Below, piece after piece: positions 1 through 32,934 of a stretch of 32,934 bases of DNA (positions are counted from its first letter, which is position 1; each line of letters starts with the position of its first letter). The notes beneath the pieces were generated by a model. It made no database searches, was not told the DNA's origin, and saw nothing but the letters and a program-made list of their open reading frames with translations. This stretch comes from Caldisericum sp. (lineage in GTDB: Bacteria; Caldisericota; Caldisericia; Caldisericales; Caldisericaceae): assembly GCA_020692945.1 (NCBI GenBank), contig JAIMJY010000007.1:1-32934 (forward strand), in the 5' to 3' direction. The position numbers and the translations under genes are program-made.

Positions 1-55
1 GACAGAAATCAAAAATTTGTTAATCTATATAGGAATAACTTTAAGGAGGTATTTA

Positions 56-322
56 ATGCCAATTTTAAAAGCATCAAAAAAGTCTGTTAGACAAGACATG
101 AAGAAAAGGGCAATGAATGAATATTTTGAAAGTGCTCTCGAGAAAGCAATGGATTTTGCAAAGAAAAGTAACTACTCTGAAGAAAAAGTAAGAGAAGCTA
201 TAAAAATAATTGACAAGCTAGAGGCAAAAGGACTTCTACATAGGAACACTGCTTCAAGAAAAAAGTCTGGTTTAATGAAGAAGCTTTCTAACTTAAATAA
301 AAGCGAAGAAGTTAAAAGTTAA
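56..322 (+). CDS. rpsT: 30S ribosomal protein S20
   Basis: S20 is a primary 16S rRNA-binding protein of the small subunit. The 88-residue product is short, very lysine-rich and helical, and opens MPILKASKKSVRQ, the usual S20 start. An in-frame upstream start at 17 would add 13 residues. I chose 56 because a strong Shine-Dalgarno AAGGAGGT (43-50) sits six bases before it and the family begins here. The stop overlaps the stop of the convergent holA gene: the palindrome TTAA (319-322) supplies a TAA to both. S20 and holA are neighbours in many bacteria, which supports both calls. Confidence 0.95.
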   Translation: MPILKASKKSVRQDMKKRAMNEYFESALEKAMDFAKKSNYSEEKVREAIKIIDKLEAKGLLHRNTASRKKSGLMKKLSNLNKSEEVKS

Positions 323-1335
323 GCTGATTCTATAAAGAGTTTGATTGCGAAGGGGAGTTCTATTTCCCCTTTTTTTGTTTTGATATCAATGTCTTCGAGA
401 GACTTAAACTTGTCAAATAGTTCCTCGAAAGAATATTTTTCGATGCTCTTTGCTATTTTCGAAACAATGTACTTTGGTAAGTTTTGTTTGTGTATTTTTT
501 GAAGGTAGATTGATATTTCTTCAGAATTTTTAGTCCCCTTAATTACAAAATCCTTAATAAAAAGCATTTGCGATAAGTTCTTCATGGCTTGAGAAAGAAT
601 TACATTCTCGGGGGTTGGTTTGCTGGAGTGAGTCATTTTTTCATAGAGTTTTAGAGCCTCTTCTCTATTTTTCGTTAACATTGAATCAATAAGAACATAT
701 ATGTCCTGCACAGGCACATTTTCAACTACATTTTCAACATCTTTCTTTTCAATTTTAACTCTTTTTCCGACAAAAAGAGATAGTTTCTTGATCTCTAACT
801 CAGTCACTTGAAAGTCTCCATCTAATCTTGAAATAATTTCAGAAATGGCCTCTTTCGAAATTTCATGTCCTTCACTTTTTACTTTAACTACAATCCAATC
901 TTCCATCATCTTATCGGTGATAGAATAATCATCAACAATCATAGTATCTTTCTCGGGAGTAAGCGGTAAACTCTCAGAATTAGCAATTACTATGAGCACT
1001 GCAAAGTCAGGAACCTTTGTTGCAATGGCTTTTTTAAGAACTTGCTTTGGTACTTCTTGAGCGTTTGATAGGATAATTACTTTCTTTTTCCCAAACGGCG
1101 GACAACTTATAGCTAATTCAAAATCATTCAAAGAAAAAGTATCTCCATTAATAGTAATTGTATCAAAAGCTTCAAATGTTTCTTCAAGAGCTTTTTCTTT
1201 TATCTTGTTTTCAATTTGTTTTTTTAGATAGTCATTTCCTTCCATAAGTAGGAAATACACCCTATGGAGAGGTTTCTTTGCGTCATTGAGCTCGTTAATA
1301 ATATCTAAAGCTTTTGAAGTGCTGCCTTGTTTCAT
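319..1335 (-). CDS. holA: DNA polymerase III delta subunit
   Basis: The delta subunit is the wrench of the clamp loader and opens the sliding clamp during replication. The 338-residue product has the family length and layout. A degenerate P-loop-like start ([20 protein letters not shown], about residues 27-46) is followed by a [13 protein letters not shown] segment near 80-92 that matches the delta signature, then the lid region and an all-helical C-terminal collar domain. The ATG overlaps the asnS stop as ATGA, so it is translationally coupled to asnS. It converges on rpsT with a 4-bp overlap. Delta sequences diverge strongly, so the call rests on overall pattern plus the rpsT neighbour. Confidence 0.85.
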
Positions 1336-2615
1336 GGATAAATTTTTTCAAGCAAACGGGGAAAAGGGATGGTTTCTCTTACATGTGGGAGTTTTGCTAT
1401 CCACGCCAAAGTCCTTTCAAGCCCAATTCCAAAACCTCCGTGAGGAACGCTTCCATAACGTCTCAAATCAAGATACCATTTATAGTCATCTACAGAAAGC
1501 TTGTTATCCTTCATTCTCTTTAATAAAAGATCGTAATCATTTATCCTTTGACTGCCTCCAATAATTTCTCCATATCCCTCTGGAGCGAGAAGGTCCGCCG
1601 CTAAAACAGTTTCAGGGTCGCCAGGGTCTGGTTGCATGTAAAATGCTTTTATGGATGCAGGAAAATGGTGTACAAAAACAGGCCTCTCAAATTCCTCAGC
1701 CAGCAAAGTTTCATCGTCTGCTCCAAAATCATCTCCAAAATGAATGTCTTTACCCTTTTTTCTGAGTAGTCCAATCGCATCTCTATAATGCAATCTTGGG
1801 AAAGGCGTATCTATTTTTTGAAGTGGCTTTACGTCTCTTTCAATTATTTCAAATTCATTCCTATAATTTGCCAATATGTACTTTACAACATAAGTAACCA
1901 TATCTTCCTGGAGCTTCAGATTTTCTTCAAACGTTATGTAAGCAACTTCCGGCTCAAGCATCCAAAATTCCATAAGATGCCTTCTCGTTTTTGACTTTTC
2001 GGCTCTGAATGTAGGACCAAAACAATAAACTTTGCCAAGAGCCATACATGCTGCTTCCATATAAAGTTGACCGCTCTGGGAAAGGAACGCTGGGGTGCCA
2101 AAATAATCTGTTTCAAATAGAGTTGTCGAGCCCTCGCAAGCATTTGGGGTAAGGATGGGCGCGTCAACAAGAGTAAAGCTTTTAGAGTCAAAAAAATCTC
2201 TTAAGGATTTTTCAATACCAGATCGAATTCTTAAAATTGCCCATTGTCTCTTAGATCTCAGCCATAGGTGTCTGTTATCCATTAAAAAACCAACGCCATG
2301 CTCCTTTGGAGAAATGGGGTAATTCTCTGTTTGTTGAAGTATGTTTAGGTCATTTACAATAATTTCATACCCTCCAGGGGCTCTCTTTTCTTCGTGTATA
2401 ATTCCACGCATTGTTAAAGAAGATTCCTGAGGAAGCTTCTTAGCGTTATTAAACACTTCTTCGCTCACATCACTTTTAGAAGCAACCACTTGCATTAGCC
2501 CAGTGCCATCTCTTATAATCATAAAAAGTATTTTTCCGCTTGACCTACTGTTGTAGAGCCAGCCTTTGACTTCGACTTCTTGTCCTACAAAATTCTTAGC
2601 TTCCTCAATATACAT
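1332..2615 (-). CDS. asnS: Asparaginyl-tRNA synthetase
   Basis: Charges tRNA-Asn with asparagine. The 427-residue class II enzyme has an N-terminal OB-fold anticodon domain (about 13-100, including [19 protein letters not shown]), then the catalytic core. Motif 2 is in the stretch [20 protein letters not shown] (about 201-220), and motif 3 reads [13 protein letters not shown] near the C-terminus. The sequences [16 protein letters not shown] and [10 protein letters not shown] are typical of AsnRS rather than AspRS. A good Shine-Dalgarno (AGGGAGG) precedes the ATG. The gene starts 13 bp after DUF177 and overlaps holA by 4 bp. A dedicated AsnRS means Asn-tRNA need not be made only by transamidation. 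Confidence 0.95.
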
Positions 2616-2628
2616 CCAATCCTCCCTA

Positions 2629-2982
2629 TTAACTGTTTTCTTGTCTACATTTTAAACACATTGGGTACAGTGGGATTGAAGCAATTACTGTGTCCTGGAT
2701 AATCTCGTCTGTATTAAAAATATTTCTCTCAAAAGCAAATCTATTTAGATCGCTAAAACCTAATTCTTTACCCAAGAAAACTCGTATCCGCTCCTTGGGA
2801 AAATAGGTTTCATCAAGTTCTATCTCAACACTTTCTACAAACTTTTCAAGGCACCTCACGCGGACTAGGAAAACTTTTGCGCTTATATGGCCTTCAAGTT
2901 GGATTTCTTTCCTACTATTTAGAGAAACCTTTCCAGTAAATTCTACTGGGGAGGAGAGTTCAACATCGTTGGGCAAGTCCAT
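2629..2982 (-). CDS. DUF177 (YceD-family) protein
   Basis: This 117-residue protein matches the DUF177/YceD family. It has an N-terminal beta-rich part with a [18 protein letters not shown] stretch, a central [17 protein letters not shown] segment (the family's conserved Cys-Leu region), an acidic middle, and a C-terminal CLKC pair. In most bacteria the family gene lies directly before rpmF (L32) and has been linked to 23S rRNA or ribosome assembly. Here rpmF is absent and asnS follows after 13 bp. The start has only a weak GAGAG upstream. In-frame sequence upstream closes at a TAA, so little extension is possible. Confidence 0.7.
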
Positions 2983-3018
2983 TTTATCTATTCTCTCATT
3001 TACATTTTAATCCGTTGT

Positions 3019-3043
3019 AACCCACGCTCTTCTTCAGTGGGTT
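3019..3043. other. Intergenic hairpin upstream of DUF177
   Basis: AACCCAC (3019-3025) and GTGGGTT (3037-3043) form a seven-base inverted repeat with an 11-base loop in the 73-bp gap between the coiled-coil gene and DUF177. No T run follows on either strand, so it is not a classical terminator. It could be a processing or attenuation hairpin in the minus-strand mRNA. Function unknown. Confidence 0.35.
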
Positions 3044-3055
3044 ATTTGCTTCTCA

Positions 3056-3526
3056 TTAAGGATTTTCTTCATTGGGATTTTCATTTTTTAGTGCATCTTT
3101 TCCTTCGCTAATCAACAATTTAGTTTTGTCAACAACTGTTTCAACTCTATCTAAAAGCTTAAGTACATACTCGTCAGCATCTTCCCTTATCATGTTAGCT
3201 TCATCTTGAGCGGTTTTTATAATTTTTTGTCTTTCTACCTCAGCTTCTTTTATTATATGAGAATCAGCCAACAGTTCTTTCTCTTTTTCCTTCGCTTTAT
3301 CTATGATCTCTTGGCCTTCAAAACTAGACTGTTTGAGAATTTCTTCTGTCTTCTTTTGAACAAGAAAAGCTTCTTTAACTTCTTCAGGCAAAATCATCTC
3401 AATTTTGTTAATCGACATCAGGAAATCTTCCCTATCAATTGTTACATACTTGGAAAAAGGAACCTTCCTTGCCTCAGAAAGGAGTGTTTTGAGCTTTTCC
3501 AACTCATCAATAACAGTTGTTCCCAT
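3056..3526 (-). CDS. Coiled-coil protein, DivIVA / ATP-synthase-b-like
   Basis: 156 residues, cytosolic, no signal or membrane segment. An N-terminal region of about 45 residues (IDELEKLKTLLSEARKVPFS) is followed by a long charged helix (about 45-140) rich in Glu, Lys and Ala, strongly predicted by eye to be a coiled coil. Proteins of this type, often annotated 'ATP synthase subunit b-like' or DivIVA-like, sit next to coaD in many clostridia and thermophiles. Their role is unproven; a DivIVA-like cell-pole or division scaffold is one possibility. The ATG overlaps the coaD stop by one base (TAATG), so it is coupled to coaD. Confidence 0.6.
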   Translation of the reverse strand: MGTTVIDELEKLKTLLSEARKVPFSKYVTIDREDFLMSINKIEMILPEEVKEAFLVQKKTEEILKQSSFEGQEIIDKAKEKEKELLADSHIIKEAEVERQKIIKTAQDEANMIREDADEYVLKLLDRVETVVDKTKLLISEGKDALKNENPNEENP

Positions 3527-4011
3527 TAATGACCTCTTAATTTGTCGAGCAATTTTAATTTAACGCATTCTGACACAAAGAGAGAAACGTCACCGCCATT
3601 TATAACAATTTCTTTTATCAAACTTGAGCTTAGAAAAATTTGTTCTTTATCCCCCATTATAAAGATAGTTTCTATATTGCTTAAAAGTTCTCTATTCATG
3701 AGGGCCATTTGCAATTCGTAATCAAAATCGGATACAGTTCTTAATCCTCGCAAAACAAAATGCAAATCATTCTTCTTAAGGTAATCTGTCAAAAGGCCTT
3801 TTAAAGGTTTCACTGAAACATTCCTTAAGTTTTTCAAACTGCATCTTACAAGTTTCAATCTTTCGTCAAGTGTAAGAAAAGTGTTTTTCTCTCTTCGTTC
3901 CGCTACAAGAACGGTTATCTTATCAAAAATAAGAATTCCTCGCTTGATCAGCTCGATGTGCCCCTTTGTTATCGGATCAAAGGTTCCAGGATATATAGCA
4001 ATTTTTTCCAT
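3526..4011 (-). CDS. coaD: Phosphopantetheine adenylyltransferase
   Basis: Fourth step of coenzyme A synthesis: transfers AMP from ATP to 4'-phosphopantetheine. The 161-residue length is standard. The nucleotidyltransferase signature is at the start (IAIYPGTFDPITKGH, with the T-x-G-H motif at 15-18), R/K-rich substrate residues follow, LRGLRTVSDFDYELQMA lies mid-protein, and the C-terminal FLSSSLIKEI is the ISSS/T-like motif. No Shine-Dalgarno precedes the ATG. A -10-like TATACT ends five bases upstream, so the transcript may be leaderless (see the promoter entry). Confidence 0.95.
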   Translation of the reverse strand: MEKIAIYPGTFDPITKGHIELIKRGILIFDKITVLVAERREKNTFLTLDERLKLVRCSLKNLRNVSVKPLKGLLTDYLKKNDLHFVLRGLRTVSDFDYELQMALMNRELLSNIETIFIMGDKEQIFLSSSLIKEIVINGGDVSLFVSECVKLKLLDKLRGH

Positions 4012-4016
4012 ACTTA

Positions 4017-4045
4017 AGTATATATATTTTAATGAATGTTTGCAA
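4017..4045 (-). promoter_or_regulatory. Predicted coaD promoter, possibly leaderless
   Basis: On the minus strand TTGCAA (4045-4040), a 17-base spacer and TATACT (4022-4017) make a sigma-70-type promoter. The coaD ATG starts five bases after the -10, leaving almost no 5' UTR, and there is no Shine-Dalgarno. TTGCAA is its own reverse complement and also serves as the -35 of the divergent PASTA promoter. The -10/start region also holds the ten-base palindrome TACTTAAGTA (4011-4020). Confidence 0.55.
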
Positions 4046-4067
4046 ATTTATCACGAAAATGTAAAAT
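4040..4067 (+). promoter_or_regulatory. Predicted leaderless promoter for PASTA-rpe
   Basis: TTGCAA (4040-4045), a 16-base spacer and TAAAAT (4062-4067). The chosen ATG (4075) lies seven bases after the -10, exactly where transcription should begin. No Shine-Dalgarno is present before it, so a leaderless mRNA is predicted. The -35 box is shared with the opposing coaD promoter. Confidence 0.55.
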
Positions 4068-4074
4068 AATAAGT

Positions 4075-4773
4075 ATGAAAAAAGATAGAGCTAAGTTTTA
4101 TTTGGTACTGGTAGGTTTATTCATATTTGTTTTAGCGAGTAATGGTTGTAAAAAAGTTATAAGCGAAACTATAGTGATTGTACCTTCTGTAGAAGGACTA
4201 AAGTTGAGCGATGCTGAGAATGTACTCGCACAAACAAACTTAACGTTAGAAGTAAGTAGCTCTGAATTTAGTGATTCAGTCCAGGTCGACCATATAATTT
4301 CTCAAGATCCACTTGCGCAAAGCTCAGTAAAAAGCGGAAGCATTATAAAAGTCGTTATTAGTAATGGATCCTCTCGAGTGATTGTTCCCGATTTAGCGCA
4401 GAAAAAGTTTGATGAAGCTACAATAATCTTGAAAAATTTGGGCCTGCACATCGCTGATATTTCTGAAGTAGAAAATGATCTTCCTCCTGGCACAATTGTT
4501 TCCCAAAAACCTCTTGCAAACACGTATGTATCTCCGAATACGGGAATAAAAGTCACCGTTAGCTTAGGAATATTCATAATAATTCCAGACTTGATTGGAT
4601 TGAATATAAACGATGCAAAGGATAAAATAGAAAAAGCGGGTCTTGCATTGTACAAAACGATTGAAATGGATGTTGGACCGAATATTCCCTCAGGAATCGT
4701 TCTATACCAGTATCCGATGCCAGACCAAAAGGTAAATCAGGGTGCTCAAATTACATTGAAGGTGTCAAAATGA
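4075..4773 (+). CDS. PASTA-repeat lipoprotein-like protein (three PASTA domains)
   Basis: 232 residues. A basic start (MKKDRAKFY), a hydrophobic segment (about 8-23) and a cysteine at the end of it (ASNGCKK) suggest a lipoprotein or membrane anchor, though the lipobox is imperfect. Three consecutive PASTA domains follow (about 32-95, 99-163 and 165-232). Each opens with a VP/IP-x-x-x-G-like strand, then a helix containing the A-x-x-x-L pattern, and ends near a basic VSxG strand. PASTA domains bind peptidoglycan or beta-lactams in Ser/Thr kinases and PBPs. No kinase or transpeptidase domain is attached here. Start chosen at 4075 rather than 4036 because of the promoter position and the signal sequence. 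It overlaps rpe by 4 bp. Confidence 0.8.
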   Translation: MKKDRAKFYLVLVGLFIFVLASNGCKKVISETIVIVPSVEGLKLSDAENVLAQTNLTLEVSSSEFSDSVQVDHIISQDPLAQSSVKSGSIIKVVISNGSSRVIVPDLAQKKFDEATIILKNLGLHIADISEVENDLPPGTIVSQKPLANTYVSPNTGIKVTVSLGIFIIIPDLIGLNINDAKDKIEKAGLALYKTIEMDVGPNIPSGIVLYQYPMPDQKVNQGAQITLKVSK

Positions 4774-5435
4774 AATTTATAGTTGCCCCTTCAATTTTTT
4801 CTTCGGATTTTTTTAGGCTGAGTGAGGAAATTTCAAAAGTTGAATCAATTAAAGATTCATGGTTACATATAGACATAATGGATGGGAACTTTGTTCCTCA
4901 AATTTCTTTTGGCAGTGCTATTACAAAAACTATAAGAAAACATACCGACAAAGTTATCGACGTGCACCTAATGGTAAAAAATTTAGAAAGAGAAATAGAG
5001 TTATTCAGTGAGACGGGGGCCAACTACATCACCTTTCATTCTGAAGAAACTCACTTCCCTTTAAGAATGATTAAAAAGATTAAGAGTTATGGCATCAAGG
5101 CAGGCATTTCTATAAACCCTTTCACTAAACTTGATTATGTTGATTTTATACTTCCTTATATTGATCTTCTACTTATCATGAGTGTTGAGCCTGGTTTTTC
5201 AGGTCAAAAATTTATAACCGAGACAAAAAATAAAATAGAAAAAGCAAAATTTATTCGACGAGATAAAGGGCTCAATTTTCTCATATCGGTTGACGGAGGA
5301 GTTTGTGAGGAGAACGCCTTGCAGATTATTGAAGCTGGAGCAGATATTCTTGTAATGGGCAGCTATTTCTTTAAAAACAACTTCGAGGAAATAAAGACTT
5401 TCATAGAAACGTTAAGAAAAAAGCTAACTAAGTGA
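4770..5435 (+). CDS. rpe: Ribulose-phosphate 3-epimerase
   Basis: Interconverts ribulose-5-phosphate and xylulose-5-phosphate in the pentose phosphate pathway. 221 residues, a complete TIM barrel. Metal and catalytic residues are visible: His33 and Asp35 in LHIDIMDGNFVP, His66 in DVHLMV, and Asp175 in SVDGGV. The phosphate-loop stretch MSVEPGFSGQKF is also present. The ATG overlaps the PASTA stop (ATGA), so the two are co-translated. A PASTA gene beside rpe recalls the Firmicute prpC-prkC-rsgA-rpe order, but phosphatase, kinase and GTPase are missing here. Confidence 0.95.
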   Translation: MKFIVAPSIFSSDFFRLSEEISKVESIKDSWLHIDIMDGNFVPQISFGSAITKTIRKHTDKVIDVHLMVKNLEREIELFSETGANYITFHSEETHFPLRMIKKIKSYGIKAGISINPFTKLDYVDFILPYIDLLLIMSVEPGFSGQKFITETKNKIEKAKFIRRDKGLNFLISVDGGVCEENALQIIEAGADILVMGSYFFKNNFEEIKTFIETLRKKLTK

Positions 5436-5456
5436 ACAGAGGAGTCAGTTAGTTAG
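5415..5456 (-). terminator. Rho-independent terminator of trxA
   Basis: CTAACTAA (5424-5431) pairs with TTAGTTAG (5449-5456), with a TGA/TCA inner extension. On the minus strand the hairpin is followed by GC and a T6 run with further T's (5422-5415). It therefore terminates the trxA transcript and overlaps the trxA stop codon. On the plus strand there is no good T run, but the stem could still mark the end of rpe mRNA. Confidence 0.75.
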
Positions 5457-5773
5457 TCTGCCACTAAATACTGTCTGACTTTTTCAAGGATTGTTCTTTT
5501 AGAAACCGCACCCACAATTGCTTCGGCAACTGATCCATTAACGAAAATTGCCAAAGTGGGTATGCTCATGATACCGTATTGTGCAGCAAGGCTAGGGTTA
5601 TCATCAATGTTAACCCTATCTACTTTTAATTTTCCTTTAAGCTCTTCCTCTAAGCCTAAAACATATGGTTCCACCATCTTGCAAGGCATACACCACTCGG
5701 CCCAGAAATCTACAAGTACTGGCAATGTAGATTCGATAACTTCTTTCTTAAAATTAGTTTCTGAAATTTCCAT
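5453..5773 (-). CDS. trxA: Thioredoxin
   Basis: Cytosolic disulfide reductase. 106 residues with the complete thioredoxin fold. The active site is VDFWAEWCMPCK (Cys28, Cys31), the cis-proline is in SIPTLAIFVNG, and the C-terminus has the usual amphipathic helix. The active-site dipeptide is Met-Pro, not the common Gly-Pro, which may tune redox potential. Shine-Dalgarno GAGGTGA precedes the ATG. It begins eight bases after tlpA and is probably co-transcribed with it. No thioredoxin reductase gene is in the window. Confidence 0.95.
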   Translation of the reverse strand: MEISETNFKKEVIESTLPVLVDFWAEWCMPCKMVEPYVLGLEEELKGKLKVDRVNIDDNPSLAAQYGIMSIPTLAIFVNGSVAEAIVGAVSKRTILEKVRQYLVAD

Positions 5774-5781
5774 TGTTCACC

Positions 5782-6285
5782 TCATTCATTTAATAAATTA
5801 TCAATTTCGTCGCCTATAACCGTTTCCATATTTGGGTCATAACCAATAATTGATTTTGCAATTTTTCCATTCTTGTCAATTATGAAGAACCTCGGGATAC
5901 TAGAAACTCCATAAAGAGAACTGACCGTACTGTTAGAATCATTGACTACAAGGTAATCCATTCCATTTTCTTTTATGAAGCTTGGAACATTTCCTGCTGT
6001 CGAAGAGTCATCGACGCTTATTCCCAAAACTAACACTCCCTTTTCTTTGTACTTATTGTAAATTGCTTCAACATGAGGTATTGTCATTTTACAAGGTCCA
6101 CACCATGTTGCCCAAAAATCAATAAGAACGACTCTATCTTTCAGATTGGATAATTTAACAACACTGCCGCCTGTATCCTTCCAAGAAAAATCTGGAGCAG
6201 GTTCTCTTCCGTTTTTAGTTGTGCAACCAGCTAAAGAAACAAACAAAATTACAACTAAGGCTAAAAGGATGATTTTCTTCTTCAT
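5782..6285 (-). CDS. TlpA/ResA-family thiol-disulfide lipoprotein
   Basis: Extracytoplasmic thioredoxin-like protein. The 167-residue product has a lipoprotein signal (MKKK, hydrophobic core, lipobox SLAGC with Cys21). An AhpC/TSA-type redoxin domain follows, with active site FWATWCGPCK (Cys62, Cys65), VLGISVDD and the cis-Pro motif SSIPRFFIID. Family members reduce or isomerise disulfides in exported proteins or serve cytochrome c maturation; no cytochrome genes are visible here. AAGGAG precedes the ATG at good spacing. Its own near-perfect promoter lies upstream. Paired with cytosolic trxA, it suggests electron supply across the membrane, but no CcdA/DsbD carrier is in view. Confidence 0.9.
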   Translation of the reverse strand: MKKKIILLALVVILFVSLAGCTTKNGREPAPDFSWKDTGGSVVKLSNLKDRVVLIDFWATWCGPCKMTIPHVEAIYNKYKEKGVLVLGISVDDSSTAGNVPSFIKENGMDYLVVNDSNSTVSSLYGVSSIPRFFIIDKNGKIAKSIIGYDPNMETVIGDEIDNLLNE

Positions 6286-6309
6286 ATAAACTCCTTATCT
6301 TTTAATTGT

Positions 6310-6338
6310 ATTATATCTAAAAATTACTAATATGTCAA
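6310..6338 (-). promoter_or_regulatory. Consensus sigma-70 promoter for tlpA-trxA
   Basis: Minus strand TTGACA (6338-6333), 17-base spacer, TATAAT (6315-6310): a perfect match to the consensus at optimal spacing. The -35 box contains the TGA stop codon of the upstream transglutaminase gene. The predicted mRNA start is about 18-20 bases before the tlpA ATG, leaving room for the AAGGAG site. Confidence 0.85.
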
Positions 6339-8182
6339 GTAATGGTTTTTACTTTATATTGACTTATTAATTTTTCAATCTCTTTAATATCAGCTTTTCC
6401 GTTTCCAAATCTCCACTTATTATAAATCTGTATAATTTCAAAAATCTCCTCCTCTGTGGTTTTTCTGTAATAGAATTCTAAAAGAGTTTCGCTTCCGAAC
6501 CTGTCAGTGCCAATAAGAGAAAGTATTAGTGATAGAAGACTTTTTTTATTATTCTTTTTATTCTTAATAGCAAAAAAGGCAATAGAGATAATTAATAGCA
6601 GCAAAATAAAAGACTTAAGGTTATTTTTTAAAAAATCAAACCCTCTACGGACGAATAATTCTCCATAGGAGAAAATGTTTCCTATTTTTGACATCAATGA
6701 AAACTGTGTAGACAGATTGTAAGTAATAATATTTCTATACCAGCTCATTCTTACGCTATCAATAAGCTGACTAATCATATTAAAAGGTTGAGTAGCCTGA
6801 GGAGGTGTGGGATCAACTCTTTGCCACTTTGAGTTGCTATAAATCTCTGCCCAGGTATGCGCATCTCTACCCCTAACTAAAAAATAAGGACCATTTTCAT
6901 TACGCTCAGAAGTTACAAATCCAGAAACCAGCCTTGCGGGTATATCGGAGGCTCTTGCCATTAGAACAAATGCTGTTGCAAAGTGTTCGCAATACCCTTT
7001 TCCTCCGTTAATTACAAAGTCCTCAATTGAAGTTTTATCTGGTTCAAGGGAATAAGTACAGTGTGAATTTAAATAATTCAGTAAACCGTAGATTTTTTCA
7101 GTTTCCGACTTTCCATAAGTAATGCCATTCATTAGTTTCTTAAAGTCTTCTGAAAGAGGAGGCAATTGAAGGTAGCTCAGTCGTTCGAAGTTACTGAGTT
7201 TGGTCATTTGATTATCATTTATATCACTAAAAACATCATATTTAATTGTCCGATAGAAAACTGCGTCGGTAAAAAAATCACCTTGGGAATCTTGAAATAA
7301 ATAATTGAAATCTCCTCTTATAGCTTTTATTCTATCGATTCCAAAGAGAACATTTGTACCTGTAGGTTCCAAGTAAACGGTTGAAGCTTTAAGCCCGTCT
7401 TTTGATCCAAACATATAGTCGGAGTTTGGGTAAATTTTTTCTAATTGAGGTTCTTTTATCCATTGCTTTCCATTGAACTTTACATATCTCAAACCAGTTA
7501 TATAAATAGGTGAGGCGTTTAAAGGAGTTTCAATTCTCATGATAATAGTAGCGTCAAGATTGACTTTAGAATCACTAATTTGTACTGTATCATTAAAACC
7601 TGATTTATTTGCATAAAGAAGCGAATTCCCATGTAAAAAGCCAAAAGATAATCTGGGTATAGCAAAAAAAATTACGAAAGAGAGACTAAAAGCAATGAAT
7701 GATAAAACTATCAACTTTTGTAAAAACGTCCTTAAATCTATTTCAAAGTTTTTGAAATTTGCGAGAATTAGCATCAGAGCTCCTAAGACAAATACCGCGA
7801 AAAGCAAAATAGCAAACGCAATAGATATCGTTTGGACTGATGAAAGTATCATAATAACAAAGCCTACGATGAAAATTTCGTAGTAATCTATCCTCTCTTT
7901 TGGGAGAATAAATTTCGCTATTTGGATTACTACCAGTAGGTCAGCCAACATATAAAATACGTCGATGGAAAGAATCATCGAAGAAATAAAAAACAATAAA
8001 GGGATGACTTCAATAAGGGATCTTAAAATTTTATTTATCTCCTTGCCTTCTAAGAAAAAACTTAGAATAATCAGAGGGATAAAAAAAACAAAATGGTTAT
8101 TTGCAAGCATGAGGGCTGAAACATTAGATAAAATATAGAGTAAAGTAATTAATGACTTCTTACTCTTCTGCAAATTTGACAT
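6335..8182 (-). CDS. TgpA-like membrane transglutaminase
   Basis: 615 residues. The N-terminal 180 residues hold several membrane helices (DUF3488/TgpA_N-like), followed by an extracytoplasmic region. A transglutaminase core follows with the papain-like triad: Cys398 (GGKGYCEHFATAF), His442 (RGRDAHTWAEIY) and Asp457 (WQRVDPTPP). One more membrane helix (about 530-550) leads to a cytosolic tail resembling DUF4129. In other bacteria this protein type is encoded with MoxR and DUF58, as here. Its substrate is unknown, probably an envelope protein. The ATG at 8182 is preferred over a GTG at 8221, since it shortens the overlap with DUF58 to 23 bp; neither has a strong Shine-Dalgarno. Confidence 0.85.
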   Translation of the reverse strand: MSNLQKSKKSLITLLYILSNVSALMLANNHFVFFIPLIILSFFLEGKEINKILRSLIEVIPLLFFISSMILSIDVFYMLADLLVVIQIAKFILPKERIDYYEIFIVGFVIMILSSVQTISIAFAILLFAVFVLGALMLILANFKNFEIDLRTFLQKLIVLSFIAFSLSFVIFFAIPRLSFGFLHGNSLLYANKSGFNDTVQISDSKVNLDATIIMRIETPLNASPIYITGLRYVKFNGKQWIKEPQLEKIYPNSDYMFGSKDGLKASTVYLEPTGTNVLFGIDRIKAIRGDFNYLFQDSQGDFFTDAVFYRTIKYDVFSDINDNQMTKLSNFERLSYLQLPPLSEDFKKLMNGITYGKSETEKIYGLLNYLNSHCTYSLEPDKTSIEDFVINGGKGYCEHFATAFVLMARASDIPARLVSGFVTSERNENGPYFLVRGRDAHTWAEIYSNSKWQRVDPTPPQATQPFNMISQLIDSVRMSWYRNIITYNLSTQFSLMSKIGNIFSYGELFVRRGFDFLKNNLKSFILLLLIISIAFFAIKNKKNNKKSLLSLILSLIGTDRFGSETLLEFYYRKTTEEEIFEIIQIYNKWRFGNGKADIKEIEKLISQYKVKTIT

Positions 8183-9167
8183 CTCTGTAAGTAATAGCTC
8201 TTTTACGAGGCAAAGAAACACTTGAATCTTTAAGTGACAGCTTCGTTAAGAAAGATAGAATGTTTATTAAGTTGCTAAAAGAGTTTCCTAATTCGAAGTT
8301 TTCAGAGTTTGATGAAAGTGAAAAATCATACCCGCTTATGAATGATTTGTAAACGCATGAAGCAATTTTAATAATCGCTATTTCAAATTCCTCTTCATTG
8401 CAATAAGCAAGTTTCGAATTATCCACAAAGAAATTAAAGGATTTAGAAACTTCTTTTTCTCCCTCGATAATCTTTTCAACACCAGTCCGTGCACTCAACT
8501 TCCAAGAAATTTTTCTCTTATCATCTCCTTCTTTATAGTCTGCTGAAGAAAAAAATTCATTACTCTCACCCTTCATCTGTTTAAAATCATCAGGGCTTTC
8601 AAGATCTTGGTTTTCAAAGATTACATTCTTTATCTCTGGAAAAACTAAAATAGGAACATCATTGGTATTTAATAAAACCTTACGCTCAAAAAAATAAAAC
8701 GGGAAGTAGGATTTTACAAAAACGTTGTGCAATTTGTATAACCCTCTGCGTTTAAAGTTTAAATTAACAATATTTCTCGCAGAGACAAGGGGTTGTATTG
8801 AAATAAATTCAGAAACAAAATATTCACTTTCTACTTTTAACAAAAATTTGGAAGTTTTACTTTTATTTTCCAATTCTAATATTGCCTCGCCTTGGGTATT
8901 CGCAAATATCATTTCAGGGAGCCTGAAGTGTAATTCTAAACCCTGGATATTAGATACAGAAAGAAAACCCGAAAGAAGAAAATAAGATATCATAACACTT
9001 AGGGTTAAATATATTAAGTTGTTTCCAGAGTTTAACGCCACGCCACTTACCAAAAATATGAACAGGAGAAAAAGCCAGCCTGTTCCAGTAATTTTAGCCC
9101 TGTTATATTGGCGTCTCAATCTCATTAACGATTTCTGAAATGATTTCTTGGGTAAATTTTGTTTCAT
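8160..9167 (-). CDS. DUF58 protein (vWA-like partner of MoxR)
   Basis: 335 residues. Two membrane helices near the N-terminus (about 31-45 and 49-70) are followed by a beta-rich region and the DUF58 signature YKEGDDKRKISWKLSA (211-226). The remainder resembles a vWA fold (FFVDNSKLAY). The family works with MoxR AAA ATPases, likely as an adaptor for chaperone-driven assembly of membrane or envelope complexes. It overlaps moxR by 65 bp if the 9167 start is used. AAGGGG lies unusually close (two bases) to that ATG, so the internal ATG at 9125 is an alternative start. Confidence 0.85.
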   Translation of the reverse strand: MKQNLPKKSFQKSLMRLRRQYNRAKITGTGWLFLLFIFLVSGVALNSGNNLIYLTLSVMISYFLLSGFLSVSNIQGLELHFRLPEMIFANTQGEAILELENKSKTSKFLLKVESEYFVSEFISIQPLVSARNIVNLNFKRRGLYKLHNVFVKSYFPFYFFERKVLLNTNDVPILVFPEIKNVIFENQDLESPDDFKQMKGESNEFFSSADYKEGDDKRKISWKLSARTGVEKIIEGEKEVSKSFNFFVDNSKLAYCNEEEFEIAIIKIASCVYKSFISGYDFSLSSNSENFELGNSFSNLINILSFLTKLSLKDSSVSLPRKRAITYRDVKFAEE

Positions 9168-10014
9168 TGCCCCTTAAAACAACTCTATGAGATAATACAT
9201 AAAAAGAAAGTCTCTTAACATCGTCTGGAATAATGAATTCTCTGCCTTTAATCACGGCAAATCCTTTAATGGCCTTGACGAACTCAATACCACCCCTTGT
9301 GCTCAGCCCTATTTTCAAATATTTTGAATTGCGAGTAGCCTGTACAATACGCATAACATAATCCAAAATGCTATCTTCTATGAAAACTTCTTGAACCTTC
9401 CTTCTAATAGCGAAGATGTCATCCAAAGTCGCTACTGCTTCAAGCCCTTTTGCGGGATCAATTATTCCTCTTTTTATTACCTCTTTCTCAATCTTTGCCG
9501 AGGGATACCCCATTTCAAGCGACAGCATAAATCTGTCCAGTTCACTTTCAGGAAGTGGATAAATACCTGTAAATTCTGATGGATTTTCTGTTGCAATAAC
9601 GAAAAAAACATTATCCAAATGATAAGTCACCTCATCAACAGTCACCGTTCTTTCGCTCATCGCCTCAAGCAATGCTGATTGAGTTTTTGGTGAGGCTCTG
9701 TTTATTTCATCAGCAAGTAGCACGTTAGAAAAGATAGGGCCTTTTTTAAACTCAAATTTCCCCTCTGCTTTCCTGTAAATGCTTACACCTATTATGTCAC
9801 TCGGGAGTAGGTCTGAAGTGAATTGTATTCGCGAAAATTTGGCATCAATGGAGTTAGCGATTGCTGAAGCTAAAGTTGTTTTTCCAACACCAGGTACATC
9901 TTTAAAAATTATGTGTCCCTCTGCAAATAACGGCACAAGTGCAAGCTCTATAATTTCTCTTTTCCCGCGAATCGCTTTTTGGACATTATCAATAATTCTA
10001 TCTATTATTTCCAT
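9103..10014 (-). CDS. MoxR-family AAA+ ATPase
   Basis: 303 residues. Walker A is VPGVGKTT (40-47), Walker B is VLLADE (98-103), followed by INRASPKTQSALLEAMSER. Sensor 1 is in FFVIATENPSEF, and a C-terminal lid closes the protein. This is the MRP subgroup of MoxR, characteristically next to DUF58 and transglutaminase genes. The ATPase is thought to remodel or activate client proteins, perhaps via the vWA-like DUF58 partner. It overlaps the preceding CCA gene by 10 bp and DUF58 by up to 65 bp, so the three membrane-module genes are translationally linked. Confidence 0.92.
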   Translation of the reverse strand: MEIIDRIIDNVQKAIRGKREIIELALVPLFAEGHIIFKDVPGVGKTTLASAIANSIDAKFSRIQFTSDLLPSDIIGVSIYRKAEGKFEFKKGPIFSNVLLADEINRASPKTQSALLEAMSERTVTVDEVTYHLDNVFFVIATENPSEFTGIYPLPESELDRFMLSLEMGYPSAKIEKEVIKRGIIDPAKGLEAVATLDDIFAIRRKVQEVFIEDSILDYVMRIVQATRNSKYLKIGLSTRGGIEFVKAIKGFAVIKGREFIIPDDVKRLSFYVLSHRVVLRGNETKFTQEIISEIVNEIETPI

Positions 10015-12614
10015 TCAAATTTATCTCTGTTTTTAATCAAATATTCAATTTCATCTTCCTTTGTCTTTAGTTTCCCTTTTATTTTTAACGTAAGCAATTC
10101 ATCGTAAATTTCACTAAACTGCGGTCCTTCTTTAAGACCGATTGCAATTAAATCATTGCCAGTCGTTTCAATTTTTACAAATCTAATTTCATTCAAAAAT
10201 GCCTTTATAAAAGCTTGTTCCCTTACATTTGCTTTAGTGAGGAATGCACTCAGCATATAATCGTCTATGTCTTTTATCAACATGAATTTTTCTTCTTTGT
10301 TCTTCTTTTCAAATTCTTTATGAAAATTTCTTAGTATATTACTTTGTGTAACAAATTTATTAACTATTCTCTCGTTAAAAGCAAAAAATCGAAGAATTTC
10401 ACGTTTTTCAGAGTTTTTCTTTCCGTCTAAGAGGATAGCAATGTAAGCCAATCTTTTTTCAGTAATACTAAATTCTTTAATGAAATTGTGAGCAATCAAA
10501 ATCCTTTTCCTTTTGGAGAAACTTAGTTTATGCAGTTTAAAAATTTGATTTACTATTCCAAGGCGATCCATCATGAATAAAGACTCAGCAGCTTTTTCAC
10601 AGTCAAATAGTTCAAACATTTCGTCTAAAATCCTTTGAGAATGTTTTGACTTTAGTGCGCCAAGTTCTAAGGCACTCCTTAGCATTTGTTCTGTTTCTTC
10701 ACTGAACGTAAAGCCAAATTTTACAACATATTTGATTGCTCTTAGTATTCTTGAAGGGTCTTCTATGAATGAATAAGAATGTAAAACTCTTATCTTCCTT
10801 TTGACAAGATCAGTGTACCCTCCATAAAAATCATAGATTGAACCAAAATTATTTTTAGTTATATCTATTGCAAGAGTATTTATCGTAAAATCTCTCCTCT
10901 TTAGATCCTCTTGAAGGGTTGCTTTTTCAACAATCGGAATTAAGGATTTTTCATTGTAATACTCTCTTCTTGCCGTAACGAAATCAAAATTATAGTTGCC
11001 TTCCATAAAATTAACAGTCTGCGTCTCTTTGTATAAATGTATTTTTCCATTAAATCTCTTTCTGAGAAGCTCTCCGAAAGCCACTGCATTGTCGCTCAAA
11101 ATAAAATCGAAATCACTACTCTCAGAACCAATAAATAAATCCCTGACTGCCCCCCCAACTATGTAGATTTTTTGGTTAATCTCTTCCGCTATATCAGCAA
11201 AATTATTTAAATAAGCAAGCACTGTTCCTTTGAATTTAAACTCAATTAGAGAACGAACATGTTCAGTTGATGGAAGCAACGACGAAGAGTTTAAAGAAGG
11301 CTCTTCAACCATATCATCTCTTATTCTATAAGCTTTTAGTAAATCACTCCTTGAAATTATTCCTACAGTTTTATGCTCATTTTTAACAAGAACCCTACCA
11401 ACGTTATCTTTTACCATAATATCTTCTATTTCTCTTAAATCTGCATCAATTGAAACTATTGCAATTTTCGGTGTGGAGAATTGTTTAACTGGTCTATCAC
11501 GTTTCTCAAATAACATAATTTTTTCAAGGTCTCTTTTAGAAATCATCCCTACAATTTCCCCATTTTCTTCGATGGGAAGCCCAGAATATCCCATTTTAAT
11601 CATGATATTAAGCGCTTCTTTAACAAGAGTGTCAGGCGCAACCGTTTTTATCGGGGAGCTCATTATCTGTCCAGCTTTAAGTATAGGGAAATAATTGAGA
11701 GAAGCAATTTTGATAATTAATTGTTTAATTTCACCAGCGTCCATATTTTTAATAACAGCTGACGCAGCTGTAGGATGTCCACCTCCTCCAAATTTGTCAA
11801 TAATGTTCCTAATATCGTAATCTGCACTAACGCTTCTTCCAATAAGAAAAATGTCCTTTTCCATTTTTGCAATTATGAAAATAATATCTACATCAATCAT
11901 TTCAATAATCTTGTGAGCAATTAAAGAAAGACCAGGAACATATCTCTCCATGCTTCCCATAGCAATGGCAATTTTTGAACCCTTGATGTTATATTCGTCT
12001 AAACCGTCTAAAAGTCTCCTTAACATTTTGACTTGTGATTCTCCTAAGAAAGGCGAAAGAAAGTGATGAACTATTTTCATATTAATTCCGAAAGACGAAA
12101 GAAAAGACATAGCGCTAAAATCGTAGCTTGTTGTTGAAGGAAAAGTAAAAGAGCCAGTGTCCTCAAAAATTCCAAGTGATATGAGAGTAGCTTCAAAGGT
12201 ATTCAACATAATTTTTTTCTTTCTAAGCAAGTCTACAAGAATGGTTGTGTTTGCTCCAACCCTTTTAGAAACTATCTTTGCTCCGGCTATATCGCTCGTA
12301 TCTGGATGATGGTCAAAAATAATTATTTCCTTTTTCCCTTGTATTAGTTCTTTCCCCTCCCCAATCCTATTATAACTCTTCGTATCAGCAATAATTATTC
12401 TTTTCAAACCATCCCTTATGGAATCAGGCAAATCTTTTACCTTAGTGAAATTAAGAGTATCTTCAAAAATACTTACAATTTTGGTAGCGTTAATATCTAA
12501 AGACCCAGGATGTATTAGTAACGAACCAGTATATAGCCTACTTAGTGCAAACATTGAGCTTATTGCATCAAGGTCAGCTCCCGCATGAGTTAAGATAACA
12601 GTAGAATCTTTCAT
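10005..12614 (-). CDS. DHH phosphoesterase - CBS pair - tRNA nucleotidyltransferase fusion
   Basis: 869 residues in three parts. Residues 1-300 form a DHH/DHHA1 phosphoesterase (HAGADLDA with Asp14 and Asp16, FDHH at 100-103, GGGGHPTAAS from 276), like nanoRNase or c-di-nucleotide hydrolases. Residues about 313-430 are two CBS domains (VGMISKRDL, VGIISRSDL), which usually bind adenine nucleotides. From about 480 comes a class II nucleotidyltransferase (VGGAVRD, catalytic DFD at 501-503, then RRDFTINTLA and EDPSRILRAIKY) of the CCA-adding/poly(A) polymerase type. The same architecture is known in Thermotogae, Aquificae and Deltaproteobacteria. It may repair tRNA ends (CC- or A-adding) and recycle short RNAs. 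It abuts the pyrimidine phosphorylase gene exactly. Confidence 0.9.
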   Translation of the reverse strand: MKDSTVILTHAGADLDAISSMFALSRLYTGSLLIHPGSLDINATKIVSIFEDTLNFTKVKDLPDSIRDGLKRIIIADTKSYNRIGEGKELIQGKKEIIIFDHHPDTSDIAGAKIVSKRVGANTTILVDLLRKKKIMLNTFEATLISLGIFEDTGSFTFPSTTSYDFSAMSFLSSFGINMKIVHHFLSPFLGESQVKMLRRLLDGLDEYNIKGSKIAIAMGSMERYVPGLSLIAHKIIEMIDVDIIFIIAKMEKDIFLIGRSVSADYDIRNIIDKFGGGGHPTAASAVIKNMDAGEIKQLIIKIASLNYFPILKAGQIMSSPIKTVAPDTLVKEALNIMIKMGYSGLPIEENGEIVGMISKRDLEKIMLFEKRDRPVKQFSTPKIAIVSIDADLREIEDIMVKDNVGRVLVKNEHKTVGIISRSDLLKAYRIRDDMVEEPSLNSSSLLPSTEHVRSLIEFKFKGTVLAYLNNFADIAEEINQKIYIVGGAVRDLFIGSESSDFDFILSDNAVAFGELLRKRFNGKIHLYKETQTVNFMEGNYNFDFVTARREYYNEKSLIPIVEKATLQEDLKRRDFTINTLAIDITKNNFGSIYDFYGGYTDLVKRKIRVLHSYSFIEDPSRILRAIKYVVKFGFTFSEETEQMLRSALELGALKSKHSQRILDEMFELFDCEKAAESLFMMDRLGIVNQIFKLHKLSFSKRKRILIAHNFIKEFSITEKRLAYIAILLDGKKNSEKREILRFFAFNERIVNKFVTQSNILRNFHKEFEKKNKEEKFMLIKDIDDYMLSAFLTKANVREQAFIKAFLNEIRFVKIETTGNDLIAIGLKEGPQFSEIYDELLTLKIKGKLKTKEDEIEYLIKNRDKFEWK

Positions 12615-13943
12615 TTAACTCAGTATTTCAATTCCCTCTTTGCTAACTTTTGCGTAAAACAATGGGGGAGATTTTACTTGTTCTGTGCCACTCGAGTAAA
12701 GCATTTTAAATTTTTCGAGGGCCATATTCCCCTTGCTCAAATCGTTTGTATGAATCTCTCCAATTTGTTCTTTGGAAAAAATTTTATCTCCAATTTTTTT
12801 ATTGAAAGTAAACCCTACTGAAAGATCAATTTTATCATCTTTCATTTCTCTACCGGCACCAAGGAAAGTCGCAAGCTTACCTAAACCTGTTGTATCAAAA
12901 AAAGAAAGAAAACCAGTCGATTTAGCTAAAATAGGCAGCTTAAATTTTGATTGAGGCAGCAAACTAAAATCGTCTGCGATGGCACTGTTGCCACCCTGAG
13001 CCTCTACAATTTCTTTGAATTTTTGAAGTCCCTTCCCATTAAATATTCCTTCCTCTATGATTATTTTACCTTCATCAACCGTTTGTACCTTTTTACCAAG
13101 TTTAAGCATTTCAGCTCCAAGATTTTTAATCACTTCTAAAAGTCTTTGGCTGCCCTTACCTTTTAAAACATTAATAGATTCTTCTATTTCTAAAGAATTG
13201 CCTACAGAGTCTCCAAGAGGTTGGTTCATATCAGTTATATATGCAACAGTTTCTTTCCTAAAATAATTGCCTATGCTAACCATTATTTTCGCAAGATTGA
13301 TAGCTTCTTCTAAATTCTTCATGAAGGCTCCGTTTCCTACCTTTACATCCAAAACAATCGCATCATTACCTGAAGCAATCTTTTTACTCATTATACTTGA
13401 GGCAATCAAAGGAATGCTATCAATCGTCCCTGTCACATCTCTCAGCGCATACATTTTTTTGTCTGCTATTACCAGTTCTTCACTTTGAGAAATAATTGCC
13501 CCTCCAACTCTATTCACGATTTCAATGAATTCTTCTTCAGGCATCTCAACTCTAAAGCCAGGAATAGATTCTAATTTATCGATAGTTCCACCGGTATGTC
13601 CTAAACCTCTACCTGACATCTTAGCAACAGGCACACCGTTTGCTACCACTAATGCAATGAGAGGAATAGACACAGTGTCGGCAACACCACCAGAGCTATG
13701 TTTATCAACTTTTATACCATGAATTCCCGATAAGTCAATTATTTTGCCACTTTTAACCATTGCAAGGGTTAAGTTGGATGTTTCGAATTCATCCATTCCC
13801 TTAAACCAAATTGCCATTAAAAGTGCCGACATTTGATAATCAGGGATTGTTCCCTTTGAATAACCATCAACAAAGTAATCAGTTTCTATTTGGTTTAATG
13901 GAAAACCATTTTTTTTCTTTTCAATTATGTCAAGAATATTCAC
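12615..13943 (-). CDS. pdp: Pyrimidine-nucleoside phosphorylase
   Basis: Splits uridine and thymidine (or deoxyuridine) with phosphate to base and (deoxy)ribose-1-phosphate. 442 residues. The signature KMSGRGLGHTGGTIDKLES is complete, the phosphate-site VDKHSSGGVADT lies near 80-91, and DVKVGNGAFMK follows. Family length is about 430-440. The start is a GTG that overlaps the purine phosphorylase stop as GTGA, so the two salvage enzymes are coupled. The stop directly abuts the next ATG (TAAATG). I cannot distinguish broad pyrimidine (pdp) from thymidine-specific (deoA) activity from sequence alone. Confidence 0.93.
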   Translation of the reverse strand: MNILDIIEKKKNGFPLNQIETDYFVDGYSKGTIPDYQMSALLMAIWFKGMDEFETSNLTLAMVKSGKIIDLSGIHGIKVDKHSSGGVADTVSIPLIALVVANGVPVAKMSGRGLGHTGGTIDKLESIPGFRVEMPEEEFIEIVNRVGGAIISQSEELVIADKKMYALRDVTGTIDSIPLIASSIMSKKIASGNDAIVLDVKVGNGAFMKNLEEAINLAKIMVSIGNYFRKETVAYITDMNQPLGDSVGNSLEIEESINVLKGKGSQRLLEVIKNLGAEMLKLGKKVQTVDEGKIIIEEGIFNGKGLQKFKEIVEAQGGNSAIADDFSLLPQSKFKLPILAKSTGFLSFFDTTGLGKLATFLGAGREMKDDKIDLSVGFTFNKKIGDKIFSKEQIGEIHTNDLSKGNMALEKFKMLYSSGTEQVKSPPLFYAKVSKEGIEILS

Positions 13944-14731
13944 TTAGCAACCTCTAAAAAGTTTCCAATAAGTGATGAAAGAGTCTTGCCGCACTTATCT
14001 GCAACCTCAAGAACCTGACTGTGAGTCACTAAGCCTTCTATGAACACATTATCGGTTACGCAAGATAGTCCTAAAACTCTTATACCCAAAAATCTTGCCA
14101 GAATAACTTCAGGAACTGTTGACATCCCAACTGCATCTGCCCCAATTCTGCTCATAAAATTGAGCTCTGCAAAGGTTTCGAAGTTTGGTCCTGGAACTGC
14201 ACAATAAACGCCTTCTCTAACATTAATTCCTTTCTTATGGGCAATTTTGCTAAATATTTTTCTGTACTCAGAATCGTACGCGTCTATCATATTAACAAAC
14301 TTTTCGTTTCCTTTTTCTCCTCTTAGCGGATTATCTCCAAACATCAAGTTTATGTGGTCTTTTATAAGTAATATATCTCCTGGGTAAAGCAATGGATTAA
14401 CTGCTCCTGAAGCGTTTGAAACTATAAGACCTTTCACACCAAGCATTGAAGAAACTCTTATATTCATCGTTACTTCCTTCATGCTGTAACCTTCATAGTA
14501 GTGAACTCTTCCATTGAAAAAAACAACGTTTTTATTGGCGAGTTTCCCAAAAACCATTTCTCCCTTGTGTCCCATAACAGTAGAGATTGGGAAATCAGGT
14601 ATTTCCTTGTAAGGGATTGTCTCAGAAATGTCAACATTCTCGAGGAGGGACCCTAAACCAGAGCCTATAACAACAGAGAATTCAGGTTCATACTTGTTAA
14701 GCTTCATTAAAAACTCTCTTAATTCTTCCAT
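13940..14731 (-). CDS. Purine-nucleoside phosphorylase family, Asp-type specificity residue
   Basis: 263 residues, the trimeric PNP/MTAP family. Phosphate-site residues are in VIGSGLGSLLE and the NGRVHYYEGY stretch. SNASGAVNP follows, and the base-site Glu185 is in GPNFET. MSTVPEVILAR is typical of PNP rather than MTAP. At the second base-contact position guanosine/inosine enzymes have Asn (human Asn243, SLITN); here the aligned motif is SCVTDN, with Asp227. Asp at that position is what MTAP enzymes have and favours 6-aminopurines. Activity on adenosine or methylthioadenosine is therefore possible (inference). I chose ATG 14731 because GAGGTG lies at good spacing; the upstream GTG is part of that site. 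Confidence 0.88.
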   Translation of the reverse strand: MEELREFLMKLNKYEPEFSVVIGSGLGSLLENVDISETIPYKEIPDFPISTVMGHKGEMVFGKLANKNVVFFNGRVHYYEGYSMKEVTMNIRVSSMLGVKGLIVSNASGAVNPLLYPGDILLIKDHINLMFGDNPLRGEKGNEKFVNMIDAYDSEYRKIFSKIAHKKGINVREGVYCAVPGPNFETFAELNFMSRIGADAVGMSTVPEVILARFLGIRVLGLSCVTDNVFIEGLVTHSQVLEVADKCGKTLSSLIGNFLEVAK

Positions 14732-14741
14732 TTTTTTCACC

Positions 14742-16358
14742 TCATTCTACTGATAAAAGATAATAATAGTAAGGCTGTCCGCCGTTAGAAATATCAACAT
14801 CAATCTCTGGAAATTTATCTTTAATTAACTGGCTAAGTCTTTGAGCATCAGCTTCACTAACCCCTTCTCCATAATAAATTCCAACAAATTCGGAGTCATT
14901 AATTACCTCTTTTTTCTTATCAAAAATTTCAAGAATAATGTCTTCTGCGTTTTTATTTTTTGCAAGAATCTCGTCATCAAACATTCCGATTATATCACCA
15001 TTTTGAATGCTAAGTCCATTTATCTTAGTATCTCTAATAGAATAAGTGACTGAAACGGTATGCATATTTTGAAGGATTACACTGGAGTGTTCTAAGTTCT
15101 CGTCAAAGGTTTCAACACTATTAAAAGACAAAATAACAGGGATAGATTGAACAACACTTACCGAGGGAATTATTTGGACATTTTTCTTTTTTGAAAGTTT
15201 TTTTGCTTCTTCTGCCGCCAAAATGATATTAGGATTATTTGGGAAAACCACAATGTTATCTTTAGTACAATTCTCTATTGCGCTAAGTATATCGTTAATT
15301 GAAGGGTTCATGGTTTGCCCGCCTTCTATTACCTGCTCAACCCCGAGACTTAAAAAAATATCATTAAAACCTTTCCCCTGAGCAATAGTTACTATAGAGA
15401 ATGGCAATCGGCTTTCCTTTTTTTGTGAAGTCTTCGATATAGTATTTAAAAATTCGTCTTGCTCTACTTGCATGTCTTCAATGCGAGCTTCTTTAATCGG
15501 ACCAAAAGACATTATTTGCTCAATCACCTTGTAAGGTTCATTGGTATGAATATGAATTTTTATTAACTCGTTTGCCTTTGCGACAACTGTACTATCGCCA
15601 AAAATTTCTAGCTCTTTTTTTAAGTTTTCGACGTCACTCCTATAAGATTCAGTAAGAAGCACAGTGTCATACCTGTATTTCAACGCTTCCCCTTTGACGT
15701 GTTTGGAAATTTCTTCTACGCTCTCTTCAAATAAACTCTCCAATTCTTCCCCTTTCAATGCAGATAATCCCCCCTCAAGCAAAAAAATCAAACCTTGCCC
15801 TCCTGCATCAATTACGCCTGCCTCTTTAAGGACGGGCAGAAGATCTGGAGTATGCGCAAGAGCTTGTTTACCATCATCAATACATTTTTGAAGGAAAATT
15901 AAAATATCTTTTTCTTCTGAAAAGAGTAGCGAAGAACTATCGGCTATAGAGCGGATAACGGTAAGTATAGTTCCCTCGACAGGTTTTATGACTGCTTTAT
16001 ATGCAACCTTGGACCCATTTTGGAGTGCTTGAGAAAATTGCAAAGCGTTAACTTCTTCGTAATTATCAAGCATCTCGAAAAAGCCTTTAAATATCTGCGA
16101 CAAAATAACACCTGAATTTCCTCTACCGCCTACCAAGGCTCCTTCACAAATAACCTTTCCTAATTCTTTTAAGTTTTTTGGTTTTCTTTTGTCTATTTCT
16201 TCAATCGCAGTTCTCACTGTTAGATACATATTCGTTCCAGTATCGCCATCAGGTACCGGAAAAACATTTAGCTTATTAACGATTTCTCTTTTTTTACCGA
16301 GGTTTAGATAAGCTCCTCTAATAAATTTTTCAAAGTCGCTATATGTTAGGTAATCCAT
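14742..16358 (-). CDS. fakA: DAK2/DegV-like kinase, FakA (YloV) family
   Basis: 538 residues. The N-terminal DhaL/Dak2 domain (about 1-200) has the ATP/Mg loop NVFPVPDGDTGTNM and GALVGGRGNSGVILSQIF. A middle domain and a DegV-like C-terminal half follow (about 310-538, IVTIAQGKGFNDIF). In Firmicutes this architecture is FakA, which phosphorylates fatty acids carried by FakB. No FakB gene lies in the window. The gene follows asp23 with a one-base gap, the conserved yloU-yloV pair, and rpmB lies just across the divergent promoter as in Bacilli. Strong Shine-Dalgarno GGGAGG. Confidence 0.88.
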   Translation of the reverse strand: MDYLTYSDFEKFIRGAYLNLGKKREIVNKLNVFPVPDGDTGTNMYLTVRTAIEEIDKRKPKNLKELGKVICEGALVGGRGNSGVILSQIFKGFFEMLDNYEEVNALQFSQALQNGSKVAYKAVIKPVEGTILTVIRSIADSSSLLFSEEKDILIFLQKCIDDGKQALAHTPDLLPVLKEAGVIDAGGQGLIFLLEGGLSALKGEELESLFEESVEEISKHVKGEALKYRYDTVLLTESYRSDVENLKKELEIFGDSTVVAKANELIKIHIHTNEPYKVIEQIMSFGPIKEARIEDMQVEQDEFLNTISKTSQKKESRLPFSIVTIAQGKGFNDIFLSLGVEQVIEGGQTMNPSINDILSAIENCTKDNIVVFPNNPNIILAAEEAKKLSKKKNVQIIPSVSVVQSIPVILSFNSVETFDENLEHSSVILQNMHTVSVTYSIRDTKINGLSIQNGDIIGMFDDEILAKNKNAEDIILEIFDKKKEVINDSEFVGIYYGEGVSEADAQRLSQLIKDKFPEIDVDISNGGQPYYYYLLSVE

Positions 16359-16359
16359 A

Positions 16360-16692
16360 CTAAACCTCCCTTTTCACACCTTTAATGATCACGCTAACAT
16401 CTACACCTTCAATACTTGTAATGTTCTTAAAAGTATAAGAAACTTGGCTTATTATTGTTTTTGCAACCTCTGAAACCTTTACTCCCCCCTGAATTACAAC
16501 ATGGAGGTAAACTCCAACCTTTCTCCCATCAATTTTAACGATAACTCCCTGCAATATTCTTTCTTTATTTAAAAGCGAAAAAAATCTTCGATTGAGGCTT
16601 GCGGGAACAAAACCTACAACTCCATAGCACTCCATTGCAGAAGCTGCAGCAATCTTAGCCAAGGCTTTTCCGCTTACAATTATTTTTCCCAT
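16360..16692 (-). CDS. Asp23/Gls24 family envelope stress protein (YloU-like)
   Basis: 110 residues. The compact alpha/beta Asp23 domain covers most of the protein: KIIVSGKALAKIAAASAMEC at the start, GVVGFVP, then a GVYLHVVIQGGVKVSEVAKTI segment and a C-terminal VSVIIKGVKR strand. Members are membrane-associated or DAK-associated stress proteins. The gene is first in the long minus-strand operon and pairs with the FakA-like gene one base downstream. AGGAGG precedes the ATG. Confidence 0.85.
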   Translation of the reverse strand: MGKIIVSGKALAKIAAASAMECYGVVGFVPASLNRRFFSLLNKERILQGVIVKIDGRKVGVYLHVVIQGGVKVSEVAKTIISQVSYTFKNITSIEGVDVSVIIKGVKREV

Positions 16693-16712
16693 ATTAACCT
16701 CCTAATCAATAA

Positions 16713-16721
16713 ATTATATCA
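16713..16721 (-). promoter_or_regulatory. Extended -10 promoter of the asp23 operon
   Basis: On the minus strand TGATATAAT (16721-16713) is a perfect extended -10. No good -35 is visible upstream. A start near 16706 leaves about 14 bases of leader carrying AGGAGG. This is the only promoter I see for the eight-gene operon ending at 6335. Confidence 0.65.
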
Positions 16722-16848
16722 TAATGTTTGAAAGTTTATATAATTACTAAAAACTGGTTATTATCTATTAAGTTGTACTTAATTTAGCTAAACTTTTCCC
16801 CTTTCGAAATTTTATCAAGCTAGATTAGAAAGAATAGTCTATAACTAC

Positions 16849-16876
16849 TTGATTTTATTTCGATTTTTTTTACAAT
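16849..16876 (+). promoter_or_regulatory. Predicted rpmB-mtnA promoter
   Basis: TTGATT (16849-16854), 16-base T-rich spacer, TACAAT (16871-16876). It lies about 25 bases before a strong GGAGGA site and the rpmB ATG. Confidence 0.6.
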
Positions 16877-16907
16877 ATAAACGTTAAATTAAAAATTGGA
16901 GGAAAAT

Positions 16908-17087
16908 ATGAGTAAAAAATGTGAAATTTGTGGAAAAGGACCACTCGTTGGTAATGCAATAAGCCACTCTCATATACGAACTAAAAAGAGATCTTTACCA
17001 AATCTTCATAAGGCTAAAGTATCTATTAACGGAGAGTTTAGAAAGGCCCTTGTTTGTACAGATTGTCTTAAGAAATACAAAGTCTAA
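16908..17087 (+). CDS. rpmB: 50S ribosomal protein L28 (zinc-binding form)
   Basis: 59 residues. It starts MSKKCEICGKGPLVGN and ends LVCTDCLKKYKV, so both CxxC pairs of the zinc-containing (C+) L28 are present, with the conserved SHSHIRTKKR basic loop between. The ATG at 16908 is used rather than 16896 because GGAGGA (16898-16903) lies directly upstream. The stop overlaps the mtnA ATG by one base (TAATG). rpmB next to asp23/fakA is a widely conserved neighbourhood. Confidence 0.95.
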   Translation: MSKKCEICGKGPLVGNAISHSHIRTKKRSLPNLHKAKVSINGEFRKALVCTDCLKKYKV

Positions 17088-18121
17088 TGGAAATTAAGTC
17101 TTTAAACTTTGACGGGGAGACACTTCACATAATTGACCAACGGTATCTTCCCTTTGAGTTTGTTGATTTTCAGTGTAAAACAGAGCAAGATGTCTGGGAA
17201 GCGATCAATTCCATGAAGATAAGAGGGGCACCTGCTATAGGTGTCGCTGCTGCTTTTGGAATTTATCTTGGAATTAAAAATTTTGAAGGAAATTATAACA
17301 ATCTTTTGCATAAAATTGAAAACTTGAAAGACTATTTAGACAGCGCTAGACCTACTGCTGTTAATTTACAATGGGCTACTCAGCAAGTTTTAGGCTTCGC
17401 GATTAATGCTCAGCTAAATGATGTCGATTCTCTAAAAAAGGCTATCTTTAATAAGGCAAAAGAAATGGAGATCGATGATTCTAAAAGAAATTATCAAATT
17501 GGAATAAATGGTTCATTTTTGTTCAAAGATAATGACACCATGATGACGATTTGTAATACTGGAAATCTCGCAACTGTTAGGTACGGCACGGCCTTCTCAG
17601 TTATTCAAAGATCTTTCGAAAAATATAAAAACATCAGTGTCGTTGTTCTTGAAACAAGACCATATCTACAAGGATCGCGCTTAACGGCCCTTGAACTTAA
17701 AGAGGCAGGCATACCTTTTTACTTGATAACCGACAATATGAGCGGTCTTATAATGGCAAAGGGTCTCGTAAACGCTATTGTTACTGGAGCAGATAGAATA
17801 GCAGTAAATGGCGACACAGCAAATAAGGTCGGAACCTATATGCTGGCAATTCTTGCAAAGTACCACAATATACCTTTTTACATAGCTGCACCTACTTCCA
17901 CCATTGATCCGTTAATTAAAAGCGGCAAAGAGATACCAATAGAAGAAAGAAACCCGGATGAAGTAACCTATTGTGTTGGAAAGAGAATCGCCCCGGAAGG
18001 AGTTAAGGCTTTCAATTTTTCTTTTGATGTAACGCCTAACAATCTAATCACTGCCATCATCACTGATAAAGGTTTGATTTATCCACCATTTGAAAACGCG
18101 ATAAAGAAAATTTTACATTAA
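17087..18121 (+). CDS. mtnA: S-methyl-5-thioribose-1-phosphate isomerase
   Basis: Isomerises MTR-1-P to MTRu-1-P in methionine salvage. 344 residues. Diagnostic stretches: KIRGAPAIGVAAAFG, SARPTAVNLQWA, catalytic Cys156 in TICNTGNLATVRYGTA, RPYLQGSRLTALEL, and Asp236 in GADRIAVNGDTANKVGTY. This set favours MtnA over eIF2B-like or ribose-1,5-bisphosphate isomerase relatives. It is translated from the rpmB stop (TAATG), an odd partner, probably for expression. The rest of the pathway (mtnBCD, mtnK) is not in the window. The Asp-type purine phosphorylase at 13940-14731 could supply MTR-1-P. It overlaps the convergent gene by 9 bp. Confidence 0.92.
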   Translation: MEIKSLNFDGETLHIIDQRYLPFEFVDFQCKTEQDVWEAINSMKIRGAPAIGVAAAFGIYLGIKNFEGNYNNLLHKIENLKDYLDSARPTAVNLQWATQQVLGFAINAQLNDVDSLKKAIFNKAKEMEIDDSKRNYQIGINGSFLFKDNDTMMTICNTGNLATVRYGTAFSVIQRSFEKYKNISVVVLETRPYLQGSRLTALELKEAGIPFYLITDNMSGLIMAKGLVNAIVTGADRIAVNGDTANKVGTYMLAILAKYHNIPFYIAAPTSTIDPLIKSGKEIPIEERNPDEVTYCVGKRIAPEGVKAFNFSFDVTPNNLITAIITDKGLIYPPFENAIKKILH

Positions 18122-18601
18122 TTTTTTGATCGCCTTTAGAGACTCCCTTGCGCTTTCAACTTCCTCACAAATTATTATTTTAACATTTTTTAAGTAAGCA
18201 AAAGTAACTGTCGAGGAAACCATCTCTGGAACACAATCTTCGGTCCCTTTGAAGAATTCTATTAAATCACTGTTTTTGAAAATCAAAACTCTACATTCTT
18301 TTTCTTTTACGAAGTTAGTGATTGTAGTCATTTTTTTATATTTGTTATTTAAGGAGTTTTTAACGAATGCTGATTCCTCTTGAGTAATCTTATCGTAAAA
18401 TATAAAAATCGGAATGTCTAAATCGTTTCGTAAAAGTTCACTAAGCTCTATCAGCGTTTCTAACGATTTGCCACAAATGACTAATGCATCAGCACCCAAT
18501 TCTGATTGCTTATAAGCAAAGTTAGTACAATTCTGTAAATTTGTCGCCTTTTTAGAAGAGATCATTAAGGAATTAACGTCTAACAAGGCATAAATTTTCA
18601 T
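18113..18601 (-). CDS. Hypothetical protein, alpha/beta
   Basis: 162 residues, not recognised. No signal, membrane helix or metal motif. By eye it has alternating strands and helices: MKIYALLDVNSLMIS, GADALVICGKSLETLIELSE, DIPIFIFYDK, VRIIIF-like strands and a final VKIIICEEVESARESLKAI. This recalls half of a TIM barrel or a Rossmann-like fold, but I cannot assign it. An AGGGAG site lies upstream of the ATG. It converges on mtnA with a 9-bp overlap. The next sequence upstream is the broken gene relic at 18613-18951, which ends 11 bases before it on the same strand, so both may once have formed an operon. Confidence 0.65.
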   Translation of the reverse strand: MKIYALLDVNSLMISSKKATNLQNCTNFAYKQSELGADALVICGKSLETLIELSELLRNDLDIPIFIFYDKITQEESAFVKNSLNNKYKKMTTITNFVKEKECRVLIFKNSDLIEFFKGTEDCVPEMVSSTVTFAYLKNVKIIICEEVESARESLKAIKKLM

Positions 18602-18612
18602 TCTTAATCTCC

Positions 18613-18951
18613 CTATAATTCTACGGGTCTTTTTGGCCTCAATCCTTTGTAATGTAAAAAAGGATTCGCATTAAGAATATGAACTTTAACTATTGCCATT
18701 TCTTGCGATTGGCCAAAAGTTTCACTTTCAAGGTTTTCCTCATTGAATGAAGCTTTACCAAAAGACTTACCTGACCACATAGATAGCACCGCTTTTACTC
18801 TCGAAAAAATCTCACTAATTGCCTCGCCTACCTTCCGTAAACCTGAAACTTTGTAACTCTGCTCTAGGAGCCCCTAAAGCATCAACAACGTTCATGTATT
18901 GCCTTTTATCAATAAAGGCTTGCTAAAACCCTTAATAATTCCTTAAACCAT
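18613..18951 (-). pseudogene. Frameshifted gene of unknown family (three +1 shifts)
   Basis: Within the roughly 600-bp interval before the tRNA, a coding pattern runs through all three minus-strand frames in sequence. ATG at 18951 (Met-Val), then frame two reads KELLRVLAS, frame three reads FIDKRQYMNVVDALGAPRAE (18922-18815), and the last frame runs to the TAG at 18613 with about 70 protein-like codons (GEAISEIFSRVKAVLSMWSG ... NPFLHYKGLRPKRPVEL). Each junction needs removal of one base, and each lies at a TTT on the coding strand (GGTTTAAG, GCCTTTAT, AAGTTTCA). Repaired, the product would be 111 residues. I do not recognise the family. An extended -10 stands six bases before the ATG. Confidence 0.6.
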
Positions 18952-18957
18952 TGCTAA

Positions 18958-18966
18958 ATTATAACA
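18958..18966 (-). promoter_or_regulatory. Extended -10 before the broken gene
   Basis: Minus strand TGTTATAAT (18966-18958) is an extended -10. The first ATG of the broken gene (18951) begins six bases later and has no Shine-Dalgarno, so the mRNA would be leaderless. No clear -35. It may also serve the hypothetical gene downstream. Confidence 0.45.
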
Positions 18967-19158
18967 AAAATTTTATTTTTAGAAAACTCTACCAGAGAAA
19001 AAGAATTTAAAACATTTAAACAAGCTAACTGTGATTATTATCCACTTAATTAAACAATTCATAAGGCTTTTTTACCATTTGTTACATATGATAATTTAAT
19101 AAAGAATCTTGATCTCTTGTAAAACTAAGCTATGCAAAAGGAGTTGTTTGAGAGATTA

Positions 19159-19187
19159 TTGTAAATAATAAAGAAAATCAATATAAT
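19159..19187 (+). promoter_or_regulatory. tRNA-Ser promoter
   Basis: TTGTAA (19159-19164), 17-base spacer, TATAAT (19182-19187), ending nine bases before the tRNA 5' end. Confidence 0.75.
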
Positions 19188-19196
19188 AATATTCAC

Positions 19197-19286
19197 GGAG
19201 AGGTGGCTGAGTGGTTGAAAGCGCCTGACTCGAAATCAGGTAGGAGGGTAACTTTCTCGTGGGTTCAAATCCCACTCTCTCCGCCA
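19197..19286 (+). tRNA. tRNA-Ser (anticodon CGA)
   Basis: A complete 90-base class II tRNA with CCA encoded. The acceptor GGAGAGG pairs with TCTCTCC (one G-T wobble), with G as discriminator base. The D arm starts GCTGAGTGG. The anticodon stem CCTGA/TCAGG encloses the loop CTCGAAA, giving anticodon CGA (reads UCG). The long variable arm TAGGAGGGTAACTTTCTCG is typical of tRNA-Ser. The T arm GTGGG/TTCAAAT/CCCAC is perfect. Confidence 0.97.
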
Positions 19287-19356
19287 TTAAGTTCAGAAGA
19301 GTTACTTTATAGATTAAACAAGAGAAGTTTAAACTAAAAACCAAAGGAGTTATAAA

Positions 19357-19902
19357 ATGAAGAAAAAAAGAATAATTGCATTGTTTTTTGTTGTCATTGC
19401 TTTTCTAACACGTTTTATCCCTTTGAAATTACCAAACATTGAATTCATATCAAGTACCATTTCAATATTGATTCTTTTTTTCGGATTAAAGATTACCTTG
19501 CCTTTGATTCTTTCAATAGTCCTGATTTCTGATGTCATTCTTACGGGCAAGTTGCAATCCTGGGAGCTAATTGTTATTTTTGGATGGAGTGCCGTAATTT
19601 TAACTCAATGGCACCTAAGGGGAAAGAAGCTAATCAATACTTTTCTTATGCAAGCTATTGGTACTATTGCATTTTATCTGGTGACAAATTCTCTCGTTTT
19701 TTTGGCATATAGTTTTTATCAAAGAAACTTTTCAGGATATATTACATGTTTATTGGCAGGAATTCCTTTTGTAAGAAATCAATTAATCTTTAATGGAATT
19801 TTTTCATTTGTTGTATATAAAACTTACCAATTATTTTATGACACGGAGAACATAAATATAAAATTACAAGAACATGGGGGTGAACCACAAAAACCTTTTT
19901 AG
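19357..19902 (+). CDS. Membrane protein, DUF6580 / ECF S-component-like
   Basis: 181 residues with about five hydrophobic helices and short loops. The layout resembles DUF6580 and related substrate-binding (S) components of ECF transporters: an N-terminal helix ending TRFIPLKLPNIEF, then helices with SDVILTG, a TNSLVFLAYSFY stretch, and a C-terminal CLLAGIPFVRNQLIFNGIFS segment that matches the family's conserved 'PFxRN' region. The substrate is unknown. It begins 70 bases after tRNA-Ser, with AAAGGAG before the ATG and no strong promoter of its own visible, so it could be read from the tRNA promoter. No ECF ATPase or T component is in the window. Confidence 0.6.
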   Translation: MKKKRIIALFFVVIAFLTRFIPLKLPNIEFISSTISILILFFGLKITLPLILSIVLISDVILTGKLQSWELIVIFGWSAVILTQWHLRGKKLINTFLMQAIGTIAFYLVTNSLVFLAYSFYQRNFSGYITCLLAGIPFVRNQLIFNGIFSFVVYKTYQLFYDTENINIKLQEHGGEPQKPF

Positions 19903-19922
19903 GTTCTAATTTTCAATATTGC

Positions 19923-19950
19923 TTGATGTAATTTGAAAAACGTGTAGAAT
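19923..19950 (+). promoter_or_regulatory. Promoter of the roadblock gene
   Basis: TTGATG (19923-19928), 16-base spacer, TAGAAT (19945-19950), followed by GAAGGAGG before the ATG at 19975. Confidence 0.55.
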
Positions 19951-19974
19951 ATAAAAAATTGAAGGAGGAAAAAA

Positions 19975-20346
19975 ATGATTACAAGTAAGCCAGCACAAAT
20001 TATTGAAATTTTAAAAACAATGAGAAGCGAAAATCCTGACCTTGAGGCCCTTGCTGTTGTAAGCTTAGATGGGCTACCTATTGCAAGTTTACTGCCAACA
20101 GAGGCTGAGGAAGATAGGGTAGCTGCCTTATCCGCAACCATCCTTTCTCTTGGAGAAAGAGCTGCTCAAGAACTAAACAAAGGAGCTCTTGAACAAGCCT
20201 ATGCTAAAGGGGAACGTGGCTACATAATTACCACAGGAATAAAAAATATAGCTGCCCTTATGGTTGTCACTAACAGAGAATCTAAACTTGGGATGACCCT
20301 ATTCTCGATAAAAAGAGGAATTCAAGAAATAGAAAAAGTGCTTTAA
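19975..20346 (+). CDS. Roadblock/LC7 domain protein (MglB-like)
   Basis: 123 residues, a single roadblock/LC7 domain. An N-terminal helix (ILKTMRSENPDLEALAVVS) leads to a strand and DGLPIAS, a central helix around EEDRVAALSATILSLGERAA, and the terminal strands RGYIITTGIKNIAALMVVT and LGMTLFSIKRGIQEI. Such proteins bind and regulate small Ras-like GTPases (MglA, Rag type). No GTPase gene lies nearby, so its partner must be encoded elsewhere. Strong AGGAGG. It has its own promoter and stands alone between the DUF6580-like gene and the convergent nadE. Confidence 0.9.
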   Translation: MITSKPAQIIEILKTMRSENPDLEALAVVSLDGLPIASLLPTEAEEDRVAALSATILSLGERAAQELNKGALEQAYAKGERGYIITTGIKNIAALMVVTNRESKLGMTLFSIKRGIQEIEKVL

Positions 20347-20443
20347 AAATCACAATTAATATTTTCTCCTATTAAAAGAGAGGTTTTTAACCGCAAAGCC
20401 GGCTATGTAACTGTCTGCAAGGTGGTATGGTAGTTGTTATTTT
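20346..20443 (+). other. Structured RNA candidate, weakly GEMM-like
   Basis: AAAATCACAAT (20346-20356) can pair with GTTGTTATTTT (20433-20443) with one mismatch. Inside are GCAAAGCC (20393-20400) and ATGGTAG (20427-20433), both recalling conserved parts of the cyclic di-GMP-I riboswitch. The riboswitch's upstream GGCAAACC segment is missing and no plus-strand gene follows, so a true riboswitch is unlikely. It may be the 3' end of the roadblock mRNA or chance. Confidence 0.18.
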
Positions 20444-21261
20444 CCTATATCGTGAGGATAAAGAAAATCTATTCCAAGAGTCCTTGAGGAAAATTTTGCA
20501 GTTGGAGGAGGCGTTCGTTTGAATTGAGTACCATAGATTCTCCTCAGTGCATTTAAAACCGTTTTCTTATTGAAGCCTAATGAAACGATCTCCTCCTCTG
20601 TTTTTCTTTCGTCAATATATTGGTACATGATTTGGTCCAATTCCTTGTATGTAGCACCAAGCTCATCTTCATCTCTTTGGCCCGGCCAAAGGTCTGCCGT
20701 TGGCTCCTTTTCTACAATCTTATCAGGAATTCTCATATGCCTTGAAATTTCAAATACTTGTGTTTTATAAAGGTCGCCGATTGGATAAATTCCTGCAGCC
20801 ATATCCCCGTACCATGTACTATATCCAAGCATAAGTTCACTTTTATTGCTGGACCCCAACACTATGGCATCGTTTTCTCGAGCCTTGTCAAAAAGTATAC
20901 TCATGCGAATTCTTGACAGGAAATTCCCAATTCGAAGTTTTTCTATGTCGGGAATCAATTTAAAATAGCTATCCGAAATATCCGAGATGTCTATAATTTC
21001 ATAGTTAATCTTAAGGGTTTTAGAAATCATTACAGCGTCTTCAGCAGATGCTTTAGAGCTTAGCTTATAAGGCATAATTAGGCCATAAACATTTTTATTG
21101 CCCAAAGCCTCTACTGCAAGGTAAGATACCAAAGCAGAATCAATTCCTCCTGAAATGCCAATTACTCCATTTTTAAAATTATTGCTAAAGACTTCTTCTT
21201 TAATAAATTCAACGATAAATTTTCTAACTAAATTATAGTTAAGATTTGGAATCTCAATCAT
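20437..21261 (-). CDS. nadE: NAD+ synthetase, synthetase (ammonia-using) domain
   Basis: Final step of NAD synthesis: deamido-NAD is adenylylated and amidated. 274 residues, the synthetase domain only. The P-loop GISGGIDSALVS (SGGIDS 37-42) is followed by GSSNKSELMLGYSTWYGDMA, YPIGDLYKTQVFEI, and EKEPTADLWPGQRDEDELG. The glutaminase part is not fused but is encoded by the gene just upstream, which overlaps it by 4 bp (ATGA). Together they probably form a two-subunit glutamine-dependent enzyme (inference). A GGAGGAGAG site inside the upstream gene serves this start. Confidence 0.93.
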   Translation of the reverse strand: MIEIPNLNYNLVRKFIVEFIKEEVFSNNFKNGVIGISGGIDSALVSYLAVEALGNKNVYGLIMPYKLSSKASAEDAVMISKTLKINYEIIDISDISDSYFKLIPDIEKLRIGNFLSRIRMSILFDKARENDAIVLGSSNKSELMLGYSTWYGDMAAGIYPIGDLYKTQVFEISRHMRIPDKIVEKEPTADLWPGQRDEDELGATYKELDQIMYQYIDERKTEEEIVSLGFNKKTVLNALRRIYGTQFKRTPPPTAKFSSRTLGIDFLYPHDIGK

Positions 21262-22100
21262 CTCTCCTCCATAATTTTTTCTAAATTCTTGTAAACAATG
21301 TTTAGATCTTCTTCACGTGAAAGTGGAAAGATTTGTCTTTTCCTATAAATATCCTCTGTGTCTACGACGCCAACTTTTAATTGTTCCTTCAACAAATCAG
21401 CGGAAGCACTTTTAGCGCCTGATGGGCTTTCAATAAATGATCCGCCGTAGAAACCAAGTCCGTCGTCAAAGCCAACTCTATTAACATACACAACAAAATG
21501 TGCAAAAAAATTCACATAAGTATCTGCTGCCTTTTCTACAGTTTCTTGAATACCTGGCCTTTGTCCGTTGAGTCCTCTTAAAGGCATATTACTTGGAACG
21601 ATAACAAAATCGGTATCCTGGGCATATGCTAAAAATAGCAAAGAGGGGTGAAAGAAATCCCTGCAAATAAGAATTGTAACTTTTCCGAATCTCGTCTCGA
21701 AAGCTTTCACTTCGCTACCCCTACTCATAAATCTTAATTCTTCAAACATCCCATGCGTAGGGAGATAAATCTTCCTATGTACATGAACAATTTTGCCGTT
21801 CGAAATATACATTGCAGAATTGTATATTTTTTTATCTTTGCCTTTTTCCACAAATCCAAAAACAATATCAATATTATTACTAAGTTTAAAGATTGGGTTA
21901 AAAAATTTATCATCTTTTTCAATAGCGACTTCCATGGTTAGGTCCCTCAAACAGTAACCTGATAAACTAAGCTCAGGAAATACAACAATTTCGGCAAGGC
22001 TCTCTTTTGCCTGTTGTATTACGTCGATGTGCTTCTTAAGATTCTCTTTTAAATCTCCCAGCTTTGGATTAATTTGAGCAATAGCAAAGTTAAATTTCAT
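21258..22100 (-). CDS. Carbon-nitrogen hydrolase, probable glutaminase partner of NadE
   Basis: 280 residues, the nitrilase superfamily. The catalytic triad is visible: Glu43 in VFPELSLSGYC, Lys110 in HVHRKIYLPTHGMFEE, and Cys146 in ILICRDFF. The stretch FPELSLSGYxxRDL and the GMFEELRFMSRG region resemble the amidase domain of glutamine-dependent NAD synthetases. The overlap with nadE makes it the likely ammonia donor subunit. Alternatives are another amidase of this family, such as an omega-amidase. It overlaps queT by 11 bp at its start. Confidence 0.82.
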   Translation of the reverse strand: MKFNFAIAQINPKLGDLKENLKKHIDVIQQAKESLAEIVVFPELSLSGYCLRDLTMEVAIEKDDKFFNPIFKLSNNIDIVFGFVEKGKDKKIYNSAMYISNGKIVHVHRKIYLPTHGMFEELRFMSRGSEVKAFETRFGKVTILICRDFFHPSLLFLAYAQDTDFVIVPSNMPLRGLNGQRPGIQETVEKAADTYVNFFAHFVVYVNRVGFDDGLGFYGGSFIESPSGAKSASADLLKEQLKVGVVDTEDIYRKRQIFPLSREEDLNIVYKNLEKIMEER

Positions 22101-22632
22101 TTGTTTTTACTCTCCTTTGAAGTGCGCTGAGGATTGGCAGCCCAAGTCCATATGTTGAAAAAGCTTCCCCTAAACCTATTGTTAATACACCCAGAAAATA
22201 TGGAACAAGTTTAAAATTTACAAAAACGTATTTGAAAGCTTCAAAACCTATTTTTCCTGAAAGTCCAGAAAGTGCTATTATATAAAAGGCAACTCCAAAT
22301 GCATTAAAAATAATTGGAGGAATAGGAGCAAGGTATTTTGATTTCGAGTGCTTCCCGATCTCCATCGTTAATAAAGCAGCAATGAACGTTAAAAATGTGC
22401 CAAGAATCATGTCAATTGGGCCAAAAGGAGAAAAAATATTTGCAAGAAAACAGCCAATTGTAAGTCCCCATATAGCTTCAGGAAAAATATATGGAAGAAC
22501 AGTTAAAGATTCAGCTATCCTAACCTGAATCGCACCAAATGATAATGGTTTAGTAAAAAAAGTAATAACAAAGTAAAGGCTTGCAATTGTTGCTGCCCTT
22601 ACAAAATATCTCAGTTTACTCTTTTTTACCAT
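22090..22632 (-). CDS. queT: QueT-family queuosine-precursor transporter (ECF S component)
   Basis: 180 residues with about five to six membrane helices. It matches the QueT family: FGAIQVRIAESLTVLPYIFP and EAIWGLTIGCFLANIFSPFG mirror its conserved 'RxxEALTxLPxxxPEA' and 'GCxxANL' features. Such S components import queuosine precursors with the shared ECF ATPases, which are not in the window. I chose the ATG at 22632 (AAAAAAGAGTAA region, overlapping the last 17 bp of the LapA gene) because the family starts near here; the 22734 start would add a non-homologous tail. No preQ1 riboswitch is visible. Confidence 0.8.
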   Translation of the reverse strand: MVKKSKLRYFVRAATIASLYFVITFFTKPLSFGAIQVRIAESLTVLPYIFPEAIWGLTIGCFLANIFSPFGPIDMILGTFLTFIAALLTMEIGKHSKSKYLAPIPPIIFNAFGVAFYIIALSGLSGKIGFEAFKYVFVNFKLVPYFLGVLTIGLGEAFSTYGLGLPILSALQRRVKTNEI

Positions 22633-23002
22633 TATCTGGCTGTTCTGGTGGCATTGATTTGGGATTAGATGCAAAACTATCAGAAATCTGCTGCTTAAGT
22701 TTCGAGAGATCATCTTGAATTTTTGCCTTCTCATTTTCCAAAGATTTTATAAATTTTTCTTTTTCATTGATCTCTCTCCTATGCTTTGTTCCGTTTCCAA
22801 TGAAAACCATTAGAGAAAAAAACCACATTATAAAAATGCCTAAAATTAGAGAAAAGAGTGCTAGTATTCCAATAGGTGTAGGTGGGATTGTCCATAATAA
22901 AAAGTTAAGCTGTGTCGTTGGCATAGTATTCTGCATAACAAAAACAAGCGAAACGACAAGAAGCAACAAAGTTACTACCAAATAAAAGCTTAATTTCTTC
23001 AT
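22616..23002 (-). CDS. LapA (DUF1049) domain membrane protein
   Basis: 128 residues. Two transmembrane helices (about 5-23 and 42-68) carry the LapA features FVMQNTMPTTQLNFLLW between them. A cytosolic coiled coil (about 75-110, EINEKEKFIKSLENEKAKI) and a disordered Pro/Asn-rich tail follow. In E. coli LapA acts with LapB in envelope homeostasis; here only general membrane or envelope function can be suggested. AAGGAGGT precedes the ATG, and a strong promoter lies upstream. First gene of the lapA-queT-amidase-nadE operon. Confidence 0.8.
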   Translation of the reverse strand: MKKLSFYLVVTLLLLVVSLVFVMQNTMPTTQLNFLLWTIPPTPIGILALFSLILGIFIMWFFSLMVFIGNGTKHRREINEKEKFIKSLENEKAKIQDDLSKLKQQISDSFASNPKSMPPEQPDNGKKE

Positions 23003-23030
23003 TTTACCTCCTTGAATGTTATTACTTTAA

Positions 23031-23058
23031 ATTATACTATTGATTAATTAAAAGTCAA
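23031..23058 (-). promoter_or_regulatory. Strong promoter of the lapA-queT-nadE operon
   Basis: Minus strand TTGACT (23058-23053), 16-base spacer, TATAAT (23036-23031), followed by AAGGAGGT and the lapA ATG. The TGA stop of dppC lies inside the -35 box, the same arrangement as at tlpA. Confidence 0.8.
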
Positions 23059-23921
23059 ACTTTCTTTCGTAGTCTTGGGTCAGTGGCATCCCTCAGTCCG
23101 TCGCCAAGGAGGTTAAACCCCAGAACAGTCAAAAGGATTGCAATGCCAGGGAAAGTTTCTACCCACCAGTAACCTCCCGTAATTGAGTGAATCCCATCGG
23201 CAAGCATTGCCCCCCATTCAGGTGTGGGCGGTTGAGCTCCAAGCCCAAGAAAACCGAGAGCTGCAGCATCAAGGATAGCGCTTCCAATACTAAGGGTCCC
23301 ATATACAATTAAAATAGAAAGAACGTTGGGAAGAACGTGAACTACCATAATTCTAAGGCTCGGCGTACCAATTGCTCTTGCTGCCTCTATGAATTCGTTA
23401 TTGCCAACAACAATAGTTTGAGAGCGTACTATTCTTGCTATTTGAGGAGCATATGTAATTCCAATTGCAATCATGGCTTTATCAAGTCCTCTTCCAAGAA
23501 TGGCAACCATAACTATCGCTAAAAGAATAGAAGGAAGGGAAAACATGATATCTACAATTCTCATAATTACATTATCGACCCACCCGCCTAGAAATCCAGC
23601 AACTACTCCTGCGGTCATTCCGAGCAAAACTCCTATGATAACAGCTATAAAACCTACTGTTAGTGAAATTCTTGCACCGTATATAATTCTGCTCAGAATA
23701 TCTCTTCCAAAATTGTCGGTTCCAAGAAAATTTGTTTTTTTATCAGCCCAAAAACCAGGTTGCAAATTATTCTTGAGATTTTGGACAAGTGGATTATGTG
23801 GGGCAATCAGAGGAGCAGCAACAGCAATGAAAATAAAAAAACAAATCAGAAATAGTCCAAACATAGCAGATCTGTTTCTTCGTGTATATCTAAATGTTTC
23901 TCTTAAAACAGAATCTTTCAT
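23055..23921 (-). CDS. Peptide/oligopeptide ABC transporter permease, DppC type
   Basis: 288 residues. An N-terminal cytosolic stretch and first helix (MFGLFLICFFIFIAVAAPLI) precede the periplasmic segment with NFLGTDNFGRDILSR, typical of DppC/OppC. Four to five more helices follow, with the EAA loop EAARAIGTPSLRIMVVHVLP that contacts the ATPase. The C-terminus DGLRDATDPRLRKK is also characteristic. It lies 10 bp after dppB. No DppD or DppF ATPase genes follow; the next gene has its own promoter. Confidence 0.93.
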   Translation of the reverse strand: MKDSVLRETFRYTRRNRSAMFGLFLICFFIFIAVAAPLIAPHNPLVQNLKNNLQPGFWADKKTNFLGTDNFGRDILSRIIYGARISLTVGFIAVIIGVLLGMTAGVVAGFLGGWVDNVIMRIVDIMFSLPSILLAIVMVAILGRGLDKAMIAIGITYAPQIARIVRSQTIVVGNNEFIEAARAIGTPSLRIMVVHVLPNVLSILIVYGTLSIGSAILDAAALGFLGLGAQPPTPEWGAMLADGIHSITGGYWWVETFPGIAILLTVLGFNLLGDGLRDATDPRLRKKV

Positions 23922-23931
23922 CTAAATCTCC

Positions 23932-24936
23932 TTACTTATAATGAATGCGTGGGTCAATATAAGAATAGAAAATATCAACAATTAGGTTAATTAATGCGAT
24001 TACCAAGGCAATAAAAATTACAGAACCTTGAACAGCAGGGTAATCCCTTGCAGAAACAGCCTGTACTATATACGTGCCTAACCCAGGCCATGAAAAAATT
24101 GTTTCAGTCAGAATTGCCCCTCCCATAAGCATTGCAAATTCTGTTCCTGAAGCAGTAAGTATAGGAATTAGTGCATTTCTTAAAGCATGCTTCATAATAA
24201 CGGCCTTCTCATTAAGTCCTTTAGAGCGTGCAGTTCTTATATAATCTTGATTCATAACGTCAAGCATACTTGAGCGTGTAATTCTCGCAATAAATGCCAT
24301 AGGTATTGTGCCAAGAGCAATCGAGGGTAATATAAGATGTTTCAAAGCATTAAGAAATGCAGGAAAGTTTAATTCAAGTAAACTATCCAAAAGGTACAAA
24401 TGAGTTAAGGGTTTGATTGAATACATTACACTCAGACGTCCGCCAGTTGGGAGAAGGTCAAGTTTAATACTAAAAATCATAATGAGCATAATTGCTAACC
24501 AAAAAATGGGCATTGATACTCCGAACAAAGCAATAATCATACTTGTGTAATCAAAAAAAGAATAACGTTTAACAGCAGAAACTATACCTGCAAATACTCC
24601 AATAATGGTAGCGAATATCATTGCAAAGATTGACAGCTCAAGCGTATTTGGAAAACGCTGGACAAGCTCTACAAGCACCGATTGATGCGTAAGAATCGAC
24701 TGGCCAAAGTCACCTCTAAGTGCGTGTTTTAACCAAATAAAGTATTGCACAATAAGCGGTTTAGTAAGGCCCCACTCGGCTCTCATCCGTGCAAGGACTT
24801 CGGGAGAGGCGTGTTCTCCTGCCATCGTAATTGCAGGATCACCGGGTGCAAGTCTTATCAAGAGAAATATAATAATAGATACTGCAAATATTGTGAGAAA
24901 TATATTAATAGCTCTCTTTGCGATATAGTATTTCAT
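23932..24936 (-). CDS. Peptide/oligopeptide ABC transporter permease, DppB type
   Basis: 334 residues. The family start YIAKRAINIFLTIFAVSIIIFLLIRLAPGDP is present in full. Several further helices include the EAA loop (RTARSKGLNEKAVIMKHALR). The C-terminus ends DIFYSYIDPRIHYK as usual. TTGGAG at seven bases upstream gives a good ribosome site. It lies after an intercistronic hairpin that separates it from the substrate-binding protein gene, and 10 bp before dppC. Confidence 0.93.
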   Translation of the reverse strand: MKYYIAKRAINIFLTIFAVSIIIFLLIRLAPGDPAITMAGEHASPEVLARMRAEWGLTKPLIVQYFIWLKHALRGDFGQSILTHQSVLVELVQRFPNTLELSIFAMIFATIIGVFAGIVSAVKRYSFFDYTSMIIALFGVSMPIFWLAIMLIMIFSIKLDLLPTGGRLSVMYSIKPLTHLYLLDSLLELNFPAFLNALKHLILPSIALGTIPMAFIARITRSSMLDVMNQDYIRTARSKGLNEKAVIMKHALRNALIPILTASGTEFAMLMGGAILTETIFSWPGLGTYIVQAVSARDYPAVQGSVIFIALVIALINLIVDIFYSYIDPRIHYK

Positions 24937-24957
24937 TTGGTAGCTCCAAATTTTATA

Positions 24958-24981
24958 AAGGAGGGGCAGGTGCCCCTCCTT
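24958..24981 (-). other. Stable hairpin between dppA and dppB
   Basis: AAGGAGGGGC (24958-24967) and GCCCCTCCTT (24972-24981) form a perfect ten-base stem with a four-base loop, the strongest GC stem in the window. On the minus strand it is followed by ATAAAATTTGG, with no proper T run. It is thus more likely an mRNA 3'-end stabiliser, raising the binding protein over the permeases, than a full terminator. Confidence 0.7.
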
Positions 24982-24996
24982 GCTTGTTTAATTACG

Positions 24997-26586
24997 CTAT
25001 TTACTGGTTTCAAAGTAAACTGAATCGAAGTGGTAATCACCTGTCGGGTAAAGCACAAAACCTTTTACATTTTTTGCAAAAACGAGAGTTTGTTTTGCGT
25101 ATGCAAGTGGAACCCAAGGCGCATCATCATGGACAATTTGCTGGACTTGTTTGTAAAGCTCAACTCTCTTATTGAAATCTGTAGTCATTTGTGCTTCTTT
25201 GTTTAAATCGTGCACTTTTGAATTTCTATAAAAAGCGACATTTCCCGCAGACCCAACTTTTGCAGCATCGGGGTCAAGCAAAACATAAAGGAAATCATCA
25301 GGATCTGCATAGTCTGCAGTCCAACCAAGTAAACACATTGCATGTTCTCCGGCTTCTGTCTTCTGTAGGTAGGTGCTCCAGTCGTATGTTACAATTTCCG
25401 CTTCAATTCCAACTTGCTTTAGATCCGCTTGTATAGCAGTTGCAATTGCTTTTGGATCAAACATGTAGGGCCTTGACACTGGCATTGCCCAAAGATTTGT
25501 TTTAAAACCATTTGGATATCCAGCTGCTTTTAGAAGCTCTTTTGCCTTGGTTGGGTTGTATTCATAGTCCTGAACTGCATCATTGTAACCCCAAAGCGTA
25601 GGAGGAATTGGATTTACGGCTAGTGTTGCTGTGCCTTTGTAAAGTTGGTTCACAATATCTTTTTTGTTGATTGCGTAACTAATGGCCTGCCTTACTCTAA
25701 CATCTGCAAATGGTTTTTGGAAACCAGGAGTGTCTGATCCCATATTCATTGCAAGGTAACCAACATTAAGTCCTGGTTCACTCAGCAAGGTAAGGTTCGA
25801 GTCCTGAGTAATTTTGGGAAGGTCGTCTGGGTTAGGGAATTCCATTCCTTGTACCTCTCCCTTTTGAAGAGCAAGGTATCTCGAGGACGGATCATCTATA
25901 ACCCTGAAAATAAGCTTATCAATTTTTGGTTGAGTTCCCCAATAATTAGGATTCTTCTCAAGAGTAACATGATCACCCTTTACCCACTCAACAAAACCGA
26001 ACGGACCAGTTCCTACTGGATGAGTCATCCACTGGTCTTTCCATTGGTTACAGTTTGTTGGGCTAACGATATCCATAGTAAACATTGCCATGGTACTCAA
26101 GAATGGTGCAAAAGGCTGAGAAAGAGTAATCTTCACTGTTGAGTCGTCAATTTTTTCAGTTTTTGCAATTTCACTAAAGCACCATCCCCAATATTCCCAC
26201 TTACCATATTGGTGGAAAGGATGGTTAGGATCTCTCTGTCTCTCAAAAGAGAAAACAACTGCATCGGCGTTAAAAGGCGTCCCATCCTGAAACTTAACAC
26301 CCTGTCTTAGATGAAAGGTCCAAACGAGTCCATCTGAAGATGTATCCCACGTTGTTGCAAGGCATGGTTCTACCTCGGTCGAACCAGCTTTATACCTCAC
26401 TAAACCCTCAAAAATATTGTTCATAACAGTGATCGATTCGCCATCGGTTACATCGGCAGGGTCAAGTTCAACTGCATCACCTTTGGCAAACACAAGCGTT
26501 ACTGGTTGCTTTGCTACTGGTTTACATCCAGCAAAAAAACCAACACTCAGCGCTAATAAAAGCGCAAAAACTAAAGTTTTCTTCAT
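24997..26586 (-). CDS. Peptide-binding lipoprotein of ABC transporter (SBP family 5)
   Basis: 529 residues. A lipoprotein signal (MKKTLVFALLLALSVGFFAGC, Cys21) is followed by the family 5 fold: FAKGDAVELDPADVTDGES near the start, NIFEGLVRYKAGSTEVEPCL, and WTFHLRQGVKFQDGTPFNAD. The later stretches VRQAISYAINKKDIV and WTADYADPDDFLYVLLDPDA also fit. Such proteins bind di- or oligopeptides, sometimes sugars or nickel; the ligand cannot be read here. AAAGGAGG precedes the ATG, with a promoter about 90 bases upstream. The operon is dppA-hairpin-dppB-dppC. Confidence 0.92.
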   Translation of the reverse strand: MKKTLVFALLLALSVGFFAGCKPVAKQPVTLVFAKGDAVELDPADVTDGESITVMNNIFEGLVRYKAGSTEVEPCLATTWDTSSDGLVWTFHLRQGVKFQDGTPFNADAVVFSFERQRDPNHPFHQYGKWEYWGWCFSEIAKTEKIDDSTVKITLSQPFAPFLSTMAMFTMDIVSPTNCNQWKDQWMTHPVGTGPFGFVEWVKGDHVTLEKNPNYWGTQPKIDKLIFRVIDDPSSRYLALQKGEVQGMEFPNPDDLPKITQDSNLTLLSEPGLNVGYLAMNMGSDTPGFQKPFADVRVRQAISYAINKKDIVNQLYKGTATLAVNPIPPTLWGYNDAVQDYEYNPTKAKELLKAAGYPNGFKTNLWAMPVSRPYMFDPKAIATAIQADLKQVGIEAEIVTYDWSTYLQKTEAGEHAMCLLGWTADYADPDDFLYVLLDPDAAKVGSAGNVAFYRNSKVHDLNKEAQMTTDFNKRVELYKQVQQIVHDDAPWVPLAYAKQTLVFAKNVKGFVLYPTGDYHFDSVYFETSK

Positions 26587-26679
26587 TTTACTGTTGCCTC
26601 CTTTTGATTAATTTTTGTTGACACTTTTCTAAAGTTTTTGCTTTGCAGCCTCCTTCTTTTAAATTATAGATTAAATACA

Positions 26680-26707
26680 ATTATATTAAAATAAAAAATA
26701 AAGTCAA
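26680..26707 (-). promoter_or_regulatory. Promoter of the dpp operon
   Basis: Minus strand TTGACT (26707-26702), 16-base spacer, TATAAT (26685-26680). The predicted leader is about 87 bases and carries a second AGGAGG (about 26655) with no ATG after it. The boxes are identical to those of the lapA promoter. Confidence 0.75.
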
Positions 26708-26993
26708 ATACAAAATTTTGAAAATTCTCCAATCCAAATCTTAAAACAGCGAGACAAAACTGCATTCAGCATAATCTGTTTGTGCAACTTTTAAGAAATT
26801 AGTATTGACCTTATTTCTTTTCCAATTTCATTCTACCCAGGAATCGATACTAAATAATTGAAAGATTCTTAAAAAAGCAACTTTGACTCAAAAACTCAGT
26901 GACTTAGAGTGAACATGTTTTACAAAATTGCTCAAGCCTGTTTATCTTACTCTAAAAATATTGTTCAATCATCATAAAAATTTAATACTTTCT
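26708..26993. other. Divergent intergenic stretch, no feature seen
   Basis: This AT-rich interval lies between the dpp promoter and the plus-strand promoter at 26994. Six-frame reading by eye shows only short open frames without protein-like composition. A few short imperfect repeats of ACTCA/TGAGT (26885-26915) could be an operator but are not convincing. Confidence 0.4.
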
Positions 26994-27020
26994 TTGTAAT
27001 ATCACTTTTAGTGCTATAAT
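26994..27020 (+). promoter_or_regulatory. Promoter of the small ORF-MIP18 unit
   Basis: TTGTAA (26994-26999) with a 15-base spacer to TATAAT (27015-27020), which also forms an extended -10 (TGCTATAAT, 27012-27020). AGGAGGT follows at 27027-27033. Confidence 0.6.
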
Positions 27021-27038
27021 TATTTTAGGAGGTTTAAG

Positions 27039-27210
27039 ATGGTTACAGGAAAATCCAAAGGTATAAATGTTTGCCGGGACGATTAAGATTGCTTTAAAAC
27101 TCCAAGGATTTACAACAAAGTTACTACTTATAGAGCCCTTGAGCATAAACAACTCAAAAATAAGCAAAATAGAAGTACTACTCAAGGAACTCGAGATATA
27201 CGGGAGGTGA
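27039..27210 (+). pseudogene. Small gene broken by a +1 frameshift
   Basis: A strong AGGAGGT (27027-27033) leads to ATG 27039, which reads MVTGKSKGINVCRDD and stops at 27086. In the +1 frame a protein-like stretch, open from 27067, runs GTIKIALKLQGFTTKLLLIE ... KELEIYGR to a TGA at 27208-27210. Dropping one base in GTTTGCCGGG (27069-27077) joins the halves into a 56-residue product. Alternatively the second half is a real 47-residue gene starting at ATG 27067, which has only a weak AAAGGT site. Family unknown. The next gene starts five bases later. Confidence 0.5.
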
Positions 27211-27215
27211 CTTTC

Positions 27216-27509
27216 ATGGATGAAAATAACAAAATAATCGAGATACTGAAAAAAGTAATTGACCCTGAGACTGGCGTTGATATCGTTAGCGAAGGGATGG
27301 TCTATGGTTTTACAATAAACGAGATGGTAACTGAGATATGGATGAGTTTTAGTAGCGCCACACCTGTTTGTTTCTTTTGCAAAGCCGTGGCCTGGACCGA
27401 AATTGAAAAAATCTCTAATTGCATTGTTGAAGAGCTCGGAAAAGAGGGGTATAAAAACATAAGAGTAGTGGAGTCTTTAAATCCAAAAATTTACTATAAG
27501 ACTTCTTAG
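27216..27509 (+). CDS. MIP18-family (DUF59) protein
   Basis: 97 residues. The family pattern is present: IIEILKKVIDPETGVDIVSEGMVYGF, a TEIWMSFSSATPVCFFC strand with a cysteine at the conserved position, a helix ending ISNCIVEELGKEGYKNI and RVVESLNPKIY. Relatives (SufT, PaaD, CIA2) act in iron-sulfur cluster assembly or phenylacetate oxygenation. The ATG at 27216 has GGGAGGTG six bases before it; the GTG at 27207 lies inside that site and was rejected. It forms a unit with the broken small gene and is followed by terminators. Confidence 0.82.
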   Translation: MDENNKIIEILKKVIDPETGVDIVSEGMVYGFTINEMVTEIWMSFSSATPVCFFCKAVAWTEIEKISNCIVEELGKEGYKNIRVVESLNPKIYYKTS

Positions 27510-27573
27510 TTTATTTTTCGTCCAATAATTTTTTGTTTACTCTCTTTTCATGTCAATAATTCATTTTGTAATA

Positions 27574-27595
27574 TTTAACTAAAGTTAAAATTTTT
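27574..27595 (+). terminator. Terminator-like hairpin 1 after MIP18
   Basis: TTTAAC (27574-27579), loop TAAA, GTTAAA (27584-27589), followed by ATTTTT. A short AT-rich stem with a T run on the plus strand only. Confidence 0.35.
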
Positions 27596-27668
27596 CAAGG
27601 ATAAATAGATAATAAATTCTTGAGTAACCAAAAGTATTGTTTTAACTGACCTATTTGCAACTTTGCAT

Positions 27669-27700
27669 ATAAGCAATATGCACATATTGCTTATCTTTTT
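27669..27700 (+). terminator. Rho-independent terminator after MIP18
   Basis: ATAAGCAATATG (27669-27680) pairs with CATATTGCTTAT (27683-27694), an 11-12 bp perfect stem, followed by CTTTTT. A second, mutually exclusive stem GCATAT/ATATGC (27665-27670 and 27676-27681) overlaps it, so the two could compete in folding. Confidence 0.75.
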
Positions 27701-27745
27701 AAACAACCGGTTCTACTCTTCTGAAAGTAAAATATACCCCCACAA

Positions 27746-27768
27746 GTTATGAGTTTATAACATTTTTT
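27746..27768 (+). terminator. Terminator-like hairpin 3
   Basis: GTTAT (27746-27750) and ATAAC (27757-27761) with a six-base loop, followed by ATTTTTT. Weak stem. Confidence 0.3.
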
Positions 27769-27814
27769 AGCCCTGTTCAGAAATAACCTTTTTTTAAAAA
27801 CTCATAAATAGCGT

Positions 27815-27835
27815 AAGGGATTTAGTCCTTTTTTT
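27815..27835 (+). terminator. Terminator-like hairpin 4
   Basis: AAGGGA (27815-27820) and TCCTTT (27826-27831) with one G-T pair and a five-base loop, running into T7. No plus-strand gene is visible between this and hairpin 2. Confidence 0.4.
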
Positions 27836-27879
27836 AGATTGTCTTCAAATTTAGTAAATATTTCTGCAATTAATTCTTG

Positions 27880-28326
27880 TTAATCGTAAGATAATCGTAT
27901 TTTTTCATCAGACAATGTAGATTTGATCATTTCACGCCACTCAGGGGTATCCCATGTTCCAAGTTTCGTATGCACTTTAAAATACTTCTCAGGTATAGGA
28001 TGAGTTCCTATAGCAACGGGTATCTTAAATTTTTCCTCGATAAATTTCTTGAAGTAGGAAACATAAGGACAAGGAGGATATCCAACTAACATCCCTGTTG
28101 CAAGATAAATAACTGTTGCACCATTTTTTATCATTTCCTCCGGTGCATATTCAATATTACCGCCTGGACACCCACCACAAGAGGTATATCCAACTAACTC
28201 AACATATTTATCTTTGTAAATACTGAAAGCACCTTCACGGTTTCTAAGAGAACGCAAGCACTTTCCACCTGTGCACGCTCGATAACGGTCGCAAATAATA
28301 ATGCCAGCCTTAACCTTGTCTTCCAT
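27880..28326 (-). CDS. CGGC domain protein
   Basis: 148 residues. The CGGC family features are clear: IIICDRYRACTGGKCLRSL with two cysteines, YTSCGGCPGGN (the name-giving motif), YLATGMLVGYPPCPY, and a GTHPIPEKY histidine segment. The domain is thought to bind a metal or iron-sulfur cluster through its cysteines and is common in anaerobes; no activity is established. AAAGGAGG precedes the ATG. It lies 22 bp after the GerMN lipoprotein gene on the same strand and is probably co-transcribed with it. Confidence 0.88.
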   Translation of the reverse strand: MEDKVKAGIIICDRYRACTGGKCLRSLRNREGAFSIYKDKYVELVGYTSCGGCPGGNIEYAPEEMIKNGATVIYLATGMLVGYPPCPYVSYFKKFIEEKFKIPVAIGTHPIPEKYFKVHTKLGTWDTPEWREMIKSTLSDEKIRLSYD

Positions 28327-28348
28327 TTTGCCTCCTTTGCTAATTATT

Positions 28349-29119
28349 TTAGGGCTGTAGCACTTCGTCTACATTTTCATTTGAAGAAATTACAACATCA
28401 AGTACTGGTTTTAGACCATTAACAGTTTTTGTTATCTCAGCTCTGATTGCTCCTACTTTGCATGATCCGCCACCTGCACTCATCAATTCTTTGCCAAAAT
28501 CCACTTGAATTTTATTTCCGATTTCCTTAACGTAGTTAATCGTGAGATTATTTGGTGTGCTTGCAAAATATCCATTATCCTTTTCATCCTTGGTGGGTCC
28601 TTCTATTAAAAAAAACAAGGTGTCTAGTACAGGATTTTTACTGTTTTTTGCAATTCTTCTGTTAACCGGAAATACCTTGCCACAGTCAATCATCTCTGGG
28701 TTTAACTTAGTGTTGCCAAAAAAGACTTCAACCATTTGGTAGGGGATCCCGTAGTTAATTTTTTTTGAATCACTTGCAACAATTGAGCCATCTTTTGGAG
28801 AAGCAACAAAACACTCAACGGTAATTGAATCTGTTTGTGGAAAAACTAATGGGGTAACATCTGTTGAAAAGTCGCCAAACTGTGACATGTCAGGTGCGTT
28901 CGTTACAACAGATCCTGTATAAAGAATGTTATCATTTGCATCATAAATTTTAATTCCGATGTTACTTTCAAAGGCTCGACCGTTTCCTTCTACGTGAACA
29001 GTACCGTCTGAAAGAACCTGAGCGTTCTTCAAAACAACCTCTTTTTGAGAGACCTTTGCCTTGCATCCAGTTAAAGCAACTACAATAAGCATAACTAAAA
29101 CTAAAAAGATTTTTTTCAT
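28349..29119 (-). CDS. Lipoprotein with Gmad2-like and GerMN domains
   Basis: 256 residues. A lipoprotein signal (MKKIFLVLVMLIVVALTGC) leads to an Ig-like Gmad2-type domain (about 30-125, TVHVEGNGRAFESNIGIKIYD ... SITVECFVASPKDG). A GerMN domain follows (about 130-245, VEVFFGNTKLNPEMIDCGKV, LFFLIEGPTKDEKDNGYFA, IQVDFGKELMSAGGGSC). GerMN proteins are known from spores but are also widespread in non-spore-formers as envelope proteins. The usual order I recall is GerMN first, so the order here may be unusual. The ATG at 29119 has AAAGGAGG upstream; the earlier TTG does not. Confidence 0.8.
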   Translation of the reverse strand: MKKIFLVLVMLIVVALTGCKAKVSQKEVVLKNAQVLSDGTVHVEGNGRAFESNIGIKIYDANDNILYTGSVVTNAPDMSQFGDFSTDVTPLVFPQTDSITVECFVASPKDGSIVASDSKKINYGIPYQMVEVFFGNTKLNPEMIDCGKVFPVNRRIAKNSKNPVLDTLFFLIEGPTKDEKDNGYFASTPNNLTINYVKEIGNKIQVDFGKELMSAGGGSCKVGAIRAEITKTVNGLKPVLDVVISSNENVDEVLQP

Positions 29120-29172
29120 AATTCCTCCTTTCAATTTAGACTAACCAATTCACTAAAAAGTTCCAAATGATT

Positions 29173-30360
29173 TTACGCCTTTCTGAACAAATTCTTGTAG
29201 TCGTAGGCTGTGCGATAGACCTCAAGTATCACTTCTATGCCTAAAGGCTCACGTGAATTAATGAACCCTTTCCCACCATCATCTGCTATTGCCATATCCG
29301 CAAACCTCTCCAGGGAATCTTTTTTTACACCAAGCTCTTTTAATGAGTTAAAAGCATCCAAATTTTTTAACCAATGAACGATTCTTTCGACAGTCTTTGA
29401 TGGAGAATCTGTAGAAAAAAGAGCTTTACCAAGCATTTTAAGTCGCCCTGAGTGGAGTTCTTCTGTGTGATACAAAAAGGCTGGCATTATTCCAGCAAGC
29501 CCTCTTCCATGGGCAATACCATAAATGCCTGAAATGGGGTGCTCAAGCCTGTGCATTGGGTGAGGCCCTCTTCTTCCAGCGTTTGGTATACCTGAAAGCG
29601 CAAGTGTTGATATCCATGAAAGAGCTTCACGAGCTTCAACGTTTGAAAGATCATTTAAAACAATTTCTCCTTGCTTTATAGTTTCTTTCATAAGCCCTTC
29701 GGCAATTCTATCACTTACTGGAGCTTCTGCTTTAGACGACAGGTAACTTTCTAATAAGTGAGTAAACATATCAACCACTCCATCAATTGTTTGTTTTATA
29801 GGAATTGAAAGAGTTAACAGAGGGTCTACGATTGAAACTTTAGGAAACAAGGCAGGGCTAAAAATTCCTCTTTTGTCCCTGGTTTCAGAGTTAGTTACAA
29901 CCGATGCAGAATCAGCCTCAGACCCAGTTGCCGCAACGGTAGCAATTGCAAGAACAGGCAGTACAATTGCTGGCAATTTCTCCTTTGGTGGCCGATTGCA
30001 ATAGTCCCAAATGGGTTTGCCTGTTACCGCAATAGCTGCAATTGCTTTTGCTGCATCGATGACACTACCGCCACCAAGCGCAATTACAAGATCGGCGTTA
30101 GCGATTCGTGCAATTTCTCCTCCTTTGTCAATTGTTTTAGATTCAGGGTTTGGTTCTATTTCTGAAAATTCAACGAACTGTACGTTTCTTGAAGTAAGAA
30201 GAAATTCTGTTTTTTCAAGTAGCCCCGATTCCTTCGCAAATCTTTTCCCTGTTACAATAAGCGCTTTTTTGCCAATTGCTTTTGCTTCGTCAGCGAGCTT
30301 TTCAAATTCACCTTTTCCAAAAATGATCTTCGTTGGAAGATTGAATACAAAATTATCCAT
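29173..30360 (-). CDS. Iron-containing alcohol dehydrogenase (butanol dehydrogenase type)
   Basis: 395 residues, NAD(P)-dependent reduction or oxidation of aldehydes/alcohols. The N-terminal Rossmann part has the NAD loop ALGGGSVIDAAKA (GGGS 96-99). The helical half carries the metal ligands Asp197 and His201 (DMFTH), a His in HPMHRLEHPISG (270/274), and His284 in GIAHGRGLAG. The closest known group is BdhA/YqhD-like. Shine-Dalgarno AAGGAGG. A hairpin upstream (30402-30437) separates it from the oxygen-defence operon. It may dispose of reducing power in fermentation (inference). Confidence 0.9.
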   Translation of the reverse strand: MDNFVFNLPTKIIFGKGEFEKLADEAKAIGKKALIVTGKRFAKESGLLEKTEFLLTSRNVQFVEFSEIEPNPESKTIDKGGEIARIANADLVIALGGGSVIDAAKAIAAIAVTGKPIWDYCNRPPKEKLPAIVLPVLAIATVAATGSEADSASVVTNSETRDKRGIFSPALFPKVSIVDPLLTLSIPIKQTIDGVVDMFTHLLESYLSSKAEAPVSDRIAEGLMKETIKQGEIVLNDLSNVEAREALSWISTLALSGIPNAGRRGPHPMHRLEHPISGIYGIAHGRGLAGIMPAFLYHTEELHSGRLKMLGKALFSTDSPSKTVERIVHWLKNLDAFNSLKELGVKKDSLERFADMAIADDGGKGFINSREPLGIEVILEVYRTAYDYKNLFRKA

Positions 30361-30401
30361 AATTTTGACCTCCTTAAATATGATACCAAAAATTTTGCTT
30401 T

Positions 30402-30437
30402 TTAATATAAAAGAGGAAGCACAAGTCTCCCTCTTTT
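30402..30437 (-). terminator. Terminator after the oxygen-defence operon
   Basis: AAAAGAGG (30409-30416) pairs with CCTCTTTT (30430-30437) around a 13-base loop. On the minus strand the stem ends in CTTTTATATT, acting as terminator for the flavoprotein gene ending at 30455. The plus-strand side (CTCTTTTCAT) is also T-rich. Confidence 0.6.
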
Positions 30438-30454
30438 CATAATTCTAGATCACT

Positions 30455-31682
30455 CTACTTTGAGGTTAATATTGATTTAAGTGAGAAATTAATATCTGAG
30501 AGTTTTTCCTTAAACGATGAAACGTCTGCATGAATATTAACCAGTTTGTTTGTAGCAACAGCTTCTCCCTTTAATCCGAGGATTATAATTCCTTCGACTT
30601 TGTTGTTCTTCAGGACAACCTTTCTGTACTTCCCTTCAAGTGGCGACTTGGCTCGTATTACTTCGTATTCCGTTTCTTCCTTGGAGTTAACGTTTCCAAC
30701 AGAAGTGAAATCAAATCCAGCAATCTTGAGTGTATTTGTTGGGATTGAGCCATTGTATGTAGAGCTTCCATGCATAACCATATTCTTTGAAGCAGCGATT
30801 CCCTGCTCAATTGCAGGAGGTATTATTCCATAAGTGACGTTATGATGCTCAGCAATATCCCCTGAGGCATAAACATCTTCTGCAACCATCATATTATCGT
30901 CAACGAGAGCTCCCTTGTTGAATGGCAAGTTTGAACGTTCAAGGAGGTCGATATTACTACGAACGCCGGTGGAAAGCAACACCATATCAGAGACTATTTT
31001 AGTTCCATTTTTCAAGAATCACTTCTTGAACGGTGTTTTCTCCTACAAATTCGGCAGTTTTTGCATCTGTTTTAATTTCTATACCCCAATTTTCAAAAAT
31101 ACCTTTTAGAATGTCAGCACCATCTTTGTCGAGCTGCCTTGGCAAAAGATAAGATGATGCCTCGATAACTGTTGGTCTAAGTTTATTCATTCTAAATGAA
31201 TGGGCTGCTTCAAGACCGAGCACTCCTCCTCCAATTACAACGACTGGCTTGCTATTGCCAATTTGGAGTGAATGTTTCTTAATTTTAAAAGCATCATCAA
31301 GGTTTCTAAGAGTAAAAATTCCCTCAGTGTGAACCCCTTTGATTGGCGGAACAAATGAAATTGCACCATTTGCTATGAGTAGTTTATCATATTTTACGGT
31401 GCCGCCATCTTCAAGAAGGATTGTGTGACCCTTAGGATTTATCTTTCTAACGCCTGCGCCAAGATGTAATTTTATCCTATTTTCAGCGTACCAAAAAGAA
31501 TCATAGTAGTAAATATCTCTTGCGCTTACCTTCTGATAAATTACATCAAAAAGCTTTGGCCTTGGGTAATACAAAGAAGTTTCATCAGTGTAAATATAAA
31601 TCTCACCATTTTCATCTAATTTCCTAATTGTTTTTGCAGCTGTTAGACCACTAACACCAAGTCCGATTATTACGTATTTCAT
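30455..31682 (-). pseudogene. NADH:rubredoxin-type FAD oxidoreductase, split by a +1 frameshift
   Basis: Two overlapping frames form one pyridine-nucleotide disulfide oxidoreductase-type flavoprotein. The first (31682-30999, 227 residues) has the FAD-binding start MKYVIIGLGVSGLTAA, LLIANGA, and the NAD site VVIGGGVLGLEAAHS. The second (30455-31015) has VSDMVLLSTGVRSN and the FAD signature VYASGDIAEHHN. They are joined by dropping one base in ATTCTTGAAAAATGG (about 31013-31027), giving EVIL-KNGTKIVSD as expected in the family, total about 408 residues. Whether real mutation, sequencing error or tolerated frameshift is unknown. Neighbours (rubredoxin, rubrerythrin, ferritin-like) imply rubredoxin reduction. 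Confidence 0.85.
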
Positions 31683-31693
31683 AGTGCGCTCCT

Positions 31694-32188
31694 TTAAAAA
31701 GGAAAAAAGTTATTAACTTCCCAATATTGTTCCTTCAGGTCATTGTATTCATTTAGAAGCATTTTATAATGAGCAGTTTCCCATTTCTCCAACTCAGCAA
31801 AAAGATCCTTAATTTTTAGGTCTTCTGCTTTTTCTTTATGCTCTCTGTAAAATTCCAACGAGTTTTTCTCAAGTAAAAGTCCCGTTGAAATAGCTGAGAA
31901 TTCATAGCTTTTACCCAATAGGTTTCTCTTGAATTCATCAGAGAAGATGCTTTTATTTAGTGGATTTTCCCCGCCAAGCTTTATTTCGACATATTCCCCT
32001 CGCTCTAAGGCGTCGTAGTTGCTCTTAAGCACTTTAAAATGCTTAATCTCTTCTTTTGAAAGGAAATCAAAAACTTGCTGCGCTTGCCTATCATCGGTCT
32101 TTTGAGATGCTGTTTTGTAAAGCTCAATCCCATTCAACTCGATTTCCATAGCATCGATAAGAACTTTTTTCATATTGTCCATTGTCAT
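31694..32188 (-). CDS. Ferritin-like diiron protein (rubrerythrin-like, no rubredoxin domain)
   Basis: 164 residues, four-helix-bundle ferritin-like. Two diiron half-sites are visible: EIELNGIELYKTAS followed by EEIKHFKVL (ExxH), and LLLEKNSLEFYREH followed by LEKWETAHYKML (ExxH). There is no C-terminal rubredoxin domain. Likely a peroxide or oxygen-reducing diiron protein using electrons from the rubredoxin upstream. The ATG overlaps the rubredoxin stop (TAATG), with GAGGAG before it. It precedes the flavoprotein gene by 11 bp. Confidence 0.88.
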   Translation of the reverse strand: MTMDNMKKVLIDAMEIELNGIELYKTASQKTDDRQAQQVFDFLSKEEIKHFKVLKSNYDALERGEYVEIKLGGENPLNKSIFSDEFKRNLLGKSYEFSAISTGLLLEKNSLEFYREHKEKAEDLKIKDLFAELEKWETAHYKMLLNEYNDLKEQYWEVNNFFPF

Positions 32189-32346
32189 TAAATCTCCTCA
32201 AATTGGTCTTTAGTAGCGCCACATACTGGGCATGTCCAGTCTTCTGGAAGTTTGTCAAATTGTGTTCCCTTCTGAATACCTTGCGTATCGTCTCCTTCTT
32301 CTGGGTCATAAATATACCCGCACACCATGCACTTGTACTTTTTCAT
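32188..32346 (-). CDS. Rubredoxin
   Basis: 52 residues. The two CxxC pairs binding one iron are complete: [15 protein letters not shown] and [14 protein letters not shown]. Small cytosolic one-electron carrier. The ATG at 32346 is chosen because AAAGGAGG lies upstream and the family begins MKKYKC; the longer reading to 32385 lacks homology. It follows rubrerythrin by 57 bp and overlaps the ferritin-like gene by one base. It likely carries electrons from the flavoprotein to the diiron proteins. Confidence 0.96.
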
Positions 32347-32403
32347 TCTAAGCCTCCTTTCTTTTTTGATCTTTTGTACCTGCAACCCTTTTGAGTAGGT
32401 TAC

Positions 32404-32907
32404 CTAAAAAACATGAAATAAGCTTTTTGAAGCTCCGCAAACTGGACACTTTTCGGGTATCTCACCAATTGCGGTATAACCGCACACCGGACAAATTGAA
32501 AGACTGTCTAGTTTAATGTCTTCGCCTTTGTCAACTTTTTCTTTTGCATCTGCGTACAAAGAGCGATGAATTTTCTCTGCTGCAAGAGCAAAACCTATTG
32601 ATCTCACTCCAGCAGCTTCTTCCTGTAATGTTGCAATAGCATTATATGCTGGATACATTTCCTCAACCTCAAAATTTTCACCATTCCATGCACTTTGAAG
32701 ATTCTCACTTGTTGATTTAAGATCACCTAACACTTTGAAATGATTAGTTGCATGCACTTTTTCAGCATAGGAAATTGCTCTGAAGAGTCGTGCAAGGTCT
32801 GTACGACCTTCCTTCTCTGCCTGGTCCGCAAAAATGAGATACTTCATGTAAGCCTGGCTCTCACCAGCAAAAGCTTCCTTTAGGCTTCGCTCTGTCATTT
32901 GCTTCAT
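32404..32907 (-). CDS. rbr: Rubrerythrin
   Basis: 167 residues. The N-terminal ferritin-like diiron domain (about 5-125: LKEAFAGESQAYMKYLIFA, SYAEKVHATNH, LQEEAAGVRS, FALAAEKIH) is joined to a C-terminal rubredoxin-like domain with CPVCGYTAIGE and CPVCGASKSLF. Reduces hydrogen peroxide in anaerobes using NADH via rubredoxin. The first gene of the cluster in the window; its promoter lies beyond or near the edge. No obvious Shine-Dalgarno is seen before either ATG (32907 or 32898). Confidence 0.95.
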   Translation of the reverse strand: MKQMTERSLKEAFAGESQAYMKYLIFADQAEKEGRTDLARLFRAISYAEKVHATNHFKVLGDLKSTSENLQSAWNGENFEVEEMYPAYNAIATLQEEAAGVRSIGFALAAEKIHRSLYADAKEKVDKGEDIKLDSLSICPVCGYTAIGEIPEKCPVCGASKSLFHVF

Positions 32908-32934
32908 TGTTGCTTGATTTTTAGTTTACCAAAA

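Follow-up and report, generated by a model that had tools for sequence, protein, structure and literature searches.

A 63-bp intergenic gap in Caldisericum sp. is, with good probability, a compact bidirectional promoter built round a single palindromic −35 element, TTGCAA, that feeds two predicted leaderless promoters, one for coaD and the other for a PASTA lipoprotein gene followed by rpe. The gap lies in a stretch of 32,934 nucleotides (the window) that corresponds to contig 86 of a 1.5-Mb draft genome. TTGCAA is unchanged in all readable loci of the family Caldisericaceae, which suggests that the two genes may be wired together through one contact point.

In the mechanism proposed here, sigma region 4 of the housekeeping holoenzyme would dock on TTGCAA in either orientation, a possibility that arises because the hexamer shows TTG on both strands, and the docked polymerase would then reach either TATACT (coaD) or TAAAAT (PASTA-rpe), 16-17 bp away. 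As the −10 elements end 5-7 nt before the ATG codons, both mRNAs are expected to be leaderless, starting at or beside the ATG, with predicted starts about 64 bp apart. A polymerase loaded in one direction would hide the opposite promoter, so that the two directions could not be loaded at once; provided that both are in use, mutual exclusion is very likely on steric grounds. How much this matters would depend on promoter strength. Competition between the coaD and PASTA-rpe promoters, which the same steric argument brings with it, is plausible; more modestly, coaD and PASTA-rpe might simply be transcribed at a fixed ratio to each other. Transcription itself, the start sites, mutual exclusion and any effect on the relative expression of coaD and PASTA are what we infer from this arrangement of sequence elements.

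The coaD/PASTA gap and its conservation in Caldisericaceae

The gene for pantetheine-phosphate adenylyltransferase, coaD (3526-4011, minus strand; Pfam PF01467, CTP_transf_like; 45% identity to a match annotated coaD), runs leftward from an ATG at 4011 and heads a leftward cluster. On the other side of the gap, a lipoprotein gene with three PASTA domains (4075-4773, plus strand; three stretches matching PF03793) is followed by rpe, encoding ribulose-phosphate 3-epimerase (4770-5435, plus strand; PF00834), which adjoins the PASTA gene in all 15 family loci examined. The PASTA lipoprotein is a stand-alone protein encoded beside rpe, and Pfam reports no kinase domain in it. A start at 4036, chosen for this gene by the ORF caller, was rejected: it falls inside the promoter, is not kept in relatives and precedes the lipoprotein signal, which begins at 4075.

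The proposed common −35 element, TTGCAA, occupies positions 4040-4045 and forms the greater part of an 8-bp block, TTGCAAAT (4040-4047, plus strand), whose AAT side points towards PASTA. To the right, a 16-bp spacer leads to TAAAAT (4062-4067, plus strand), from which 7 nt (4068-4074) remain to the PASTA ATG at 4075; to the left, 17 bp lead to TATACT (4022-4017, minus strand), from which 5 nt (4012-4016) remain to the coaD ATG. This layout, pointed out in an earlier note on the sequence, was read directly and reproduced on recomputation. The same note held that both genes lack a Shine-Dalgarno (SD) sequence, and indeed no SD-like run of three or more bases occurs in the 18 nt before either ATG. 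Its remark that almost all other genes of the window differ in this respect is right in direction and slightly too strong in wording: an SD-like run of at least three was found at 25 of 34 starts, and none at the other nine, coaD and PASTA included, in a list drawn up by hand in which some starts besides these two are doubtful.

By consensus alone the site is unexceptional: promoter-like sites numbered 11 in a scan of 2.5 kb, and shuffled versions of the sequence gave 7.8 ± 2.4. Among the 43 TTGCAA words of the window, only that at 4040-4045 has TAnnnT at 15-18 bp on both sides. What lifts the site above chance is the invariance of TTGCAAAT throughout the family, while most of the gap varies.

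We searched for coaD in 61 genomes, of which 18, the window's genome included, belong to Caldisericaceae. A match was obtained in 15 of these 18, the remaining three being incomplete, and in every one of the 15 coaD and PASTA-rpe point away from each other. Compared with the CoaD protein of the window, those of the 14 relatives show 47-60% identity. When the 15 gaps are aligned, most positions vary; the −10 cores are kept, and the eight adjacent columns of TTGCAAAT, invariant in 15 of 15, form the only long invariant block. The PASTA −10 reads TAAAAT in 12 loci and TAGAAT in three, ending 6-8 nt before the ATG; that of coaD reads TATACT in 11 and TATAAT in four, ending 5-7 nt before it. Hexamers of sigma-70/sigma-A type, separated by 16 or 17 bp, are thus present in both directions at all 15 loci, as is, for both genes, a TANNNT whose end lies 5-8 nt from the start codon, always ATG, with no SD; the longest SD-like run in these loci is three bases, seen in 4 of 15 PASTA leaders.

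A single copy of TTGCAA stands for both promoters in 13 genomes representing eight genera, with spacers of 16 or 17 bp, leaders of 5-8 nt, ATG starts and a gap of 62-64 bp, a length that two leaderless promoters on one −35 element would force. In the two genomes of a ninth genus, g4, the gap measures 93-94 bp and holds two TTGCAA copies 29-30 bp apart, one per promoter and each 17 bp from its own −10; TTGCAAAT is accordingly present twice. Such a provision of a separate TTGCAA for each promoter, where the promoters have moved apart, is what a −35 role leads one to expect, and it also means that sharing is usual and not obligatory. Of the 42 coaD loci from outside the family we retrieved 15. 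All 15 lacked a PASTA match beside coaD and had no TTGCAA within 110 bp upstream, so that the arrangement is, as far as seen, specific to the family.

The earlier note had counted homologous regions without a conserved TTGCAA and −10 pair as evidence against its claim of one palindromic −35 driving two divergent leaderless promoters. TTGCAA and both −10 elements were found in 15 of 15 loci, and the claim is supported to that extent by sequence and conservation.

TTGCAA as a −35 word

The consensus of the sigma-70 −35 element is TTGACA, which starts with TTG. By logic, and not by measurement, TTGCAA is the only palindromic hexamer that offers TTG on both strands. How the word is used elsewhere was examined in G006, a complete relative from the same family, whose 1,558,103 bases were covered in stretches over the whole genome. 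Within 8-27 bp ahead of intergenic TTGCAA, TATAAT occurs 28 times: 10 times at 16 bp, 8 times at 17 bp and 0-3 times at any other single distance. In an unbiased ranking of words, TTGCAA was counted 39 times at a spacer of 16 or 17 bp before an intergenic −10, compared with 5 at control distances, and was outranked only by TTGACA (49 versus 2.25) and the one-base shift of TTGACA. Directly after TTGCAA, AA or AT follows in 28 of 39 cases with a −10 ahead and in 55 of 287 without one, a preference in agreement with the PASTA-facing end of the invariant TTGCAAAT. Such behaviour favours a −35 type of the lineage's own over a private operator.

G006 is mainly SD-led, with an SD run of at least four bases at 896 of 1461 called genes. 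TAnnnT peaks at 6 nt before the first ATG (67 cases, versus 30-40 at 4, 5, 7 and 8 nt), with further peaks at 0 nt and at 17-18 nt, and the 6-nt peak shows a minority of putatively leaderless genes. Leaderless-like starts account for 22.5% of sides in 153 divergent pairs versus 21 of 398 co-directional genes with at least 40 bp upstream, and pairs leaderless-like on both sides for 10 of 25 with a gap below 80 bp versus 3 of 123 with a gap of 80-1000 bp, all of these being approximate figures, as the start-choosing script is simple and favours such signals. Several compact divergent pairs of G006 have interdigitated promoters in gaps of 36-55 bp. A 19-bp gap between two GTG-starting ORFs (1012768-1012786), whose start calls are uncertain, holds ATTATAAT, in which a TATAAT on one strand overlaps a TATAAT on the other; this is a candidate for a −10 common to two leaderless starts.

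Promoters that serve one gene only provide a view of how the −35 word changes when it is unshared. From a list of 18 TTGCAA promoters of G006 we picked that of an rlmN-like gene, named by eye, which reads TTGCAA-16-TAAAAT-6-ATG and has no −10 on the other side. In the three readable genomes of genus g7 the spacing is unchanged, and the −35 of this gene is TTGCAA in two and TTGACA in the third, G013, which keeps TTGCAA at coaD/PASTA; within a genus, then, TTGACA can take the place of an unshared TTGCAA. Such interchange, seen in three genomes only, is consistent with the behaviour expected of −35 words. No TTGCAA was present in the 85 bp upstream of the rlmN-like loci of other genera (9 of 12 read). 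The TTGCAA of queH, tried as a drifting unshared −35, was rejected, being 14 bp from its −10 and no proper −35.

A second unshared element, the TTGACA of dinB, adjoins an operator-like palindrome; of 13 readable loci, eight in four genera retain this TTGACA and the five of genus g6 lack it. Since it can be kept though unshared, invariance alone is no proof of double duty. Upstream of the dinB-like genes in eight loci (L242-L248 and L255, L246 being that of the window's genome), a palindrome of the CGAA-N6-TTCG kind lies in the spacer between TTGACA and TATAAT or a similar −10. It takes the fuller form GAAC-N4-GTTC in L244, L246 and L248 and was not seen in the five g6 loci. We take this palindrome to resemble a LexA box.

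These observations bear on the best-surviving alternative, according to which TTGCAAAT is mainly a transcription-factor site through which coaD and PASTA-rpe are regulated together and which overlaps a −35 only secondarily. An invariant run of 8 bp in 15 of 15 loci is strong for a −35, the block occurs twice in genus g4, and at dinB, in the same family, DNA beside an operator-like palindrome has likewise been preserved in several genera. Nevertheless, apart from the −10 cores the gap holds one contiguous invariant block with no second conserved half-site of the kind an operator dyad would have (a small or monomer site would fall outside this expectation). Moreover, TTGCAA stands at −35 spacing before many other −10 elements of G006, each copy in g4 keeps 17 bp to its own −10, and at the rlmN-like gene TTGACA takes its place, all of which makes a predominantly regulatory site unlikely.

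Recurrence of two-sided TTGCAA

Seventeen of the 18 family genomes together contain 34 sites of a two-sided pattern, in which TTGCAA is flanked at 15-18 bp by a −10 on either side; 31 further genomes from the class contain 2. Read backwards, the pattern gave 2 sites versus 34; as the middle word of the reversed pattern contains CpG, AAGCTT and ATGCAT were added as control words, and neither gave a site in any of the 18 family genomes, in counts not normalised for word frequency.

The coaD/PASTA gap contributes 10 of the 34 sites, the remaining coaD/PASTA loci falling outside this stricter pattern. Mechanical inspection of the other 24 revealed ORFs on both sides, starting within 35 nt of the −10 elements, in 10 cases, one doubtful case, and no such pair in 13. 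The genes, named from their proteins by eye except for the kinase-like gene (Pfam), include a kinase-like gene and a regulator in three genomes of genus g7, both leaderless-like; divergent ECF-sigma-like and plsY-like genes in two genomes of g4 (L120, L135), both near-leaderless; lapA-like and transporter-like genes in three genomes (L121, L134, L127), SD-led; and two pth-like cases. The lapA-like gene of the window (22616-23002) is likewise SD-led. The kinase-like/regulator pair of G006 is shared by three of the four g7 genomes that have the gene, and is absent in G013 and in the five readable best matches from other genera.

In G006, no preference for two-sided use was apparent, with 3 of 163 intergenic TTGCAA (spacers 15-17) versus 3.2 under independence. 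Intergenic two-sided sites number 4 of 163 for TTGCAA versus 6 of 2640 for the 63 other palindromes together; over the whole genome, coding sequence included, the excess is small (4 of 2515 versus 15 of 21294), and ATTAAT alone reaches 4 of 909. Sharing may thus follow simply from a palindromic −35 word in combination with short gaps.

The lack of a two-sided excess over independence, together with the ease with which promoter-like matches come up in AT-rich DNA, speaks for a reading in which there is one main promoter only, the other gene being mostly transcribed from elsewhere and the second −10 incidental to the AT-rich surroundings. However, all 15 loci keep, on either side, the −10, a leader of 5-8 nt and a spacer of 16 or 17 bp, and neither coaD nor PASTA has the strong SD expected of a longer leader, which leaves this reading quite improbable. 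A chance origin, in which AT-rich DNA happened to hold two −35-like words that common ancestry alone preserved, can be dismissed almost with certainty: the 15 genomes do all come from one family, but much of the gap has diverged, the CoaD proteins are only about half identical, and the control palindromes yielded nothing in 18 genomes.

Beyond the proposed bidirectional promoter at coaD/PASTA-rpe, a wider and more tentative proposal is that Caldisericaceae possess a distinct class of promoters, whose palindromic TTGCAA −35 has been selected for sharing by two divergent, often leaderless promoters, so that the orientation of the polymerase at one sigma contact would set the ratio of two transcripts without a regulator. 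The coaD/PASTA-rpe pair would then be the most widely kept member of this class. We regard such a class as a real possibility, though not as the probable case.

Comparison with known bidirectional and leaderless promoters

Divergent promoters with overlapping elements are treated in older reviews. Searches of the openly accessible literature listed no paper on a palindromic shared −35, and hence none on a single one common to two leaderless genes throughout a family. Like coaD and PASTA, the leaderless genes described in the accessible parts of PMC3160421 and PMC12340547, where TANNNT precedes the start by about 12 bp, have a −10 a few nucleotides from the start codon and no SD; the word "divergent" is absent from the main texts of both papers, and "Caldiseric-" from that of PMC3160421.

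Two known divergent arrangements come close in other respects, as far as the accessible parts of the reports go. Pc and Pr of plasmid pLS20 are likewise overlapping divergent promoters with coinciding elements, but the −10 and −35 of each are proposed to lie on the −35 and −10 of the other, and a regulator and DNA looping are involved, whereas at coaD/PASTA a −35 lies on a −35 (PMC4207663). The divergent umuDAb and ddrR genes of Acinetobacter have adjacent −35 elements, both over one inverted repeat; there, unlike here, the repeat belongs to the site of a repressor and transcription starts have been mapped at least 30 bp before the genes, and a single palindromic −35 was not found described in the accessible part of that paper (PMC7273328).

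Known bidirectional promoters have a −10 in common, and the coaD/PASTA arrangement is a variant of these. In E. coli and Salmonella the shared −10 is near-symmetrical and the starts are separated by 7-25 bp, 18 bp being the commonest distance (Warman et al. 2021 as cited in PMC12825309 and PMC10268837, in the parts accessible), and sharing of the −10 is likewise stated in the accessible part of PMC11661796. With a shared −10 in E. coli, loss of one direction barely affects the other at basal activity, and competition appears once one direction is strengthened (PMC12825309, accessible part). As in those promoters, one element on both strands would here allow two polymerase orientations, presumed to be mutually exclusive, and give divergent RNAs; unlike them, coaD/PASTA would have its −35 in common, with separate −10 elements (4017-4022 and 4062-4067) and predicted starts about 64 bp apart, far enough for each gene to keep its own melting region. 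A conserved case centred on the −35 would extend sharing to the second sigma contact. It would also offer a natural test of how polymerase chooses its orientation, possibly without any regulator, with a built-in control in genus g4, where the same two promoters stand apart.
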